Of a DNA stretch of 64,000 bases, positions 1 to 64,000 are shown one piece after another (position 1 is the stretch's first letter; each line of letters begins with the position of its first letter). The position numbers were made by a program, and so were the translations under genes. The DNA comes from Lachnospiraceae bacterium oral taxon 500 (GTDB lineage Bacteria > Bacillota > Clostridia > Lachnospirales > Vallitaleaceae). Under the pieces are notes generated by a model. The model saw only the letters and a list, made by a program, of their open reading frames with translations. It had not been told where the DNA came from and did not search any database. The stretch spans positions 499,001-563,000 of the forward strand of contig CP027241.1 in assembly GCA_002999035.1 (NCBI GenBank). Reading direction: 5' to 3'.

Positions 1-456
1 CAGCGGAATCAAACCACCGTCACGACCCAATTTTTCCAAATCGGCCGGGTTCTTGTAACCGATAATATCGGCTAACTTACCGCTGGCCAGCATCATGCTG
101 AAAGCCTCTTCTTCATTAGCGTTGGACTGAGAAATTACGCCTTCCAGGCTGACATTGGTTTCTTTGGCAATTTCTTTCCAAATCATCCAGTCAGAGTTAA
201 ACGGCATATTGTTAAAGTTTAAGAAAATAGAGAAAGTTTTCGGGGTATCAGAAACCAGGCTGCTGGCTGCTTCTTCCTGCTTGCTGTCTTCTTTTCCGCT
301 TTCCGTTTTCGCATCCTCTTTTGCATCCGTTTTGTTTTCAGCAGTCGTTTCCTGCTTTTTGTCATCGGTCTTGGGTGCTTCTGTCTTGCCGCAGCCGGCA
401 AACAGAGAAACTACCAACACCAGCGCCAACATTAGGCTCAGTTTTTTCTTCATCAT
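1..456 (-). CDS. Extracellular solute-binding lipoprotein, 3' truncated by window edge
   Basis: N-terminal 152 codons of a lipoprotein; the rest lies beyond base 1. The start is MMKKKLSLM followed by a hydrophobic stretch and lipobox FAGC, then a long charged K/E/D/Q linker and a mature part beginning near TFSIFLNFNN. This architecture is that of family 1 solute-binding proteins paired with LplB/LplC-type sugar permeases, which lie just upstream (1646-2596, 735-1637). It probably captures a glycan fragment at the cell surface and delivers it to those permeases. GGAG lies about 4-5 nt before the ATG pair at 456/453. Family is inferred from context and the N-terminus; substrate cannot be read here. 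Confidence 0.75.
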   Translation of the reverse strand, partial: MMKKKLSLMLALVLVVSLFAGCGKTEAPKTDDKKQETTAENKTDAKEDAKTESGKEDSKQEEAASSLVSDTPKTFSIFLNFNNMPFNSDWMIWKEIAKETNVSLEGVISQSNANEEEAFSMMLASGKLADIIGYKNPADLEKLGRDGGLIPL

Positions 457-679
457 CTGTCTCCTTCTTTTTGTTACAGCTTAGGCAAACGCCAGATTAG
501 GCGCGGCTTGCTTAAGCTATAAACCATTTTGATAAATTATTATGTTTCTAAGTAAGACCGGATCTTACCCCTATAATAGAAAATTCTCCAAACTCGGCAG
601 TGGCTGCCCTTCTCTTGCATTTCAAGCGCAGCCGGCCTTTAGGAACATCTCTATTTTTCACGGCAAAACCGTTCTCTTT

Positions 680-705
680 ATATCAAATGAATCCTCATTT
701 TGATA
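680..705. promoter_or_regulatory. Imperfect palindrome between permease and binding-protein genes
   Basis: ATATCAAATGA and TCATTTTGATAT face each other across four bases, with one extra base in one arm. It sits 30 nt past the lplC-like stop and about 220 nt before the lipoprotein start. No T-tract follows on the minus strand, so it reads better as an operator or an mRNA-stabilising hairpin that separates abundant binding-protein mRNA from permease mRNA. The rest of the 278-nt gap shows nothing I recognise. Confidence 0.35.
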
Positions 706-734
706 TCTGTTTTTAGCATACGGTCACGCCAGAA

Positions 735-1637
735 TCAGCCCTTAACCGCACCGATGGTCGCGCCGCTCTTAAAATATTTCTGCACGAACGGATAGACAAT
801 CAACATCGGAATAATAGAAATTACAATTGTCGCATAAATCACCGTGGTCGGCGAAGATAGGGATGCCGCCGTTAAAATGGCCGAATCCGTTTCATTCGAT
901 ACCTTATCGACAATCATTTTCTTCAAAAATACCTGCAGCGGTACTTTGGTATCGCTGGTCAGCAGGCTCATTGCCCAGAAATAACCGTTCCAGCGGGTAA
1001 CCGCATAAAACATGCCCACAGTCGCCAGCGCCGGCTTAGACAGCGGCAAATAGATTCGCCAAAAAATACTTAAGTTTCTGGCACCGTCAATAATGGCCGC
1101 TTCTTCAATCGACTCCGGAAGCTGTTCAAAAAAGCTTTTTAAAATGATTAAATTATAAGTGTTAATGGCAAAGCCGAATAAAATTGCCGCTCTGGTATCA
1201 ATCAGATTGAAATCGACAAAATTGACATAGGTCGGAATGATACCGGCGTTAAACCACAGGGTAAAGACTGTCAGCAGTGTGAAGAACTTTTTAAAAATCA
1301 GCTGCTTCTTTGACAAAGCGTAAGCCATGGTCGCCGTAAAGAACATATTGACCAGTACCCCGGCCGCCGTATAAAAAATAGTATTGGCATATGCCGTCCA
1401 AATTCCCGGTTTTTTTGCTGCCGCCACATAACTGGCAATGGTCGGCGATTTCAGCCAAAACATCACCTCGCCGCCGTCAACATAAAGCGGCCGGCTGAGG
1501 GAAGCAATCACAACATAGTAAATCGGATAAAGCGATAAAATCGTAATGATAATACCGACTGCAACCATTACCATGTTAAATATTTTTTCATTCCTTGTCA
1601 TAAAGGCAGTTTCGGATATTCTTTTTTTCTCGTCCAT
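735..1637 (-). CDS. Carbohydrate ABC transporter permease, LplC/YtcP type
   Basis: A 300-aa inner-membrane permease of the MalG/LplC branch. Six hydrophobic segments are visible, the first around residues 20-42. The cytoplasmic EAA loop that contacts the ATPase is present as EEAAIIDGARNLSIFWRIYLP and is followed by a transmembrane segment. A GGAGGG site precedes the ATG at 1637. It begins 8 nt after the LplB-like gene stops, so the two are one transcript and form the heterodimeric channel. The dedicated ATPase is absent, as is common for Lpl-type systems that share an MsmX-like ATPase encoded elsewhere. Probable substrate: oligosaccharides released from a sulfated uronic-acid polymer, judged from the neighbours only. 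Confidence 0.9.
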   Translation of the reverse strand: MDEKKRISETAFMTRNEKIFNMVMVAVGIIITILSLYPIYYVVIASLSRPLYVDGGEVMFWLKSPTIASYVAAAKKPGIWTAYANTIFYTAAGVLVNMFFTATMAYALSKKQLIFKKFFTLLTVFTLWFNAGIIPTYVNFVDFNLIDTRAAILFGFAINTYNLIILKSFFEQLPESIEEAAIIDGARNLSIFWRIYLPLSKPALATVGMFYAVTRWNGYFWAMSLLTSDTKVPLQVFLKKMIVDKVSNETDSAILTAASLSSPTTVIYATIVISIIPMLIVYPFVQKYFKSGATIGAVKG

Positions 1638-1645
1638 AATCCCTC

Positions 1646-2596
1646 CTACCAGATTGAAGTCTGTGATACTTTTTTGCTGAGTTTATTGGCAATCACTACC
1701 AAAACAAGGGCAACTATCGCTTCAAATAAGCCGGCCGCCGTCGCCAGCCCGTAATTGCGGTTGCTCAGACCCGTCCGGTAAACATAGGTCGCAATAACAT
1801 CGGCGGTAGAGAATGTTGACGGCAGGTAAAGCAAAATGATCGCCTCAAATCCAACCTTAACCATTTTACCGATATTTAAGACCAGCATAACCAAAACAAT
1901 CGGACTAATCCCCGGCAGAGTGACATTCCAAATCTGCTGGAGCTTAGTTGCGCCGTCTACCTTGGCAGCTTCATACAGTGCCGGGTCAATCCCCATAATT
2001 GCGGCAATATAAACAATCGAGCTAAAGCCCGCTGTCTGCCACAAAGTCATCAGCGTATAAATCGGCCGAAAATACTCGGGCTTCGTCATAAAATAAGTTG
2101 CCTCGCCGCCTAATTTTTTAATGAAGAAATTAATAATACCGGTACTCGGCGACAGGAAATTGATAACCATACCGCAAACGACCACTACCGAAATAAAATA
2201 CGGCAGAAAAGTCGCCGTCTGGGTCAGGCGGCTGACCCATTTGTTTTTCATTTCCGTGATGGCAATTGCCAGCAAAATCGGCAGCGGAAAAACAATCACT
2301 AACTGCCACAGGGCAATCATCAGTGTATTGACCACGGTTCGCGAAAAATCCGGACCGCTCAAAAATTGAACAAAGTTAGCCAGGCCGACAAAACGACTGC
2401 CGCCTATGCCCCGAAAAATATTATACTCATAAAACGCAATCCGTAGCCCCGCCATCGGCCGATAAGCAAACAATAGGTACCAAAGCAAACCTGGCAACAG
2501 CAAAATCAGGAGATCGCCATCTCTTTTAAACTGCTTCCACAGAGAAAGCTCTCTTTTCCTGATTTTTTTTACTTTTTGATTTTTCTGCTTTTCCAT
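1646..2596 (-). CDS. Carbohydrate ABC transporter permease, LplB/YteP type
   Basis: A 316-aa permease of the LplB family. After a basic N-terminus with several Lys/Arg residues come six hydrophobic segments; the phrase LLPGLLWYLLFAYRPMAGLRIAF around residues 33-56 is typical of the family. The EAA loop reads EAAKVDGATKLQQIWNVTLP. GAGGAG lies 3 nt before the ATG. It is the first of the two permease genes, separated by 175 nt from the AraC-type regulator upstream, so the transporter genes may have their own promoter or depend on read-through from the enzyme genes. Confidence 0.9.
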   Translation of the reverse strand: MEKQKNQKVKKIRKRELSLWKQFKRDGDLLILLLPGLLWYLLFAYRPMAGLRIAFYEYNIFRGIGGSRFVGLANFVQFLSGPDFSRTVVNTLMIALWQLVIVFPLPILLAIAITEMKNKWVSRLTQTATFLPYFISVVVVCGMVINFLSPSTGIINFFIKKLGGEATYFMTKPEYFRPIYTLMTLWQTAGFSSIVYIAAIMGIDPALYEAAKVDGATKLQQIWNVTLPGISPIVLVMLVLNIGKMVKVGFEAIILLYLPSTFSTADVIATYVYRTGLSNRNYGLATAAGLFEAIVALVLVVIANKLSKKVSQTSIW

Positions 2597-2771
2597 GTAC
2601 TCCTCTTACTCCGTTTCTTCGGTGGTTTTGTGTTTCCGTTGATTTTATACTATCATAAGTTTTGCCAAAAAGATATCGCCATTTTTCCAACGATTGTCAT
2701 TTTTCCATAAACAAAATCGGAAGTCGCCCATTTTCAAGGGAAAAAGTCACAGTCAAGGCAATAGCATAATC

Positions 2772-4907
2772 CTACTCCCTCTCCGCAAATGCCTTCGGGG
2801 TCAAACCGACATGCTTGGAAAACACCCGAATAAAAGTATTGGCACTGTTAAAGCCAACTCGCTCGGCCACCTCACTGATTTTGGCATCCGGCTGTGCCCG
2901 CAGGATTTCCTTGGCTCTTTCAATCCGGAAATTATTCAGGTAAGTTTTGAAGTTTTCCCCAACCGACTGCTTAAACAGCATGGAGCAATATTTTTCCGAA
3001 GCGTTGATCTTTTCTGCCAAATCCACCAGCATAATATCTTCATGATAATGCTCCTCAATATAGGTTAAAAGTGTCTTGGCCAAATCGTCGTCCTCCTGCT
3101 TTTCCTTGGAGGCGACAAAGTTTAAAATATCACTGATATCCTGGCGGATTCTGGCAAAAATCTCCGGATTCTGCCATTCCTCGTCCAATTCGTGCAAATC
3201 GTACTTCAGCGGAATCTCCATATAAAACTCGCGCAAAATCCGGTGCAGCGTGCCGGTCAGCATCAGAACAAAACGACGCTGAGTCTGGGGAGCGGAAGCC
3301 ATAATTTTTTCGTTCTGGCTGATAATCCGGTCAAACAGTTTCAAACTTTCCGGATTGCCTCTCAGTACCGCCTGAATCAGACTGTTTTCCGCCGCCAAAG
3401 GATACGAGTAATTCTCATCCGCCTTCAGCGGAATCAGGTCGGCGCTTAAAAATCTCTGCTGCCGGTACAAATATTTATATTGCAGCAGTAAAGAGCATTG
3501 CAAATATAAGGTTTTAATACTCTCCATGCCAAAACCCGGGTCGCTCAGGGCAATCTGCACCTCAGCGTCAGCCGGACTGTCCTCTAATTTTTCACTGATA
3601 AAGCGTCTGGCCGCCTCCAGTGATTCCGCTTCTAAAATCAAAGTGCAGGAGATATCCTCGGTATTGATATACCGAACTCCGGCGCTGCTTTCTAATTTTT
3701 CCTGTAAATACTGTTTAAATAAATAGCATTTTTCTTCACTTGCCAGATTATGCAGACTAAAAACCGCCACCACATAGAGCTGCCCCTCTTTTCGGTCAGC
3801 TTCCGGCGGCAGGATGCCAAACAGCAAATCCCGGTTTTGTTTGTAATGTAACAGTCTTTCCTTTTCCGACAGCGTTTCCCTCAAATCCTTTGATAACTGG
3901 TGCGCCTGCGCCGCCCCCTGCTTTAAAAGCTTAATCTCGTCGTGCTCATTATCCGCCGGAACAATACTTTTCGTTTCCGTCACCAGCTCCTTAATCGGCC
4001 GGTACAGGCTTCGGGTAATCAATGAACTGACCGCCGCAATCAGCGCCGCCAGCGCCAAAAAAGGCAGTAAAAAATAAAAGAAGAAGAACGCCATATCCGG
4101 TTTTTTCTTCTCATAGGAGGCTGTCAGAATCCAGTCCAGTCCATCCAGCCAGCGGGCAAACACAACTTCTTTCCGCGATTCGATTAACTCCCGGCCATCA
4201 CTTACTATCGCCTGCATTTGTTCATAGCTGATATTTTTTCGACCGGCAAAAATCGTCTGATGATCCGCTAAGTTCCACGATACCGCCGGAGCAAAATCAA
4301 TCAGTTCGGCCAGCGGAACCTGCAAAAAGATGAGGTACGGCCGATCCTGCAGCCGGTCATATTTCATATAATGCAGCACTCTCTCCCGCTCAAAAGAAAA
4401 GCTGGCACCGTTTCCTCGTGCCGTCAGTTTCTCCGACTGCTCCGCCAGTGCTCCGGCATCGCCGAAAAACTCCTCCGCAAAGCTCTCCTTACCGGTCGTG
4501 CCATAAGGAGTAATCACCGATGCGCTTTTTTCCGGAATGGTAATCGACAGCACGAACGCTGCGTTTAAATAGCGGGAAGATACCCTCGTCAGTCGGTCTT
4601 TGAGCCGGGAACTATACAAATAGTACTCGCCGCGGGTGGACGCGCTCAAAAAGCTTTGCAGTTCCTGACTTTTTTCAATTGTGTGCAAAGCCTCGGCAAT
4701 GATCTCGCTCTTGAGCGAGGCATTGCCGAGCGTTTTTTCAACCGATTCGTCCATCGCCGTCCGGTAATCGCGGGCATTCATCTGAAATACCAGCCCGAAA
4801 ATGACCGGTACCAAAATGGATGTCAGAATCAGGGAAAGCATCAAATTCATAATGTACATTTTCTTTTGATATTTCCCATAGCGTTGAAAAATGACTTTGC
4901 TTTTCAT
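2772..4907 (-). CDS. Membrane-anchored AraC-family transcriptional regulator
   Basis: A 711-aa regulator with an N-terminal membrane helix (about residues 17-40), an extracytoplasmic sensor of roughly 230 residues, a second membrane helix (about 270-297), a cytoplasmic middle region, and a C-terminal AraC double helix-turn-helix (about 612-708) ending with the VAERVGFNSANTFIRVFSKH type signature. This is the YesS-like layout found beside Lpl-type sugar transporters in Firmicutes, where it senses an extracellular sugar and activates the neighbouring locus. The ATG follows the GH88 stop by a single base, implying translational coupling. Likely targets are the sulfatase operon and the transporter genes. 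Ligand unknown. Confidence 0.88.
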   Translation of the reverse strand: MKSKVIFQRYGKYQKKMYIMNLMLSLILTSILVPVIFGLVFQMNARDYRTAMDESVEKTLGNASLKSEIIAEALHTIEKSQELQSFLSASTRGEYYLYSSRLKDRLTRVSSRYLNAAFVLSITIPEKSASVITPYGTTGKESFAEEFFGDAGALAEQSEKLTARGNGASFSFERERVLHYMKYDRLQDRPYLIFLQVPLAELIDFAPAVSWNLADHQTIFAGRKNISYEQMQAIVSDGRELIESRKEVVFARWLDGLDWILTASYEKKKPDMAFFFFYFLLPFLALAALIAAVSSLITRSLYRPIKELVTETKSIVPADNEHDEIKLLKQGAAQAHQLSKDLRETLSEKERLLHYKQNRDLLFGILPPEADRKEGQLYVVAVFSLHNLASEEKCYLFKQYLQEKLESSAGVRYINTEDISCTLILEAESLEAARRFISEKLEDSPADAEVQIALSDPGFGMESIKTLYLQCSLLLQYKYLYRQQRFLSADLIPLKADENYSYPLAAENSLIQAVLRGNPESLKLFDRIISQNEKIMASAPQTQRRFVLMLTGTLHRILREFYMEIPLKYDLHELDEEWQNPEIFARIRQDISDILNFVASKEKQEDDDLAKTLLTYIEEHYHEDIMLVDLAEKINASEKYCSMLFKQSVGENFKTYLNNFRIERAKEILRAQPDAKISEVAERVGFNSANTFIRVFSKHVGLTPKAFAERE

Positions 4908-4908
4908 T

Positions 4909-6072
4909 TTACCAATATAACTCCCAATCTTTGCTGCATCTTACCAATGCTTCCAAGTAAAAATAATCTCCCCAGGTGTTGCATTCGTCGACATTGCGGT
5001 TGACGCCGGCGTTAAACGGGCTTTTTCTGACATATACGCCATGCAGCAGGAGGCCGTTGGATTCCGCCGGGCTCTTAACAGCATAATTCTCAATCAGCGA
5101 TCTTAAAATCCGCATCGCAATATTGGTATAGTATTCTGCCTTATCCGCCGGTAAATATTTGGCCATTTCCAGCATACCGCAAACTGCAATCGCCGCTGCC
5201 GAACTGTCCCGCGGCTCATCGGAACCGTCGGTAAACTCAAAGTCCCAATACGGCACCAGATCTTTCGGCAAATGCTCAATAAAGAAATCCGTCATCTTAT
5301 AAAAAGTATCCAGGTATTCCGGACGTTTCACATAGCGGTAACTGAGCGCCGTACCGTAAATCCCCCAAGCCTGTCCCCGCGACCAGGCCGAGGTATTGCT
5401 GTAACCCTGATGCGTTACACCGTACATCGGCTCGCCGGTTTCTTTATTGAAATAATAAGTATGATGAGTGGAGTTGTCTTCCCGCAATACTACTTTTAAA
5501 GCGGTATGGATATGCTTGGTCGCAATCTCTTCATATTTCTTATCACCGGTCACCTCGCTCGCCCAGTACAGCAGCGGCAAGTTCAGCAGACAGTCAATGA
5601 TCAGCCGATAATTATCATCCGCTCCCATTTGTCCCCAAGCCTGAATAAAATCACCCTTGGGCTGATAGCGGGAAATCAAATTGTCCGCTGCTAACACAGC
5701 CGCCTGCTTGCCTTCTTCGCTGCCGGTCAGCTTATAAGCCGCAACGCAGGAAAGGCTGTATAAAAAGCCCATATCATGATGATCCACATCAATCCGCTCC
5801 TTGATTCGATTTAAAAAGCTGTGAACATGCTTTTGGCCAATCTCCTTAAACCGTTCATCGCCGGTCATTTCATAGGCCAGCCACAACTGTCCCGTCCAAA
5901 AGCCGGAGGTCCAGGTCGTGTTATCCGATGGTGCATAAAAATTATCAGTCGTTCCATCCACCTTAAAATTGTCCGTAAACTTATCCAAATCGGCGCGAAT
6001 CACGGTTACTGCGGTATCCACCGCCTGTTTGATTTCTTCTTTGTTTGCTGCTTGATAGTCCATGTAGTTCAT
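4909..6072 (-). CDS. GH88-family unsaturated glucuronyl hydrolase
   Basis: A 387-aa cytoplasmic enzyme (no signal peptide) that hydrates the double bond left on the non-reducing uronic acid after a polysaccharide lyase has cut, releasing the unsaturated sugar. Family motifs are clear: SGFWTGQLWLAYE near residues 56-68, HDMGF with Asp100, IIDCLLNLPLLYW with Asp160, and GYSNTSAWSRGQAWG. Asp100 and Asp160 correspond to the two catalytic Asp residues of Bacillus UGL. Usual length for the family. It lies 33 nt after the sulfatase gene. With the sulfatase it indicates growth on a glycosaminoglycan or another sulfated uronic-acid glycan; no lyase gene is in the window. Confidence 0.92.
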   Translation of the reverse strand: MNYMDYQAANKEEIKQAVDTAVTVIRADLDKFTDNFKVDGTTDNFYAPSDNTTWTSGFWTGQLWLAYEMTGDERFKEIGQKHVHSFLNRIKERIDVDHHDMGFLYSLSCVAAYKLTGSEEGKQAAVLAADNLISRYQPKGDFIQAWGQMGADDNYRLIIDCLLNLPLLYWASEVTGDKKYEEIATKHIHTALKVVLREDNSTHHTYYFNKETGEPMYGVTHQGYSNTSAWSRGQAWGIYGTALSYRYVKRPEYLDTFYKMTDFFIEHLPKDLVPYWDFEFTDGSDEPRDSSAAAIAVCGMLEMAKYLPADKAEYYTNIAMRILRSLIENYAVKSPAESNGLLLHGVYVRKSPFNAGVNRNVDECNTWGDYFYLEALVRCSKDWELYW

Positions 6073-6105
6073 GCTTCTTTCCCTTTCTTATATAGGTTGA
6101 AAATC

Positions 6106-7512
6106 TTAAAAAATTGACTGCATTAAAAACGGATCCTGAATTAGCTGCAAATGCTCTTCCAGAACCGGATCCCATTTCCGGCAAAACTCATCGTGCGGTG
6201 ACAACACGACCGGTGAAAGCTGATAGGGGTCTTTTGTCAGGTCGTAATAATAGCGCTTCTGCTTTTTCCCCGGCTCGATACCGTTGTCAATCACATAGGT
6301 AAAATCTTTCCCCCTAAGCCCCCGCCAGCCGAAGGCTTTGTTATTTAGGCCCAGCTGCCGGTAAGGTGCAATCAGCTCCGGCATTCCCGGAATCATAGAT
6401 AAAAATACGGCTTCCGTTTCCGTCTGTCTCCGGTAGGCCTGATTCGTCAAATCCTGCGCCGCTCCGGCCGGGTCAATCAGCGGGAGAAAGCTTTTGCCCT
6501 GCACCGTATCCGGAATCGGCAGCCCCGCCAGATCCAATAAAGTCGGCATATGATCCATGCTGGCAAAAAGCGTATCCGTCCGTCCCGGCGCAATCCCCTT
6601 GCCCCTGACCATGAAGGGAATCCGAATCGACTCCTCGTACCAGATATTTTTGCCCATCAAACCCTGCGAACCCATCATATCGCCGTGGTCAGCACTTAAA
6701 ATAACAATCGTGTCCTCCTTTAATCCGGCTGCTTCCAAATAATCCAACAACCGGCCGAAGTTCTCATCCAGCCCCCGAATGGCTGCGTAGTATTCCCGGT
6801 ATTTTTTCAAATATGCCGGATCCTCTCGCCACTCGGCCGGGACATTCGGTGAAAAATCGGCGGCTTCCGGCTGAGCTGCCAAATATTTGTCCGGCACCTG
6901 CTCATACGGCGGATGCGGCGGATTCCACGAGATAACCATGCAAAACGGCTTCGTCTGATCGCGGTTCTGCAAAAAGCCAAGTGCTCGATTCGTTTCCACC
7001 TCCACCGACCAGCTGCCCGGATAAATCGGCTGCTGTGAAGACTGCCAATAGTGCGGGTTTAAATGCTCGTCCATTGCTCCATAGGAAAACCAGTAGTCAA
7101 AACCATGCCGCCGTTCCCCATCCGGAGTATACGCATCCCATTCCTTGGCGGTCGAGGCCGGCTCCTTAAAAAAGTTCTTTTCACTGGCATCCAAATGCCA
7201 CTTGCCGATATAGGCCGTTTGATAGCCATGCTCTTTAAATACCTCACCAAAGGTTACTTCCTGCGGTTTCAGGCAAACCACTTCATCTAAGCCAATCTTA
7301 CAGTTTGTCCACATACCGCAGGCATAGGGATATTTCCCGGTTAACAGCGCCGCCCGGTGCGGCGAACACAAAGGGTAACTGCTGATCGCCTGATCAAAGA
7401 CCAAGCTTTCGGCCGCAAACTCATCCATCCGCGGTGTCTGCACCGGCTCGCCCTCAAATCCCAGCGCCGTTTTTCGCCATTGATCGGCAAAGACATATAA
7501 AATATTTTTCAT
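6106..7512 (-). CDS. Type I sulfatase (formylglycine-dependent)
   Basis: A cytoplasmic arylsulfatase-family enzyme that removes sulfate from glycan fragments after import. From the alternative first Met at 7515, residues Cys50-Ser-Pro-His-Arg54 match the C-x-P-x-R sulfatase signature; the Cys must be oxidised to formylglycine, in anaerobes usually by a radical-SAM maturase, which is not in this window. Metal-site residues Asp11 and the late SADHGD motif are present. I prefer the second ATG (7512) because GAGG sits only 2 nt from the first but 5 nt from the second. First gene of the sulfatase-GH88-regulator operon. No signal peptide, which fits import before desulfation. Confidence 0.92.
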   Translation of the reverse strand: MKNILYVFADQWRKTALGFEGEPVQTPRMDEFAAESLVFDQAISSYPLCSPHRAALLTGKYPYACGMWTNCKIGLDEVVCLKPQEVTFGEVFKEHGYQTAYIGKWHLDASEKNFFKEPASTAKEWDAYTPDGERRHGFDYWFSYGAMDEHLNPHYWQSSQQPIYPGSWSVEVETNRALGFLQNRDQTKPFCMVISWNPPHPPYEQVPDKYLAAQPEAADFSPNVPAEWREDPAYLKKYREYYAAIRGLDENFGRLLDYLEAAGLKEDTIVILSADHGDMMGSQGLMGKNIWYEESIRIPFMVRGKGIAPGRTDTLFASMDHMPTLLDLAGLPIPDTVQGKSFLPLIDPAGAAQDLTNQAYRRQTETEAVFLSMIPGMPELIAPYRQLGLNNKAFGWRGLRGKDFTYVIDNGIEPGKKQKRYYYDLTKDPYQLSPVVLSPHDEFCRKWDPVLEEHLQLIQDPFLMQSIF

Positions 7513-7573
7513 CATAACCTCATTTCTATCTTTTGATTGTGTACCAACAGTTTAGGTAAGCAGATACTTATGC

Positions 7574-7638
7574 CTAACGCCCACACTCGTAATTCGTTGA
7601 AATATGAGCGAATTACGACCAGCTTACCTGAACTGAAC
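7574..7638. repeat. Short palindromic repeat, copy A
   Basis: CTAACGCCCACACTCGTAATTC is followed by 14 bases and then GAATTACGA, giving a perfect CGTAATTCG/CGAATTACG hairpin. The same flanking words recur at 17474-17540. It lies about 60 nt upstream of the sulfatase start, so it is within the promoter or leader region of that operon. Function unknown. Confidence 0.5.
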
Positions 7639-7697
7639 CATTGCAACATACGAAAAAATCCTGCTTCTCTCTTTGCGCAGCCTCTTTATTTCCCCGG

Positions 7698-8381
7698 CTA
7701 TAACACTTGCACACACAGCCATAACAACAACAAATGCGCCGGATAAAAAGCATAAAAAAAGTATTTCAGGGCCGGGCCTTTTTTCCCGTTAAACAGCAGC
7801 AAGGCCGGAAAGCTTAATGCCGCAAGACATTCAATGTATTGCCCCCAGAAAAACCGACCGGAAAGAAACGTATACATCATGCCATAACCTATCAGCAGCA
7901 AAACAGCCATAGCATACTTTCGTACTGGCTGATTTCGGTAATAATAAAAACTCATCACCCAAATCACGCCCCAGGCGCCGTAATCCGTCTGTAAATAAGA
8001 AGCCGCACAGGCAAACAGCAGCGTAAGTCCCCAGAAAACAAACAAATTCTGCCGCTCCGCCGGAAGCTTCCTGTAAAAGTAAAGCACCGCCAGCGCCAGG
8101 CTGAATGTCCACATCACATTTTGATGCGCCAAGTGCACTGTTTCGCCCCAAAACGCCAAATCAAACGGCAGTTCCGATATCACGGCAAAAAGCAGCATCC
8201 GGCCCAGATATTTCTCCAAACTCTTTGTCCGGGTCATTCCTTCCACTAAAAGAAAAGCAAAGATCGGAAAAGCAATCCGGCCAATCATCCGCAAAATTAT
8301 ATACTGCGGGAAAAAAATCGCTCCGATATGATCAATTGCCATTGTTATAATCGCAATCATTTTCAGCCAAAATGTTGACAT
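7698..8381 (-). CDS. TraX-family membrane protein
   Basis: A 227-aa integral membrane protein with about eight hydrophobic segments. The N-terminus, with KMIAIITMAIDHIGA and later MIGRIAFPIFAFLLVEG, is the hallmark of the TraX family, named for the F-plasmid pilin acetylase but widespread in Firmicute chromosomes without conjugation genes. The family is a distant branch of membrane acyltransferases, so surface acetylation is a possible role, though no target is evident. It is flanked by the sulfatase operon and a two-component system and has no obvious partner here. Start chosen at the only ATG preceding the conserved N-terminal motif. Confidence 0.85.
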   Translation of the reverse strand: MSTFWLKMIAIITMAIDHIGAIFFPQYIILRMIGRIAFPIFAFLLVEGMTRTKSLEKYLGRMLLFAVISELPFDLAFWGETVHLAHQNVMWTFSLALAVLYFYRKLPAERQNLFVFWGLTLLFACAASYLQTDYGAWGVIWVMSFYYYRNQPVRKYAMAVLLLIGYGMMYTFLSGRFFWGQYIECLAALSFPALLLFNGKKGPALKYFFYAFYPAHLLLLWLCVQVL

Positions 8382-8473
8382 TGGCCGCTCCTTTCTGCTG
8401 CCGCCTTAGCGGCAATATACTGCCATCGATAGTTCTGCCCGAATGCCTTTTCGGCCTGACTTGCCTGCATCCG

Positions 8474-9988
8474 TCAAACTCCGGGATGCTCGCCGCCCTC
8501 AGCCGCACCGGACGGAATCAAACACTGCTCCTTGGAAAAGCACATGGCAAACTCACTACCACTGCCCTTTTTCGAGCGCGCTCTGATTTGGCCGCCCTGG
8601 CCCGTGACCAGCGCCTTGGCAATCGCCAGTCCCAGTCCATGTCCGCCCGTTTCTCTGGCTCTGGACTCATCCAGGCGATAAAAGCGCTCAAACAAACGCG
8701 GCAGTTCTCCGGGCTCAACTCCAATTCCCTGGTCGCGCACCCCGGCGTAAACAAAGCGGTCATCGGCATAGCAAAAAGCCGTAATCTGTTTGCCCGAATC
8801 CGTGTATTTAATGGCATTATCCATAAAAATCCGCAGTACCTGCTTGACTTTGACCATATCCAAATTACACCACAACTCCGAAGCAGCCTCGGCCTGAATG
8901 ATCTGCTTTTTCGCATCGACCAGCTTCGCCTGCTCGGCTATCTGCCGGGTCAGCGCCGACAAATCAAAAATCTCATATTCAAACGACAGCGTTTGATTGT
9001 CCGACCGAGCTAAGGTCAGCAAGTTTTCAACCAATCCCTGCATATTCTGCGCCTCGTCCAAAATAGCGTCCAGTGCCTCATGCAAAATTTTTTCATCCGT
9101 CTTGCCCCAACGGCTGACCATCTTGCCGTAGCCGCCGATAATGGCAATCGGCGTCCGCAACTCATGCGATACATCCGATACGAATTGCTTCTGCCGAATA
9201 TAGTCCTGACTCAGCCGGTCAAGCATATCGTTGATGGTAACTGCCAAATCCCGCAGTTCATACTTGGTCACCGAAACATCCAGCCGCTCCTCCATATTTT
9301 TACCGGAAATCTGACCCGCTGTCCGGGTCATTTTATCAATCGGGCTTAATACCGCTTTCACCCGGCCGCCGCCAATCACGCTCAAAAAGAAAAAGCTGAT
9401 ACTGCCGGCCAAAGCCATCAAAATCACTAAAATCGCCGTATGCCGGGAATGTCTGCTGAAGCTGTGGAGTTGATAAATCACATAATCGTTCTTACCGACG
9501 CCATCCGAATACAAATTAAAATAATAGGGCTTTTTCACAATATAATTATATTTCAGCAGATAATACAGCCGCCGGTACAGAGAAGTCGGGACCGAACCCG
9601 CCACGAAATGCTCTGTTCGGATTTGCTCCTGTGACTGACTGCCGATAATATCAATCGCCAGTTCAATCGCGCTGCCTTCGCTTAAACTATCCAGTCTTTT
9701 TTTCAGCGCCTGCTGATTATAGGTGCCCCGGTCATAAGCAAGCAAAGCCTTGTTTACATTGACATTGATCTCTACTCCCAGATTATCGACGCTGTAATAG
9801 GTAAACAGGAGCGATACCACCACAATCGACAGCAGCGTCAGTACCACATATAAGGTTAAAAAGTCAAAGGTAATTTTGCGCCGGATTGAAAAATGAATCC
9901 CCCAAAAGGCCGAGCGAAAAAAATCGGCAATCCCTCCGAAAAAACGCCCGATCAATCGGACGCTCTCCCTGCCTGTTCTTCTAATCAT
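8474..9988 (-). CDS. Sensor histidine kinase
   Basis: A 504-aa membrane kinase. Two membrane helices (about residues 40-64 and 184-206) bracket an extracytoplasmic sensor of about 120 residues, followed by a HAMP linker, a HisKA domain with His275 in SDVSHELRTP, and an ATP-binding domain with N box DNAIKYTDSG, G1 box DQGIGV and G2 box GHGLGLAIAK. It overlaps the stop of its response-regulator gene by 8 nt and so is co-translated with it. The sensor matches nothing I know; signal unknown. The upstream SPFH/TPM gene cluster raises the possibility that it senses envelope stress, which is inference from position only. Confidence 0.95.
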   Translation of the reverse strand: MIRRTGRESVRLIGRFFGGIADFFRSAFWGIHFSIRRKITFDFLTLYVVLTLLSIVVVSLLFTYYSVDNLGVEINVNVNKALLAYDRGTYNQQALKKRLDSLSEGSAIELAIDIIGSQSQEQIRTEHFVAGSVPTSLYRRLYYLLKYNYIVKKPYYFNLYSDGVGKNDYVIYQLHSFSRHSRHTAILVILMALAGSISFFFLSVIGGGRVKAVLSPIDKMTRTAGQISGKNMEERLDVSVTKYELRDLAVTINDMLDRLSQDYIRQKQFVSDVSHELRTPIAIIGGYGKMVSRWGKTDEKILHEALDAILDEAQNMQGLVENLLTLARSDNQTLSFEYEIFDLSALTRQIAEQAKLVDAKKQIIQAEAASELWCNLDMVKVKQVLRIFMDNAIKYTDSGKQITAFCYADDRFVYAGVRDQGIGVEPGELPRLFERFYRLDESRARETGGHGLGLAIAKALVTGQGGQIRARSKKGSGSEFAMCFSKEQCLIPSGAAEGGEHPGV

Positions 9989-10673
9989 AAATAATATATC
10001 CCACTCCCCGAACCGTTCTGATCATCTCAATCCCATACTTCTGATCAATCTTGGAGCGCAAATAACGGACATAAACATCTATCACATTAGTATCGCCGTA
10101 ATAGTCATAGCCCCAGACCCGCTCCAGTATCTTTTCCCGCTCAAGGGCAATGTTCTTGTTGGAAATCAGATATTTGAGCAGTTCATACTCTTTCTTGGTC
10201 AGGGCAACCATTTCTTCCTTATATTTGACCTGACGCTTCATATCGTCCAGCACCAGGTCACCGTAATGGTAAATACTGCCGTTTTCCTTAATGTCATCTG
10301 ATTTTTCCCGTTTCAGGGCAACCCGAATTCTGGCCAAAAGCTCCTCAATGGCAAAAGGCTTGGTCATATAATCGTTCGCTCCCATATCCAGCCCCATAAC
10401 CTTATCCGACACGTCATCTTTGGCCGTCAACATAATGATGGCAATATTGCGGTCTGTTTGCCGGATCCGGCGGCACACCTCAATTCCGCTCATCACCGGC
10501 AGCATCAGATCCAAAATAATCAAATCGACCGCTTCCGACAGCGCCCGCGTCAGCCCCGTTCGGCCATCCGCCGCCGTAATCACCTCATAACCCTCATACG
10601 TCAACTCCAGCTCTAAAAAACGGGAAATCTTGGCCTCATCTTCAATAATCAATATCTTGCTCAATTGCTTCAC
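9981..10673 (-). CDS. OmpR/PhoB-family response regulator
   Basis: A 230-aa regulator with a receiver domain (about 1-120; acidic pocket Glu12/Asp13... and phospho-acceptor Asp55 in LIILDLMLPV, Lys in MTKPF) and a C-terminal winged helix (about 130-228) with the ALTKKEYELLKYL and VDVYVRYLRSKID signatures of the OmpR class. It is encoded immediately upstream of, and overlapping, its cognate kinase. A gap of about 110 nt separates it from the DUF4342 gene, with a TGCCCG/CGGGCA hairpin at about 10697-10716, so it may have its own promoter. Targets cannot be read from the sequence. Confidence 0.95.
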   Translation of the reverse strand: MKQLSKILIIEDEAKISRFLELELTYEGYEVITAADGRTGLTRALSEAVDLIILDLMLPVMSGIEVCRRIRQTDRNIAIIMLTAKDDVSDKVMGLDMGANDYMTKPFAIEELLARIRVALKREKSDDIKENGSIYHYGDLVLDDMKRQVKYKEEMVALTKKEYELLKYLISNKNIALEREKILERVWGYDYYGDTNVIDVYVRYLRSKIDQKYGIEMIRTVRGVGYIIYD

Positions 10674-10782
10674 TCCTAAATCATTTTTACTTCACTGCCC
10701 GCATTTTTCGGGCATTGTTTTCTTTCGCTTAGACCAATCCTCTGTCCGGCAGCAATCAGCCGAACATCTATCGCCGATTTTT

Positions 10783-11355
10783 TTATTTAATCACAATCTC
10801 CGAATATTCCTGCCAGCCCTGCTCCGCCGCAGTTCCCGATGTTTCCTCCGCCGGCTGTGCATTTATCTCTGCCTTAGCCGGTGCGGAAAATCCGGTTTCC
10901 GCCGGAAAAACACTCCGGCCGGCCGGGGGCACAGCCTCTGCCGCCTTTTTCCGCTCCGCCTCCAGATAACGGCTGACCGGCATTGTCATTTTATCCGCTT
11001 CCGGTCTGGTTAAGCTCATTTCCGAACCGGACAGCATCACCAAACCAACCATAATCAACAAAAGCAGCAAAAACGTAATTCCAGTCATGCTGACTGTCAA
11101 TATCAAGAAAAAGAAAATATAAAAAGGAATATTGATAAACATTCGATCCGCCCGGCAAATTACAATCCGGTACTGCCAAAAAGCCGTGATTCTGTCTTTC
11201 AGCACCCGGCCAAACTTATAACACCAGGAATTCTTCCGTTTGTAAACCAAATAAATCGCCCGGTCAAGGTCGCCTCCGGCTTTTTTCAGATAATACTGAG
11301 CCTCTTCAAAAGAAAGCTCCTCCCGTTCCTGCAAATCTCTAATCAATTCATCCAT
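10783..11355 (-). CDS. DUF4342-like protein with UBA-like N-terminus
   Basis: A 190-aa protein. Residues 1-45 resemble the UBA-like helical bundle of DUF4342 (SFEEAQYYLKKAGGDLDRAI); residues about 70-110 hold a hydrophobic hairpin or two membrane helices, and the C-terminal 80 residues are an Ala/Glu/Pro-rich, probably disordered tail. In DUF4342 proteins the UBA-like part is the conserved element and the function is unknown. It lies between the TPM genes and the two-component system, on the same strand, so it may link the two modules. The ATG at 11355 is the only start that keeps the UBA-like motif. Confidence 0.7.
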   Translation of the reverse strand: MDELIRDLQEREELSFEEAQYYLKKAGGDLDRAIYLVYKRKNSWCYKFGRVLKDRITAFWQYRIVICRADRMFINIPFYIFFFLILTVSMTGITFLLLLLIMVGLVMLSGSEMSLTRPEADKMTMPVSRYLEAERKKAAEAVPPAGRSVFPAETGFSAPAKAEINAQPAEETSGTAAEQGWQEYSEIVIK

Positions 11356-11477
11356 GCCTTAAACTTCCTTATCTCATCCCGGAACTGATCCGGCTCTTTT
11401 AAAAAACGAGCGCTGTTTTACTCCGGCTTTGCTATCCCCGCTGAAACTGTGTTCAGGTGTATCGCCCGCTGCCGGCG

Positions 11478-12269
11478 CTAAAAACTTCTGGTGCCGCCGC
11501 TGCTTCGGCTGGTGCTGCCGCTGGCGTGACTGCTGCCGCCGCCCGAACCGCTGGAACGCTCAATTTTCCGGCTGGTAACATGTTTATGCGAAAAAGTATC
11601 CGCTCTCTGCTGAAGCCTAAAACTGCCGCCGACCTCAAACTCCGACGATCTCGGTTTGCCGTTTTGATTATGCCCGGCCCGGATCCCCAGCGTGATCAGA
11701 GCCGCACCGATTAAGGCTACTGCCAGCGCCTTAAAGGAAAACAGCATACTTATAACTTTTTCTAAAAAAGTCTGATTGTACCGCTGGTACAAGCGGTAGG
11801 ATTCGCGTACAAAAACATCGACCGCACCGGCATAATCCTCATCTCTAAGTTTTTCCCCGACTTTTTCCGATACCCTGTCAATATTGGCATCACTGTCAAA
11901 CACCGGATACATCGCATCGCCAAAGGCTCTGAGCGAAATCTTGCGGTTGGCCATATCAACCAGCATCACTGCGCCAAGCCGGCCATCCCCCAGGCCATAG
12001 TTATTTTCATCATAAAAGTTTTCAATATACCTAGTATAAACCGACTCTTCCGGCTCGGAAAAGGGTTCTGAAAAAATAATCAAATAATCAATCTGCTTTT
12101 CTGCACTGAACTCCGCTAACTTGGCATTGACTTCAGCTGCTTCTTCATCCGAAAAAACACCGTAATCATCAATTAAGTTCGGTCTTTCCGCTGCCACCGG
12201 CCGCCATACTAAAAACAGAAACGCAAAAAAGAACAACAATCCCAACTTTCTTTTATTTATCTTGGCCAT
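11478..12269 (-). CDS. TPM-domain (YgcG/YdjH-like) secreted membrane protein
   Basis: A 263-aa protein: signal peptide or anchor (about 8-27, ending near VAAERP), a TPM domain (about 30-165) beginning LIDDYGVFSDEEAAEVNAKL, one membrane helix (about 180-200), and a Ser/Gly-rich C-terminus ending SSGGTRSF. TPM domains belong to a fold first tied to phosphatase activity and to photosystem II repair; in Bacillus YdjH the exact role is unknown. It is the downstream member of a tandem pair, about two-thirds identical by eye to 12314-13087 except in the tail. The cluster parallels ydjG-ydjH-ydjI, suggesting work at the membrane with the SPFH protein. Confidence 0.85.
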   Translation of the reverse strand: MAKINKRKLGLLFFFAFLFLVWRPVAAERPNLIDDYGVFSDEEAAEVNAKLAEFSAEKQIDYLIIFSEPFSEPEESVYTRYIENFYDENNYGLGDGRLGAVMLVDMANRKISLRAFGDAMYPVFDSDANIDRVSEKVGEKLRDEDYAGAVDVFVRESYRLYQRYNQTFLEKVISMLFSFKALAVALIGAALITLGIRAGHNQNGKPRSSEFEVGGSFRLQQRADTFSHKHVTSRKIERSSGSGGGSSHASGSTSRSSGGTRSF

Positions 12270-12313
12270 ACTCCCTTCCTCCCAAAAATTCTATCTTTTT
12301 TTGTCATCAAAGA

Positions 12314-13087
12314 CTAAAAGCTTCTGGTGCCGCCGCTGCTGCTGCCGCCGCTGCTGCCGCCTGAACTGTCGGAACTCTCAATCTTCCGACTGGTAACGGT
12401 ATTATGCGTAAAAGCATCCTGTTTCGTATAAAGATTAAAACTGCCCCTAACCTCAAACTCCGATGATTTCGGTTTGCCGTTTTGATTGTGATCGCCCCAA
12501 ACTATCAGCATAACCAATCCCCCGCCAATTAACGCCGCCGCCAGACCCCTAAGGGAAAACATCATGTCAAACACGCTTTCCATAAAAGTCCGGTTATAGC
12601 GCCGGTATAGGCGATAAGATTCGCTCATAAAAACATCAACCGCACCGGCATAATTCTCATCCCGAAGTTCTTCCCCGACTTTTTCGGCTACAGTATCAAT
12701 ATTGGCATCACTGGCAAACACCGGGTACATCGCACTTCCAAGACCCCTGACCGAAATCTTGCGGTTCGCCATATCGACCAGCATCACCGCGCCAATCCGA
12801 TCCTTCCCCCAGCCATAGCCATTTTTATAATAAAAGTTTTCGATATAATCGGTATAAACTGACTCTTTCGGATTAGAAAAAGGTTCCGAAAAAATAATCA
12901 AATAATCAATCTGCTTTTCTGCGCTGAACTCCGCCAGCTTGGCACTGACTTCGACCGCTTCTTCATCCGAAAAAACACCATAATCATCAATTAAGTTGGG
13001 TTTTTCCGCCGTTATCGGCTGCCCCGCCGACAACAGGAAAATGAAAAAAAGCAGCCCGAGCAAGCGCAATTTATATATTTTTTTCAT
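12314..13087 (-). CDS. TPM-domain secreted membrane protein, tandem paralogue
   Basis: A 257-aa paralogue of the next gene downstream (11478-12269), which starts 44 nt later. Same layout: signal segment with cleavage near QPITAEKP, TPM domain about 28-165, one membrane helix about 178-198, and a short Ser/Gly tail ending SSGGTRSF. Long shared blocks such as EFSAEKQIDYLIIFSEPF and DMANRKIS show recent duplication, while the region after the membrane helix (residues 215-240) has diverged more. Two TPM proteins in one operon could form a heteromer. Expression is probably driven from the SPFH promoter upstream. Confidence 0.85.
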   Translation of the reverse strand: MKKIYKLRLLGLLFFIFLLSAGQPITAEKPNLIDDYGVFSDEEAVEVSAKLAEFSAEKQIDYLIIFSEPFSNPKESVYTDYIENFYYKNGYGWGKDRIGAVMLVDMANRKISVRGLGSAMYPVFASDANIDTVAEKVGEELRDENYAGAVDVFMSESYRLYRRYNRTFMESVFDMMFSLRGLAAALIGGGLVMLIVWGDHNQNGKPKSSEFEVRGSFNLYTKQDAFTHNTVTSRKIESSDSSGGSSGGSSSGGTRSF

Positions 13088-13181
13088 GCTCTTCCCTCTG
13101 AGAAATACTATCCTTCCCGCCGACAGTTTGGACGTGAAGTTGAATTTCCTAATATTTACGCCGTCAGACTAAAGTTCGTCT

Positions 13182-14270
13182 CTACCAACCCAAGATGCCG
13201 CCGCCGATGAATCCCGCCAGCAACCAGACTATCATAAATGCCGTGCCGAATACCGCTGCCAGCTTGGCCTTACTGACCGGCACCTCGCCGTATATCTTGC
13301 CGGTCTGGCCATTAACCACATACTGCATGGCTTTCCCCTGATAAATATTTGTCAGCAAATAAACCGGAAACAGGGTATAATCTGCACTTATATTTTGAAA
13401 ATCAATTTGCTCCGCCTGCGAGTTATAGCTGGAATAGCTGATCGTTCCGCGCACCTTGCTTCTGGCGTAGTCACGCATCCGGCCTTTGGCTCGCTCCTGC
13501 AATTCCTCTTTGCCCTGATCAAAACGTTCGGCAAAAAAGCCGGTCATATAATCCATCGAAAAATCAGTCATTTCTTCAAACCGGAACGGTTCAATCGCAT
13601 TCATGGCCGTATCGTCCATCTTGGTGGAAGCGTCAACCGGTACATTCTTATAAGAAATCGTTCCATCCCGAACTACATTGTAATAAGATGTTTCCGTGTA
13701 CTCCATATTACCGCTCTGCCATGTTCTGGTAGTTGTACCGACGCCCGCCATATAAACCCGGACATTATCCGAGCCATACAGCCAAAACGGCGCGTATACA
13801 CCCCGGATTTTTTCAATCTCCTCATCCTGCTTAAATGCTCCGGGCGCCAGAAAATGGCTTTTAATCCATTTGGCGTAAAGTGCTTTCGCCTGCTTTTGGT
13901 CAAATTTAAACGGTATGACATAACGCGGCGAAAACTCGCCCTGCATTCTGGCTCTGATAATCGTCGGCGACTTACAGTACAAACAGAAAGTGGCAATCGT
14001 GCCGGCATCGCCGACAATTTCGGCGCCGCAGTTCTTGCAGTGATACGAATCCAGTTCCACCGTTGGGGCGTTCTGGGGAACCGGCCGACCGGCCGCCGCT
14101 GCCCGCTGCTGTTCTCTGGCTTCTCTTTGAGCAAAAAACTGATCCAACTGCTGCTTGGTAAAAATGCTCTGGCAATAATCACATTTCCAGTTCTGTATCA
14201 CCGGATCAAAGCGCAGCCCGGCTCCGCAAGATAAACATTTATAATCCCTGACGTTTTCCATGCTTTCCAT
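13182..14270 (-). CDS. Zinc-ribbon membrane protein (YdjG-like)
   Basis: A 362-aa protein with two zinc ribbons: CLSCGAG...CDYC near residues 14-34 and CKNCGAE...CLYC near residues 77-98, then a conserved all-beta/alpha region that reads FSPRYVIPFKFDQKQAKALY, and one C-terminal membrane helix (about 335-357). This is the TFIIB-like zinc-ribbon family represented by Bacillus YdjG, which is encoded next to the TPM protein YdjH and SPFH protein YdjI. Here the order is SPFH, zinc ribbon, TPM, TPM. Probably a cytoplasmic partner tethered to the membrane. The start could instead be the Met at residue 4; spacing to GGGAG does not decide. Confidence 0.8.
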   Translation of the reverse strand: MESMENVRDYKCLSCGAGLRFDPVIQNWKCDYCQSIFTKQQLDQFFAQREAREQQRAAAAGRPVPQNAPTVELDSYHCKNCGAEIVGDAGTIATFCLYCKSPTIIRARMQGEFSPRYVIPFKFDQKQAKALYAKWIKSHFLAPGAFKQDEEIEKIRGVYAPFWLYGSDNVRVYMAGVGTTTRTWQSGNMEYTETSYYNVVRDGTISYKNVPVDASTKMDDTAMNAIEPFRFEEMTDFSMDYMTGFFAERFDQGKEELQERAKGRMRDYARSKVRGTISYSSYNSQAEQIDFQNISADYTLFPVYLLTNIYQGKAMQYVVNGQTGKIYGEVPVSKAKLAAVFGTAFMIVWLLAGFIGGGILGW

Positions 14271-14482
14271 CTCTCCCTTTTTCCTGTTTTTCTTTTGTCG
14301 TTTTTAATTCAGCTCTCCTCCCTCCGGCGTAACTTCCGGTCTCATCACGAGAGGCTTTTACAGTTTCCCGGTATCGGCGAGCCAATCCTGTATTTTTAAC
14401 TCTATCCTGTTCTAAGAGCAGAGCAAACTTTTTCGTCTGCTCTGCTCCTATTCTCTCCTTAACTTTACTTAATTGTTTTTCT

Positions 14483-16027
14483 CTATTGCTGTTCCGGCTG
14501 TTGCGGATAACCTGCGCCTTGCTGCGGATAGCCTTGCTGCCCGTTCTGCTGTGGGTAACCCTGACCACCCTGCGGGTAGCCTTGTTGGCCCTGCTGCGGG
14601 TAACCTTGTTGACCGTTCTGCTGCGGATAACCCTGCGGCTGACCTTGCTGCGGATAGCCCTGTTGACCGTTCTGCTGCGGGTAACCTTGCGGCTGACCTT
14701 GCTGCGGATAGCCTTGTTGACCGTTCTGCTGCGGATAGCCCTGCTGCGGATACCCTTGCGGCTGACCACCCTGCGGGTAACCTTGCTGCGGATAGCCCTG
14801 TTGCGGATAGCCTCCTTGCGGCGGGTAATAACCACCCTGCGGCGGATAGCCTCCTTGCGGCGGATAATAACCACCCTGCGGCGGATAGCCTCCTTGTGGC
14901 GGGTAATAACCACCCTGCGGCGGATAACCACCTTGTTGCGGATTCATCACCTGACCCATGCCCGCGCCCATACCGGTTGCATTCATGCCCATACCGATTC
15001 CGGCAAAGCCCATCATCGCTCCGCCCTCATTGCTGCCGGCCGCTTCAATTCCGGCTGCTACGCCGCGCGTCATCCGGGCAGCCCGGCGGTTCGGATCCAT
15101 CAGGATCGAATCGGCATTCATGCTCTCAAGTACTTCATTGGTCTTATCATCCAGACCGATGGAAGCAATACCGACCGAAGCAATGTAGAACCCACGCTTA
15201 GCCTGCCATTCATCATCGAGGACATCCGCCATTTCGTTGCCGATCCGGCTGGTGCTGATCTGAATCTCAACAACGCTCATGCCTTCTTTAGCCAGAGAAG
15301 CCAAAGCAGTTTGCAGCGCCATCAAATATTCATTGGTATACTGTTCGGCCATATCCTCGGTCGTCAGCGTTTCCTTACCGGTCTTGCTGCATACTTCCCG
15401 ATAAAACAGCATCGGGTCGCTGACCTTAATCGAATAGGTACCAAAAGATGTTACCTTAGCCGTCAAAAGTGTTCCGTTTAAAGTCGCCCGGTCGGCAAAC
15501 AAAATCGGCTGCTTGGTGCCAAAGCGAAAATCCGGAATCTCCTGTTGGTTGATGTAAACAACTGTTTGCTTCAGCGGTGTAGTTCCGCCAAACTTAAAAC
15601 GCTCCCAGGAATCGAGCAGCGTATTTTTCAGTCCGCCCGGTCTTTGAATCGCGTTCCGGTTAGTATTGTTGTACCCCGGAATCACGGTCTCCTGCGCCGA
15701 ACGGAAGAAAATCGACGGCGCTCTGGAATTATCCACCTGATAGTAACCTGCCTCATCAGTCGCCGACACGATTTTACCGCCGTCAACCAGAAGCATATAT
15801 GTGTTTTCAGGCACATGAATTATCGAACCATTGGTAATAACATCTGCCGTTCCTTTTGTGTTCACGCTCCGTCTGTCGTTTGCTCTGAGTCTGACACCAT
15901 AAGTTGCAATCACCTGATTGTTCATTTCCGCCGGTTCAATGGTCTCCGCCCACTGATCCGCCAGCGATCCGCCGATTGCTCCGCCCGCAGCGCCTACTAC
16001 GCCGCCTACAAGTTGAATCAAGCCCAT
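14483..16027 (-). CDS. SPFH/band-7 domain protein with repetitive Gly-Tyr-Pro-Gln tail (YdjI-like)
   Basis: A 514-aa protein. It starts [17 protein letters not shown] with ADQWAETI close behind, as in SPFH proteins of the YdjI type; the SPFH region extends to about residue 325. Residues about 330-365 are Gly/Met/Ala rich, and the last 150 residues are repeats of YPPQGGY and YPQQ(NG)QQG units. I place the start at 16027 because GGAGG at 16035-16039 lies 7 nt before it; an upstream ATG at 16051 lacks a good site. The SPFH domain forms membrane-associated oligomers; the tail is probably disordered and sticky. First gene of the YdjI-like operon. Confidence 0.88.
14500..14950. repeat. In-gene tandem repeats encoding YPQQ/YPPQGG units
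   Basis: Roughly 450 bp of short imperfect repeats with the words CTGCGGATA(A/G)CC and CCACCCTGCGGCGG, all within the SPFH gene reading frame. Unit lengths are multiples of three (mostly 24-, 36- and 42-bp composites), so copy-number change would alter tail length without breaking the frame. Confidence 0.85.
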
Positions 16028-16159
16028 ACTCTTACCTCCATCATTGGTCAACCATATCTGTATAATGTTTGAGTATTTAACTCATTCCGTTTCCCCCTCC
16101 GCCTACGCGCGACGAATACAGAAAAGTTATATCTCGGAAGTCATAAAACTCCTCAGTTA

Positions 16160-16188
16160 ATTATAGCACAGATTTTATACAAGTGCCA
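16160..16188 (-). promoter_or_regulatory. Probable promoter of the SPFH operon
   Basis: On the minus strand TATAAT is preceded at 17 nt by TGGCAC, a weak match to the -35 box. Transcription would start near 16153, giving a leader of about 125 nt before the SPFH start at 16027. The TGGCAC is not followed by TTGC at sigma-54 spacing, so a sigma-54 promoter is not supported. Confidence 0.5.
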
Positions 16189-16257
16189 GAAAAAAATAGG
16201 GTAAATTCATTACTAAAGTGAAAAAGTAATTTAAAAATACAAAAAATCTAAACCTTC

Positions 16258-17325
16258 TTATTTTAATCGAAAAATTAGTTCGACTGGCTCATGATCCGAA
16301 TAAAGAAAACCGGTTGTAAGCACCGTCAGTTTTTCGACTTCAATATTATCCGACACGATAAAGCCGTCCACCATAAAAGTTTGTGATACCCCCGGCGTAT
16401 AGGCGATATCGGCATTTCGGGCGCTGTCAACCAGTTCCGCCTGCTCTTTGGGGCTAAGCGCATCAACTGCCAGCTGAAAGTTTTGGGGCAAAAGTTCGCG
16501 CGGAAAAGGCTGTGTCCACGAAAAGTCCGCTCCCTTTGGCTCCGGTTTTAACTCATGATTAAAGTCACCTGCCACAATCACATAATTGCCCTGCGCATAT
16601 TCCGCCTCTAAATCTTGTGTCAAAACTTCCATCTGGCGGGTTCGGATGGCTTCATCAGCGCCATAAGCCGATAGATGTGCATTGATAAACACCAAATATT
16701 TGCCGTTGGCCGTTTTCATCCGAGCCACCGTATAAGCTCTGTCCAAATCCAAAAACTTAGAAAAGGAATCCGCAATCGGCAGACTCCGGCGCACGGCTTT
16801 CTCCACCGGCACCCGCGAATAGCTGGCAATCCCACTCTTATTTTTGCCATGCGGCTGATGAAACGGATAAATCAAAAACACCGAATCATAGGTCAAACCG
16901 AAAATATGAGAAAAGTTCGGCAGCGTTTCCGATAACAATTGATACTGGTTGACATGATAACTTCTGGTACCGTCAATATCCACTTCCTGAAAAGCAACCA
17001 AATCCGGCTGCCGGCCGGCAATCAAGGCAGCCGCTCCCGCAACCGTTTTTTTCACACTTTCCTTACTTTCAGCCCACGAGGATGTACCTCCGTCCATAAA
17101 GAAGCTAAAATCCGGGGTATATGCTCCAAAACCAATATTGTAGGTAATCGCCTTATAGGAAACACCAGTTTCATAAGGTGCTGCCGCCTCCGGTGCGGCT
17201 GTCGCTTTTAGTTCCAGATAATCCGGCAGCCGGGCGTAAGACAAAATGGCATAGCCCGCATATCCCCCAGCCAGTAACAAAATAATTCCAATGAAAAGCG
17301 CCAGCTTTTTTAAAATTTTTTTCAT
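16258..17325 (-). CDS. Exported endonuclease/exonuclease/phosphatase-family protein
   Basis: A 355-aa protein with an N-terminal membrane anchor (about residues 7-28) and an EEP-fold domain. Visible family landmarks are YNIGFGAY near the start of the domain, DLVAFQEVDIDGTRS with the metal-binding Glu, NAHLSAYG, VAGDFNHE and the terminal YSDHEPV with catalytic Asp-His. It could act on nucleic acids, phosphoinositide-like lipids or other phosphodiesters outside the membrane; which cannot be decided. I choose the ATG at 17325 because AAAGG lies 7-8 nt upstream and it starts directly with the Lys-rich anchor; a longer frame upstream to 17451 has no support. Confidence 0.85.
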   Translation of the reverse strand: MKKILKKLALFIGIILLLAGGYAGYAILSYARLPDYLELKATAAPEAAAPYETGVSYKAITYNIGFGAYTPDFSFFMDGGTSSWAESKESVKKTVAGAAALIAGRQPDLVAFQEVDIDGTRSYHVNQYQLLSETLPNFSHIFGLTYDSVFLIYPFHQPHGKNKSGIASYSRVPVEKAVRRSLPIADSFSKFLDLDRAYTVARMKTANGKYLVFINAHLSAYGADEAIRTRQMEVLTQDLEAEYAQGNYVIVAGDFNHELKPEPKGADFSWTQPFPRELLPQNFQLAVDALSPKEQAELVDSARNADIAYTPGVSQTFMVDGFIVSDNIEVEKLTVLTTGFLYSDHEPVELIFRLK

Positions 17326-17473
17326 ATCTTGCCTTTCCGTCAGCAAAAGATTCCTCTCCGGCAAATGGACAAATACAGCCCACCTGTCTGCACCGGATTC
17401 GCACCGCGGCGGAGTATCGGCTCTACGTTTCTCAAATTTAGCCCGGCGCATATATAATTACTCAAAGAAATAT

Positions 17474-17540
17474 CTAACGCCCATACTCGCAATTCCGCTT
17501 TCGGCAAATTACGAGCGGGCCATCTGAATTGTAACCTAAT
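17474..17540. repeat. Short palindromic repeat, copy B
   Basis: Shares CTAACGCCCAYACTCGYAATTC and the word AATTACGA with copy A at 7574-7638, with a shorter loop. It lies in the 402-nt divergent gap between the EEP hydrolase (start 17325, minus) and the CARF nuclease (start 17728, plus), about 150 nt before the hydrolase start. Confidence 0.5.
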
Positions 17541-17576
17541 TGGCAGGAGTTTGTCAAATTTCAAAGATGAAGTTCC

Positions 17577-17605
17577 TTGACATCGTTTTATCTTTTGCGT
17601 ATAAT
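17577..17605 (+). promoter_or_regulatory. Perfect consensus sigma-A promoter for the CARF nuclease
   Basis: TTGACA at 17577-17582 and TATAAT at 17600-17605 are separated by exactly 17 nt, a full match to the housekeeping consensus. Transcription should begin near 17612, leaving a leader of about 115 nt that contains a possible 23-codon leader peptide. No operator-like palindrome is visible over the promoter, so expression may be high and constitutive. Confidence 0.85.
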
Positions 17606-17669
17606 TTTATATAAGCTAGTTAAACCGTCTGTTTACAGAGAAATTTGCTCTGTCGCCAAGGAGATTGTT

Positions 17670-17741
17670 GTGCCAAACATTTCTTTGCCGGCAAAACTTC
17701 AAGGAAAATCGACCTTAAGGAGTTTTTATGATCCAAATTGA
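17670..17741 (+). CDS. Possible 23-aa leader peptide overlapping the CARF nuclease start
   Basis: A GTG-initiated frame VPNISLPAKLQGKSTLRSFY... ends at TGA 17739-17741, 11 bases inside the nuclease gene in another frame. AAGGAG at 17658-17663 lies 6 nt before the GTG. The stop just past the downstream ATG would place terminating ribosomes on the nuclease start, a coupling arrangement. The evidence is only the site and the overlap; it may be chance. Confidence 0.35.
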   Translation: MPNISLPAKLQGKSTLRSFYDPN

Positions 17742-18921
17742 TTTTTACAGTCAGGATATGATCAGTCTGCTGACGCCGATTTATTCCCTGCGGCCGAAGA
17801 CGGTTTATTTGTTAATGGATCCGACCGAAGCATCCGCTCCCGGCATCGCATCAATCAGAGAAACCATCCTGTCCTGGGGTTTTGTCCGCCGGCTGTATTT
17901 TCAACCGGTTAATCGGCATGATATTCATGCTATTCTCCATTGCCTGCAAGAAATCATCACCGCCAATTCCGGTCAAATTTATCTTGACCTGACCGGCGGC
18001 GGGGAGCTGTTTGCGGCTGCCGGCTATCATGTTTGTCAAGAGACTGCCGTTACACCGGTTTATATGGATTTGGACAGAGAAATCATTTATCAGATCGACA
18101 GCGGTGCCGTCGTTGCCAAAGTCCGCCATATCGGTGCGGGCGATTTTATCTCGGCTATCGGTGCCAAACGCCTGGAAGATTCACACTTTCTGCCGGCCAA
18201 AGCGGATTATCCTTCTATTTTGGCCATGGCAGAAGCTATCTTTACTCATTTGCCGGAGTGGCACGCCCTGCACACTTACATTTCCGACCGGCTCAAGTTC
18301 ACCAAGGGCAAGCACAGCGATGCCGCGCCGGAACAGGAAAAGCGAATCAGCATCGCCATTCCGCCTTATATCCGACATCACGGCATTTCCTATCCAACCG
18401 GCTTCTTAGTCCGCCGTTTTGTCCGGCACGGCTTTTTAACGGTCAAAGAAAATCGCCGCTATCGCTTTGCCTCCGCCGAAGCCATGCAGTACCTCCGCAC
18501 TTTCGGCATTTGGCTGGAACTTTATGTTTATATCAAAGCTCAGGCCTTTTTTGACGAAGCCGCTCTGGGTGTCGTGATTGACTGGGAAAAGGGCGATGAT
18601 CTCGACACAAAAGACAATGAAATTGATGTCTTAGTCATGTATCATTCCACACCGGTTTTTATTTCCTGTAAGATGCGGGAAATAAAAGCCGGCGATATTT
18701 ATGAGGTCGGCTATCTGGCTGCCCGCTTAGGCGGCAGTCAGGCCAAAAGCATCATTGCCACTACCGCCCCCGTCCGGGAGGAAAGCGCTAATCCAACCGG
18801 TATTTTCAAACGTCTGGAAAAAATGAAAATCGGCTTGATTGAAACCGGCGATTTTACCCGGCTGCCAGTCAAAGAAGTGTTTGCCCGCGCTCTAAAAATG
18901 ACTGACTCAACTTTCCCATAG
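17728..18921 (+). CDS. Orphan CARF-domain nuclease, DUF1887 (Card1/Can2-like)
   Basis: A 397-aa protein. The N-terminal part (about 1-150) has the CARF-like Rossmann layout with LDLTGGG at residues 86-92 where cyclic-oligoadenylate sensors carry their ligand-binding loop. A middle region (about 160-250) resembles a winged helix. The C-terminal nuclease (about 255-390) shows Glu264 in GIWLELYVY, Asp300 in DNEIDV and Lys315 in FISCK, the PD-(D/E)XK core; the second acid of the motif is Ser313 here. In type III CRISPR systems such proteins are switched on by cyclic oligoadenylate to cut DNA or RNA. No cas gene or array is near. AAGGAG is 5 nt before the ATG. Its last residues, DSTFP, are encoded by an inserted repeat element. 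Confidence 0.87.
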   Translation: MIQIDFYSQDMISLLTPIYSLRPKTVYLLMDPTEASAPGIASIRETILSWGFVRRLYFQPVNRHDIHAILHCLQEIITANSGQIYLDLTGGGELFAAAGYHVCQETAVTPVYMDLDREIIYQIDSGAVVAKVRHIGAGDFISAIGAKRLEDSHFLPAKADYPSILAMAEAIFTHLPEWHALHTYISDRLKFTKGKHSDAAPEQEKRISIAIPPYIRHHGISYPTGFLVRRFVRHGFLTVKENRRYRFASAEAMQYLRTFGIWLELYVYIKAQAFFDEAALGVVIDWEKGDDLDTKDNEIDVLVMYHSTPVFISCKMREIKAGDIYEVGYLAARLGGSQAKSIIATTAPVREESANPTGIFKRLEKMKIGLIETGDFTRLPVKEVFARALKMTDSTFP

Positions 18922-19100
18922 TCTTTTTTGGCTCTGTCCCGCTCAGAGAGCGGGTGCCCTGTCGAAACGCTTCGCGTTTCTGTGCGGGTGCACAACCTAC
19001 ATGGACCCACTCTCGCGATTTGCTTTGCAAATCGCATTCCGTTCCTGCCCATGCAACGAGCCTAAAAAAGACTGTTCTGTCGAACATGGGAAAGTTGAGT
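18905..19100. repeat. Intergenic element copy E1, long form (196 bp)
   Basis: Bounded by ACTCAACTTTCCCAT and its exact inverse complement ATGGGAAAGTTGAGT. Inside the ends are AGTCTTTTTTGGCTC and GAGCCTAAAAAAGACT, so the whole element can fold into one long stem; inner hairpins include GAAACGCTTCGCGTTTC and GCGATTTGCTTTGCAAATCGC. The nuclease gene at 17728 stops inside its left end. E2 at 46967-47117 is a near-identical inverted copy lacking about 40 bp of the interior. No coding sequence is present, as for a MITE or REP-like element. Confidence 0.85.
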
Positions 19101-19171
19101 GACTAATTAAAAGGCGGCTGTCAACACCCGGCTGACATTCCGCCTTTACCTTTCTTTCTAATCCGCCGTTT

Positions 19172-20038
19172 CTACATCAACCCGCCGTGCAACCAAGCTT
19201 CGCCTTTAAAACGCATACCGACGGTCGGCAGTCCGACCAAATCTTCCCGGCCGATATAAATATTGACATGAATCCCCATGGCTTCTACATCAAGGCAATA
19301 AAAAGATTTATTGGTCAGAACATTGGTTAAAATTTTCACTTCTTTAATTTCGCCCAAAATAGAATACAAATCTTCCGTCTCACTTAAGGGATAAAAATAT
19401 TCCCTCAAAACGGTCAGCATCTCTTCTTTTTGAATTCTTTCATATAAATAACGCGTCAGTTCTCTGGCATTCGTGGACAGTTCATCCGCCGCCGACTCAT
19501 CCCCATTTCGGGCCCGCTCCAAGAGACCGGCATTGCCGACCGCCTCCTTCAGTGCTTTCTCCCGCCGATCCTGCTGATCCGCCACCGGAAAAATCACCAT
19601 ACCCTCAATCGAAAAGCCCGCCACCGACACACCGGTATAGTCCTCTTTATCCTCGTCATGCAAAGCATACCAATCGCTTAAGTTCTGTAAGTAAAAGGAA
19701 AAAAGAGTCCCGCTGTGCTGCTCTTCACACAAAGCACTGCCGGTTTCGCCTTCTTCATCAAGCATTTCGATCTCATAGCCCTCAACCATCGCGCCGCCCT
19801 GCGCATAGGGGCTCATTGAAAAAATATTCAGCCAGTTATCCTTATCCTTTTCTCCGCGGATCACCAGCCCGAAGCCTTCGCCGAATTCCTTGTAATATTC
19901 TACCTTTTTAAAATCATCTTCGTCCTCAAACTCATGATACTGCGTCGGCGCTTTAATGATATCGCGCGCTATTTTTTTGATATCCAAGTTTTCTTCGCCG
20001 AAGCCAATCGCTTTTAAATATCGAAACACCTGATTCAC
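19172..20038 (-). CDS. DUF3881-family protein
   Basis: A 288-aa acidic cytoplasmic protein of a family found mainly in Lachnospiraceae; no biochemical role is known to me. It begins VNQVFRYLKAIGFGE, a family-typical opening. I start it at the GTG at 20038 because GGAGG (20047-20051) is 8 nt upstream, whereas an upstream ATG at 20089 has no ribosome binding site. No membrane segment or recognisable catalytic motif is visible. It follows the HAD phosphatase gene at 20138-20791 by about 100 nt on the same strand and may share its transcript; element E1 lies past its 3' end. Confidence 0.75.
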   Translation of the reverse strand: MNQVFRYLKAIGFGEENLDIKKIARDIIKAPTQYHEFEDEDDFKKVEYYKEFGEGFGLVIRGEKDKDNWLNIFSMSPYAQGGAMVEGYEIEMLDEEGETGSALCEEQHSGTLFSFYLQNLSDWYALHDEDKEDYTGVSVAGFSIEGMVIFPVADQQDRREKALKEAVGNAGLLERARNGDESAADELSTNARELTRYLYERIQKEEMLTVLREYFYPLSETEDLYSILGEIKEVKILTNVLTNKSFYCLDVEAMGIHVNIYIGREDLVGLPTVGMRFKGEAWLHGGLM

Positions 20039-20137
20039 CCCTCTTTCCTCCTGTTGGGTTGATTGCAGCTTTCCACCAATCTTTTCCATCCGCCGCCAAA
20101 CGCTGACGGAATTTCACTGTAAATGAAGCCTATCATA

Positions 20138-20791
20138 TCATTGTTTTTGTTTTTTGTCAAATACCGCCATAATCTCGGCATAATTTTCAAACGGACGAAT
20201 CCGGCCGCTCGTATCATCTTGATAATACCTGCGTAAGGCTGCTTTGGCAAAAACCACATCCGCTTCCTCAGCCGCTGAAACATCCGGCAGCGAATCACCG
20301 GCAAAATAAATCCTGTCGTATTCTGACCGCAGCCAGCGAATTACTTTCCCCTTATCAATACCGTACTGCTCGGAAAAAAACGGCGAGGCCTTGTCATGCT
20401 GCAAACGGATATAACCGTCCGCCAGCACACCTTGATTGGAAATAATCCGCTGCGGCGGCAAACCGCGCAGTGCAATCGCATCCTTAATATAAAGCTCGGT
20501 ACCGGCGCTCAAAATCAAATGGTCAATCCCCTTTTCCGCCAGTAGCTTTAAAAATTCCGGAAAATTCTCATCCCAGCGAATCGCCGCCACCAGTTCCCGA
20601 TATTCATCCACCGTAATCCGGTGCATCGCAAAGACATCATTTAAAAACTGATAACTGGGGTTATTCATCTGCCGGTAATCCGATAAATACCGCCGACCTT
20701 CCTCCCCTAAAAAGCGATCTATAAACAGCAAAAAGAAGTCCCTTTGCGTGATGGTTGCGTCAAAATCCGATACAAAAATTGTTTTGCCCAT
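20138..20791 (-). CDS. HAD-superfamily phosphatase, MtnX/PSP-like
   Basis: A 217-aa cytoplasmic HAD hydrolase. Motif I is SDFDATIT with nucleophile Asp9 and acid/base Asp11; motif II is LILSAGTE; motif III Lys is in DKGKVIRW; motif IV is FAGDSLPDVSAA. The helical cap between motifs I and II fits the subclass IB enzymes such as phosphoserine phosphatase and MtnX. The substrate is a small phosphorylated metabolite that cannot be specified. It is upstream of the DUF3881 gene in the same direction and diverges from the pfl operon, with a 605-nt intergenic region between them. Confidence 0.85.
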   Translation of the reverse strand: MGKTIFVSDFDATITQRDFFLLFIDRFLGEEGRRYLSDYRQMNNPSYQFLNDVFAMHRITVDEYRELVAAIRWDENFPEFLKLLAEKGIDHLILSAGTELYIKDAIALRGLPPQRIISNQGVLADGYIRLQHDKASPFFSEQYGIDKGKVIRWLRSEYDRIYFAGDSLPDVSAAEEADVVFAKAALRRYYQDDTSGRIRPFENYAEIMAVFDKKQKQ

Positions 20792-20815
20792 GATAAGTCC
20801 TTTCTATTATAGATA

Positions 20816-21008
20816 CATTATACCACAGGTTGAGCGTGAGTGCGAGAAAATCCTGACGGATTTTCTCTCCGCATCATCGCTCATATAGTCTGGAGTCAAA
20901 AATGCTTTCGCACGCCAGCGCACTTCCCATTTTTGACTCCAGACTGCACTCACGCTTTTAGTGCGCAACATTATACCACAGGTTGAGCGTGAGTGCGAGA
21001 AAATCCTG
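20816..21008. repeat. Palindromic composite bounded by 40-bp direct repeats
   Basis: The same 40 bp, starting CATTATACCACAGGTTGAGC, occurs at 20816-20855 and 20969-21008. Between and within them are nested inverted repeats: GAGAAAATCC/GGATTTTCTC (20844-20867), an 18-bp perfect pair AGTCTGGAGTCAAAAATG (20887-20904) with 20928-20945, and GCGTGAGTGC (20834-20843) with 20946-20955. No coding sequence is apparent. It resembles a bacterial interspersed mosaic element or a small non-autonomous mobile unit, and is unrelated in sequence to the ACTCAACTTT family. Confidence 0.75.
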
Positions 21009-21178
21009 TGATCTTTCAATCCTTAAAATTCCGTTAAAAATATATCATATTTTCGGTTTCGACTGAAAAAATATTTATTTTTTAACAATTATTTTTGTTG
21101 AAATTTTACATGCATCATTTTATGATAAAAGCACAGGATAAAAAAATATCCAAACCTACGGAATGTCATAATTTTAAC

Positions 21179-21208
21179 TTGACTTGTATACAGTATACAT
21201 GATATACT
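21179..21208 (+). promoter_or_regulatory. pflB: pfl operon promoter
   Basis: TTGACT (21179-21184) and TATACT (21203-21208) with an 18-nt spacer. The region upstream, 21009-21178, is AT-rich without genes. Transcription would start near 21215, producing a leader of about 180 nt that can form extensive structure. Confidence 0.75.
21185..21199. promoter_or_regulatory. Palindromic operator in the pfl promoter spacer
   Basis: TGTATACAGTATACA is a perfect 15-bp palindrome with a central base, lying wholly between the -35 and -10 boxes. A protein bound there would block RNA polymerase. The GTATAC half-site spacing resembles operators of GntR-like dimers, but the binding protein cannot be named; a Rex or CcpA site would look different. 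Confidence 0.55.
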
Positions 21209-21218
21209 TTTCCTAACA

Positions 21219-21345
21219 AAAGGCGATAGCCTTTAACTCTTGCCATAGCAAAAGACACTCCGCGCAATTTGCGCTTGTCACATTCAGATGTGACAAAGCC
21301 TTTTGAAACAAGAGTTTACCAGTAAACAAGGGCTTCTTTTTCAGG
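21219..21345 (+). ncRNA. Structured pfl leader with mutually exclusive stems (candidate attenuator)
   Basis: Stems: AAAGGC/GCCTTT (21219-21234); AACTCTTG (21235-21242) with CAAGAGTT (21309-21316), enclosing CAAAAG/CTTTTG (21249-21254 with 21300-21305), GCGCA/TGCGC (21262-21274) and a 9-bp TTGTCACAT/ATGTGACAA hairpin (21275-21296). An alternative set, GTTTAC/GTAAAC (21314-21327) inside AAGCC-TT/AAGGGCTT (about 21296-21335) followed by CTTCTTTTT, looks like an intrinsic terminator and competes for the same bases as the outer stem. It does not carry the CCGGGC pseudoknot of the ZTP (pfl) riboswitch. Read from complementarity only. Confidence 0.5.
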
Positions 21346-21396
21346 CAGAAATCGAAACCATAGGAACAAGTCCCATCGAGGAACAGGAGGAAAATT

Positions 21397-23457
21397 ATGA
21401 GTAATCAAAACGCATGGCGCGGCTTTCAAGGCGGAGCCTGGAAGAAAAATATTGATGTTCGCGACTTTATTGTTCACAATTACACACTTTACACCGGTGA
21501 CGATGCTTTCTTAGCCGGACCGACCGATGCCACCAAAAAGCTGTGGGCCGAAATTATGGAATTAACCAAAAAGGAAAAAGAAGCCGGCGGCACCTTGGAT
21601 ATGGATACCTCAGTTGTTTCTTCCATCGTTTCGCACGGCCCGGGTTATCTGGATAAGGACTTGGAAAAGATTGTCGGCTTCCAGACCGATAAGCCTTTCA
21701 AACGGTCACTGCAGCCTTACGGCGGTATCCGCATGGCCGAAAATGCCTGCGAAGCCTATGGCTACAAGGTTGACGACGAAGTAGTCAAAATCTTCACCGA
21801 TTACCGCAAGACCCATAATCAGGGCGTATTTGACGCTTATACCCCGGAAATGAGAATGGCTCGTAAGACCGGTATTATCACCGGACTTCCCGATGCTTAC
21901 GGCCGCGGCCGGATTATCGGCGATTACCGCCGGGTGGCCTTATACGGTATCGACCGGTTGGTAGCCGATAAGAAAGCACAGTTTGCCAGCACTGAAGGCA
22001 CAATGGAGCCGGAACGGATCCAGTTAAGAGAAGAAATCTCCGAACAGATTCGGGCTTTGGGCGAATTGAAGACCTTGGGTGAGATTTACGGCTTTGATAT
22101 TTCCCAGCCGGCAAGCACCGCCCAGGAAGCAATTCAATGGCTGTATCTTGGCTATCTGGCTGCTGTTAAAGAACAAAACGGCGCTGCCATGAGCTTGGGC
22201 CGGACCTCTACTTTCCTTGATATTTATATTCAAAGAGATTTGGAAGAAGGCACATTGACCGAAGAGCAGGCGCAGGAATTGATTGACCACTTCATTATGA
22301 AGCTGCGTTTAATCAAGTTTGCCCGGACTCCGGAATACAACGAACTGTTCTCCGGCGACCCGACTTGGGTAACCGAATCCATTGCCGGTATCGGCTTAGA
22401 CGGCCGGCCGATGGTCACGAAGAACTCCTTCCGTTACCTGCACACCCTGGTTAATTTAGGACCTGCACCGGAACCGAATATGACCGTCCTGTGGTCAACC
22501 AAGCTCCCGGAAAACTTCAAGCGTTTCTGCGCGAAGATGTCGATTGAAACTTCTTCCCTGCAATATGAAAATGACGACTTGATGCGGCCGGTTCACGGTG
22601 ATGACTACGCCATTGCCTGCTGCGTATCCTCGATGCGCTTGGGTAAGGAAATGCAGTTCTTCGGTGCCAGAGCTAATCTGGCAAAATGTCTGCTGTATGC
22701 CATCAACGGCGGTGTCGATGAAAAAACCAAGACACAGGTTGGTCCGAAATATCGGCCGGTTGAAGGCGATGTCCTTAACTTTGACGATGTCATGGCTAAG
22801 TACGATGATATGATGGAATGGCTGGCAGAACTTTATGTCAATACCTTAAACATCATTCACTACATGCATGATAAATATTGCTACGAAAGAATCCAAATGG
22901 CGCTGCATGACCGCGATGTCAAACGTTACTTTGCAACCGGTATTGCCGGACTCTCCGTTGTAGCCGATTCTTTAAGCGCTATCAAATATGCAACGGTTAA
23001 GCCGATTCGCGATGAGAACGGCGTAGTGGTAGACTTTGAGACCACCGGCGATTTCCCGAAATACGGCAACAATGATGACCGGGTTGATGAATTGGCTGTT
23101 AATTTGGTTCATACCTTTATGGAAAAGATCCGGAAACATTACACCTACCGCCACGGCGTACCGACCATGTCAATCCTGACGATCACCTCCAATGTGGTCT
23201 ATGGTAAAAAGACCGGAAATACACCGGACGGACGGCGTTTGGGCGAGCCTTTGGCTCCGGGTGCCAACCCGATGCACCGCCGCGATACGCACGGCGCTTT
23301 GGCTTCGCTGGCCTCGGTTGCTAAGCTGCCGTTTAACGATTCGCAGGATGGCATCAGCAATACTTTCTCCATCATTCCCAACGCTTTAGGTAAAGGCGAG
23401 CGGGTCTTTATGGGCGAGCTGGACTTTGATAAATTGCTGGAAGAAGCAGGAGAATAA
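21397..23457 (+). CDS. pflB: Pyruvate formate-lyase core lacking the glycyl-radical domain
   Basis: A 686-aa polypeptide matching pyruvate formate-lyase from the N-terminus through the ten-stranded barrel. The catalytic cysteine pair is Cys408-Cys409 in IACCVSSM. It follows normal PFL as far as [17 protein letters not shown], then ends with an unrelated 18-residue tail and a stop, about 75 residues short of the family and without the RVSGYAV radical site. That domain is encoded separately at 23934-24179. The enzyme converts pyruvate and CoA to acetyl-CoA and formate in anaerobic fermentation. GGAGG lies 7 nt before the ATG. The clean stop followed by a coupled frame argues against a sequencing error. 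It should need the 81-aa protein in trans. Confidence 0.93.
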
Positions 23458-23459
23458 TT

Positions 23460-23678
23460 ATGGCAGATACTAATAAAGTCGATGATTTAGTGGCCTTGCT
23501 GGATCAGTTTATGACCGGCGGCGGCGGCCATCTGAATGTCCGGACGGAAAGCGGCGCTTCCGCCGATGACACTCCGGCAGTCAGTACCAGTCGGAGCAAC
23601 GACTGTCAGCCCAATATGGCCTGCAGCGTTCCGACTCTGCACCAGGGCATTGACGATGAGGATGAGCCGACCATCTGA
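23460..23678 (+). CDS. 72-aa protein with partial copy of the PFL glycyl-radical domain
   Basis: Starts 2 nt after the PFL core stop with AGGAG 8-9 nt upstream, so it is translationally coupled. Residues 7-27 (DDLVALLDQFMTGGGGHLNV) align with residues 9-29 of the 81-aa radical-domain protein ([20 protein letters not shown]), the linker that normally joins PFL core to radical domain. It then diverges into a Ser/Asp-rich tail with two Cys (DCQPNMAC) and an acidic end, and has no RVSGYAV. It may be a decayed first copy of the radical domain, or a small partner that occupies the same surface of the core. Not a recognised family. Confidence 0.6.
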   Translation: MADTNKVDDLVALLDQFMTGGGGHLNVRTESGASADDTPAVSTSRSNDCQPNMACSVPTLHQGIDDEDEPTI

Positions 23679-23708
23679 CAGTAGGGCAAATGCCAAAATA
23701 GAACAATA

Positions 23709-23845
23709 ACTCAACTTTCTCATGTTCGTCAGAACCGTCTTTTTTAGGTAGGTCGCCCACCCGGGCAGAAAGCGGAGCTTTCGACCAGGGTAGGTCGCCC
23801 ACCCGGGCAGAAGTGCGAAGCACTTCGAGCAGGGGAAAGTTGAGT
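23709..23845. repeat. Intergenic element copy E3 (137 bp)
   Basis: ACTCAACTTTCTCAT at the left and GGGGAAAGTTGAGT at the right, with two internal modules of the form AGGTCGCCCACCCGGGCAG followed by GCGGAGCTTTCGACCAGGG or GTGCGAAGCACTTCGAGCAGGG. It separates the 72-codon gene from the radical-domain gene inside the pfl operon and could reduce read-through between them. Confidence 0.85.
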
Positions 23846-23933
23846 CAATGATCCACACTCAGCCTGTCAAGCCAAAACAGGCTGAATAAATAAAGATACT
23901 CTCACTGACCAATATAAATAAGGAGATTTTATT

Positions 23934-24179
23934 ATGAACGAACAAAAGAATCAACAAATAGATAACTTAGTTTCCATGCTGGACGGCTATGCCGAAAAGG
24001 GCGGCCATCACTTAAATGTCAATGTTTTCAGCAAAGAAACCCTGCTGGACGCACAGGCACATCCGGAATTATATCCGCAGCTGACCGTTCGTGTTTCCGG
24101 CTATGCCGTAAACTTTGTTAAGTTGACCAAAGAACAGCAAGATGACGTTATTTCCCGGACTTTCCACGACGGAATGTAA
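23934..24179 (+). CDS. Stand-alone PFL glycyl-radical domain protein
   Basis: An 81-aa protein that corresponds to the C-terminal domain of pyruvate formate-lyase from the linker to the natural C-terminus. It carries [23 protein letters not shown] with radical-bearing Gly56, and ends RTFHDGM like full-length PFLs. AAGGAG is about 9 nt before its own ATG, so it is made as a separate chain. It resembles YfiD/GrcA in principle, the spare part that rescues oxygen-cleaved PFL in E. coli, but here no intact PFL domain exists for it to replace, so it must be an obligatory subunit. The activase is encoded next. Confidence 0.93.
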
Positions 24180-24234
24180 GACAGCAAGCTAAAAATTAGC
24201 ACAAATATTGTTTCAAGGGGTATGCCCCTACCGA

Positions 24235-24261
24235 GAAAATACCCCGACTGGGGTATTTTTC
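24235..24261 (+). terminator. Hairpin terminator between radical-domain gene and activase
   Basis: AAAATACCCC, loop GACT, GGGGTATTTT followed by TTCTATTCCCTTTTT. A smaller AGGGG/CCCCT hairpin precedes it at 24216-24229. Partial termination here would make more structural protein than catalytic activase from one operon. Confidence 0.75.
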
Positions 24262-24347
24262 TATTCCCTTTTTATTCATGGCCTATCTTCCGGCAAAAAG
24301 AAAAAGCTAAAATACAAGGGATTTACTTTGAGAGAGAGGAAATTAAA

Positions 24348-25115
24348 ATGAAAGGCTATGTTCATTCTATCGAAACTTTCGGTACCGTTGACGGCCCCGG
24401 GATTCGCTATGTCGTTTTTATGCAGGGTTGTCCGATGCGCTGTTTATATTGTCATAATCCCGATACCTGGGCCCTTAAAACCGGACCGGAAAAGACGGTG
24501 ACAGAAATCCTGACCGATTACGAAGCCTACCGTCCTTTTCTCAAAAATGGCGGTCTGACCGTTACCGGCGGGGAACCTTTAATGCAGCTTCCATTTATCA
24601 CTGATCTTTTTCAGCGGGCCAAGCAGCGGAATATTCATACCTGTCTGGATACTTCGGGTATCACCTTCCGGCGTACTCCCGACTATCTGCCGAAGATTGA
24701 CGCATTGCTGGCCAATGTCGATCTGGTTTTGCTGGACATCAAGCATATCGATCCGGACCGCCATAAAGTTCTGACCTCGATGCCGAATGAGCCGATTCTG
24801 GATTTTGCCCGTTATTTAAAGGAAAAGAAAATTCCCGTCTGGATTCGGCATGTCGTCATTCCGATGGTAACCGACAAGCCGGAGTATCTGGAACGGCTCG
24901 GCTATTTTCTGGGTGAACTGGACAATATCAAGGCACTGGACGTCCTGCCCTATCATACTATGGGAAAAGATAAATACCGGCAGCTGAATATGATGTATCC
25001 TTTAGACGGTGTTCCGCCTATGTCAACCAAAGGTGCGGTCGAGGCCAAACAAATCATTTTAAACGGTATTAAAAAACGGCTGCTTGAGCGCAAGCACGAA
25101 CATGAGCTGGCGTAA
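24348..25115 (+). CDS. pflA: Pyruvate formate-lyase activating enzyme (radical SAM)
   Basis: A 255-aa radical-SAM enzyme that abstracts hydrogen from the glycyl residue of PFL. The 4Fe-4S ligands are Cys28, Cys32 and Cys35 in GCPMRCLYCHNP; the SAM-binding TVTGGEP and the DTSG strand follow. Full family length. I start it at 24348, where AGAGAGG lies 8 nt upstream and the sequence MKGYVHSIETFGTVDGPG is the canonical opening; an in-frame extension back to 24222 is not conserved and would run through the terminator. Its substrate here is presumably Gly56 of the separate 81-aa protein docked on the core. Confidence 0.95.
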   Translation: MKGYVHSIETFGTVDGPGIRYVVFMQGCPMRCLYCHNPDTWALKTGPEKTVTEILTDYEAYRPFLKNGGLTVTGGEPLMQLPFITDLFQRAKQRNIHTCLDTSGITFRRTPDYLPKIDALLANVDLVLLDIKHIDPDRHKVLTSMPNEPILDFARYLKEKKIPVWIRHVVIPMVTDKPEYLERLGYFLGELDNIKALDVLPYHTMGKDKYRQLNMMYPLDGVPPMSTKGAVEAKQIILNGIKKRLLERKHEHELA

Positions 25116-25227
25116 AATCATGCAGCAAAGCAAAACAGAATGAATATTTATACATTTTGATGATAATGAGAATATTTTTCAATCTCACTCTAGGATTGCC
25201 TTTCTTGATTTTTTTCAAGAAAAAGTC

Positions 25228-25256
25228 TTGCATTTTTTATGGAAATATTGTATAAT
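25228..25256 (+). promoter_or_regulatory. Ferredoxin promoter and leader
   Basis: TTGCAT, 17-nt spacer, TATAAT, in the 315-nt gap between pflA and the ferredoxin gene. The leader of about 168 nt contains an AAATATTC/GAATATTT hairpin at 25269-25300. A TTTCTTGA/TCAAGAAA stem at 25201-25222 overlaps the upstream edge and may weakly terminate pflA transcripts. Confidence 0.75.
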
Positions 25257-25430
25257 AAGCCCAGAAGTAAATATTCCGGCACTGGTTATGCTGAATATTT
25301 GCTTGATTCTATCAAGGTTACGCTTTTGAAGTTGTTCTTTCGGGGTTTGACGGAGCCGCCCTATAAAAGGAGAAATCAGAAGCAAATAAGGTTGTAAAAG
25401 GTGATAATAAGGATTTAAGGAGGTTTCATC

Positions 25431-25601
25431 ATGGCATATGTAATTTCAAATGAATGTATTGCGTGTGGAGCTTGCGAGCCGGAGTGCCCGGCTGAAGCAA
25501 TTTCGGCCGGAGATATCTATTCCATTGATGCGGACAAATGCATCGATTGCGGCGCTTGCGCAGAAGTTTGCCCGGTAGGTGCACCGGCACCGAAAGCGTA
25601 A
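25431..25601 (+). CDS. 2[4Fe-4S] clostridial ferredoxin
   Basis: A 56-aa ferredoxin with two CxxCxxCxxxCP motifs: CIACGACEPECP and CIDCGACAEVCP, the standard clostridial pattern binding two 4Fe-4S clusters. AAGGAGG lies 7 nt before the ATG. It is a low-potential electron carrier for fermentative metabolism, and its position suggests it could supply electrons to the radical-SAM activase, though it has its own promoter. A good hairpin terminator follows at 25636. Confidence 0.95.
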   Translation: MAYVISNECIACGACEPECPAEAISAGDIYSIDADKCIDCGACAEVCPVGAPAPKA

Positions 25602-25635
25602 TCTTCGGTTCAAAATCAAGAATGAAAAATCAAAC

Positions 25636-25670
25636 AAAAAGCAGATGTTAAATAGCATCTGCTTTTTGTT
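25636..25670 (+). terminator. Ferredoxin terminator
   Basis: A 12-bp stem AAAAAGCAGATG/CATCTGCTTTTT around an 8-nt loop, followed by GTTTTG, 35 nt after the ferredoxin stop. Confidence 0.9.
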
Positions 25671-25722
25671 TTGATAAACAGTTCCACACCGCAAAGAGCT
25701 TATTTATGAAATATATTAAAAA

Positions 25723-25758
25723 GACTGTGAAAAAACGGAATCCCGTTTTTTCACAGTC
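25723..25758. terminator. 16-bp bidirectional terminator
   Basis: GACTGTGAAAAAACGG pairs perfectly across four bases with its complement. On the minus strand it is followed by TTTTTAAT and ends the large TPM gene; on the plus strand it backs up the ferredoxin terminator. Confidence 0.85.
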
Positions 25759-25785
25759 CCTGCTTTTATTTTAGGCGTTTATTAT

Positions 25786-28656
25786 TTAATTCTGAGGCTT
25801 CTGCTCACCCCATGCGTTTGCAGTCGGATAACCGCCGTCCGGATTCTGCGGATTGGGATTTTGTCCCGGATAGCCGCTAAATCCTTGATTCGGCTGATTA
25901 TAGGCCGGATAGCCCTGACCGTAGCCCGGCTGCTGATAGCCTTGATAGCCTTGACCATATCCCTGATTATTATTGGAATAAGGCTGACCATAACCCGGCA
26001 TCGGCTGCGCCTGACCAAAATCCTGCCCATAAGGTGCGGCCGAAGTCTGCGGATACGGCTGATTTTGAAGCGGAGTATCTGTCGGTGCCGCATTCCATCC
26101 TCCCGAGGCATTGCCGGAATAACCCGTATTATCCGGCCACGCCGGTGTCTGGCTATAACCCATATAGCCGCCGGTACTGGCAGCGGTTTCGTGGCTTTCG
26201 GCTTGAGCCGCTGTATTTTCGCTTACCGGCTGCTCAATATTCTTTTCAGCTATTCCGGCTGCTTCAGCCTCATTTCCGTCCATTTTTTCCGTACTGGTAT
26301 CTAAGCTATCTACCTGCACCGGCCTTTCAACACCATCCGAAATACCGGTATTATCCATCGGAGCCGGTGCTCCGCCAAAGCCTACACCGTTATCCATCGG
26401 AGCCGGTGCTCCGCCAAAGCCTGCTCCGTTATCCATCGGAGCCGGTGCTCCGCCAAAGCCTGCGCCGTTATCCATCGGAGCCGGTGCTCCGCCAAAGCCT
26501 GCTCCATTATCCATCGGAGCCGGTGCTCCGCCAAAGCCTGCTCCATTATCCATCGGAGCTGGTGCTCCGCCAAAGCCTGCTCCATTATTCATTGAAGCCG
26601 GCGCTCCGATATAACCGGTATTGCCGGCCGGCGCCGAATAGTTGTTATTAGCCGGACCTGCCGGATAACCGCCGGGCTGCATCCCCGGATAACCGGCCGG
26701 ACGCGGACCAGTCGGCTGAGCCGGTGCTTTCTTTTTCCGGCCAGCTACAAGCGCAATCACAATCAACAGTACCAAAAGAATAACTACTCCGGCGACAACG
26801 ATAATCAGCATATTATTGCCCGTTGACTTCACCGGCTTTTTACCATCTTTTTGATCATTTTTTTCGTCTTTGGCCGACGTGTCCTTTTTATCCGGCTTGT
26901 TCTCCGAACTGCCCTCGTTTTTCATTACCGGAACTACTTTCGTTTTCAACTGGCTGAGAAATTCCTCGGCCGTAGCATCCGCCGAATTGGCTAAAAAGAA
27001 ATCCATAATCTCCGGCTTCATTTTATCAAAAACCGCTGCTGCCACTTCCTTTTGTCCGAAATACATCAAATCCAGCTCTTCCGTCTCGGACTGGTACAGG
27101 AAGACAACCATGTTATCCGCCAACCCTGCCTTTTTCATCAGGTCTTTATACCATTTCAAATATGCCTTACCGTCGGCATAAGCTGATACATCGTTTTTCG
27201 AGATAAGAACTGGCGTCAGACCCGCTTTCTCCAGTTCTTGTATCTGCTTTGGCAGCTTATCACTGATAAAAGCATAGGTTGTGTCCAAAATATTTGGCTC
27301 GGTCGTTTCCCTTTGCCGTAAATAGGTCAAAAGTTCCAGCATCCCGGCCTGATAATCAAAGATTGCGTCGGCCTCATATCCGTCCCGCTCTAACTCCTTT
27401 TCCAAGGCCTTCTGCACCGGCTCAATCACCTTGGCGTTCTTTTTCCAAAAACTCTCGGTACTGCCCGCGGCATACCAGACCACCTTCTGGGTCCGGACAT
27501 CAAACAAAGTCAGCATTCCATCTTCGACATCATGATATTCGAACTCATTTTGCGCCATTTCTTTCAAATCGGCTTCTTTTAAATCAGCTTCTCCATCCGG
27601 CAGGATAATAGTCTGATACAACTTTTCCGAGAATTGATCCATGTAATGGAAACTTAGGGCTTCTAAATGACCCGCTTGTTCGTCTTTTAAGATCTCCCAC
27701 CTATCATTGATAAACATCGGCTGTTCTGTTCGATCTATAGCCCCTTCCGCCAGCGGAATGTCCGCCTCCGGATCAATAAAGCGCTCAATTCGGTAAACCG
27801 CTGCCAAAACATCATGTTCTAGGCTTAAAATCCCCAGCAGTTCATTTGCCAGATTGTCCATATCAGCCTGCGGATAATCCTTATAGGCTTCTCCGTAAAA
27901 ATTAACCGCCAACTGGTCCAGGCTCGGGCTGTACAGGACAAAAGTACCCGACTGCTCTTCGCCGATGCCGTATCCCTGCGATAAAAAATAATCATCGGCA
28001 TACTGATTAAACTCAGCAGCATTCAAACTATCATTCAGCAAGATAAGAATATCCTGGTTGGCATATTCCCGCCAGGCAACGATCTCCTTGCTCGCCTCTC
28101 CGACATCTACTATCGAGTCATCGGTTAATTCATTGATAACCGGATAATAATAAATCCTGACCAAATTGATAAACCGGTCGATCAACAGTTCCATGGATGG
28201 ATTTTCCCGATAATACCCTTCCAAAACCTTAACTATATGAGCTGTTTGATAGCTGGTATAATTATACATCTCGCGACCGGTCGGAACCACCGCCGTCGTT
28301 ACCACACCGCCGGAAGACCTGTTGACAAACAAAAATACAGACCCGCTTTCTTCCTCATTAATTGCTCCGTATCCGTTTTTCGCAGTTAAATCGGCAGCCA
28401 TCTGCTCCAACTGTTCCGGCGCAAAAAGTGTTTCCCCAGTTAAAAATACCGTGACAATTTCTGTTTCTTCCTGCATATCGGTCAGCACTGCATCTATCGC
28501 CTGATATTCCTCATCCGTCAAAACATTGGCCGGATCAATAATAAACTTGCTGTCCCTCGCCGCCAGCACCGGTATTTTCACCAGCGAAAGCAGCAGGGCA
28601 AAAGCCAGCACCAGCCCGATACTGCCTTTAAAACTTCTTTGCTTTACTTTTAACAT
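25786..28656 (-). CDS. Large TPM-domain membrane protein with repetitive extracellular or cytoplasmic tail
   Basis: A 956-aa protein: signal segment (about 10-32), a TPM domain opening FIIDPANVLTDEEYQAIDAVL (about 36-165), further regions to about residue 600 that may include diverged TPM copies, a charged Lys/Asp linker, a membrane helix (about 622-648) and a 300-residue low-complexity tail. The tail has about seven copies of GAPAPMDNGAGFG, then Gly/Tyr/Gln/Pro/Asn-rich sequence like the SPFH protein's. It is the third TPM gene in this window. Function unknown; TPM proteins act at membranes with SPFH partners. A good promoter lies at 28770-28797. Confidence 0.8.
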   Translation of the reverse strand: MLKVKQRSFKGSIGLVLAFALLLSLVKIPVLAARDSKFIIDPANVLTDEEYQAIDAVLTDMQEETEIVTVFLTGETLFAPEQLEQMAADLTAKNGYGAINEEESGSVFLFVNRSSGGVVTTAVVPTGREMYNYTSYQTAHIVKVLEGYYRENPSMELLIDRFINLVRIYYYPVINELTDDSIVDVGEASKEIVAWREYANQDILILLNDSLNAAEFNQYADDYFLSQGYGIGEEQSGTFVLYSPSLDQLAVNFYGEAYKDYPQADMDNLANELLGILSLEHDVLAAVYRIERFIDPEADIPLAEGAIDRTEQPMFINDRWEILKDEQAGHLEALSFHYMDQFSEKLYQTIILPDGEADLKEADLKEMAQNEFEYHDVEDGMLTLFDVRTQKVVWYAAGSTESFWKKNAKVIEPVQKALEKELERDGYEADAIFDYQAGMLELLTYLRQRETTEPNILDTTYAFISDKLPKQIQELEKAGLTPVLISKNDVSAYADGKAYLKWYKDLMKKAGLADNMVVFLYQSETEELDLMYFGQKEVAAAVFDKMKPEIMDFFLANSADATAEEFLSQLKTKVVPVMKNEGSSENKPDKKDTSAKDEKNDQKDGKKPVKSTGNNMLIIVVAGVVILLVLLIVIALVAGRKKKAPAQPTGPRPAGYPGMQPGGYPAGPANNNYSAPAGNTGYIGAPASMNNGAGFGGAPAPMDNGAGFGGAPAPMDNGAGFGGAPAPMDNGAGFGGAPAPMDNGAGFGGAPAPMDNGVGFGGAPAPMDNTGISDGVERPVQVDSLDTSTEKMDGNEAEAAGIAEKNIEQPVSENTAAQAESHETAASTGGYMGYSQTPAWPDNTGYSGNASGGWNAAPTDTPLQNQPYPQTSAAPYGQDFGQAQPMPGYGQPYSNNNQGYGQGYQGYQQPGYGQGYPAYNQPNQGFSGYPGQNPNPQNPDGGYPTANAWGEQKPQN
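26351..26610. repeat. 39-bp coding tandem repeat, about seven copies
   Basis: Unit CCGTTATCCATCGGAGCCGG... of 39 bp, nearly identical between copies, encoding 13 residues (GAPAPMDNGAGFG) in the TPM protein tail. The unit is a multiple of three, so expansion or contraction keeps the frame. There are no spacers, so this is not a CRISPR array. Confidence 0.9.
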
Positions 28657-28769
28657 ATTCCTCTCCTCCTTTACGTTTCACCCTTGTCCTTTGATCGACT
28701 GCCATGCGGCTGCCGTTCGTGTTTTTTCACCTGTTAATAAAAACTTTTAACAAAATTTAACGCAAACTT

Positions 28770-28797
28770 ATTATATCATTTTTAATTTTTTTTTCAA
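28770..28797 (-). promoter_or_regulatory. Promoter of the large TPM gene
   Basis: Minus-strand TTGAAA, 16-nt spacer, TATAAT, about 110 nt upstream of the start at 28656, within a very A/T-rich stretch. Confidence 0.7.
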
Positions 28798-28865
28798 GCA
28801 AAAACTGTAAAATAGCCGGCTCAAGCTGTAAATTTTGTTGCCGTTCAGGCAGTGAATTTCTCCAC

Positions 28866-28893
28866 AAAAAAATCCCCTAAAGGGGATTTTTTT
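28866..28893. terminator. Bidirectional terminator after the ABC/FtsX operon
   Basis: AAAAAAATCCCC, loop TAAA, GGGGATTTTTTT: a 12-bp stem with A/T tracts on both sides, 10 nt beyond the stop of the ATPase gene at 28904. Confidence 0.92.
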
Positions 28894-28903
28894 GAATCGT
28901 TCT

Positions 28904-29578
28904 TTACTTCTCTTTTGTGAGCACACCGCCGTCCATTCGGTAGAGGTGGTCGGCATAGCCGGCGGCCTCGGTTTCATGCGTCACCAGCAGCACCGCCGCC
29001 CCTTGGTCAGCCGCCTCCCGCAAAAGTCCGAGAACAATATGCGTATTTTCATCATCCAAATCACCGGTCGGTTCATCCGCCAACAGAACTGCCGGTCTGC
29101 AAATCAAAGCCCGGGCAATCGCCAGCCGGCGCATTTCGCCTCCTGACAGCTCATCGGGATAAACGCCTTGCAGATGGGCAATGCCGAGGCGCTCCGTCAG
29201 GGCAGCCGCCTCGCCGGTCTTATCCTCGTCCGCATACATGCGGCTGGGCAGCAAAATATTTTCTAGCACCGTCAAGCTCTGCAAACCCGTCTGTCCCTGC
29301 GGAATCAAACCAATCTTCTGATTGCGGAAAACCGAGCGTTTGGCATCGTCCAAGGAATAGATATCAGTCTCATCATAATGCACCTGTCCGCCGGTCGGCT
29401 GCAAAATGCCGGCCAGCATATTGAGCAAAGTGCTTTTACCGCTGCCGGAACGCCCGATAATCACCGCCAGTTCTCCGCTTGCCAGGGAGAAATCCGTTTC
29501 GGCAACCGCATAAAATACATTGCTGCCTTTTGACCGCCGAAAATATTGGCGGCTAATCTTGTCTGCTTTTACTTTCAT
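28904..29578 (-). CDS. ABC transporter ATPase, MacB/LolD type
   Basis: A 224-aa ATPase with Walker A GRSGSGKST, Q-loop LIPQGQ, signature LSGGEMRR, Walker B AVLLADEPT and H-loop LVTHE. It belongs to the class that powers FtsX-like permeases. I start it at 29578, where GGGAGG is 5-6 nt upstream; an ATG at 29596 overlaps the permease stop and lacks a site. It is the last gene of the set DUF4418, FtsX permease, ATPase. In DUF4418-linked loci the permease-ATPase pair probably moves a metal or a membrane component; substrate unknown. Confidence 0.92.
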   Translation of the reverse strand: MKVKADKISRQYFRRSKGSNVFYAVAETDFSLASGELAVIIGRSGSGKSTLLNMLAGILQPTGGQVHYDETDIYSLDDAKRSVFRNQKIGLIPQGQTGLQSLTVLENILLPSRMYADEDKTGEAAALTERLGIAHLQGVYPDELSGGEMRRLAIARALICRPAVLLADEPTGDLDDENTHIVLGLLREAADQGAAVLLVTHETEAAGYADHLYRMDGGVLTKEK

Positions 29579-29592
29579 GCTTTCCTCCCTTA

Positions 29593-30798
29593 TCAAACAC
29601 TATCCCTAAGTACCACACCCGGTTCCTGACGCAGTATTTTTCCGGCGGAAAAAAGCGCCGCCAGCCAACCGGCCAGTATCGAAAAGACAATCGCCGCCAA
29701 CAGCAGCGGCAAAATCTTGCCTATTCCGGGCAAAAGATAAGGCAAACCAAGCCGGCTCCGAATTAAGCCGCTGAACGGAAATACCACTAAAGCCGCCAGT
29801 GCCGTACCGGCCACTGCACCGCTCAGGCCAATCATCACCGATTCCAGTGTCAGGAGCCAAAACAGAAAACGCTGCGAAGCGCCGATTACCCGCAGCACGG
29901 CAAACTCCTTGGTGCGCTCATTGGCAATCATGGCAAAGACAACGATTAAGACCACCATCGCCAACAGCCAAATCATGGCGACTAAGCCCCCTATCATCTG
30001 TGACACATTGGCCAGCCCGCCGGCAATACCGGAAATCATACTTTTGGCCGGCGTTGCCTTAATCCGGCGAACATGCAGATTGATGTCATTGGTGACATCC
30101 TCGATATTGTAACCGTCCTTGACCTTAATCATCAGCGAAGAAATCACCTGATCGGCTTTGATATTCTTAAAGTTTTGAAAGCCGAGCGCCTGTGCATTTG
30201 CCATCATCATGCGAATGGTATTTTGATTGGTATAAACCGCACTGTCAAGCCCGGTGCCGGTTTCTTCCAGCTGCGCAATGACCCGGCATTCGGTATTATA
30301 AAACTTCAACTTATAGTTCGTCGGTACGGCAATCCGGCCGCCGACAATCACATCGCCGTCACCGATACTGCCGGCATAGTTTTCCCGAATCCAAGGCTGA
30401 ATCGAAAAATCGGTTTCCGGCTCAAAACCGATCAACTGCACCGGCACCGAACAGCAGCCGGCACTGGCCGAAGCCAGAAAGAACTGGGGTGACACCTGAT
30501 CCACGCCCTCAATCGCCCGAACCTTATCAATATAAGACCGGTCCATGTAAAAATAACCCGGAATCCCCTGCAGCAGAATCGACTCCAATGACGCCTTGGT
30601 TCTGGCTTCATACGGCACGACCACAATATCGGCTCCCAGCCGCGACTGATAACTTTTCAGGCCACTTTGCAGGCTCATCACAATCACTCCCCCGCCAAAT
30701 ACCGAAAACGCCAAAAAGGCGGTCAGCAAAATCAATGCCGCCGTCCGAATCGGTTTCCGTTTTAGGTTTTTTCGGGCTATCTCCCGCTCCAGTTTCAT
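29593..30798 (-). CDS. FtsX-like ABC permease
   Basis: A 401-aa permease with an N-terminal membrane helix (about 18-40), a large extracytoplasmic domain (about 45-270) and three C-terminal helices (about 275-300, 325-350, 365-388), the MacB/FtsX topology. VLRVIGASQRFLFWLL is the conserved cytoplasmic loop contacting the ATPase. Its ATG at 30798 shares a base with the upstream TGA (TGATG), so it is coupled to the DUF4418 gene. A CCSVPVQLIGF segment holds a Cys pair in the outer domain, compatible with metal or redox handling but not proof of it. Confidence 0.9.
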   Translation of the reverse strand: MKLEREIARKNLKRKPIRTAALILLTAFLAFSVFGGGVIVMSLQSGLKSYQSRLGADIVVVPYEARTKASLESILLQGIPGYFYMDRSYIDKVRAIEGVDQVSPQFFLASASAGCCSVPVQLIGFEPETDFSIQPWIRENYAGSIGDGDVIVGGRIAVPTNYKLKFYNTECRVIAQLEETGTGLDSAVYTNQNTIRMMMANAQALGFQNFKNIKADQVISSLMIKVKDGYNIEDVTNDINLHVRRIKATPAKSMISGIAGGLANVSQMIGGLVAMIWLLAMVVLIVVFAMIANERTKEFAVLRVIGASQRFLFWLLTLESVMIGLSGAVAGTALAALVVFPFSGLIRSRLGLPYLLPGIGKILPLLLAAIVFSILAGWLAALFSAGKILRQEPGVVLRDSV

Positions 30799-31205
30799 CA
30801 CTCACCTCGTTTGTATTGCACAAAAATATCCGCCGCATAGACTGCTGCCAGCACGATCACCGATACCGCCACCCCGGGTGCCATCACCGTATGGCAGCGC
30901 ATACTCGGCATCATGCAAAGCGGATGGAGCTTACCCGGAAGTAAATAGGCCAATACCGCCACCGGAAGCGAGGCCATCGCCAGCCCCAGTTTCGTCTTAG
31001 CACTTGGCATCAGCAAATGCAGCACCGCCAGCAAAACCAGCACCGCTGCAATTCCCGTCACCGCCGTCCCGGCATGATGACATATCATCCAGCTGCCGTC
31101 CTCCTTCGGCCCGCAGGGCGTAAACACAAAAAGGCTGCCCAGCAGAAAGCAGACGCCGGCCAGCAACATAATAATATCCATTATTCCGATTTTTAATTTT
31201 TTCAT
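30798..31205 (-). CDS. DUF4418-like membrane protein
   Basis: A 135-aa protein with four hydrophobic segments and several conserved-looking Cys/His residues (FTPCGPKEDGSWMICHHAG, HPLCMM, RCHTVMAPG). Cys and His in membrane-edge loops suggest metal or redox binding. It is translated just ahead of, and coupled to, the FtsX permease. DUF4418 proteins commonly sit beside FtsX/ABC genes; no function is established to my knowledge. The location within an iron/redox region supports a metal-related role by association. Confidence 0.75.
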   Translation of the reverse strand: MKKLKIGIMDIIMLLAGVCFLLGSLFVFTPCGPKEDGSWMICHHAGTAVTGIAAVLVLLAVLHLLMPSAKTKLGLAMASLPVAVLAYLLPGKLHPLCMMPSMRCHTVMAPGVAVSVIVLAAVYAADIFVQYKRGE

Positions 31206-31339
31206 TTTATTTTCCTTTCCAAGTAATATACTCTGTCATCCGTTTCCGCCTTGGAACGGCTAAAAATCGCTTTCCTGACAAAGCCGGTTCCAGACATCAA
31301 CTATTCCGTAACAACTGCGTCCTTGTAACCATAGGCTTG

Positions 31340-32041
31340 CTACCTGAAATACTTTTTCCAGACGGCCGCATTGGAGCGAAGCAATAGCCGCTCCACCGCA
31401 ATTCCGGCCGGACAAATCGTATGACAGGCCAGTGACTTGCCGCAGCCCTGATAAAAGTGTCTTTCGTATCCGGCCGCCGCTTTTTTGTACTGCTCTCCGC
31501 CGGTCTCCTCCAAAACCCGGGCAAAAGGCACCGCCGCTGCCATACCGGTAAACGTACCGCCATCGTAATTGGGGCATACTTCCAAGCAGCACCCGCATTG
31601 CAGACAGCGGGCGGCTTCATACAAGTCCTCGGACCGGCTTCCTTCTCCCCGGGCTTCGGTCTCCAGCCATGTCCGCAGCCGTTTCAGGTTTTCCTGCATA
31701 ATGCTGCGGTCAACCACCAAATCCGCAATCAGCGGAAACTTTTTCAGCGGCTCCAGCCGCAGCCCTTTGCCGGCATCCGCCAGCCTGACCGCGCAGGCCA
31801 GCGCTGGCCGGCCGTTAATCACCATGGCGCAGGCGCCGCATTTTTTTTGCAGACAATTACACTCCCAGCGAATCGGCTCGACCGGATGCCCTTCGGCATC
31901 GATGAGCTGCGGCTGTTCATTCAGCCTGGTTAAAGCCGCCGCTACGGTTTCGGCCGGATTTTCCGTTTCGTACCAAAAAGACTGCCAAAAAGCCGGTGAT
32001 CCTGCCTCAAGGCAACGCAGTATCTCAATTTTAATGTTCAA
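31340..32041 (-). CDS. Fumarate reductase/succinate dehydrogenase iron-sulfur subunit homologue
   Basis: A 233-aa Fe-S protein. N-terminal ferredoxin domain with 2Fe-2S ligands in CLQKKCGAC plus a Cys eleven residues on (NGRPALAC); C-terminal domain with CLQCGCCLEVCP (4Fe-4S) and CGKSLACHTICP (3Fe-4S). That is the SdhB/FrdB pattern, passing electrons between quinone or heme and the flavoprotein. Unusually, the gene for the TlpA-like lipoprotein sits between it and the flavoprotein gene. It most likely pairs with 33560-35194 and the membrane anchor 35265-35804. Confidence 0.85.
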   Translation of the reverse strand: MNIKIEILRCLEAGSPAFWQSFWYETENPAETVAAALTRLNEQPQLIDAEGHPVEPIRWECNCLQKKCGACAMVINGRPALACAVRLADAGKGLRLEPLKKFPLIADLVVDRSIMQENLKRLRTWLETEARGEGSRSEDLYEAARCLQCGCCLEVCPNYDGGTFTGMAAAVPFARVLEETGGEQYKKAAAGYERHFYQGCGKSLACHTICPAGIAVERLLLRSNAAVWKKYFR

Positions 32042-32132
32042 GCCTGCTCCCTCCTTTTGCCGGAACCGGTTTTTTCGCTAACCGCCGTATGCGCCGCAAC
32101 CTTACAGAATATTGAAAAGGAAAGTCTGATGT

Positions 32133-33308
32133 TTAATTGCCCTTGACGTTTTTCAATTCCGTTTCTACAATCTCCCGCCAGTCCTTTAAGCTGCGGGCAC
32201 CGGCATAGGTTTTACCGACAATATTGCCATTCTTATCCACGAAAAAGGTTTCCGGAAAAGCCATGATATTTTTGATTCGGCCGTTAAGACCGCTTTTATC
32301 CGGCATCAGGAACGGATAGGAAGCGCCGGTTTTTTCCATAATCGTCTTGGCCAAATCAATGGCTTCCTGATTTTCGCCGTTATCGTCTACCGTATCGGTC
32401 ACAATACCGACAACATTGACGCCTTTTTCCTTCATTTCCTGATGCAGCTTTTCTAAATCCGGAATTTCCTCCACACAGGCCGTACACCATGTTGCAAACA
32501 CATTGACCATGGTCAGTTCATACTTAGCCAAATCTTTCTCACTGAATTCCTTACCATCTACCGTTTTGGTGGCAAACGGCGCAATCGAGTCCGTCTGACC
32601 GGCTGCAATCTCATCCTTTTCTAAAAAAGAATACGTTCCCGCCGGCAGTTCCAGCCTTTCTCCCAACACCGTTTTAATCTGCTTGACTTCATCCGTCAGT
32701 TCCTGCCCGGCCGCCGGTTCGGTACTAAGGTAATAAAAATACTTGCCGTCACTGGTTTGGCCAATCTTTTCATGCTGGCTGCATCTGGTCAGTTCCGACA
32801 GCTTCTCCTCGGCTATATCCGCCGGATACATCCCCAGCGCGCCAATCCGGGATAAGCTTTTTTCCCATTCGACATAATCATTGCCTACTTTTTTCAGCTT
32901 GGCATTTTTTTGCTCCTCTGTCAGCGTGCTCCAGTTTAAAAGGGCATATTTCAATACGCCGTCTTTGGCCTGAAAATCCTCGCTCAGCATCGCTACCTGA
33001 TAATCATTCATTTTTTGACGCAGCGTCTCAGGCAAAGTCACTTCCATTCCCAAATAAGAAAACTGATAGTTTTCCTTGGCCTTCATCACAACATCCTTGG
33101 CATCAAAAGTGCCTTCCAGCATCTTCGGATCGATCGTATTGGGATCCATTTTACCGGCGTCCGGCGCTTTTTGGTCGGATGCCATGCCGGTATCCGGTTT
33201 ATTTTCAGCCTTTCCCGTCTCCGGCTTTGCGCCGCATGCGCCCAGTCCGATGCACAAAGCCAGTGCTACTCCCGCCGTTATTACTTTCCATACTTTCTTT
33301 TTCATCAT
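32133..33308 (-). CDS. Lipoprotein with C-terminal TlpA/thioredoxin-like domain
   Basis: A 391-aa lipoprotein: lipobox LGAC (Cys25), a Lys/Asp/Pro linker, a central region of about 180 residues without a known family, and a thioredoxin-like domain (about 245-388) with active-site Cys275-Thr-Ala-Cys278 in FATWCTACVEEIP and a cis-Pro in AFPETFFVD. It would reduce or oxidise disulfides or partner cysteines outside the membrane. Thioredoxin-like proteins also accompany the P19 iron system of Campylobacter, which supports a link to the neighbouring iron genes. The Met at residue 2 (33305) has better spacing to AGGAG and may be the true start. Confidence 0.88.
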   Translation of the reverse strand: MMKKKVWKVITAGVALALCIGLGACGAKPETGKAENKPDTGMASDQKAPDAGKMDPNTIDPKMLEGTFDAKDVVMKAKENYQFSYLGMEVTLPETLRQKMNDYQVAMLSEDFQAKDGVLKYALLNWSTLTEEQKNAKLKKVGNDYVEWEKSLSRIGALGMYPADIAEEKLSELTRCSQHEKIGQTSDGKYFYYLSTEPAAGQELTDEVKQIKTVLGERLELPAGTYSFLEKDEIAAGQTDSIAPFATKTVDGKEFSEKDLAKYELTMVNVFATWCTACVEEIPDLEKLHQEMKEKGVNVVGIVTDTVDDNGENQEAIDLAKTIMEKTGASYPFLMPDKSGLNGRIKNIMAFPETFFVDKNGNIVGKTYAGARSLKDWREIVETELKNVKGN

Positions 33309-33559
33309 TTTCTCCTATCTTTTGTTCATTTTCACTGCTCTCAGCCAAGCCGCCGCTTTTTTAAGCTACTCGCAAGCCGGCCTGATCACTGTCAATAAGT
33401 GAACTCCTCAGCCTTCCGCCCTTTTTGCGAGCCGCAGCGGCTCCGGCAAATGGAAAGCCAAGGTTTCCATCAAACAGGAAGATTATACTATGCAGCTTGT
33501 AAAGTTCTTGTTAAGATAGGAAAAAATTAGATAGAAAAATTTAGATACGGAAAATTTAT

Positions 33560-35194
33560 TTACTCCTGCACCGGCGGAATATCTTGCCAGCCAATCGCTA
33601 TCTCCGGCGACCGATAACGAGCCACAGTCATCCGCTGATAAGCCTCATCCCGGGCCGGATAATCCTCACGCCAGTGCGCTCCCCGGCTTTCCCGGCGCTC
33701 AAGCGCCGAGGCCAGCATGGCCTGTCCCAGCCGAATCCGGTCTGCTTCCGCCGCCGATAAGCCCTCTTCCGCCAGCCAGACCTCCGTCTGCCGAAGCGCT
33801 TCCAAAAGTCCGGCCTCGGTTCGAATCATGCCCAGTCCCGCGCTCAGCAGTTCGCCCAGCCGCCGGGCTGCTGCCGGTGAAACGCCAGCCGCCGCCATTT
33901 CTGCCGCGGTCATCTGCCTTGGCGGTGAAAAATCCGGCTCCGGCCAAGCGCCGTCCAAATTGCCAGTTATTCCGGGCAAATCAGCCAGCGCGCCGGCTGC
34001 CGCCTGCCGGCCGCCGTAAATCGCAGCCAGCAGTGAATTTCCTCCCAAGCGGTTAGCACCATGATACTGACAGGCACATTCCCCGGCGGCATAAAGTCCG
34101 GCCGTATCAGTGCGATGGCTTTTATCGACCCAAATACCGCCCATAAAAAAATGAATCCCCGGGCTGACCGCAATCGGCCAAGCCGCCGGGTCAAAAAATA
34201 AATATTCCTGAATCTGACTGCGCAAATCCGGCAGCTTAGACCGCCACACTTCCGGATTGAGAGCCGTTAGATCCAAATAAACCGGCCCCTCGCAGTCCTT
34301 CCGGGCGCAGACCTTAACCATTTCCCGGGAAATCACATCCCGCGCCGCCAAGTTCCCCAGCTCCGGATAAAGCTCCTCCATAAAGTGCCATGGCTGACCG
34401 CCGCGACGGATAAATAAACGCCCGCCCTCGCCCCGGGCTGCTTCACTGATTAACAGCCGCTTGCCGGCAATCGCCGCCGTCGTCGGGTGATACTGAATCA
34501 TTTCCAAATTACTGAAAGTAACGCCCCGGACAAACAGCCGGGCTGCCAAATTACCGGTATTATACACCGTCCCAGTTGTCTGCCCCGGGAAAAAACCGTT
34601 TAAGCCGCCGACTGCCAAAATAACCGGCCCCGGACAAAGCCAAACCTGATTGCTATAAAGATCGCGCAGCTTTACGCCAAGACAGCGCCGCGACTCTTTT
34701 TCCTCCTGAAAAGCCAAATCCAGTGCTTCATGGTGGGAATAGCGATGAATCCGGCCGGCCGCTTCCCATTTCCGGGCCTCGTCAACCAGCGCTGACATCA
34801 GCATCTTACCGGTACTGCTCCTTGCATAAGCCGTCCGCTTTTTTTTCTGGCCGCCGAAATTGCGGAGCAGCACTCGGCCATCCTCTTTTTGCAGTGGTGC
34901 GCCTAACTTTAAAAGCCAGTTCACAATCTCCGGCGCGCCCGCCGTCATGGCACGAACCGCATTCGGGTCAGCCAGGTCGCCGCCGCCGCGCATCGTATCC
35001 TGAAAATGCTCATCCGCCGTATCGCCCTCGCCCATCGTATCCAAAGCGGCATTGATACCGCCCTCGGCCAGTACCGACTGCGCCCGCTCGGACGGCTGCC
35101 GGGAAATCAAATTGCAGACGGCACCGCGCTCCGCCAGCCAAATGGCTGCCGACAGCCCTGCCAACCCCGCTCCGACAATATTGATCTGTTTCAT
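33560..35194 (-). CDS. Fumarate reductase/succinate dehydrogenase flavoprotein homologue
   Basis: A 544-aa flavoprotein without a signal peptide. FAD-binding GAGLAGLSAAIWLAE at residues 6-20, SVLAEGGINAA, substrate-site IQYHPTTAA, AARGEGGRLF, ARDVISREM and the terminal cap GANRLGGNSLL are all present. The His that binds FAD covalently in FrdA/SdhA is replaced (QSVLAEGG), as in L-aspartate oxidase, so FAD is probably non-covalent. Substrate-binding residues are retained, so it may reduce fumarate with electrons from a b-type anchor, or run backward. It is in the same direction as the flanking redox genes. Aspartate oxidase is the main alternative, but the nearby FrdB homologue argues for a reductase complex. 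Confidence 0.85.
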   Translation of the reverse strand: MKQINIVGAGLAGLSAAIWLAERGAVCNLISRQPSERAQSVLAEGGINAALDTMGEGDTADEHFQDTMRGGGDLADPNAVRAMTAGAPEIVNWLLKLGAPLQKEDGRVLLRNFGGQKKKRTAYARSSTGKMLMSALVDEARKWEAAGRIHRYSHHEALDLAFQEEKESRRCLGVKLRDLYSNQVWLCPGPVILAVGGLNGFFPGQTTGTVYNTGNLAARLFVRGVTFSNLEMIQYHPTTAAIAGKRLLISEAARGEGGRLFIRRGGQPWHFMEELYPELGNLAARDVISREMVKVCARKDCEGPVYLDLTALNPEVWRSKLPDLRSQIQEYLFFDPAAWPIAVSPGIHFFMGGIWVDKSHRTDTAGLYAAGECACQYHGANRLGGNSLLAAIYGGRQAAAGALADLPGITGNLDGAWPEPDFSPPRQMTAAEMAAAGVSPAAARRLGELLSAGLGMIRTEAGLLEALRQTEVWLAEEGLSAAEADRIRLGQAMLASALERRESRGAHWREDYPARDEAYQRMTVARYRSPEIAIGWQDIPPVQE

Positions 35195-35264
35195 CGTCCA
35201 CCTCTAAATAGCTGCGCTCAGGCAGCATCCATCATTCGACTTTACCCCTGACCGCTGTCCTCAG

Positions 35265-35804
35265 CTAAAATACATTCCAGCGCAGATAATACACCACAAA
35301 GGCAGCCGCCATAAACAGCAGCAAAACCGACAAAATAACCAGCATATCAATCAGCCAGCTGCGCAGGCCTTTGACGCCGAAAGCAATCAGCAAGGGTTTC
35401 ACATTAGTGATGATATGAACTCCGACCGCTGCCAGCAAAAAAAGCTGAACCGTCAGCCGCCCCGCCGTAAACCAATGCAGCCGGTATGCTCCGTCCCTGG
35501 TATAGCTAAATGCCGTCAAATGGCAAAACAGCAAGAGCATGACAGCCAAACCGCTGATTCTTCTTGCCCAAAAAAGCTTGTTTTCCCGCCAATAGAAAAC
35601 GCCGGTTTGCCTTTGGACTTTCAGCGTTTCCAAGGTTAATTTCAGTCCAATCAAAGTATGCACCGTAATCAGACCCACTGCCGCCCAGGATAATCCTTTC
35701 AGCGCCGTATTACCCACGCCCAGCATTTGCAGGCTGCCAAAAACGGCATGCAGCAAAAACAAAATAAAAATCAGTAATGTTAAAACCGCATTCCATTTTC
35801 TCAT
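35265..35804 (-). CDS. Putative heme b membrane anchor of the fumarate-reductase-like complex
   Basis: A 179-aa membrane protein with four clear helices (about 5-28, 38-58, 82-102, 115-175 in two parts). Each early helix has a His near the membrane: LLHAVFG, TVHTLIG, LLFCHLTAF and GVHIITN, the kind of paired His expected for heme b ligation. It lies 70 nt upstream of the flavoprotein gene and overlaps the preceding gene by 4 nt. It would connect the quinone pool to the Fe-S and flavin subunits. Sequence similarity to known SdhC/FrdC is weak, so the call rests on topology, His pattern and context. Confidence 0.6.
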   Translation of the reverse strand: MRKWNAVLTLLIFILFLLHAVFGSLQMLGVGNTALKGLSWAAVGLITVHTLIGLKLTLETLKVQRQTGVFYWRENKLFWARRISGLAVMLLLFCHLTAFSYTRDGAYRLHWFTAGRLTVQLFLLAAVGVHIITNVKPLLIAFGVKGLRSWLIDMLVILSVLLLFMAAAFVVYYLRWNVF

Positions 35805-36307
35805 CGGGGCTCCCCCTTCACCGAAAAAAATAAAATATCCGGCTGCTCAGACAGGGTTGACACTTGATAATGGTCAGCCATTTCTTTAGACATCACAATG
35901 GCATCAAATAATCCGACCTCGGCTTTGGAAATCAGGAGCAGGCCGTTTTCAGGCTTCAGCTGCATCTGGTTTTCAGGCAAACGCAGCTGATAGCGGCGCG
36001 CTAACTGCATGGCCGCAGCATCGGCCGCCGCCACCCGGCAATCGACATCACTCATGATCACCCCGGCATCGCCGTCGCTGAAAAAAAGCTGCCATTGCGA
36101 AATGGTATCCATATGTTTTTGGCGATTGAGCAAAACCACAAACTCACCTGACGGCTGCTCCGGCAGCGGCAGAGAAGCACTGGCCACAGCATCGACCTTT
36201 TCTTCCGCCTGAAACAATGCCGGAATATCAACATACATCGCCGCCGGCAGCCCCAGGATCAGAAAGAGTGCCGTTATTATGACTGCGATATGCCTGACTG
36301 CTTTCAT
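35801..36307 (-). CDS. Unknown exported or membrane-anchored protein in the reductase operon
   Basis: A 168-aa protein I do not recognise. A single N-terminal hydrophobic helix (about 7-27) anchors or exports it; the remaining 140 residues form a mixed domain with one Cys (DVDCRVAAADAAA) and no known motif. Its stop overlaps the anchor gene start by 4 nt (ATGA), so the two are co-translated and probably function together, perhaps as an outside-facing accessory of the reductase complex. The start at 36307 has GGAGGAG nearby upstream. Confidence 0.65.
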   Translation of the reverse strand: MKAVRHIAVIITALFLILGLPAAMYVDIPALFQAEEKVDAVASASLPLPEQPSGEFVVLLNRQKHMDTISQWQLFFSDGDAGVIMSDVDCRVAAADAAAMQLARRYQLRLPENQMQLKPENGLLLISKAEVGLFDAIVMSKEMADHYQVSTLSEQPDILFFSVKGEPR

Positions 36308-36381
36308 CTGCTCTCCTCCTTGAATGAAATCGGTTTCTCGTCATTCTCTCTGTGATTCTTTCCTGCCTACATTCGTAATTC

Positions 36382-36526
36382 ACTTAACTTTTCCCTGATC
36401 GAAGTGCTGCGCACTTCTGCCCGGGCGGGCGGTCTGCCATAGTCTTTTTTGGCTCTGTCCCGCTCGAAGATCGGGTGCCCTGATCGAAAGCTCCGCTTTC
36501 TGTCCGGGCGGGCAGTCTGCGTGGAT
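36382..36526. repeat. Intergenic element copy E4 (hybrid)
   Basis: Opens ACTTAACTTTTCCCTGATCG and includes the GAAGTGCTGCGCACTTC hairpin, a CCATAGTCTTTTTTGGCTC stretch identical to the left end of E1, and the module GAAAGCTCCGCTTTCTGTCCGGGCGGGCAG. It fills the gap between the FMN lipoprotein gene (stop 36527) and the next gene, and looks like one element inserted into or recombined with another. Confidence 0.7.
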
Positions 36527-36973
36527 TTACTCTTTGGCCTGGTTTAAAGCATCCTCAACCGCTTCTTGAAACTCATTATAGGAAATCGTCGCTCCGGATA
36601 TGGCGTCGACCTTCGATAAATCGCCGGTTTCCGCATACCCGGCGGCATATTTGGCGCAAGCCAGCACCGCCTTTTGCGCCTTATTGTAAAAGTCGGCATT
36701 GGCGATCTCGCCGTTTTTCTTGCCGTAGTCCTCGTCTTTAAGCGTTCCGTCGGTTTGATAGGTCAAATACTGACAGTCCGTGACCTGATTATCCTTAATC
36801 GTGACAGTGGCAACACCGTAGCCGTCGCCATTGCCGTCCTCGTCACCCTCATAGACCTGACTTTTGCCTTCATAGGTTCCGTCCTTATACTTGGCAGCCG
36901 AACCGCCGCAGGCAGTTAAACCCGCTGCCAAAACCGCCGCACAAAACAGCGCTGTATATTTCTTTTTGCTCAT
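36527..36973 (-). CDS. FMN-binding-domain lipoprotein, probable covalent flavinylation
   Basis: A 148-aa lipoprotein: lipobox LTAC (Cys22), then a single FMN-binding domain of the NqrC/RnfG/PplA family. The motif DAISGATIS near the C-terminus matches the D-x-x-S-G-A-T-x-S target of ApbE flavin transferase, with Thr129 as the expected FMN attachment site. It would carry electrons on the outer face of the membrane. No ApbE gene is in the window. It lies between the P19/FTR1 iron genes and the reductase-like genes, a natural bridge between them. AAGGAAG precedes the ATG. Confidence 0.88.
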   Translation of the reverse strand: MSKKKYTALFCAAVLAAGLTACGGSAAKYKDGTYEGKSQVYEGDEDGNGDGYGVATVTIKDNQVTDCQYLTYQTDGTLKDEDYGKKNGEIANADFYNKAQKAVLACAKYAAGYAETGDLSKVDAISGATISYNEFQEAVEDALNQAKE

Positions 36974-36992
36974 TTTTCTTCCTTTCTAAATA

Positions 36993-37163
36993 TTAACTCC
37001 ATTTCCCCATATTCGTCAAAACTGCTTTTTAGGCAGACGTTCATCCCAAAACCAAGAACATTCGTTCAGGCAGATTGCCCACCCGGCAGAAGTGCGAAGC
37101 ACTTCGATTAGGGTAGATTGCCCGCCGGACAGAAGTGTGAAGTGCTTCAATCAAGGGAAACTC
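36993..37163. repeat. Intergenic element copy E5 (degenerate)
   Basis: TTAACTCCATTTCCCCATATTC at one end and AATCAAGGGAAACT at the other, with CTTTTTAGGCAGAC and modules GAAGTGCGAAGCACTTCGATTAGGG and GAAGTGTGAAGTGCTTCAATCAAGGG between. It fills most of the gap between the ABC ATPase gene and the FMN lipoprotein gene. Confidence 0.6.
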
Positions 37164-37244
37164 CCGGGCAGAACAGGATAAGCTGCCGATTCGTGCAGAA
37201 AGCTCTTTCCTGTCCGTAAAAAGACTCTTTATTTAACAAAAAAC

Positions 37245-37922
37245 TTAATATTTGCCAAAGTTCTCATTTTGGACATCGCTCTTAATCTTGCCGTAATCCA
37301 GCGTAATTGTCCGCTGGGCCGATTCGGCCACTTCCAAATCATGCGTAACCACAATCAGCGTCGAACCCTGACTATGCAGCTGGCGAAAAATATCAAGGAC
37401 AATATTTTCATTGGCTTCATCCAAATTACCGGTCGGCTCATCCGCTAAAATCAGCTCCGCGTGATTAATCAGCGCCCGGGCAATGCAGACCCGCTGCTGT
37501 TCGCCGCCAGATAACTGACTGGGCAGATGCTTGGCCCGGTCGGCCAGCCCGACCCGTTCCAGCGCTTCCAGCGCTTCCTTTTCATCCGGCAGGGAATGAT
37601 AATACTGGGCAACCATCACATTTTCCACCGCCGTCAAATAATTAATTAAATGAAACTGCTGGAAAATCAAACCAATCTTATCGCGCCGAATCGCGGTCAG
37701 TCCCTTGGCACTTTCCTTTGAAATATCAATCCCGTCAATAAAGACCTCGCCCAGCGAAGGCTTATCCATACAGCCGATAATATTCATCAGCGTGCTTTTG
37801 CCCGAACCCGACGGCCCCATAATCGCCGTCCATTCACCTTTATTGACCGTCAGGCTGACATCGTCCAATGCTTTCAGACTGCCGTAAATCTTTGAAATAT
37901 TTTTAAGCTGCAATAAACTCAT
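37245..37922 (-). CDS. ABC transporter ATPase of the P19-type iron locus
   Basis: A 225-aa ATPase with Walker A GPSGSGKST, Q-loop FQQFHL, signature LSGGEQQR, Walker B LILADEPTGNLDE and H-loop VVTHD. It should drive the two FtsX-like permeases encoded just upstream, equivalent to the ATPase of the Campylobacter P19 locus. I start it at 37922, with GGAG 8 nt upstream; an ATG at 37946 has no site. In FtsX-type systems the ATPase often does mechanical work on extracytoplasmic partners rather than moving solute through a channel. Confidence 0.92.
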   Translation of the reverse strand: MSLLQLKNISKIYGSLKALDDVSLTVNKGEWTAIMGPSGSGKSTLMNIIGCMDKPSLGEVFIDGIDISKESAKGLTAIRRDKIGLIFQQFHLINYLTAVENVMVAQYYHSLPDEKEALEALERVGLADRAKHLPSQLSGGEQQRVCIARALINHAELILADEPTGNLDEANENIVLDIFRQLHSQGSTLIVVTHDLEVAESAQRTITLDYGKIKSDVQNENFGKY

Positions 37923-38023
37923 AATCAAATCTCCTTTTATCGCCAATCCAGCCCTTTCTCTCCGGCAATCAGCCCGATTAGCAGATGCCCGATACAGCCG
38001 TCAAACCGGCTGATAAAATGTTT

Positions 38024-39181
38024 TTACTCACCCTTTAAGACCAGCGCCGGGTCAACATCAATTGCATTTCTAACCGGCAGCAGACAGGCCAGTCCCGTAA
38101 TTACGACCGATACCGCCATCGTCACCGGCAGCAGCAGCGGCTGAAAGGTAATGGAACTGCTAAACACATTCATACTGACAAATTGGGCAAAGCCAAACCC
38201 GAAAAACGAACCCAGCAGGCCGCCGATTCCGCCGAGCAAGAGGCCTTCGCCCATAAAACCCCAGATAATATCGCTGTCAGCCGCGCCAAGCGCTTTGCGC
38301 AGACCGATTTCCTTGCGCCGCTCGGTCACTACCGCCGTCATGGTGGTCGCCACGCAAATCATCGTCAGCGCCAGCACCACCACCGTCACGATAAAGACCA
38401 GCGCCTGTAACTTGGTCAGAACAGCACTCTCGGATTGAGTAACCCGCTTGACCAGCTGCGGCGTAATGGCACTGACTTCGGCAGCAATTTTTTCTTTATA
38501 GCTTTCTAATTTATCGCGCGTGGCAGAAATGCTCAATTCCGCAATATCCAGCCGCTCCCCGCCGCCGGTAATTGCCTTTAAATCCGCCATCGCCATATAA
38601 ATATATTCTTCCTCCGAGCCGCCGGTTTCCAAAATACCGGCAACGGTCAGCCTGACCTCCGAACCGGGAGCTGCTTTTTTTTCTTTTTTATCCTCATTGG
38701 CAAAGGCCGCTACTTCAAAGGAATCACCGATTTTCAGCCCCAGCAGATTTGCCGCTTCCTTGCCGGCCAGCACCTCAGCCGGCTTTTCCGGCCAGGCCCC
38801 TTCCACATGCCAATAGGGACTGGTAATCCGAGCCCCCGCTAAATCGGTGCCGGCAGCCACTACCGGCTGTTCATGAATCTTTAACGTTTCATAGCGGTAG
38901 GGCGTTACCCCCAAAAGTTCTTTGCCCTCAATATAGGAAATGCCCTTTTCCACTGCCGCCATGCTAAATTCGTCCGTATTTTCCGCCGCCATAAAAATCA
39001 TATTAGCACCGTAGTTTCTGAATTGCGCCCCCATCTGTCGCGGCACATCATAATAAATCGTCACCAGCCCCGACAAAATCGTGGCCCCCACGGCAATCGC
39101 CAGCAGCGCTACCAGCATCCGTGACCGCCGCCTGACCAGCGAAGCGGTAATCATCTTTAAAAACATCTTTTGTTTGGTCAT
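38024..39181 (-). CDS. FtsX-like ABC permease (second of pair)
   Basis: A 385-aa permease with the MacB/FtsX layout: helix about 20-42, extracytoplasmic domain about 45-255, then three helices (about 262-290, 315-345, 355-378). ERRKEIGLRKALGAADSDII is the conserved cytoplasmic coupling loop. It follows the other permease by 53 nt and is followed by the ATPase. Tandem FtsX permeases adjoining DUF2318, P19 and FTR1 genes are the standard composition of P19 iron-uptake loci, where their exact role is unresolved. Confidence 0.9.
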   Translation of the reverse strand: MTKQKMFLKMITASLVRRRSRMLVALLAIAVGATILSGLVTIYYDVPRQMGAQFRNYGANMIFMAAENTDEFSMAAVEKGISYIEGKELLGVTPYRYETLKIHEQPVVAAGTDLAGARITSPYWHVEGAWPEKPAEVLAGKEAANLLGLKIGDSFEVAAFANEDKKEKKAAPGSEVRLTVAGILETGGSEEEYIYMAMADLKAITGGGERLDIAELSISATRDKLESYKEKIAAEVSAITPQLVKRVTQSESAVLTKLQALVFIVTVVVLALTMICVATTMTAVVTERRKEIGLRKALGAADSDIIWGFMGEGLLLGGIGGLLGSFFGFGFAQFVSMNVFSSSITFQPLLLPVTMAVSVVITGLACLLPVRNAIDVDPALVLKGE

Positions 39182-39234
39182 GTTATGCTCCCTCTAAGCC
39201 CATACCAGCTCTATCTTTCCACTTCGGCGCTTCC

Positions 39235-40527
39235 TTATCGGCCATGCAAAACCTCCGCCGGCCGAAGCCGGAGCAGCATTCGAATCGCCGGAATACTGCC
39301 GGCTAAAATAACGGTCAGCACCAAAACACCAATCAGCGGAATGACAAATAATTTCATTTCAATCGGCGACCCGAAAACGGTCTGACCAATGATTTGAGCA
39401 AAGCCGAAACCGATCAAATAGCCGACCGCCGCCCCGATCACACCGGTGACTGCAATCTCCGTCAAAAAGAGCGCCGAAATTGCGCCGTCCTTGGCTCCGA
39501 TCGCCTTTAACAGACCAATCTCGCTGCTTCGTTCCATCACACTGGCCGTTACCAGGTTGGTAATGCCCAGCGCCGAACCGGCTAAACTAAGAATCGTAAT
39601 CAGCACCATCAAAAGTTGAATCTTTTCCAAAATCGCTCCTTCCGAATCGGCTACCTGCCGCACCGGTGAAGCAACAGAATCAGTGATCACATCCTGAATC
39701 TGATAACAAATCGAACTGACATAAGCCGTACAGTACCACAGCTCATACTGCTTAATCGTCAGGGAACTCGGATCTTTGGCCGCCTTGACCGCCAACTCGT
39801 TATCCGGCGTTGTCAGCGCACTGACCTCAATACTGGTCAAATAGCCTTTTTTGTCGGCCAAGGTCTGAACCATGGCCATCGGTGCAAAAATCTGCTCCTC
39901 GGCACTGTCGCCGGAGTTAAAAATGCCCCGCACCGTCACTTCTTCCTGACCAAAGGGCGTTGACAGGCGAATGATATCGCCGCTGTGAATATTTTCCCGC
40001 TTGGCCAAAGTTTCTCCCACCATAACTGCTTTTTCGGTCTGAGCAGCGCTTTGCTCATCCAGCCACTCGCCCTCGCGCAAGTCCCACCAGGTTCTGAGAT
40101 TGCGCAAACCGGTATTTAGCGTTTCACCGGTCGGTAGTTCCAAATGATGATTAAACCAAGTGCCGACTATCGTGGCTTGCTCCCCGCTCTCCAAGGTGAC
40201 AGCCGTATCTAAAAACGGCGTAAAATCAACGATATTAAAGGCCCAGAAAATGGTTTTAATATTTCCCAGCTCCGATTCCAAGAGATACGCTCCCTTCGCC
40301 GAACCGCCTTCAATTTCATACAAATTGCTGACTACCGAAGCCGACTTGGGCACGACCATGATATTGGCGCCATAGGTTTTCAGCTCCTGATTCACTTTGT
40401 CGCCGACATCCATCATTACATTGAGCATGGCTGTTGCCAGAGATGCCCCCAAAGCAATGGTCATGGCAATCATCAGCATTTTTTTCCACTGGCGCCCGAA
40501 TGCGCCCTTTATCATTCTGAAAAACAT
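39235..40527 (-). CDS. FtsX-like ABC permease (first of pair)
   Basis: A 430-aa permease: N-terminal helix about 15-37, a large extracytoplasmic domain to about residue 300, and three C-terminal helices. MERSSEIGLLKAIGAKDGAI is the coupling loop. A Trp-rich stretch LRTWWDLREGEWL and Cys residues in the outer domain (LWYCTAYVSSICYQ) may contact a partner. It begins 9 nt after the DUF2318 gene ends, so the two are co-transcribed and probably physically linked. Confidence 0.9.
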   Translation of the reverse strand: MFFRMIKGAFGRQWKKMLMIAMTIALGASLATAMLNVMMDVGDKVNQELKTYGANIMVVPKSASVVSNLYEIEGGSAKGAYLLESELGNIKTIFWAFNIVDFTPFLDTAVTLESGEQATIVGTWFNHHLELPTGETLNTGLRNLRTWWDLREGEWLDEQSAAQTEKAVMVGETLAKRENIHSGDIIRLSTPFGQEEVTVRGIFNSGDSAEEQIFAPMAMVQTLADKKGYLTSIEVSALTTPDNELAVKAAKDPSSLTIKQYELWYCTAYVSSICYQIQDVITDSVASPVRQVADSEGAILEKIQLLMVLITILSLAGSALGITNLVTASVMERSSEIGLLKAIGAKDGAISALFLTEIAVTGVIGAAVGYLIGFGFAQIIGQTVFGSPIEMKLFVIPLIGVLVLTVILAGSIPAIRMLLRLRPAEVLHGR

Positions 40528-40536
40528 TCTATGTCC

Positions 40537-41802
40537 TCATTTCTTAAAGGTCTTTTCATGCTTAATCAAGGTTTCAATCGGCACGATAATATAGCCGTCG
40601 GAAATACTGTAGTCAATCACAATCGGATTGCAGCCGCCTTTAAAACCGATGGTATTGATGTTCATAACCACATCACACAAATTACAGACGACTTGGCCAT
40701 TGCGTTCATAATAGCCGGTTTCGCCGCAAATATCACAAGCGTCCAGCCCAATGCCGTAAGCGGATGAGTTCGGCTTTTTAATTACAATAAAACGAATCGC
40801 CACCCCGTTTTCCGTCGTATAGGCAAAGCGGTGGAGCCTCCCGTCCTCCACCTGAGTCAAAGAAATATACATATTATTATCCCGCTGTTCACATTCCTCA
40901 ATCGGGGAAAGCGCCACTACCTTATTATCCCACATCCGGAAAAAAGTCAGCGTCAGAATCACCAGCGCAAAGCAAAGCGTCAGCGTAGTGGACCAGCGCC
41001 GGATATTCAGCCATTTGGCTCGAATTTTGCGATGCTCGGCCGGATTGGTATAAGGCTCCTGCACGCTGAAGCTCCGCAGCCATAAAAGCAGCGGTACCAC
41101 AAAAGCAACGGCCATCACCGCATAAAGGAACCAATCACTTAAATTGGCCGTATATCTGGCCAGCAGAAAAAACACCCGCCCCTTAATCAGCCTTTTCGCA
41201 TGCAGCACCTGCACCGCTTTGCCGATCTGCTGAAAACCGTTGATAAACAAGGCTATATTTAAGAGCCTAGCCATCAGCCGAAACTCCAGCCGCTTGACCG
41301 TATGCCCGGCCGCCAGTGCCGCGATGAGCGACAGCACCAGTCCTAAAAAATAGCCAATCAGCCGGTAAAAAAAGGCGGTGGACAAAACAGATTCACCGTT
41401 CAGATTAAAATTAAAGGGATATGCCAAAACCTCCGGCAACGCGTAAAAGACCAGGCAAAAAGTCCAGACCGAAGCCAGCACCGGCGTCAGCCATTCACCC
41501 GCTATCCCCATTTTTTGCCGTATTTTTCGGCTGCCGAAAATATAATAAAGCAGCAACGCAACCGTAGAAACAGCAAATATACGGACATTCCACATACCGG
41601 CTCCGCCGGTGTTATCAATCACTTTTGTTGTATTTTTTAATATTGCCCGGATAATCGCTGCGAGGAGCCCTGCTCCGGCTCCGAGCGTGACAATACGCCG
41701 CCCCTTTTGCTTAAACTCGGCAAAAATATAGGCATAAAGCAGCCCCAGCAAAATCGCCGGCAGAGCGGTATTTTCTGTAACTAAGATTAAATATTTCAGC
41801 AT
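40537..41802 (-). CDS. DUF2318 membrane protein of P19-type iron uptake
   Basis: A 421-aa protein with about nine membrane helices over residues 1-280 and a C-terminal extracytoplasmic domain carrying CDICGETGYYERNGQVVCNLC, a four-Cys cluster typical of DUF2318 and probably metal-binding. This is the counterpart of Cj1660 in the Campylobacter P19 locus. I start it at 41802 because GGGAG lies 8 nt upstream and MLKYLILVTENTALPA is the conserved beginning; the frame extends to 41844 without support. Its likely job is electron or iron transfer between P19 and the permease. Confidence 0.9.
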   Translation of the reverse strand: MLKYLILVTENTALPAILLGLLYAYIFAEFKQKGRRIVTLGAGAGLLAAIIRAILKNTTKVIDNTGGAGMWNVRIFAVSTVALLLYYIFGSRKIRQKMGIAGEWLTPVLASVWTFCLVFYALPEVLAYPFNFNLNGESVLSTAFFYRLIGYFLGLVLSLIAALAAGHTVKRLEFRLMARLLNIALFINGFQQIGKAVQVLHAKRLIKGRVFFLLARYTANLSDWFLYAVMAVAFVVPLLLWLRSFSVQEPYTNPAEHRKIRAKWLNIRRWSTTLTLCFALVILTLTFFRMWDNKVVALSPIEECEQRDNNMYISLTQVEDGRLHRFAYTTENGVAIRFIVIKKPNSSAYGIGLDACDICGETGYYERNGQVVCNLCDVVMNINTIGFKGGCNPIVIDYSISDGYIIVPIETLIKHEKTFKK

Positions 41803-42206
41803 ATTGCCAACTCCCGTCTTCTGATTACAGCCCCTATTCGTCATCCGTTTTCAACAAATGGCTTGTCTGAACTGCAACATTTTTTATTAACTCAACTTTC
41901 CCCATCCCTTCAAAGCCGGCTTTTCCGGCAATGCAAACCCGAAAAGTACCGGTTCCTCTCAGGGAAAACGAAATATCCATATTCCGTACAGATATATATG
42001 ACGCCTGTAATACTCAGAATCAAAAACCGCTGTCAGAGCCGTTTTCTTTCTTCCGGGCATTACACACAGCATATCATGTTTTTTAACACGACAAGCCAAT
42101 GCCGCCAAACGGCACTGGCTTATCTTCTTATCGGCCGGCTTGCAGCCGACCTCCTCAACCAATTAACCTTTGCCCGCGATAGGACGATCTCGCCAAGCTC
42201 CGGTTT
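41803..42206. other. 404-nt gap with degenerate repeat and a strand-specific hairpin
   Basis: Contains ACTCAACTTTCCCCAT at 41890 with weak further likeness to the E-family (to about 41966), and a 12-bp hairpin at 42093-42121. On the minus strand the hairpin pairs fully (one G-U), while the plus strand has an A-C mismatch, so it acts as RNA on the minus strand, about 85 nt after the P19 stop. No T-tract follows; it may stabilise the P19 message. No gene is visible. Confidence 0.5.
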
Positions 42207-42869
42207 TTACCACTCTTGCGGAGTATATTCCCAGCCCTCATGCGTAATTTGCAGATTGCCGTCTTTGAAATAGTCGTCAAACGAACCTCCCGGGCCGGTT
42301 TCGGCATCGGTGTGCAGCAAATATCCGTTTTCTTCCGGATTGTGGAAAGTAAAGGTGACAGCATAGGTATCTGCCTTATCCAGCTTAATGTTAGCACCGT
42401 AGTGCGGGCCATCGGAAGCACTCATAACCATGAAAGTACCTTCGGCAGCAACATCACCCTTGCCGTTATCGCCGACAACCTTGTAATCAACGGTCAGATA
42501 CGGCACCCAATCGCCCAAGCCGTAGCCCAGCTTATTTTCGAGCGCTTTGATATCACATTCCAAATGAATGTTAAAGCCTTCGATATTTTCGTTACCGTTA
42601 GACATCGGCACCGGTTGGAAATAAACAGCCGATACGCTCATAAAACCAACTTCTTCGTCTTCAAAAATCGGATATTCGGTAAATCCGGCTTCATTACCGG
42701 TAGCAGCCTGATCGGTTTCTACCTTGGCAGTATTTTCCTTGGTATCTTCTTTTGTCTGCTCGGTTTGTTGCCCTTTTTCCGGTTCCTTCGGCTGTTCCGT
42801 AGTCTTACCGCAGCCGGCCAGCGCCAGAACCATTGCCAGCGCTAAAAGCATTGCACCATATTTTTTCAT
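42207..42869 (-). CDS. P19/Tp34-family iron-uptake lipoprotein
   Basis: A 220-aa lipoprotein: lipobox LAGC (Cys20), a Glu/Lys/Thr-rich linker and a P19/Tp34 domain (about 64-215). Metal-site residues are present: His102 in FNIHLECD, Met149 and His156 seven residues apart in VMSASDGPHYG, and His176 in FTFHNPE, as for the copper/iron site of Campylobacter P19. In Gram-negatives P19 is periplasmic; here it is a lipid-anchored surface protein. It delivers iron to FTR1, encoded upstream. Start at 42869, with AAGGAG 9 nt upstream. Confidence 0.93.
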   Translation of the reverse strand: MKKYGAMLLALAMVLALAGCGKTTEQPKEPEKGQQTEQTKEDTKENTAKVETDQAATGNEAGFTEYPIFEDEEVGFMSVSAVYFQPVPMSNGNENIEGFNIHLECDIKALENKLGYGLGDWVPYLTVDYKVVGDNGKGDVAAEGTFMVMSASDGPHYGANIKLDKADTYAVTFTFHNPEENGYLLHTDAETGPGGSFDDYFKDGNLQITHEGWEYTPQEW

Positions 42870-43055
42870 TTTAAGTATCTCCTTCCAGAAAAACATATTT
42901 ACCGGTTATTTCCTTTTCGCCAAATAATCGATAAAAGTAACTAAAGTTATCTCTTGCCCAGTCTGAATGAATCGTCCCATCATCCTCCCCTTTTGGCATT
43001 TATCATTACCCCGCGCCGGCCGAAACAGGCGCCGGAATAACTTCATCATTATTCT

Positions 43056-44474
43056 TTACTCAACTTTGGCAGAAGCCGCGGCACTGCCCGCCTTCGCTTC
43101 CAACTCCAGCCGCATTTTCTTATTTTTGCGAACCTGCAGGCCAAAGGTAACCACCGTAATCACCAACAGAATAAACTGCGGAATCAAAGTTTCATACAGC
43201 GGATAAATCCCTAAGATATCCAGCACTTCGGTAACCGTAAACCAATTTTGATAAGCCGCTTCAATCACGCCGCCCTCAATAAACTCTTTGATGCCGGCAC
43301 CCAAAAAGCAAATCGCCATCACCGCCATCAAAATACTGGTTGCCAGGAAAAAGGGCTTGAGCGGCAGACGAATACTGAGAAAGCGAATCAGCAAAAAGAC
43401 CACCACCAAAATCGCGCAGCCCGAAAGAAAACCAAGCCACACCATATTAGCATTGCTTTCCTGCATCAGCGGCTGATAAAACAAAATAACTTCCGCTCCT
43501 TCACGAAAAACTGCTAACCATGCCGTAAAACCAAGAGCAATCGCACTTCCCCGCTCCAGTGAACCGGCTACCTTGCTTTCAATATACTGCGACCACAGCG
43601 CCGATTCGGATTTTGACACCATCCAGTTGCTGACATAAAACAAAACCGCCACCGCCAAGAGCGCCGCCGCTCCTTCAATAATCTCCTGTGACATGGCGTT
43701 TTCCGGATTGATCTTTTTCAGATAATCAATAAAATAAGCCATAATAAAACTGCACACCACCGCAAAAGCCGCTCCGAAGTAAACCGGAGCAACACCGCGC
43801 TTGTTGCCGGATTTAATCAAATAAGCAATAATCGCTCCGACAATCAGAATAGCCTCTAAACCTTCCCGCAAAATAATCGCCAAACTCCCGATAAAAGCCG
43901 CTACCGCTCCGCCGGCCGGATTTTTCGGCGTTTGACTTTGATTTTCAGAAGACGGCGCTTCTGTATTTTCCGCATTTTCGGCTGCCTTTTGATCGCCCGG
44001 CCGGCCGTCCGGCTGCAAAACATCGGCGTCTTCATGCAGCATATCGCTTAACTTTTGACCTTCCGCTTTAACCGCTTCCAGACTGGCGCCGTCTTTTTTA
44101 ACCGCCTTGCGGAAAGCCACAAACTGCAGTTCAACCGCACTGACCCGGCTGCCGGAAATATAAGTCATAACATTACGCTCAAAGCCGGTCGTTTCATAAT
44201 AGCCCCAGTAGGTTGCTTTTGCATATTCATAGGCCTCTTTTTGATTGCCCGCTTCGTATAATTCCTCTACCCGGCCGATCAAAACATCAATCGCATCGGC
44301 GACTTCATGCCAGTTGCGGGCTTCCAGGCCATTGGCGGTCGAATACTCTTCCCAGGTTTTGTAATATTTTGCTTCTTCGGCCAACACCGCCCCCGGCAGC
44401 ATGAACAAAAGACTTAGCACTAATACCGCACTAAACAAATTCCGTAATCTTTGTAGCTTCTGCTTTTTCTTCAT
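43056..44474 (-). CDS. FTR1-family high-affinity iron permease
   Basis: A 472-aa protein: signal peptide (about 1-32), an extracytoplasmic N-terminal domain (about 34-185), then seven membrane helices. The two iron-binding motifs are R203-E-G-L-E207 and R324-E-G-A-E328, as in yeast Ftr1 and bacterial EfeU. N-terminal domains of this kind occur in the P19-linked permeases. It is upstream of P19 on the same strand. Start placed at 44474, with GGGAG 5 nt before it; a longer frame to 44495 would overlap the upstream gene without a site. Confidence 0.93.
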   Translation of the reverse strand: MKKKQKLQRLRNLFSAVLVLSLLFMLPGAVLAEEAKYYKTWEEYSTANGLEARNWHEVADAIDVLIGRVEELYEAGNQKEAYEYAKATYWGYYETTGFERNVMTYISGSRVSAVELQFVAFRKAVKKDGASLEAVKAEGQKLSDMLHEDADVLQPDGRPGDQKAAENAENTEAPSSENQSQTPKNPAGGAVAAFIGSLAIILREGLEAILIVGAIIAYLIKSGNKRGVAPVYFGAAFAVVCSFIMAYFIDYLKKINPENAMSQEIIEGAAALLAVAVLFYVSNWMVSKSESALWSQYIESKVAGSLERGSAIALGFTAWLAVFREGAEVILFYQPLMQESNANMVWLGFLSGCAILVVVFLLIRFLSIRLPLKPFFLATSILMAVMAICFLGAGIKEFIEGGVIEAAYQNWFTVTEVLDILGIYPLYETLIPQFILLVITVVTFGLQVRKNKKMRLELEAKAGSAAASAKVE

Positions 44475-44485
44475 CTTGCTCCCTC

Positions 44486-45430
44486 TTAATGACATCTCTG
44501 CTCCGCTGCCGGAGCATAGTCCTGTTCTGCAATTTTATATTGCCCGGCAAACTCGTCCGCTGCAAATGCTTCATTTAATATATGATCCGAAAAACCGGCC
44601 GCCCCCTTTAAAAAATAGGAATAATGTTCCTGCTGTGCATCCCAGGTTGCGTCCAAATGATAATACTTGCCGTCTAATTCCACGATATTCCAGGCATGCA
44701 GTTGTTCCGCATTTTTACCGGTCACCGAGCCGGTTACAATCCTGACGTTAATTCCCGCCTGCCGCAGCAGTCGGTACAGGGCAACGCAGTAGCCCTGGCA
44801 GGTCGCATTTTCCTGCACCAGCGCCGCATAAGCGGTGGAACGCATGAAATAATAGGGGTTCTTGCGATGCACCCGGTCATATTTGACATGCCGGCAAACA
44901 TAATCATAAGCGGCTTTGACCTTGTCATAATCCGGCATCTCCCCATCCCGGGCCATCTCTGCCCAAATCTCCGCCAGCTTCCCAGCCACTTCCTCTTCCT
45001 GAAATAAATACAAATAATATTTCGGAATAATCTCAACTGTGTAAAAATACCCGCCGTCAGAAGCGCGCCGGCTGCATTTCTGCTCATAGCCGCCATACTG
45101 ATAGCGAATATAATCGCCCTCATCCGGCCGCTCGGTTTCTTGCAGCGCCGCTTCCACCCAAGCATCAACCATAGCCGTCATCTCTGCCAAAACATCCCGT
45201 TCCTGCTCAAAAGAAATCACAATTCGCTGGGAATGCAGCCGCAATGCCCGGCGAATTTCAGTGATGACCTCGCTTTCATTGGCAATCACCACCGGTGGTC
45301 CTTCTCCGCCCGAACCTTTACTTTTCCCCGGCAACGCCAATGCTGCACTTAAAATCAGAAAAGCCGCAATCCCGCCGACTATCAAAAGCCTTTTCTGCCC
45401 TATCACCCTGCGCACCTTTCTTTCCGCCAC
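44486..45430 (-). CDS. Membrane-anchored transglutaminase-like protein heading the iron operon
   Basis: A 314-aa protein with one N-terminal helix (about 15-34) and a transglutaminase-core domain (about 160-275). The catalytic triad is visible: Cys in NATCQGYCVALYRLL, His in LHAWNIVE, Asp in YHLDATWD. Such domains act as cysteine proteases, amidases or cross-linkers at the cell surface. It ends 11 nt before FTR1 and is the first gene behind the Fur-box promoter, so it is probably iron-repressed. Possible roles include releasing iron from host proteins or maturing a surface component; neither is shown. The start is a GTG at 45430 and is uncertain; GTGs 15-24 nt downstream are possible. Confidence 0.82.
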   Translation of the reverse strand: MAERKVRRVIGQKRLLIVGGIAAFLILSAALALPGKSKGSGGEGPPVVIANESEVITEIRRALRLHSQRIVISFEQERDVLAEMTAMVDAWVEAALQETERPDEGDYIRYQYGGYEQKCSRRASDGGYFYTVEIIPKYYLYLFQEEEVAGKLAEIWAEMARDGEMPDYDKVKAAYDYVCRHVKYDRVHRKNPYYFMRSTAYAALVQENATCQGYCVALYRLLRQAGINVRIVTGSVTGKNAEQLHAWNIVELDGKYYHLDATWDAQQEHYSYFLKGAAGFSDHILNEAFAADEFAGQYKIAEQDYAPAAEQRCH

Positions 45431-45479
45431 TGCTGCCCGTGTCCGCTATGTTTTAGTTAGCCGGGACTAACCCTGCCCG

Positions 45480-45530
45480 CAAAAAAGAATGCTGAAACAC
45501 ATATCGTTCTCTGTTTGAAAATTTCAGCAT
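45480..45530 (-). terminator. Attenuator-like hairpin in the iron operon leader
   Basis: On the minus strand ATGCTGAAA and TTTCAGCAT enclose a 24-nt loop and are followed directly by TCTTTTTT. It lies between the promoter (start near 45607) and the first gene (45430), so it would terminate most transcripts unless bypassed. It may also mark the end of a short leader RNA of about 125 nt. Confidence 0.6.
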
Positions 45531-45569
45531 CGCCCCGTCTTTTTCCTTCGCTGCTGTTTTTTTAATATC

Positions 45570-45588
45570 GCTAATGATAATCATTCTT
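45570..45588. promoter_or_regulatory. Fur box upstream of the iron operon
   Basis: GCTAATGATAATCATTCTT matches the 19-bp Fur consensus GATAATGATAATCATTATC at 16 positions and contains the perfect palindrome AATGATAATCATT. It lies just downstream of the predicted start site of the minus-strand promoter at 45614-45642, where iron-loaded Fur would block initiation or elongation. Confidence 0.82.
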
Positions 45589-45613
45589 ATCAAAGCTTAT
45601 TGAAAACATAAAT

Positions 45614-45642
45614 ATTATGCCATAGGAAAATCGGCTTGTCAA
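45614..45642 (-). promoter_or_regulatory. Promoter of the P19/FTR1 iron operon
   Basis: Minus-strand TTGACA, 17-nt spacer, CATAAT. Transcription would start near 45607, 180 nt before the transglutaminase-like gene, through the Fur box and then the attenuator-like hairpin. Confidence 0.8.
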
Positions 45643-45737
45643 TATATAAATTTTGTTTTTCCATACCGAAAACAGCATTCTCGGCGGTTTTCCAAGTATT
45701 TTTCCAAATTCTCGAAGCTGTTTTGATAAAAATTGAA

Positions 45738-45887
45738 TCAACTTTTCATAAAGTCTAAAAAATATCCAACGTTATTAAATTTACTTACCGGACGCTTGTT
45801 TTTTGTTTTCGCTCAATTTTTCATAAAGCCCCAAAATATCCCAACGTTATTAAATTTACTTGCCGGATGCTTGTTTTTTGTTTTCGC
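45738..45887. repeat. 75-bp tandem duplication upstream of the stalk-domain gene
   Basis: 45738-45812 and 45813-45887 are directly repeated with about eight differences; both contain AACGTTATTAAATTTACTT and CTTGTTTTTTGTTTTCGC. Only the second copy is followed by a usable -10 box, so the first copy brings a spare -35-like region or upstream sequence. Confidence 0.85.
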
Positions 45888-45899
45888 TTTTGTTATACT
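45871..45899 (+). promoter_or_regulatory. Promoter of the stalk-domain gene
   Basis: TTGTTT, 17-nt spacer, TATACT; the -35 box is inside the second copy of the 75-bp duplication. Start site about 60 nt before the gene. Confidence 0.65.
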
Positions 45900-45966
45900 A
45901 AACTTAGCTTCCCTCATTAAATGGAAGCAGACACTATAGATAACAAATTTTTAAGGAGGAGAGAGA

Positions 45967-46962
45967 ATGATGAAAAAAAAGTTTTATTTGCCCCTGCTTT
46001 GCCTGCTGCTGATATTGGCGGCCGCGCTGCCGGCTGAGGCGGCAGTAAATGCAGTACCTTCGAGCGTTAAGGTAAAGGTTGACCAAAAAAAGGTCGCCGT
46101 CCGCGCCTATAATATTGACGGTGCCAATTATTTTAAGCTGCGGGATGTAGCTATGGCCTTAAAAAACAGTACCAAGTCATTTAATGTCAGCTGGAACAAC
46201 ACCACCAAAAGTATCGCCCTAACCAAAGGCCAAAAATACCGGCCGGTCGGCGGCGAGTTGTCTCCGGATTTGCCGGCCATTACTTCCATCGCCCCCAGCG
46301 AAGCCGGTTTAATCTTGGATGAAGTCCCGGTCGAGCTAACCGCCTATACAATTAACGGCAATAATTATTTTAAGCTCCGCGACCTGTGCGCCTTACTGGA
46401 AATCGGTGTCACTTATTCCGCCGAGGAAAACCAAATTCAGCTGCGGACCGATATGGACTACATCCGTTCGGCTTTCCTGGAGTTAGCCGATAAAGACCCT
46501 AATGAATACCAATTCGTCCAAGTCCATAATTCCAAATATTTGTACAGCGTTGAGCTGCCCGCTATTTTGGCCGGTCTGCCTTTAAATCACGCCGGTGACG
46601 GCCTGACCGTGTATGATGACAGCGATAAAGACCACACTTCTTACAGCAACTTAAGTGTTTTTGCCGGCTATAATGTGCTTGACCAAACATTGGAGGAAGC
46701 GGCGCAAGGACTGCTCAGCTACATTCCGAATATCGATAAGGAGCTGCTTTCCATAACTCCGATTTCGGTCAAAGGTGCGCAAGCCGCTTACAAATTGAAC
46801 TATGTCGGTGAATATTATATTCAAGCCGTCATCGCCAAAAAAAATGATGCCTTTTACTATCTCACTTATCATTGCGGCAACTTTAATCTGATTGACAGCC
46901 GCTTTTTGCCGGTATTATCTGATTTGTACTCCCGTATGGAAGAAAGCTTGACTATCTATTAA
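45967..46962 (+). CDS. Secreted protein with two copper-amine-oxidase N-terminal (stalk) domains
   Basis: A 331-aa secreted protein: signal peptide (about 1-26, ending AEAAV), two stalk-type domains (about 30-85 and 105-160) each with a YFKLRD core (NYFKLRDVAMAL, NYFKLRDLCALL), and a C-terminal domain of about 160 residues I cannot name. Stalk domains in Firmicute proteins resemble the N-terminal domain of copper amine oxidases but serve mainly as surface binding or spacer modules. AAGGAGG lies 7 nt before the first of two ATGs. Its 3' end abuts element E2. Confidence 0.8.
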   Translation: MMKKKFYLPLLCLLLILAAALPAEAAVNAVPSSVKVKVDQKKVAVRAYNIDGANYFKLRDVAMALKNSTKSFNVSWNNTTKSIALTKGQKYRPVGGELSPDLPAITSIAPSEAGLILDEVPVELTAYTINGNNYFKLRDLCALLEIGVTYSAEENQIQLRTDMDYIRSAFLELADKDPNEYQFVQVHNSKYLYSVELPAILAGLPLNHAGDGLTVYDDSDKDHTSYSNLSVFAGYNVLDQTLEEAAQGLLSYIPNIDKELLSITPISVKGAQAAYKLNYVGEYYIQAVIAKKNDAFYYLTYHCGNFNLIDSRFLPVLSDLYSRMEESLTIY

Positions 46963-46966
46963 CTTC

Positions 46967-47117
46967 TAAACTTTCCCATGTTCGGCAGAACAGTCTTTTT
47001 TAGGCTCGTTGCATGGGCAGGAACGGAATGCGATTTGCAAAGCAAATCGCGAGAGTGAGTCCATGCACCCGCTCTCTGAGCGGGACAGAGCCAAAAAAGA
47101 CTATGGGAAAGTTGAGT
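46967..47117. repeat. Intergenic element copy E2, inverted relative to E1
   Basis: Reading the minus strand from 47117, it matches E1 (18905-19100) almost base for base at both ends, including AGTCTTTTTTGGCTCTGTCC and GCGATTTGCTTTGCAAATCG, but lacks about 40 bp of the E1 interior. It lies between the stalk-domain gene and the aldolase gene and can form a long hairpin. Confidence 0.88.
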
Positions 47118-47158
47118 TAACTTTTTAACCCTATCATCACTTTTTTAGGAGGTATGCC

Positions 47159-47812
47159 ATGAAGTTTTTCTTAGACACCGCTAATGTTGAGGATATCCGG
47201 AAAGCCGCCGCTATGGGCGTGATTTGCGGCGTAACCACCAATCCCTCACTGATTGCCCGTGAGGGTCGCGACTTTAAAGAAGTTTTACAGGAAATCAGCA
47301 GTATTGTCGACGGCCCAATCAGCGGCGAGGTTAAAGCTACGACCACTGAGGCCGAAGCAATGATTGAAGAAGCCAGAGAAATCGCCCAGCTTCACCCCAA
47401 TATGGTGGTTAAAATTCCCATGACCGTCGAAGGCTTAAAAGCGGTTAAGGTACTGGCCAAAGAAAAGATTAAAACCAATGTTACCTTGATTTTCAGTGCC
47501 AATCAGGCCTTGCTGGCGGCCCGGGCCGGTGCCAATTATGTTTCGCCTTTCTTAGGGCGCCTGGATGATATTTCCACCGACGGCGTCGAACTCGTCAGAA
47601 CGATTGCCGAGATTTTTGCAATTTATGATCTGCCGACCGAAATCATCGCCGCCAGTGTCCGTCACCCAATGCATGTCACCCAGTGCGCTTTGGCCGGCGC
47701 GGATATCGCGACCGTTCCCTATGCGGTGATTGAAGCCATGACCAAGCATCCCTTAACCGATGCCGGGATTGAAAAGTTTAAGCAGGATTACTTAAAGGTC
47801 TTTGGAAAATAG
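47159..47812 (+). CDS. fsa: Fructose-6-phosphate aldolase / small transaldolase
   Basis: A 217-aa class I aldolase of the FSA/TalC type. Schiff-base Lys85 is in MVVKIPMT; the opening [13 protein letters not shown] and [10 protein letters not shown] are family signatures, as is [12 protein letters not shown]. It performs aldol cleavage of fructose 6-phosphate or dihydroxyacetone transfer, and in organisms lacking a full transaldolase it serves the pentose phosphate pathway. AGGAGG lies 5 nt before the ATG. Distinguishing FSA from small transaldolase needs a residue-level comparison. Confidence 0.93.
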
Positions 47813-47822
47813 GATTTGACAC

Positions 47823-47851
47823 TTGATTTTTTTGTAAATCATTGTTAAAAT
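47823..47851 (+). promoter_or_regulatory. Promoter downstream of the aldolase gene
   Basis: TTGATT, 17-nt spacer, TAAAAT, with TTGACA also 8 nt upstream at about 47815. It would drive the gene at 48043 with a leader of about 185 nt. Confidence 0.6.
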
Positions 47852-48042
47852 AGGGAATGTTGAATTTAAAATGCTTGAAAAAAGCTATCTGTTGTTTCTG
47901 ATTGCTGCCGCAAAATATAATTATTGATTCGGCAGCCGGCAAATGCCGCAAAACACCGGTACTCCGGCACATAACCGGTCAGCACCCGTAAATTTTGTAA
48001 AACAAATAACAGCAGCTTGGCTTGGGTTTTAGGAGGGTATTT

Positions 48043-48522
48043 ATGCCGCAGTGGTTACTAATTTTACTGATCGTGCTTGCCGTGACAGCCGTTGTTTTGT
48101 TTGTGCTGTATTATTTCGGCAACAAAATGCAAAAAAAGGCAAACGACAGTCAGGAGATGATTGAGCAAAGCAAAGTCGTAACGTCCGCGCTGATCATCGA
48201 TAAAAAGAAGCTGAAAGCTCAGGATTCTTCTTTACCGCAGATGGTGCAGGAACAAATTCCGTTTTATCTGCGTTGGCGCAAGCTCCCGATGGTCAAGGCC
48301 AAAATCGGACCCAAAATCGCAACGCTGTTATGTGATGAAAGCGTCTATCAGCAATTACCAATCAAAAAAATGGTGAAAATTGAGTTAGCCGGTCTTTATA
48401 TTGTCAGCATCAAAAGCGGCAAGTTAGAGACTCCGGCAAAACCGGGCTGGCGCCAGCGTTTGGCGCTGTGGGTCAAAAATGCCCAAGCCAAAACAAACGC
48501 GCAAAGCAGCGCTAAAAAATAA
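48043..48522 (+). CDS. Small single-helix membrane protein of unknown function
   Basis: A 159-aa protein: N-terminal membrane helix (about 4-27) followed by a basic cytoplasmic domain of 130 residues with two Lys-rich stretches (LIIDKKKLKAQD and a C-terminal Lys/Ala/Gln tail). The middle reads VQEQIPFYLRWRKLPMVKAKIG. I do not recognise a family but the sequence looks like a real, conserved-type protein. AGGAGG is 6 nt before the ATG at 48043; the frame opens earlier at a TTG without a site. Its stop codon overlaps the left edge of element E9. Confidence 0.65.
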   Translation: MPQWLLILLIVLAVTAVVLFVLYYFGNKMQKKANDSQEMIEQSKVVTSALIIDKKKLKAQDSSLPQMVQEQIPFYLRWRKLPMVKAKIGPKIATLLCDESVYQQLPIKKMVKIELAGLYIVSIKSGKLETPAKPGWRQRLALWVKNAQAKTNAQSSAKK

Positions 48523-48660
48523 CTCAGCTTTTCCTGCAAACAGGCAGCTTGCAATGTGGCGAAGCATTTCGCAACAAGTTCAGGAAATGTTTCTCGTTCC
48601 CGCAATGCCGCCCGACCCGCCTAAAAAATTACGGCTCTGACCAGCATGGAAAAGTTGAAT
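48521..48660. repeat. Intergenic element copy E9 (diverged)
   Basis: AACTCAGCTTTTCCTGC at the left and AGCATGGAAAAGTTGAAT at the right, with GCGAAGCATTTCGC and CTAAAAAATTACGGCTC inside. The left end overlaps the stop of the gene at 48043. Confidence 0.65.
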
Positions 48661-48763
48661 GCAACAATAGCAAAATCTTTTAGTAAAGAGCGGCTGCACA
48701 GGGCGATTTCCGGCAGTCGCTTTCTTTATTAACCATAGCGGCACTATCCGCAAGGAGGAAATG

Positions 48764-49843
48764 ATGTCTAATTTTCATGGCAGTGATGTTGAAAAAATTG
48801 CTGGTCTCTATCAGGTTCAGCCTCAGGATTTAATTAACTTCGGCGTAAATGCCAACCCTTTGGGTCTGCCCGCTAAAGCAAAGCAGGCCTTAGCCGAACA
48901 AATCGAGCTTTTCAGCCGCTATCCCGACCCGGAGTATGCTCAGCTGAAAAATGCACTCAGCCGCTATTTGGCGGTGGATTTTGCCCGTATCCTGCCAGCC
49001 AGCGGCACCAGCGAACTGATTCATCAGGTGATTCGGCATTTCGCGCCGAAAAAGGCGCTGCTCTATACCCCGACTTATTCCGAGTATGCCAGTGACGTCC
49101 GCAGGCAGGGCGGTCAGGTACTGGAGCTGCCGCTGGTCAAGGACAACCATTTTCAATTTCCGGCGGCTGAATTCCATCGTTTGCTGGAGTCGGCCGATTT
49201 TGTCCTGCTGTGTAATCCCAATAACCCAACCGCCACGCTTTTAAGCGCTGAGGAACTGGCACCGCTGATTGGACGGGCGCAGGAAAAGCAAATTCCTTTT
49301 ATTATTGATGAAACTTATATCGAATTCACCGAGCAGCCGCAAAAATACAGCGCTATCTCCCTGATTCGCCAATTTTCCAATTTAATTATCCTGCGTGGAT
49401 TTTCCAAGTTTTTTGCCGCACCGGGACTGCGCTTAGGCTATGCCGTATTCGGCAACCCCGACTGGCTGCAAAGCCTGCAAAGCGGCTATCCCTGGGGGGT
49501 TCACGCGCTGGCTGCCTATGCCGGCGAAGTTTTTCTGGAAGATCAGGATTATATTCAGACCAGCCATCGCTTTGTCCAGGCGGAAAAAAAGCGGATTTCG
49601 ACTTTTTTGGAAGCCCTGCCGAATTTAACAGTTTACCCGGCAACGGCTAATTTTTTCCTGCTCGAACTCCAACGCCAAAACGCAACCGATCTCTTTCTCT
49701 ATCTGCTGCACCGCGGGCTTTTAATCCGCAATTTCCATGATGAAATCGGCCCCGGCTTTTTCCGCTTCTGTATCTTAGATCAGGCCAGCAATACCCGCCT
49801 GCTGGAGGCAATCGCCGATTTCGTAAAGGGAGCGGAGAGTTAA
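48764..49843 (+). CDS. PLP-dependent aminotransferase, HisC/CobD-like
   Basis: A 359-aa class I/II aminotransferase fold. The PLP Lys is in ILRGFSKFFAAPGLRLGYA; the cofactor-binding CNPNNPTATLL and DETYIEF strands are typical. The opening HGSDVEKIAG and INFGVNANPLG fit the histidinol-phosphate aminotransferase / threonine-phosphate decarboxylase (CobD) group, with CobD slightly favoured by the opening. No his or cob genes are nearby, so the substrate is open. The second ATG (48764) is preferred because GGAGG is only 2 nt from the first. Confidence 0.85.
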   Translation: MSNFHGSDVEKIAGLYQVQPQDLINFGVNANPLGLPAKAKQALAEQIELFSRYPDPEYAQLKNALSRYLAVDFARILPASGTSELIHQVIRHFAPKKALLYTPTYSEYASDVRRQGGQVLELPLVKDNHFQFPAAEFHRLLESADFVLLCNPNNPTATLLSAEELAPLIGRAQEKQIPFIIDETYIEFTEQPQKYSAISLIRQFSNLIILRGFSKFFAAPGLRLGYAVFGNPDWLQSLQSGYPWGVHALAAYAGEVFLEDQDYIQTSHRFVQAEKKRISTFLEALPNLTVYPATANFFLLELQRQNATDLFLYLLHRGLLIRNFHDEIGPGFFRFCILDQASNTRLLEAIADFVKGAES

Positions 49844-49865
49844 TTACATTTTGAGGTAAAATTTT

Positions 49866-50375
49866 ATGGAATTTCGATTAGCAGTACCCGAGGATTTACC
49901 TAACATAAAAGAAGTATACCAAGCTATCGTAAAAAGAATGATTGAAAACAAAATCAAAATTTGGGACGATGTTTATCCTTGTGATTTTTTTGAAGAAGAT
50001 ATAAATAAAAATCGCTTATATATTTTACTGGACAAAGAGATTATTGCCGCTGCATTTGTTTTGACTAACGAACATAGCGGATATAAAAATGTAGAATGGC
50101 AAGATAATACGGCAACCGCTGTTTATTTAGATCGCTTGGGTGTTAATGTTTTGTATGGCCGAAAAGGAATTGCCAGTATGATGATCGCGAAAGCAATCGA
50201 AGTCGGCAGGAAATCAGGCGCCCAATATTTAAGACTATTTGTTATTGATGAAAATAAACCGGCCATTAATTTATACGAGAAAAATAAATTGATAAAAGCT
50301 AAAGGAATATATACCGAAATTATTGATGATGAGCTCAGTTTTAATGAATATGGTTACGAAATAAGGTTAAACTAA
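49866..50375 (+). CDS. GNAT-family acetyltransferase, AT-rich
   Basis: A 169-aa GNAT N-acetyltransferase. The acetyl-CoA loop is near VLYGRKGIASMMIAKAIE, followed by the YLRLFVIDENKPAINLYEK strand and helix. It begins 22 nt after the aminotransferase stop with GAGGT upstream. Its codons are markedly richer in A and T (many AAA, ATA, TTT) than its neighbours, suggesting acquisition from another source. Substrate not predictable. Confidence 0.88.
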   Translation: MEFRLAVPEDLPNIKEVYQAIVKRMIENKIKIWDDVYPCDFFEEDINKNRLYILLDKEIIAAAFVLTNEHSGYKNVEWQDNTATAVYLDRLGVNVLYGRKGIASMMIAKAIEVGRKSGAQYLRLFVIDENKPAINLYEKNKLIKAKGIYTEIIDDELSFNEYGYEIRLN

Positions 50376-50410
50376 TTCATGATGTTTTAAAAAAAAGGAG
50401 AAAATACGAC

Positions 50411-50845
50411 ATGATACGAAATATGCAATTAAGTGATGCGGCTTGCCTGCAAAGAATTTGCGGGCAGGCATTGGGCTATAACGCCGATATCGCATTAGTA
50501 GAACATCAAATCCGGAAATTATCAAATGACCCGCACCATATTATGGCTGTTTATGAAGAGGAAGGCACTCAAAATGCAATCGGTTTTGTCCATGCCGAGT
50601 TATATGAGAGCATTTACAGCGACACCGGTTTAAATATTCTGGCACTGGCAGTTGACCCGGCGTTTCAAGGCAAAGGAATCGGCCAAAAACTGATGGCTTT
50701 CATAGAAGCATACGCCGCCCAAAATCACCTCGCCTTTATTCGCTTAAATTCAGGAGCACATCGAACAGACGCTCATAAGTTTTATGAAAAAATCGGATAT
50801 GTTTGCGACAAAACACAAAAACGGTTTATTAAATCGTTTCGCTAA
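50411..50845 (+). CDS. GNAT-family acetyltransferase
   Basis: A 144-aa GNAT enzyme with the acetyl-CoA loop AVDPAFQGKGIGQKLMAFIE and the C-terminal AHKFYEKIGYVCDKTQKRF. AAGGAG precedes the ATG by 10 nt. It follows the other GNAT gene by 35 nt and may share its transcript, but the two are not close relatives. Base composition is nearer the regional average. Confidence 0.88.
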   Translation: MIRNMQLSDAACLQRICGQALGYNADIALVEHQIRKLSNDPHHIMAVYEEEGTQNAIGFVHAELYESIYSDTGLNILALAVDPAFQGKGIGQKLMAFIEAYAAQNHLAFIRLNSGAHRTDAHKFYEKIGYVCDKTQKRFIKSFR

Positions 50846-50870
50846 ATTGTCAGACAGGCAAATATTTAGC

Positions 50871-51473
50871 TTAAACATACGCCACTCTTTGGGGTGAAAC
50901 TCCGCGGAGCAGCGCCTGTAAGATTCGGTTTTTGGAATAATCAAACTCCCGAAAACGCTTTAGCGCCGCCTTTTCCTCGGCATAAACTTTCCAGTAGCCG
51001 GTCAGCAGACAGTCTTTCCGGCAATCGGCAAAGGCCTTAACATCATGCAGCGGATAATCCAAAAAGACCCCGATTTCATGCGGGCAGCCCGTCTGATAAC
51101 GCGCTGCCAGAGCAGTCAGTTTCTCGTTTAAGCTCATTTCCGGAGCATAACCGAAATGCGCCAAGAATTGCTTTGTTTCCGGCTTCAGCAAGCAGTCTGC
51201 CAGCAGGTCTGGCTGATAAAATAAAACACCGACGCTCTCTGGCCGTTCATACAAACAAAAAGAACGCAAAGGAAAATACTGTTCGCAGCGCTCCCGGTTT
51301 CCCAGCCAAACCTGTTTCAGCGGCCGGCTGCCGTTTTTAAAAATAATGAGCGACGCTGCTTTTTGGCGCATAATCGTGGGCGCGGCATGAAAAGCAATGG
51401 TATAACATAAATACTCCATATCCGAATACTGCTTTAAGATTTCTTGAGCCGGTATTCCTACTTTTGCTCTCAT
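50871..51473 (-). CDS. DUF3793-family protein
   Basis: A 200-aa cytoplasmic protein of a family common in Clostridia and often encoded beside flavodoxin or iron genes, as here. Visible family features are AFHAAPTIMRQKAASLI near residues 28-44, a Cys-containing FCLYERPESVGVLFY, and GVFLDYPLHDVKAF. No catalytic motif is known to me. It lies 212 nt downstream of the flavodoxin gene on the same strand, so it may be read from the same Fur-controlled promoter. Confidence 0.8.
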   Translation of the reverse strand: MRAKVGIPAQEILKQYSDMEYLCYTIAFHAAPTIMRQKAASLIIFKNGSRPLKQVWLGNRERCEQYFPLRSFCLYERPESVGVLFYQPDLLADCLLKPETKQFLAHFGYAPEMSLNEKLTALAARYQTGCPHEIGVFLDYPLHDVKAFADCRKDCLLTGYWKVYAEEKAALKRFREFDYSKNRILQALLRGVSPQRVAYV

Positions 51474-51685
51474 TTTGCCGTTCCTCTCTCGCGCCTATTT
51501 TTTCCTGCGTTCTGTCTTTGTTCTTATTATACTCTATCTCAATCTTCCGCCCGCAGCTTATGGGTTTCGCCTGCAGATTTTATCTGCCCCAAAGCGCGGA
51601 CGGAAAACCAAGTATCCCTTTTACGCCTCTGCCATCACTGCTACCGCGGCAAAGGCTTTTTACAATTTTAGAGTTTCGATAGCTC

Positions 51686-52102
51686 TTACAATGCCTTGCC
51701 TAATTCCTTACAGGCTGCCAGAGCATCGTCATCCGGTTCCAAATTGGCAATCAGGCCTTCCTTCACTACGTCTGCGCCGTAGCCCTTCATTCTCTCCTGC
51801 CAATCTCTCATCCATTGCCCATCGCCCCAATCGTAAGAACCAAACAGTACGACTTTCTTGCCTTTTACAGCGTCTGCAATCGACTCAACAAAGGGCTCCA
51901 TTTCATCTTCTTCCAAGATTTCATCGCCCATTGCCGGACAGCCCAAAGCAACTGCTTCTGCTGCTTCTACGTCTGCCGCCGAGGCATCGCCTACTGCCAA
52001 AAGTTTCGCTTCCTTGCCGTTAGCCTTGATGCCCTCGGCTACTGCCTTAGCCATTGCTTCCGTATTGCCGGTTCCGCTCCAATAAATAACAGGTATTGCC
52101 AT
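51686..52102 (-). CDS. Flavodoxin
   Basis: A 138-aa short-chain flavodoxin. FMN phosphate loop YWSGTGNTEAMAKAV at the N-terminus; second loop with Trp in GSYDWGDGQWM. It substitutes for ferredoxin in low-potential electron transfer, usually under iron limitation. That fits the strong Fur box over its -35 box (52303-52321). AAGGAG precedes the ATG. DUF3793 is the next gene downstream. Confidence 0.95.
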   Translation of the reverse strand: MAIPVIYWSGTGNTEAMAKAVAEGIKANGKEAKLLAVGDASAADVEAAEAVALGCPAMGDEILEEDEMEPFVESIADAVKGKKVVLFGSYDWGDGQWMRDWQERMKGYGADVVKEGLIANLEPDDDALAACKELGKAL

Positions 52103-52288
52103 AATATTCTGCTCCTTTCAAGCCTTTCTGATAAAAAATTTCAATGTCCCGGCATTTTCCTTTTCCTGCCGCTGCGCTTTTCAGCACATAGACTGAAAGC
52201 CCAAAGCTGCCGCCCTTCCTGCCGACGCTCAAGCCCAAAGTCATTTCGACAAAGCAAGAAAAGTTCAATTACCGGTTCAAGTATTAAG

Positions 52289-52317
52289 TTTATAGAATTT
52301 GAGAATGATTGTCAATA
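52289..52317 (-). promoter_or_regulatory. Flavodoxin promoter
   Basis: Minus-strand TTGACA, 17-nt spacer, TAAACT, about 185 nt upstream of the flavodoxin start. The -35 box is inside the Fur box. Confidence 0.72.
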
Positions 52318-52321
52318 TCAA
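52303..52321. promoter_or_regulatory. Fur box in the flavodoxin promoter
   Basis: Minus strand GATATTGACAATCATTCTC matches the 19-bp Fur consensus at 16 positions and covers the -35 box, the standard repressing position. The rest of the 584-nt gap (52103-52686) holds a terminator, element E6 and a microsatellite; no gene is visible. Confidence 0.8.
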
Positions 52322-52479
52322 AATTGCCCATAAATCTCTTTGCTTTTTTGTATAAAAATGAACTAATTTTTACTTGACATAGAATTCTTTCTCCGGCAAA
52401 CAAATATTTATGTTTACTCTGCCGAAAATCTTGCCTGCAAAAGCACCCTTTTCTCCCCATATTTTAATCTTTCCAATGA

Positions 52480-52518
52480 AAAAGCTGTCAAAAACTGGTT
52501 TTGTTTTTAACAGCTTTT
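52480..52518. terminator. Hairpin terminator after the cell-wall block
   Basis: AAAAGCTGT/ACAGCTTTT around a 21-nt loop with further pairing inside, T-rich on both sides. It probably ends minus-strand transcription from the murL-to-AlbA_2 block. Confidence 0.65.
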
Positions 52519-52543
52519 CTGTTTTCTGTTTTTTAAATCAATA

Positions 52544-52616
52544 ACTCAATTTTCCCATGTTCGACAGAACAGTCCTTTTTAGGCAGACTGCCCGCCCGGC
52601 GAGTAAGCGCGGTCTG
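52544..52616. repeat. Intergenic element copy E6 (one end only)
   Basis: ACTCAATTTTCCCATGTTCG and CAGAACAGTCCTTTTTAGGC match the right end of E1 read in reverse; the other end is missing and replaced by unrelated sequence and a 9-bp microsatellite. Confidence 0.7.
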
Positions 52617-52635
52617 TTGATGAACATACATGCGA

Positions 52636-52662
52636 ATTCTCTTTATTCTCTTTATTCTCTTT
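52636..52662. repeat. 9-bp microsatellite, three units
   Basis: ATTCTCTTT repeated three times between element E6 and the truncated AlbA_2 gene. A related 9-bp array is at 55397-55434. Confidence 0.8.
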
Positions 52663-52686
52663 AAAAAGAAAATTAATTTAAGAGGA

Positions 52687-53157
52687 TTAAGAAGATCCAA
52701 GACTTTCCCCACTGCGGGCATAGTACCTCGTTTTCCATTCCGTTGGCATTCCGGCAACAGCCGCGGGAATTTTAAACATCAAAACCCTTCGCGGCTTTCC
52801 TTCATACACAGGATTCAGCTCTATTACATCAAGAAATGTCATTCCATCTGTAGTTTCCCTGCCAATCTCATATTTAAATTTTTCAATCAATACAGAAGCA
52901 CCTTGCTTAAATGATGTACCGACGGGATATTTTTGCTTCTGTTCGCTGACACCAAGAATGAACCAGCCGTACTGCTGATTCTTTAAATTCGCCTCATTGC
53001 TTATGGCAGAGAAATATTGTCCAATCTTGTCTTCGGAATACTGCCCCTTTGCCTCCTTGAACTCGACGATTTCATATTCCCAGCGTTCCATAAGGCTAAT
53101 CAGCAGCTCATAGTACTCCGCATCCGGAGATGTTTTATCATATATAAGCTCCGTCAT
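52687..53157 (-). pseudogene. Truncated AlbA_2/Schlafen-type DNA-binding protein gene
   Basis: 156 residues equal to the N-terminal AlbA_2 domain of much longer (about 400-residue) putative regulators: EIVEFKEAKGQ, GQYFSAISNEANLK and YYARSGESLG are landmarks, the last normally leading straight into the next domain. Here two Ser codons and a stop follow, next to a microsatellite and a partial E element, so the 3' part has been lost. GGAGGGG lies 5-6 nt before the ATG at 53157, and the domain itself is intact, so a shortened protein may still be made. It starts 17 nt after the DUF5693 gene. Confidence 0.75.
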
Positions 53158-53174
53158 CTTGCCCCTCCATATTT

Positions 53175-55277
53175 CTAATTTATTTGCTTGCCCTGTCTGG
53201 TTTGATACCGTTTCCACAAAGCGCCGACCGCTTCCAGCACCAGCACATACAGACCGGTCATGCCGATGGCAAAAAGGATTTCAAAGAAAATACGCAAAAA
53301 GGATAAGTACAGCGGCGTTCGAATATGAGAAAAGGTATTTAAGATATTCGCCTGTCCCATCGCCGCCATAATCGCCAAAATCGGATACAGCCACCGGTAC
53401 CTTTTCTGATAAGCAAAATAACCCAGCAGCAGCACACCCGGATAGCCCAGCAAAAAGGCTTTGTTTCGCGGCCGGGCCGGCAGGACTTCTTCCAGAATAT
53501 TGCGGATAAACAGCTCCATATTGGCCGGCTGCACTCCGGTTTCATGCCCGCTCCGGATAATCAGCAGCGCCACCGCTGCTAACAGCATCATCCCGATCAG
53601 CGCATGCCAAAACTTAATGTTCATGTTGAGGAAATACTGCGCCCGCTCCTTGGCAGTCAGTTCGGCTTTGCCCAAAATATCATTGCCGAAATAACGCAGC
53701 GCCACTAAAATCACGAGCACCAAAGGCAAAAGCTGCGATATCTTGACACCGGTAAAAACCTTTAACTCCAATAAATATTCACTTTCCGCATAAAAAGCCG
53801 TTTCACACAGTGCGCCCGATAGAGATATCAAAACCGCTCCCGCCAGCAGCCATAGGCTCCGGCCAAAGGCGCCGAGTTTTGTCACGGCTGCACCGGCGTC
53901 AAAGACCCGCTTACTCTCCGCCAAAACAAACTGAACCGCCAACACTGCAAATAAAATGGTAGCCGCCAGTCCAAACAAAATGTTAAATAAGCTCAGCCGG
54001 ATTTGCAGCAAATAAACCGCCGCCGTCGGCAGTGCCGCCAAAGCAAACAGACCGTATAAAATTACCGGTTTGACCGCCAGCATATTCTCAATTAGCAGCA
54101 AAAAACAGGCGATGACTGCCAGCGCCGCCAGCATTTGATAGGCCGGACGCGGCCGCAGCCGCGGCATCAGCTCCAGCTTTTCACCATCAGCCGCCGAAAG
54201 CCGCCGAATATGATGCGGCGCCGCCAAAAGCCGCCTTTCCAAATCCGCAAACCGAGACTTATACACCGCATAGTCACTGACCAGATTATTTTGCGGATCG
54301 ATAAATGGCTTAAAGAAAATGACCCGAATATTGCGTTCGGTAATTGCCCGGTAAAAGGTATTGACAATCTCCTGTCCCTGATGATGAAGAGGCATACTAT
54401 AATCATAGCGTCTTTGAATATAATTCCAAGTAGAAAAAACCCGCACCGCCTGATAATCAAGCCCTCGCACCAGCGCTTCCAAGCCAACCTGCTCCAAATG
54501 TTCGCGCTGCACACTGGCTTCAATCATGGCGACAGCAATTTCATTTTCCCGCAGTGCATTCATCATATACTCCGGATCCGTATCCATCCCTAAAATCGTA
54601 TCCCCGAAAAAAATGGCATAGCTTTGTCCGGAATACTGCTTCACAGCCGCAATAAAGCGGTCAATCGAGCGCTTCGCATTCTGCACCCCGGCTGAATAGG
54701 CCGGCCGGAACCGAACCGCCAGTCCCGCCGCCTGCACCGCTTCAATCTCAGCCGGAATATAACCTAAACCGACCAACTGTAACTTCGACATTTGGCCAAC
54801 CTTATCGGTTCCGATTTTTTTCTCTAAAAAGTCCCGTACCACTTCATATTTAAAAGCAAAATCCGAAGCAATCCCGGTCAGCACCAGTGTCGTATCGCTC
54901 CGCCTGATCAGACTCCGGCCGTCAGCCAGCACTTCTTTCAGACCTTTTTCCACAAAATCAATGCCTTCTTTGGTTGCTTCAACGATCACATCATAGCCTT
55001 CAAACGATGTCCGGACTTTAAAATCATTATTCCATTTCAAAGTATCCAAACTGCTTTCGGTAATCGTCACCGAATCCAGCCCGACTTCCTTCCAATCAGC
55101 CAGCGACTGTTCCAGCGTTTTTCCTTCGGTGGCGGCAATTTTTTTAATTTCTTCCAGATCCATTGTCACTTCGTAATTTTTATATTGATTTTCCGTCCGC
55201 GCCCGGCCAAACGCCAAAAAGCCCGCTGCCAAAACTCCAATCACCAAAATTGCCGCTATTATCTTATTTGCTTTCAT
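53175..55277 (-). CDS. DUF5693-family membrane protein
   Basis: A 700-aa protein: N-terminal helix (about 5-25), an extracytoplasmic domain of about 360 residues (VGLDSVTITESSLDTL near its start, containing a TIM-barrel-like AVRVFSTWNYIQRRYDY stretch), then about nine membrane helices. The family co-occurs with MurJ and cell-wall genes in Clostridia, and here follows murJ directly, so a role in envelope polymer export is reasonable but unproven. ATG at 55277 has GAGGAATAGG just upstream; a GTG 12 nt earlier is less likely. Confidence 0.8.
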   Translation of the reverse strand: MKANKIIAAILVIGVLAAGFLAFGRARTENQYKNYEVTMDLEEIKKIAATEGKTLEQSLADWKEVGLDSVTITESSLDTLKWNNDFKVRTSFEGYDVIVEATKEGIDFVEKGLKEVLADGRSLIRRSDTTLVLTGIASDFAFKYEVVRDFLEKKIGTDKVGQMSKLQLVGLGYIPAEIEAVQAAGLAVRFRPAYSAGVQNAKRSIDRFIAAVKQYSGQSYAIFFGDTILGMDTDPEYMMNALRENEIAVAMIEASVQREHLEQVGLEALVRGLDYQAVRVFSTWNYIQRRYDYSMPLHHQGQEIVNTFYRAITERNIRVIFFKPFIDPQNNLVSDYAVYKSRFADLERRLLAAPHHIRRLSAADGEKLELMPRLRPRPAYQMLAALAVIACFLLLIENMLAVKPVILYGLFALAALPTAAVYLLQIRLSLFNILFGLAATILFAVLAVQFVLAESKRVFDAGAAVTKLGAFGRSLWLLAGAVLISLSGALCETAFYAESEYLLELKVFTGVKISQLLPLVLVILVALRYFGNDILGKAELTAKERAQYFLNMNIKFWHALIGMMLLAAVALLIIRSGHETGVQPANMELFIRNILEEVLPARPRNKAFLLGYPGVLLLGYFAYQKRYRWLYPILAIMAAMGQANILNTFSHIRTPLYLSFLRIFFEILFAIGMTGLYVLVLEAVGALWKRYQTRQGKQIN

Positions 55278-55396
55278 CCTATTCCTCACATTTCTTTGTT
55301 GTTTCCACTTCCATTGCCGAGCTGCTTCCCGGCCTCTCCGCTGGTCAGAGCAGCTGCCGCTTCTCCGCCATATCGCCGCGGGTCAGTACTTATATC

Positions 55397-55434
55397 CCTC
55401 TTTATCCTCTTTATCCTCTTTATCCTCTTTATCC
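55397..55434. repeat. 9-bp microsatellite, four units
   Basis: CTCTTTATC repeated four times in the gap between the murJ stop (55492) and the DUF5693 start (55277). On the transcribed strand each unit reads GATAAAGAG, adding AGAGG-like words to the leader. Length change would shift spacing by 9 nt steps. Confidence 0.85.
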
Positions 55435-55491
55435 GCTTTTTCGCTTTAGTTTGCCGCTTATCGTCCAAACCGCAATCGTTCCAGAGGACGC

Positions 55492-57054
55492 TTATGCCTT
55501 GTGGCTTCTTCTTTCCTTAAGAAAACGTCTGACTTCCTCCAGTCCTTTCACTTTCAGCAGGAAAATGCCAAGTCCGTAAACCATGACTCCCAATCCGGCT
55601 ACAATCCCTAAATAAATAATCTGCATCAGCCGGCCGCCGGATAAAAACGCCAAAAACGGCTTGACAACATAAATCACCGCCGCCATCACCGCCGCCGCTG
55701 CCAGCATTTTACCGGCATCGATAAAAAATGTCCGGTCAAAAATCTGCCGCTCTTTTTTCAGCAGCGGCAGCAGCAAAGCCACACCATAAATCGTCGAGGA
55801 CAGGGACGAAGCCATCGCCAGCCCACCGATTTCCATGACCGGAGCCAGCAGCATACATAACAAAATATTAGAAGCAATGGCAATGATCGCCCCAATCATC
55901 GGTATCCTGCCACTGCGCTCGGCAAAATAAACCCGCGCCAGCACCGTTTGCAAGGCATAGCCAATCATGCCCAGCGCAAAGTAAAATAAGGCTTTTGACG
56001 TAATCGCAATCGAAAACTGCTCAAACCGGTTGCCGGCATAAATCAGGCGAATCACCTCGGCGCTTACACTCATCAGCCCGGCCATCATCGGAATCACAAA
56101 CAGCAAAATAATGCCCAGTGTCTGCCCGGTCAATCGCGCCGCCTCCTGCTTTTTCCCCTGGTTGACCAAATCGGACATCCGCGGAAAAATCACATTCATG
56201 ACCGACAACACAAATACACTGATAATCATGGTATATAAGTCATTGGCGAAATTGATGGCGCTGACCGCCGCCCCATCCTGATAAATACCGGAGGCAAAGC
56301 GGATATTGACCGCAATATTAAAGGGCTGCACCCAAGTGCTGACCATAACCGGCAAAAGCAGGATGCCGACCTGCTTTAATTCGCTGCTGTGCCAGTGAAA
56401 GTTTAAATGAAAGCGGTAACCGGCCCTGCGCAGCGCCGGAACCTGAATCGCCGCCTGCATTACCCAGCCGATCAGGAAAACCACTGCCAAACCGTGAATT
56501 TGCCAGCGAACATTCGGCCCGAAAAAATAGCCGATGATAACCGCATTAAACACCACGCTGGTCAGCGCCGGAACCAAAAAGCTCTCCAGCGACTGCAAAA
56601 TCCCGATAAAGGAAAAGGCAATGCCGGTAAAAAACATGGTCGGAAACAGGATTTTCAAAAGTTCCGAGGTCAGTTTTAAAGCATCGGCATCAAAGCCGGC
56701 AGCCGAAACAGCCGCCACCGCATCGGAAAAAAGCATGCCCAGCACCGACAGCACTGCCATCAGCAGCCCGACCAGCGTAATAAAGCTGTCCGAAAAGGCA
56801 AACGCCTTCTTTTTTCCGCCCTCCTGCATACATTTGCTGAACACCGGAATAAAGCTCATGGTAATGGCCGACACAAAAATAGCGTCAAAAAAAACGCGCG
56901 GTAACTGACTGGCCACCGAAAAAGCGCTCGCCTCCATACCGGTGCCGTAGGCCTGCCCCAGCAGACTCCCCCGCAGCAAAGCCATAAACTTGCCGGCTAA
57001 GGTTATTATCATTACATAACTAATTGTTTTGACCGTGTTTCTTTTCTTTTCCAT
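55492..57054 (-). CDS. murJ: Lipid II flippase MurJ
   Basis: A 520-aa protein with about fourteen membrane helices of the MVF fold, matching MurJ in opening (KTISYVMIITLAGKFMALLRGSLLGQAYGTG), FFDAIFVSAITMSFIPVFS and the Arg-rich loops that line the lipid II cavity. It flips lipid II across the membrane for peptidoglycan assembly. It follows murD2 after 236 nt that contain only degenerate repeat-like sequence. GGAAAGAG precedes the ATG. Confidence 0.94.
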   Translation of the reverse strand: MEKKRNTVKTISYVMIITLAGKFMALLRGSLLGQAYGTGMEASAFSVASQLPRVFFDAIFVSAITMSFIPVFSKCMQEGGKKKAFAFSDSFITLVGLLMAVLSVLGMLFSDAVAAVSAAGFDADALKLTSELLKILFPTMFFTGIAFSFIGILQSLESFLVPALTSVVFNAVIIGYFFGPNVRWQIHGLAVVFLIGWVMQAAIQVPALRRAGYRFHLNFHWHSSELKQVGILLLPVMVSTWVQPFNIAVNIRFASGIYQDGAAVSAINFANDLYTMIISVFVLSVMNVIFPRMSDLVNQGKKQEAARLTGQTLGIILLFVIPMMAGLMSVSAEVIRLIYAGNRFEQFSIAITSKALFYFALGMIGYALQTVLARVYFAERSGRIPMIGAIIAIASNILLCMLLAPVMEIGGLAMASSLSSTIYGVALLLPLLKKERQIFDRTFFIDAGKMLAAAAVMAAVIYVVKPFLAFLSGGRLMQIIYLGIVAGLGVMVYGLGIFLLKVKGLEEVRRFLKERRSHKA

Positions 57055-57290
57055 TGCTCTTTCCGTTCTGCTGTTTTTTACAATTTTTACTCATTTCCCC
57101 TATCGAAGTACTCCGCGTTTCAGCAACAAGTGCAAGAGGCCGAAACATTTCCGCAAGACTGCGTACTCCGCCCTAAGCGCCCGTCTTCCTGCCCAAGCGG
57201 CAATCCGTCTTGATTTTTCGGACTTTATCCTGCGCAAAAATGGATGCCTTTTGGAAGTACTCCGCTTTCGACCGGCACATTACCATCTGC

Positions 57291-58847
57291 CTAATGTTTC
57301 CCTCCGTCGTGATTTTTCACCTTCTCCTGAAAATCGCGGCCGCGTTCCTCAAAATTGCGGTAAAAGGTGTAGCTGGCCGCCGCCGGAGAAAGGGCGCATG
57401 CCCGGCCCGCTTCTGTTACCGCAAAGGCCAGCTCAACCGCTTCAGCCATATCCGCCGCCCGGTATTTGTCCCGGTGACAAAGCCCGGCCAATAACTTATG
57501 CCCGGTCGCCGGCAGGCAGATCAGTTTTAAATCCTGATGCCGATTCAGTTCCCGCACAAAATCATCATAGCCAATCCCGCGGTCATAACCGCCCAAAATC
57601 AAGGTTTGCAGCCTTGGAATACTGCCAATTGCCGCCAGTGCGGCCGCCGGAATCGTGGAAATGGAATCATCATAAAAATCAATTCCGGCAAAGCGGCCCA
57701 CATATTCCAGCCGATGTTCCAAACCGGCAAAATCGCCAATTACCCGAAACAGCAAATCCAGCCTTAGCTGCGTCAGCCCGAAGAACTCTTCGGCCACCGC
57801 CAGCGTAACCAGCGCATTGATTAAGTTATGCCGGCCTAACAGCCGGCGGGAAAAGTCCGCGCTGCCCAAAACTGTTTCCGAACCGACACCAGCCACCGGC
57901 CACCGGCCAGCCGCATTTATTGAGCCGCTTGTCTGTTCCGTTTCCCGGCCGCACCCGCCACCGGCTCCGGCTTTTTCCAGCGTCGGTGCCTCGTTATCCA
58001 TCTGTTCCGGCACTGACCGCAATACAATTTGATTCCCTTTCAGAAAAACTCCGCTGTCGTTTAAGCTGTTATTTTCCCAGCAGCCAAAGGTCTGATGGCG
58101 GCAGCTTTTCCATAAACCGGCATAGCTTTTCAGCTTATTATTGTCACAGCCGTACAAAAACAGGCTATCCGGGCCGCTGTAACGGCCGATATTCAATTTA
58201 GCCTGAATATATTCCTCATAATCCGTATAATTATCCAAATGCTCCTCAAATAAATTGAGCACCACTCCGACCCGCAGAGGATAACGCAAAAACTGGGTCT
58301 GATGCGAGGACATTTCATAGACATACAGCCGCTCCGGCTCATCCTCCAGCAGCAGCTCCAAGGCCGGCTTACCGATATTGCCGACCAGCAGCGCATCCTG
58401 CCCAAGCGCCTTCAGCCCGGCATAAACCAAAGAAGAAGTGGTGCTTTTGCCCTTGGTACCGGTAATGCCGATTACCCGGCTGCCGACCTGCGCGGCAAAC
58501 TCATTGGTCTGCGACGTGATTTTTTCGGCCGGTACGCCTTGCAGCTGGTAACCGGGCAGACCCGGTGTTTTAAAAATCATATCATAATTTGCCAAATCCT
58601 GCAAATACTGCGTACCTGTTAAGAAACTAACATTTGTATCAAAACCAGCTTTTTCTTCCTGCCAAAAAACCGAATCCTGCGGGTCAATCACCGCTTCATC
58701 CATCAGCCAAAAATGCTGCTCCGGCAGCAAGCGCCGCAGAAAATGATAACTGGTCTTGCCCTCCCGGCCAAAACCCAAAATCAATATTTTTTTGTTTTCA
58801 TAGCGCTGCCTTAAGTTCTGACGCAAACGCTCCTGATGATTTGACAT
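57291..58847 (-). CDS. murD2: UDP-MurNAc-L-alanine--L-glutamate ligase (MurD2-type Mur ligase)
   Basis: A 518-aa cytoplasmic Mur ligase. ATP loop ITGTKGKSTTSSL (residues about 128-140), EMSSHQTQFL in the middle domain, LLGRHNLINALVTLA and YDDSISTIPAA in the C-terminal part. It is MurD-like but the next gene upstream is MurL, and the two together form the route that adds L-Glu and then epimerises it to D-Glu, as established in Xanthomonas. So I call MurD2 rather than MurD. About 45 residues of Gly/Ala/Glu-rich sequence (about 285-330) interrupt the central-to-C-terminal junction. AAGGAG is 5 nt before the ATG. Confidence 0.82.
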   Translation of the reverse strand: MSNHQERLRQNLRQRYENKKILILGFGREGKTSYHFLRRLLPEQHFWLMDEAVIDPQDSVFWQEEKAGFDTNVSFLTGTQYLQDLANYDMIFKTPGLPGYQLQGVPAEKITSQTNEFAAQVGSRVIGITGTKGKSTTSSLVYAGLKALGQDALLVGNIGKPALELLLEDEPERLYVYEMSSHQTQFLRYPLRVGVVLNLFEEHLDNYTDYEEYIQAKLNIGRYSGPDSLFLYGCDNNKLKSYAGLWKSCRHQTFGCWENNSLNDSGVFLKGNQIVLRSVPEQMDNEAPTLEKAGAGGGCGRETEQTSGSINAAGRWPVAGVGSETVLGSADFSRRLLGRHNLINALVTLAVAEEFFGLTQLRLDLLFRVIGDFAGLEHRLEYVGRFAGIDFYDDSISTIPAAALAAIGSIPRLQTLILGGYDRGIGYDDFVRELNRHQDLKLICLPATGHKLLAGLCHRDKYRAADMAEAVELAFAVTEAGRACALSPAAASYTFYRNFEERGRDFQEKVKNHDGGKH

Positions 58848-58872
58848 TTTTTCTCCTTTTGTTAACTTACTT

Positions 58873-59060
58873 ACTCAACTTTCCATATTCCGTAAAACTA
58901 AAATGTCTTTTTAGGCAGACTCCCCGCCCGGGCAGAAAGCGAAGCTTTCGATCAGGGGGTAGGTCGCCCACCCGGGCAGACCGCTCGCCTGAACAGAAAT
59001 GCACAGCATTTCGCTTAGTGGCTCATTGCTTCCAGAAAGGCTGCGCCTTTCGGCGATGGG
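58873..59060. repeat. Intergenic element copy E7 (composite)
   Basis: ACTCAACTTTCCATATTCCG, TGTCTTTTTAGGCAGACTC, then GAAAGCGAAGCTTTCGATCAGGG, AGGTCGCCCACCCGGGCAGA and a GAAATGCACAGCATTTC hairpin. The right boundary is unclear. It fills the gap between murL and murD2, two genes that must work together. Confidence 0.7.
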
Positions 59061-59101
59061 CGGGAACGATAAACAAATTGTGATGCCGTCGGCCGGAAAA
59101 G

Positions 59102-60517
59102 TCAGGCAAATTGCGATGCCGTTGGCCGAAAGTGAAGTTCATGCAGCCGCTCTACCCGCCCGCGAAACTGTTCCGGCAGGCAGTCGCCAGCTTCATAGTT
59201 TTCATCCGGTTTTGCCGGCGGCAAATCGGCTTTTAAAAACAACTCAACCAGCGCCGGCGTATCTGCTCCGCCAATGGAATAACCATAGCGGGATGCTGCC
59301 TTTGCCAGTGCATAGCGCACCTCCCAAATCGTACCGACACATTCAAAGGGCTTGGTCTCCGCCAGCCCCAAAAGTTCGCGCAGCACCGGCCAAAGTTCCT
59401 CATCCGCCAGCAAGTCCCGGCCGAAGATTTGCTTTAGCTTTTCCCGCTCCAAATAGGGGCTTAAAATAATATACACAAATAAGCACTTCGGGCAATGGCC
59501 GCACCAGACATTGGTTTTCTTGCCCCGATTGCAGCTCCGGAACACCGAATGATAGGCCGGGTATCCGGCAAAGGCCTGACCGATTTCAATTTCATATAAG
59601 GGACGCAGCAGGCTGAAATACTTAATTCCCGGCATAATCCCCTTAAAATAAGCCGTAAAATCCCGTTCAAACTCAACTGTTTTGGAATACTGATGATTAA
59701 ACATTGTCCCCGGCACCGACGGCTCATTGGCTGATTTTTCATTCGATAACGCAATATAGCGCTTATGCGTTAAGGCCGCTCCCAAAGCGGCAATAAAAGC
59801 CAAAATAGCCGAAAAAGGCACATGCCCGTTTAAGTAGCCCTCACTATTTAAACGTAAAAGCTGCGGATCCAGCCGCCGCTCCGCCTGTAAATAACGGTCA
59901 TAACCGGCAATGGCAATACAGTCATACGCTGCCTGCGGAGCGCTCATGACAAAAGGCAGATTATCCGCCGCCTCCGGCCGGAGAAGCTCTAAGCTGACCA
60001 CCGAGTCCTTACCGCCGCCGACCGGAATCAATGTGCCGCATAAGTCCTGGCCGCTGACCGGCGGCAAAGGCTGGCTGCCGCTACTGACAATTTCCAGCCA
60101 GTTTTCCGGTGTTACTGCCGGCGTTAGCCGGTGAATACCATTGATATAAATAAACTCGCCTAATCCGTTATAATACAGCTTTTGCCAAAAAGCTGCCGCT
60201 TCCGGCCGCAGCCGGCCGCAGGCAATCCGCAGCCGCGGCGGACACGCCAGCTTCCAATAATTAATTGTTTCTGCCAGCCCGATTTGAAAAATCAGATTTT
60301 CCAGCTCCTTTAGCCGTTCTGCCGCCAGCGGCAGTGGCACAGCCTTTCCCCCTTCCATCAGCTGATAACGAATCGAATGGACAAAGGCTATGCTGCCCCC
60401 GTCCGCCGCTGTCAGCCGATAATGAAAGGAAAGCTCCAGCCCTTCCGGCTGAAGCCGACTGGTATAACTTTCATAACAAAGCTCGGTATATTTCCGGCGT
60501 AAAACAGTAAACTCCAT
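59102..60517 (-). CDS. murL: UDP-MurNAc-L-Ala-L-Glu epimerase MurL
   Basis: A 471-aa cytoplasmic enzyme. Residues 165-178 (PVGGGKDSVVSLEL) form a PP-loop-like ATP site; CNRGKKTNVWCGHCPKC is a conserved Cys-rich block; LSNEKSANEP is another family landmark. MurL uses ATP to invert the L-Glu of UDP-MurNAc-L-Ala-L-Glu to D-Glu, replacing glutamate racemase. Pairing with the Mur ligase downstream is the defining context. Start at 60517, with AAGGA 5 nt upstream and the conserved opening; an ATG at 60541 is unsupported. Confidence 0.85.
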   Translation of the reverse strand: MEFTVLRRKYTELCYESYTSRLQPEGLELSFHYRLTAADGGSIAFVHSIRYQLMEGGKAVPLPLAAERLKELENLIFQIGLAETINYWKLACPPRLRIACGRLRPEAAAFWQKLYYNGLGEFIYINGIHRLTPAVTPENWLEIVSSGSQPLPPVSGQDLCGTLIPVGGGKDSVVSLELLRPEAADNLPFVMSAPQAAYDCIAIAGYDRYLQAERRLDPQLLRLNSEGYLNGHVPFSAILAFIAALGAALTHKRYIALSNEKSANEPSVPGTMFNHQYSKTVEFERDFTAYFKGIMPGIKYFSLLRPLYEIEIGQAFAGYPAYHSVFRSCNRGKKTNVWCGHCPKCLFVYIILSPYLEREKLKQIFGRDLLADEELWPVLRELLGLAETKPFECVGTIWEVRYALAKAASRYGYSIGGADTPALVELFLKADLPPAKPDENYEAGDCLPEQFRGRVERLHELHFRPTASQFA

Positions 60518-60644
60518 TGGTTTCCTTTCTGAATATCTCACATAGGTGACACTTCCGGCAAGTCATTTCCAAGCCGCTTCCGGCGCATTCACCGGCATGC
60601 GTTAAGCACACCAGTATTTCGCCCTGCCAAACTATAACTCACAT

Positions 60645-60808
60645 CCTCAACTTTCCTATGTTCTGCAAAACTATAACAGTCTTTTTTAGGTCGGTCACCC
60701 ACCCGGGTAGAAAGCGGAGCATTCGACCAGGTAGGTCGCCCACCCGGGCAGAAACGCAAAGCGTTTCGACCAGGGGCAGACCGCCCAGGTATCAGAGAAA
60801 AGTTGAGT
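60645..60808. repeat. Intergenic element copy E8 (164 bp)
   Basis: CCTCAACTTTCCTATGTTC at the left and GAGAAAAGTTGAGT at the right, with CAGTCTTTTTTAGGTCGG, two AGGTCGCCCACCCGGG-type modules and GAAACGCAAAGCGTTTCGACC. On the minus strand the stop codon of the gene at 60808-61536 overlaps its edge (TAACTCAAC). Confidence 0.82.
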
Positions 60809-61536
60809 TACATATTTTTCAAGTCACACAGCAGCCAGTTGTCTTTAAAGGTGACAATCATCGTCCCGCAGTATTGACAAATACCGGCTGACTGCACCAG
60901 ATGCGGCGCACCGCAGTTGGGGCAATTAACACTTTCCTTTTTTTCCTGCTTTTCCCTTTCCTTGGAAAACTCCAAATGATACACCTGCTTACGACTGTCA
61001 GTCATATTGCCGGACAGGAGCGTACCGTTCATATTGGTCTTGTAGCGGCAGATACTGGCTCTGACCTCAACCGTCAAATGCCCTTTCTTTTGCTGCCGGG
61101 CCTGCAAAATCTTCGCCCCCAAATACTCATGAATCTTATACACATCCCGGACATTATTCTTTTTATTGGTTTGAATCACCGCGTTATGCCGCTGAAACAG
61201 CAAATCCGTCTCAAACGACTTCAGCAGCCGGTTATCATTTTCACTCATCGCCTGGCAATACTTGCGGAAAGCGTCCTCCACCCGGCGCAGAAAATCATCC
61301 CAGTCAAAGTCCTGATCCAGTTTTTTGACTTCTTCTTTGATATCGTACTCCTTAAAGTCCATACCGCCGTCCTCGGCCATCTCCTGCCGCAGCGCCTTGC
61401 TCGCCATCCGCATCAGAAAGCCGAAAGCGCTGTTTCGGATTCGCCGACGGATATAGGATCCCCCGATCCAAATGGCCAAAATAACTATGATTGCCGTTAA
61501 AAGCTCCGGCGCTATATATACTCCAAAAATTTCCAT
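60808..61536 (-). CDS. Tim44-like domain membrane protein with C-terminal zinc ribbon
   Basis: A 242-aa protein: one N-terminal helix (about 7-27), a Tim44-like domain (about 70-185; DDFLRRVEDAFRKYCQAMSEND) and a zinc ribbon near the end (CPNCGAP...CQYCGT). The same combination occurs in several Clostridia as a presumed membrane-associated transport or assembly protein; function unknown. It ends exactly at element E8, whose edge supplies the final bases of the stop codon. It lies 213 nt beyond the trmD stop on the same strand, with no visible link. Confidence 0.72.
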   Translation of the reverse strand: MEIFGVYIAPELLTAIIVILAIWIGGSYIRRRIRNSAFGFLMRMASKALRQEMAEDGGMDFKEYDIKEEVKKLDQDFDWDDFLRRVEDAFRKYCQAMSENDNRLLKSFETDLLFQRHNAVIQTNKKNNVRDVYKIHEYLGAKILQARQQKKGHLTVEVRASICRYKTNMNGTLLSGNMTDSRKQVYHLEFSKEREKQEKKESVNCPNCGAPHLVQSAGICQYCGTMIVTFKDNWLLCDLKNM

Positions 61537-61749
61537 CTTTTCTCTCCCGCTGCTGTCTGCTATCTTCCTGTTCGCGGCGCTTTGACCTGCGGGCTAAGGC
61601 TGGTCTTTGCCCCTCTCCTCATCGCCGCTTCCTGCTGCCTGGTTTTCCGCTGTTTCTCCGCCGGCTTCCGTTAGCGACCCGCCGTTAATTTTTATCAACC
61701 TCACGCCGCCATTTCCGGCCGCTGATTTTCCAAAGTAGATTAGCCGCTT

Positions 61750-62511
61750 TCACCGGCTTTCAGTCTCCGCGCCCAAATCATGCTCCCGCAAATACTCCTC
61801 AACCATCGCCCGCTCCGCCGCGGTCAGTTCCGCTCTGGCAAGTAAGTCGGGACGCTTGCGGGCCGTCCGCAAAATGGCACTTTGCCTTTGAAATTCCTTG
61901 ATTTTGGCGTGATGCCCCGACAGCAAAACCTCCGGTACCTTGCGCCCCTCAAAATCAGCCGGCCGGGTATACTGCGGATATTCCAGCAAGCTTTTTTCAA
62001 AGCTTTCCTCGCCGGCCGATTCCTGATTGGACAGCACACCCTCCACATAGCGGCTGACCGCATCAATCACCACCATCACCGCCAATTCTCCGCCGGTCAG
62101 GACATAATCGCCAATTGACAATTCCTCCGTTACCCATTCTTCCAGCACTCTTTCGTCGACACCTTCATAATGTCCGCACAAAAAAACCAGTTCTTCCTCG
62201 GCCGCCAATTCCTTCACGATTTCCTGATTTAAGGTCCGGCCCTGCGGCGACATATAAATCAGCCTTTTTAAGTCGACACCCTTGCTTTGCAAATCCCGGC
62301 AGGCCCGGAAAATCGGCGGCGCCTGCATCAGCATTCCGGCTCCGCCGCCAAAGGGGTAATCATCCACCTGATGATACTTATTGTCAGCGTAATCTCGGAT
62401 ATTGACGGTATTGAGCGTAATCAGCCCCTTATCCATCGCCCGCTTTAAAATGCTGTCGGACAGCCCTTTTTCAATTTGCTCAGGAAATAAAGTCAGCACA
62501 TGAAACTTCAT
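61750..62511 (-). CDS. trmD: tRNA (guanosine(37)-N1)-methyltransferase TrmD
   Basis: A 253-aa SPOUT methyltransferase that methylates G37 of tRNAs reading CNN codons. Knot motifs are clear: YMSPQGRTLNQ, FLCGHYEGVDERV, SIGDYVLTGGELAVMVVIDA and LEYPQYTRPADFEGRKVPEVLLSGHH. Its ATG overlaps the rimM stop by 4 nt (ATGA), so the pair is co-translated. In most Firmicutes rplS follows; here it does not. Confidence 0.96.
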   Translation of the reverse strand: MKFHVLTLFPEQIEKGLSDSILKRAMDKGLITLNTVNIRDYADNKYHQVDDYPFGGGAGMLMQAPPIFRACRDLQSKGVDLKRLIYMSPQGRTLNQEIVKELAAEEELVFLCGHYEGVDERVLEEWVTEELSIGDYVLTGGELAVMVVIDAVSRYVEGVLSNQESAGEESFEKSLLEYPQYTRPADFEGRKVPEVLLSGHHAKIKEFQRQSAILRTARKRPDLLARAELTAAERAMVEEYLREHDLGAETESR

Positions 62512-63026
62512 CGCATGCCCTCCAGTAAATGGACTTTAACCACCTTTCGGTCGGTATCAACCTCCAGCACGCAGTCGGGAATGACCGGAATCAAAATCTC
62601 GCTGCCGTCCTCGGCGGTGACTTCATAAACGTCATTGGCACCGGTTTCAATCACTTCGGTCAACTTCCCTAAATATTCGCCTTCATCGGTAAAAACCGCC
62701 GCACCGATAATTTCAAAAATATAATATTCATCTTCCGCCAACTCTAAGGCCTGGCTGCGGGGAATCTGCAAAAATGCGCCGCGAAAGGCCTGAGCCGCAT
62801 TGATATCGCCGATTTCTTTAAACTCCATTAAAAAGCCCTCTTTAAAGGACTGAACTGTTTTCACCGTCAGCACCTTTTGCCCGCCGCCGGCCAGTTCCGC
62901 CATAACCTGCGTCAAATCATAAAACCGGTCGCTGTCCTCCGTCATCGGCAAAACCTTAACCGCACCTTTTAAGCCATGTGTCGTTGTAATCTTGCCGATT
63001 ACCACGGTATCGTTACTGAGCCGCAT
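62508..63026 (-). CDS. rimM: 16S rRNA processing protein RimM
   Basis: A 172-aa RimM: N-terminal RimM domain (IGKITTTHGLKGAVKVLPMTED) followed by a PRC-barrel (about 95-168, with DEYYIFEIIGAAVFT and DVYEVTAEDGSEILIP). It helps 30S assembly by binding S19. Start at 63026, with GAGG 8 nt upstream and the conserved opening; an earlier ATG at 63056 lacks support. The usual upstream rpsP and KH-protein genes are absent; a divergent proS lies there instead. Confidence 0.95.
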   Translation of the reverse strand: MRLSNDTVVIGKITTTHGLKGAVKVLPMTEDSDRFYDLTQVMAELAGGGQKVLTVKTVQSFKEGFLMEFKEIGDINAAQAFRGAFLQIPRSQALELAEDEYYIFEIIGAAVFTDEGEYLGKLTEVIETGANDVYEVTAEDGSEILIPVIPDCVLEVDTDRKVVKVHLLEGMR

Positions 63027-63139
63027 ATTGTTATCCTCTTTCTGCGTCAATACCAAGGAGCAGCGCCGCCTTTGCTCAAGCCGTTGGGATGTCCTTCACA
63101 ACTTTTATTTGACGCCATCTACCTACTTCTTATCAAGCA

Positions 63140-63168
63140 TTAATTGTACTACATTTTTAGCGTTTTGG
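63140..63168 (-). promoter_or_regulatory. Promoter of rimM-trmD
   Basis: Minus-strand TTGCCA, 17-nt spacer, TACAAT, about 110 nt before the rimM start. It gives rimM-trmD an independent promoter. Confidence 0.72.
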
Positions 63169-63255
63169 CAAATATAAGTCAGGGTAAATCAGAAAAAATC
63201 GGCTGCCAAAAACTGTGCTTCCGTTCGCCAAAATCACAATCGGCAGAAACTCGGA

Positions 63256-63284
63256 TTGACAAAAGGTTACAGATATAGTATCGT
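63256..63284 (+). promoter_or_regulatory. Promoter of proS
   Basis: TTGACA, 17-nt spacer, TATCGT, about 55-60 nt of leader before the ATG at 63347. No T-box stem or specifier features are visible in the 320-nt divergent gap. Confidence 0.6.
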
Positions 63285-63346
63285 AAAAATGTAATGACAT
63301 CGGACAAGAAATAATGACCCGCATAGTAAGGTTATGGAGGTATTCT

Positions 63347-64000
63347 ATGAAATTAGCCAATCTGGTCGGAGAACGCTTTAAGGAACGGCCATCAGACTGT
63401 GTGATTGACAGCCATACTTATGCAATTAAAGGCGGATATATAAAATATGTTGCCACCGGTATATACTCGCTGTACCCGCCAATGAGAAGAATTACGGCCA
63501 AAATCGAAAATATCATCCGACAGGAGATGGATCATCTTGGCTGCCAGGAAGTTCTGTTTCCGGTAGTGCTGCCCGCGGGATTGTGGGAAGAATCAGGCCG
63601 TGCCAGCAGTGTCGGAGAGGAACTGCTTCGCTTTAAGGATCGGAATAACACGTCATTGGTACTGGGAATGACACATGAAGAGGCAGCCGTCCAGTTAGTT
63701 CGCGAATATGGACAGTCCTATGCAAAATACCCATTCGCGATATATCAAATTCAAACGAAGTTCCGGGATGAAGCCAGACCGCGCGCCGGTCTAATCCGCG
63801 TTCGCGAGTTTACAATGAAAGACGCTTATTCCTTTCATACTTCAACGGAAGATTTGGAGCAATATTATCATCAAATGGCCAAAGCCTATGAACGTATTTT
63901 TGCCAAAGTCGGGATTCCGGAGGTTATTTCTGTCAGATCGGATTCCGGTATGATTGGCGGCAGTGTGTCGCATGAGTACATGCTTTTAACCGAGGCTGGG
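63347..64000 (+). CDS. proS: Prolyl-tRNA synthetase, 3' truncated by window edge
   Basis: First 218 codons of a class II synthetase that charges tRNA-Pro. Motif 1 region has YSLYPPMRRITAKIENIIR and QEVLFPVVLPAGLWEESGR; motif 2 is TKFRDEARPRAGLIRVREF followed by TMKDAYSFH. MGGSVSHEYM-like sequence (IGGSVSHEYM) comes near the window end, just before the editing insert of bacterial ProRS would begin. The N-terminus is the shorter clostridial form (MKLANLVGERFKERP) rather than the standard one. GGAGG is 6-7 nt before the ATG. It diverges from rimM. Confidence 0.95.
   Translation, partial: MKLANLVGERFKERPSDCVIDSHTYAIKGGYIKYVATGIYSLYPPMRRITAKIENIIRQEMDHLGCQEVLFPVVLPAGLWEESGRASSVGEELLRFKDRNNTSLVLGMTHEEAAVQLVREYGQSYAKYPFAIYQIQTKFRDEARPRAGLIRVREFTMKDAYSFHTSTEDLEQYYHQMAKAYERIFAKVGIPEVISVRSDSGMIGGSVSHEYMLLTEAG

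Follow-up and report, generated by a model that had tools for sequence, protein, structure and literature searches.

The window analysed here, a stretch of 64,000 nucleotides from Lachnospiraceae bacterium oral taxon 500, holds the locus of a pyruvate formate-lyase (PFL). PFL is ordinarily a single protein, but in this genome it very probably consists of separately translated chains in a three-part anatomy: a core, a small protein that we name MID and a stand-alone glycyl-radical domain, GrcA3, accompanied by the activating enzyme (Table 1). PFL is a main pyruvate route in anaerobes, and oxygen destroys it at its radical glycine.

Table 1. Features of the split PFL locus, in window coordinates
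Feature	Position	Strand	Details
PFL core, without glycyl-radical domain	21397..23457	+	686 aa; Cys408-Cys409
MID (name coined here)	23460..23678	+	72 aa; AGGAG at 23448-23452
Structured repeat insertion, MID gene to GrcA3 gene	23701..23853	.	inverted-repeat arms, direct repeats
GrcA3 stand-alone glycyl-radical domain	23934..24179	+	81 aa, RVSGYAV; AAGGAG at 23920-23925
PFL-activating enzyme (radical SAM)	24348..25115	+	255 aa from ATG 24348

Core, radical domain and activase

The core passes the PFL model TIGR01255 with 1135.2 bits (cut-off 994.2) over model positions 1-665 of 744, and ends near E. coli residue 680, followed by a short acidic tail. Its catalytic pair is intact, and Cys408 and Cys409 are cysteine in every alignment row covering those columns. 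The radical glycine domain is absent from this chain, the model match stopping at 665, and is encoded instead by the ORF at 23934-24179, which lacks cysteine and passes the NCBIfam model GrcA3 (NF038360; 166.6 bits, cut-off 158). The activase passes the PFL-activating model TIGR02493 (290.3 bits, cut-off 231.75) and likely starts at the ATG at 24348, within a longer ORF (24222-25115). These matches bear out what an earlier note had read from the letters of the locus, namely a core with the cysteine pair and without the radical Gly, an independent 81-codon gene with its own AAGGAG site and RVSGYAV, and an activase gene behind it.

The radical chain has thus already been named by NCBI through NF038360, a model that does not cover MID and is silent on the core. 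The closest known system is E. coli PflB with YfiD/GrcA, which shares the core fold, the cysteine pair, the RVSGYAV loop and the activase. According to passages of PMC8683613, YfiD too is a stand-alone protein with the radical domain, and it makes complete a PFL in which the radical end is missing. In E. coli, however, YfiD repairs a full-length PFL cut by oxygen, whereas in the window the enzyme is encoded cut and MID is present besides. GrcA3 is also shorter than YfiD (81 against 127 aa), being without the first ~60 residues of the latter, and it fails the YfiD/GrcA model TIGR04365 (92.9 bits, cut-off 170), to which the radical half alone aligns. GrcA3 retains the helix of PFL residues 683-693, which YfiD lacks, and therefore has the look of a PFL C-terminus that became detached, not of a YfiD that was recruited. 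The earlier suggestion that a spare part had become the only part fits the locus, except that the retained helix speaks against YfiD as the source; its further proposal, that an oxygen-damaged radical subunit could be replaced cheaply, is a conjecture.

The genome is a single contig of 3.2 Mb, 99.98% complete. A search of it for a further PFL, which the earlier note had proposed, saw none beyond the split locus; two other PFL-like enzymes belong to the PFL2/glycerol-dehydratase subfamily. The gap between MID and GrcA3 is 23679-23933 in the window and ~40 bases in a genome of the same genus (G001). The insertion within it, with inverted-repeat arms and two 24-nt direct repeats, has a repeat core that occurs 23 times in the genome, and it lies outside the conserved operon.

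MID, a conserved cysteine-bearing protein

The earlier note had described a two-chain PFL. This did not hold, since it overlooked a third conserved gene, MID (23460-23678), and a cysteine element usually accompanies the split. The MID start codon lies two bases past the core stop codon. The N-terminal part of the protein repeats the helix and strand of the radical domain (KVDDLVALLDQFMTGGGGHLNV), and the C-terminal motif, CQPNMACSVPTLHQGIDD in the window, has the general form C-x5/6-C-x-VPTL; MIDs read CxxxMACSVPTLFEGMD. Profile searches confine the likeness to the radical domain to about the first 30-33 positions. MID carries no radical glycine, R[VI]SGYA occurring in 0 of 81 distinct, regex-selected MIDs. 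A single six-row alignment places the motif opposite RVSGYA.

Cysteine counts from motif-selected MIDs are circular and were replaced by counts from a profile built on the N-terminal part alone. This profile recovered 59 of 60 MIDs, all 59 having at least two cysteines behind the N-terminal part and 57 the motif C..[AP]C-x-[VIS]P. It also matched 57 GrcA3 ORFs, so the N-terminal part is related to the start of the radical domain. Against Pfam the window's MID gives no match even at E-values as high as 10, and it scores below the cut-off of NF038360 (19.7 bits over 25 residues, cut-off 158); a search with 27 MIDs found no Pfam or NCBIfam family that covers the protein. MID is neither chance nor debris, because it is present in 59 of 392 genomes of the order and at least 343 relatives were confirmed among pattern matches in named genomes. 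It is a conserved, small, cysteine-bearing protein, undescribed in the libraries searched, and the usual companion of the split.

The order core, MID, glycyl-radical domain is found in 75 of 80 named loci, and in 65 of those 75 the activase is there too. This conservation, together with the same-genus genome G001, supports the earlier view of an evolved split. Ordinary decay or sequencing error, in which the core lost its end, MID is debris and GrcA3 is a spare part for another PFL, is hardly credible: MID does superficially resemble a broken radical domain, but frame, motif and gene order are conserved across many genera and no other PFL was seen in the genome.

Distribution and history of the split

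Among the 392 sampled genomes of the order, a lower-bound count finds the split core in at least 79, of which 59 have MID, 19 have the cysteine motif on the core C-terminus and one has neither. A profile search found no separate MID in the 20 MID-less split genomes, 19 of which have the motif on the core tail. Fourteen further split genomes lie outside the order, three with MID, nine with a cysteine tail and two with neither. The split cores without any cysteine element are those of G190, G576 and G540. The MID profile matched only one genome lacking a split core (G206), and there the match is the genome's own radical domain. MID is unlinked yet retained in three genomes of one genus, and a full-length PFL stands alongside the split one in 2 of the 79. 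Carriers of split PFL include gut bacteria, e.g. Hungatella hathewayi and Lacrimispora.

Core tails outside the order read, for example, CSNGACSTPTLFEGLD, CDNGACSSPTLFEGLD and CQGGACSTPTLHKGID. Some match the MID motif nearly letter for letter, and the motif therefore probably acts at the C-terminus of the core. Its spacing varies (C-x5/6-C, C-x2-C-x6-C, C-x-CC, CC), which could mean that the constraint on it is loose.

Two PDB entries named 'Formate acetyltransferase', 38LA and 38LB, are likewise PFL cores without the radical domain, which shows that split PFL is being studied elsewhere too; the tree places both in the split group or close to it. 38LA stops after LGKE and is tail-less, while 38LB runs ~40 residues further with the stretch ECDMCEMKELD. 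No MID-like chain was found in the PDB copy searched, and the 34 PDB matches to GrcA3 include no chain of 38LA or 38LB. A search of the open-licence literature, a scope outside which subscription papers and preprints fall, found no paper on split PFL or GrcA3.

In our trees, which are quick ones with SH-aLRT support alone and with G576 on a long branch, two full-length PFLs with a GrcA3-like domain fall inside the split group. Their best identity to GrcA3 is 94 and 85%; with other full-length PFLs it is 79 and 74%. The cysteine element is gone in both. An AU test against a clade of all split cores that excludes these two gave p 0.0355, so re-fusion is favoured, not proven. The trees fit a history of one split and one later re-fusion (two genomes).

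Candidate roles of the cysteine element

By established PFL biochemistry, the activase would place the radical on GrcA3, GrcA3 would dock on the core in the way YfiD does on E. coli PFL cleaved by oxygen, and together core and GrcA3 would make acetyl-CoA and formate. Comparison across the split genomes suggests that the first half of MID would be a docking segment, because it is absent where the cysteine motif joins the core C-terminus directly; that MID docks on the core is, in our judgement, rather probable. Once docked, MID would carry a dithiol into the site vacated by the missing radical domain and would mark and hold the empty core for GrcA3, like residues 696-733 in E. coli. Its thiols would further guard or reset the catalytic cysteines left exposed in the core while GrcA3 is absent or once it has been lost through oxygen damage, a role that we regard as possible and propose tentatively. 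The most likely role of MID would be the placement of a dithiol at the radical-domain gap, for assembly or for oxygen protection. We put the explanation as a whole, a three-part PFL in which MID docks and its dithiol guards or holds the core, at a probability of roughly 0.45.

Experiments on E. coli bear on the assembly side. According to passages of PMC8683613, a truncated PFL (tPFL, 1-695) bound no YfiD in ITC and formed 32-fold less radical, the stub 696-733 being needed, while tPFL with truncated YfiD was somewhat activatable and then fully active, so a two-part enzyme can work. MID might serve assembly and recognition purely, supplying the stub in trans for binding of the radical protein, with cysteines that merely stabilise its fold. 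By homology through GrcA3, MID spans the E. coli 682-709 region, and the stub is required for YfiD binding and not for turnover in the same passages of PMC8683613; against this, 28 of 93 split genomes retain only the cysteine motif on the core tail, without any radical-domain-like part, so that what persists is the cysteine part, not the part corresponding to the stub. We consider a role confined to assembly and recognition unlikely. Neither is the cysteine element strictly needed, since G190, G576 and G540 are split without it and PDB 38LA ends after LGKE.

Binding of a metal ion or Fe-S cluster by the motif, perhaps with Cys118 of the core, would agree with the two to three closely spaced cysteines of each MID. 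Small subunits of some other glycyl radical enzymes do so: in HPAD (with HpdC) and benzylsuccinate synthase they bind a metal ion or Fe-S cluster, the radical glycine being on the large chain. These systems resemble the present one in having a small cysteine-bearing protein beside a glycyl radical enzyme, but 27 MIDs searched against Pfam and NCBIfam, libraries that perhaps lack some such families, matched no glycyl-radical-enzyme small subunit, nor, to any notable degree, an Fe-S or zinc family. Cys118 accompanies the element (81 of 82 cores with it, 0 of 3 without), yet it also occurs in 9 of 39 other full-length PFLs, that of E. coli included, and a control for element-linked core positions expected 0.5 where 2 were observed; the pairing was demoted to a hint. 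With this link weak and the cysteines usually two or three at loose spacing, metal binding is quite unlikely. A link between Cys431 of the core and MID was dropped, this residue marking the whole split group, members without the element included, and occurring in 10 of 39 other full-length PFLs.

As a deactivase or radical sink, MID would donate a hydrogen atom from its thiols to the glycyl radical of GrcA3, giving a resting state when oxygen appears. The thiols would lie near the radical loop if MID occupied the radical domain's place, and both re-fused enzymes lack the element. Intact PFLs, however, manage without one, and MID and GrcA3 cannot share one groove simultaneously unless they sit on different dimer protomers, which makes this role very unlikely.

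Returning to a docked, dithiol-bearing MID, a broader reading would treat the parts as exchangeable, the core groove taking up the radical domain in the working state and, in a guarded, resting or reset state, a dithiol tail or a dithiol protein related to that domain. We hold it somewhat doubtful.

A group of Clostridia thus runs PFL as separate chains, and in the window's genome this is apparently the sole PFL. The cysteine element occurs in two forms, accompanies the split almost without exception and is absent after re-fusion, which points to a function that can be tested directly in the laboratory. Surveys that demand the radical glycine on the same chain as the PFL core, or that count PFL by that core alone, misjudge these genomes. 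If the parts are indeed exchangeable, the split would let the cell switch or repair the enzyme around oxygen rather than discard it.

The locus and the PFL-like enzymes of the genome

The earlier note described a pyruvate formate-lyase (PFL) divided into two chains. The separation of the core, which carries the catalytic Cys408-Cys409 pair, from the glycyl-radical domain stands, but the account as two chains does not, as a 72-aa gene between them, here called MID, had been overlooked. MID begins 2 bases past the core stop codon. The core can be aligned with E. coli PFL up to about residue 680, and the stand-alone radical domain, already named GrcA3 by NCBI, corresponds in the alignment to residues 683-758.

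Features in the window
Feature	Position	Strand	Remarks
ORF	17728-18921		marginal match to Card1-like endonuclease domain; repeat arm motif flanks downstream
PFL core, 686 aa	21397-23457	+	TIGR01255 (PFL model) match, positions 1-665 of 744
MID, 72 aa	23460-23678	+	own AGGAG
Structured repeat element	23701-23853		between MID and GrcA3; arms CTCAACTTTCYC; fold z-score -5.9
GrcA3, 81 aa	23934-24179	+	stand-alone radical domain
PFL-activating enzyme	24348-25115	+	downstream of GrcA3
TPM-domain protein	25786-28656	-	tandem repeat GAPAPMDNGAGFG in C-terminal half

The repeat element resembles a small mobile element of the non-autonomous kind; its core occurs in 23 copies in the genome, and the window contains 10 occurrences of its arm motif where 0.6 would be expected.

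The check for another PFL, suggested in the earlier note, found none among the typed radical-domain matches in this genome, a single contig of 3,201,383 bases with completeness 99.98. The radical-domain model PF01228 matches five places, four of which were typed. Two of these are this locus, and the other two are PFL-like enzymes (773 and 901 aa) above the cut-off of TIGR01774 (PFL2/glycerol-dehydratase subfamily), whose scores against the PFL model are just 133-160 bits; the fifth place is a frame of 751 aa. Locus L088 of the same genome (1150985-1160705) carries, besides the split PFL elsewhere, two glycyl radical enzymes of the PFL2/glycerol-dehydratase subfamily; a single activase lies with them, as does an ORF similar to fructose-6-phosphate aldolase that scores below that family's cut-off.

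Two PDB cores lack the radical domain (38LA and 38LB, with ends that are either native or derived from constructs), and their deposition indicates that some group has worked on split PFLs. For MID, our searches found no entry in Pfam, NCBIfam or PDB and no publication in the open-licence literature.

Conservation of MID and of the cysteine element

MID is a real, conserved gene. It occupies the same position in G001, of the same genus, and in G032, of another family. Twelve residues (M1, D8, G23, H24, N26, C49, A54, C55, V57, P58, T59 and L60) are invariant in a set of 27 MIDs whose members were picked by similarity. With a three-row profile, 65 of the 392 genomes sampled from the order gave a match; in six of these it falls on a radical domain only, bringing the MID count to 59. 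Searching with the N-terminal part alone, so that cysteines play no part in selection, recovered 59 of 60 MIDs and missed only that of G061, recognised by eye. All 59 carry at least two cysteines behind this part, and 57 have the motif C..[AP]C-x-[VIS]P, the others being G117 (ACKTPTL) and G313, whose gene ends after GCTDCAK. The N-terminal profile also matched 57 GrcA3 ORFs, and a 27-row profile matched GrcA3 starts in many genomes (E 1e-7 to 1e-4). Thus, MID is a relative of the beginning of the radical domain.

Among named genomes, at least 343 of 594 pattern matches were confirmed as relatives. The earlier note suggested looking for the gene order in relatives; of the best 80 loci, which were kept, 75 show the order core-MID-glycyl-radical domain, and the activase is visible at 65 of these 75. 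Carriers include Hungatella hathewayi DSM 13479, Lacrimispora, Mobilisporobacter and [Clostridium] fimetarium.

At two loci of the Lacrimispora group (L104, L107) the core, MID and GrcA3 genes share one frame with single stop codons between them (chance 1/9). One genome has a second MID-GrcA3-activase cassette with a divergent MID (L087, G124 contig 97; PCSSPTL). A second GrcA3 gene stands apart from the split operon at L085 and L086 and in G199, G213, G183 and G233; it is possibly a true spare part.

A cysteine element, either MID's motif or one on the core's own C-terminal tail, usually accompanies the split. A PFL-type match was found in 279 of the 392 genomes. Core reach was read individually in 65 + 78 genomes, the others being counted as full-length from one full-length row, where a second, weaker core copy would escape notice. 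At least 79 genomes have a split core, 59 with MID and 20 without; G277 and G260, whose cores reach contig edges, were left out. MID is linked to the core in 56 of the 59 and unlinked in three of a single genus with the order core-activase-GrcA3. Nineteen of the 20 MID-less genomes carry a cysteine motif on the core tail (e.g. ECGNQACNIPNIMESID, DCACCEPN, ECCSGGACDGATLFEGLD), and profile search found no separate MID in them; G190 alone has neither. G347 and G371 hold a full-length PFL alongside the split one. Outside the order, we checked 58 genomes of the class sample: 14 have a split core, three with MID (G443, G496, G537), nine with a cysteine tail and two with neither (G576 and the incomplete G540). 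Both samples together give 93 split genomes, with 62 MIDs, 28 tails and three with neither, counts from genome samples in which related genomes are non-independent. MID's own motif appears on the tails of G683, G495, G469, G667 and G588 (e.g. CSNGACSTPTLFEGLD). A hint that Cys118 of the core is the partner of the cysteine element fails its control.

History of the split

In the core trees, a branch with support 100 sets the split cores and two full-length ones, G386 and G325, apart from the remaining cores, and these two full-length cores fall within the split group. At best, their radical domains share 94 and 85% identity with GrcA3 but 79 and 74% with those of other full-length PFLs, and neither has a cysteine element. 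A tree constrained to unite the split cores to the exclusion of these two is weakly rejected (p 0.0355). When added, 38LA and G576, both without a cysteine element, fall between the full-length PFLs and the remaining split group. An order of events that fits starts with a two-part enzyme, to which the cysteine element was added later; switches between MID and tail followed, as did a single re-fusion. Within the window's family (22 genomes sampled, its own included), G001 is split like the window's genome; 18 of the other 20 have a full-length PFL and two have no PFL match. Transfer of the split PFL between lineages is possible.

Proposed role of MID

The cysteine motif occurs in two settings, fused to the end of the core or on a small protein whose start resembles that of the radical domain. 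Read most simply, MID's beginning would be a docking device, delivering the motif to the same place as the fused tails, a place that would be the position otherwise taken by the radical domain. According to an E. coli study (PMC8683613), YfiD binding depends on residues 696-733 of the cut enzyme; without them there is no ITC binding and 32-fold less radical, and the small amount formed functions normally. Unlike E. coli PFL, the split cores lack this stretch, and GrcA3, unlike YfiD, lacks YfiD's first ~60 residues; MID supplies a copy of part of the stretch. Every functional role given to MID is one that we infer. Metal binding and radical quenching by its cysteines are rival explanations; we favour the reading in which they would guard or reset the exposed catalytic pair of the core.
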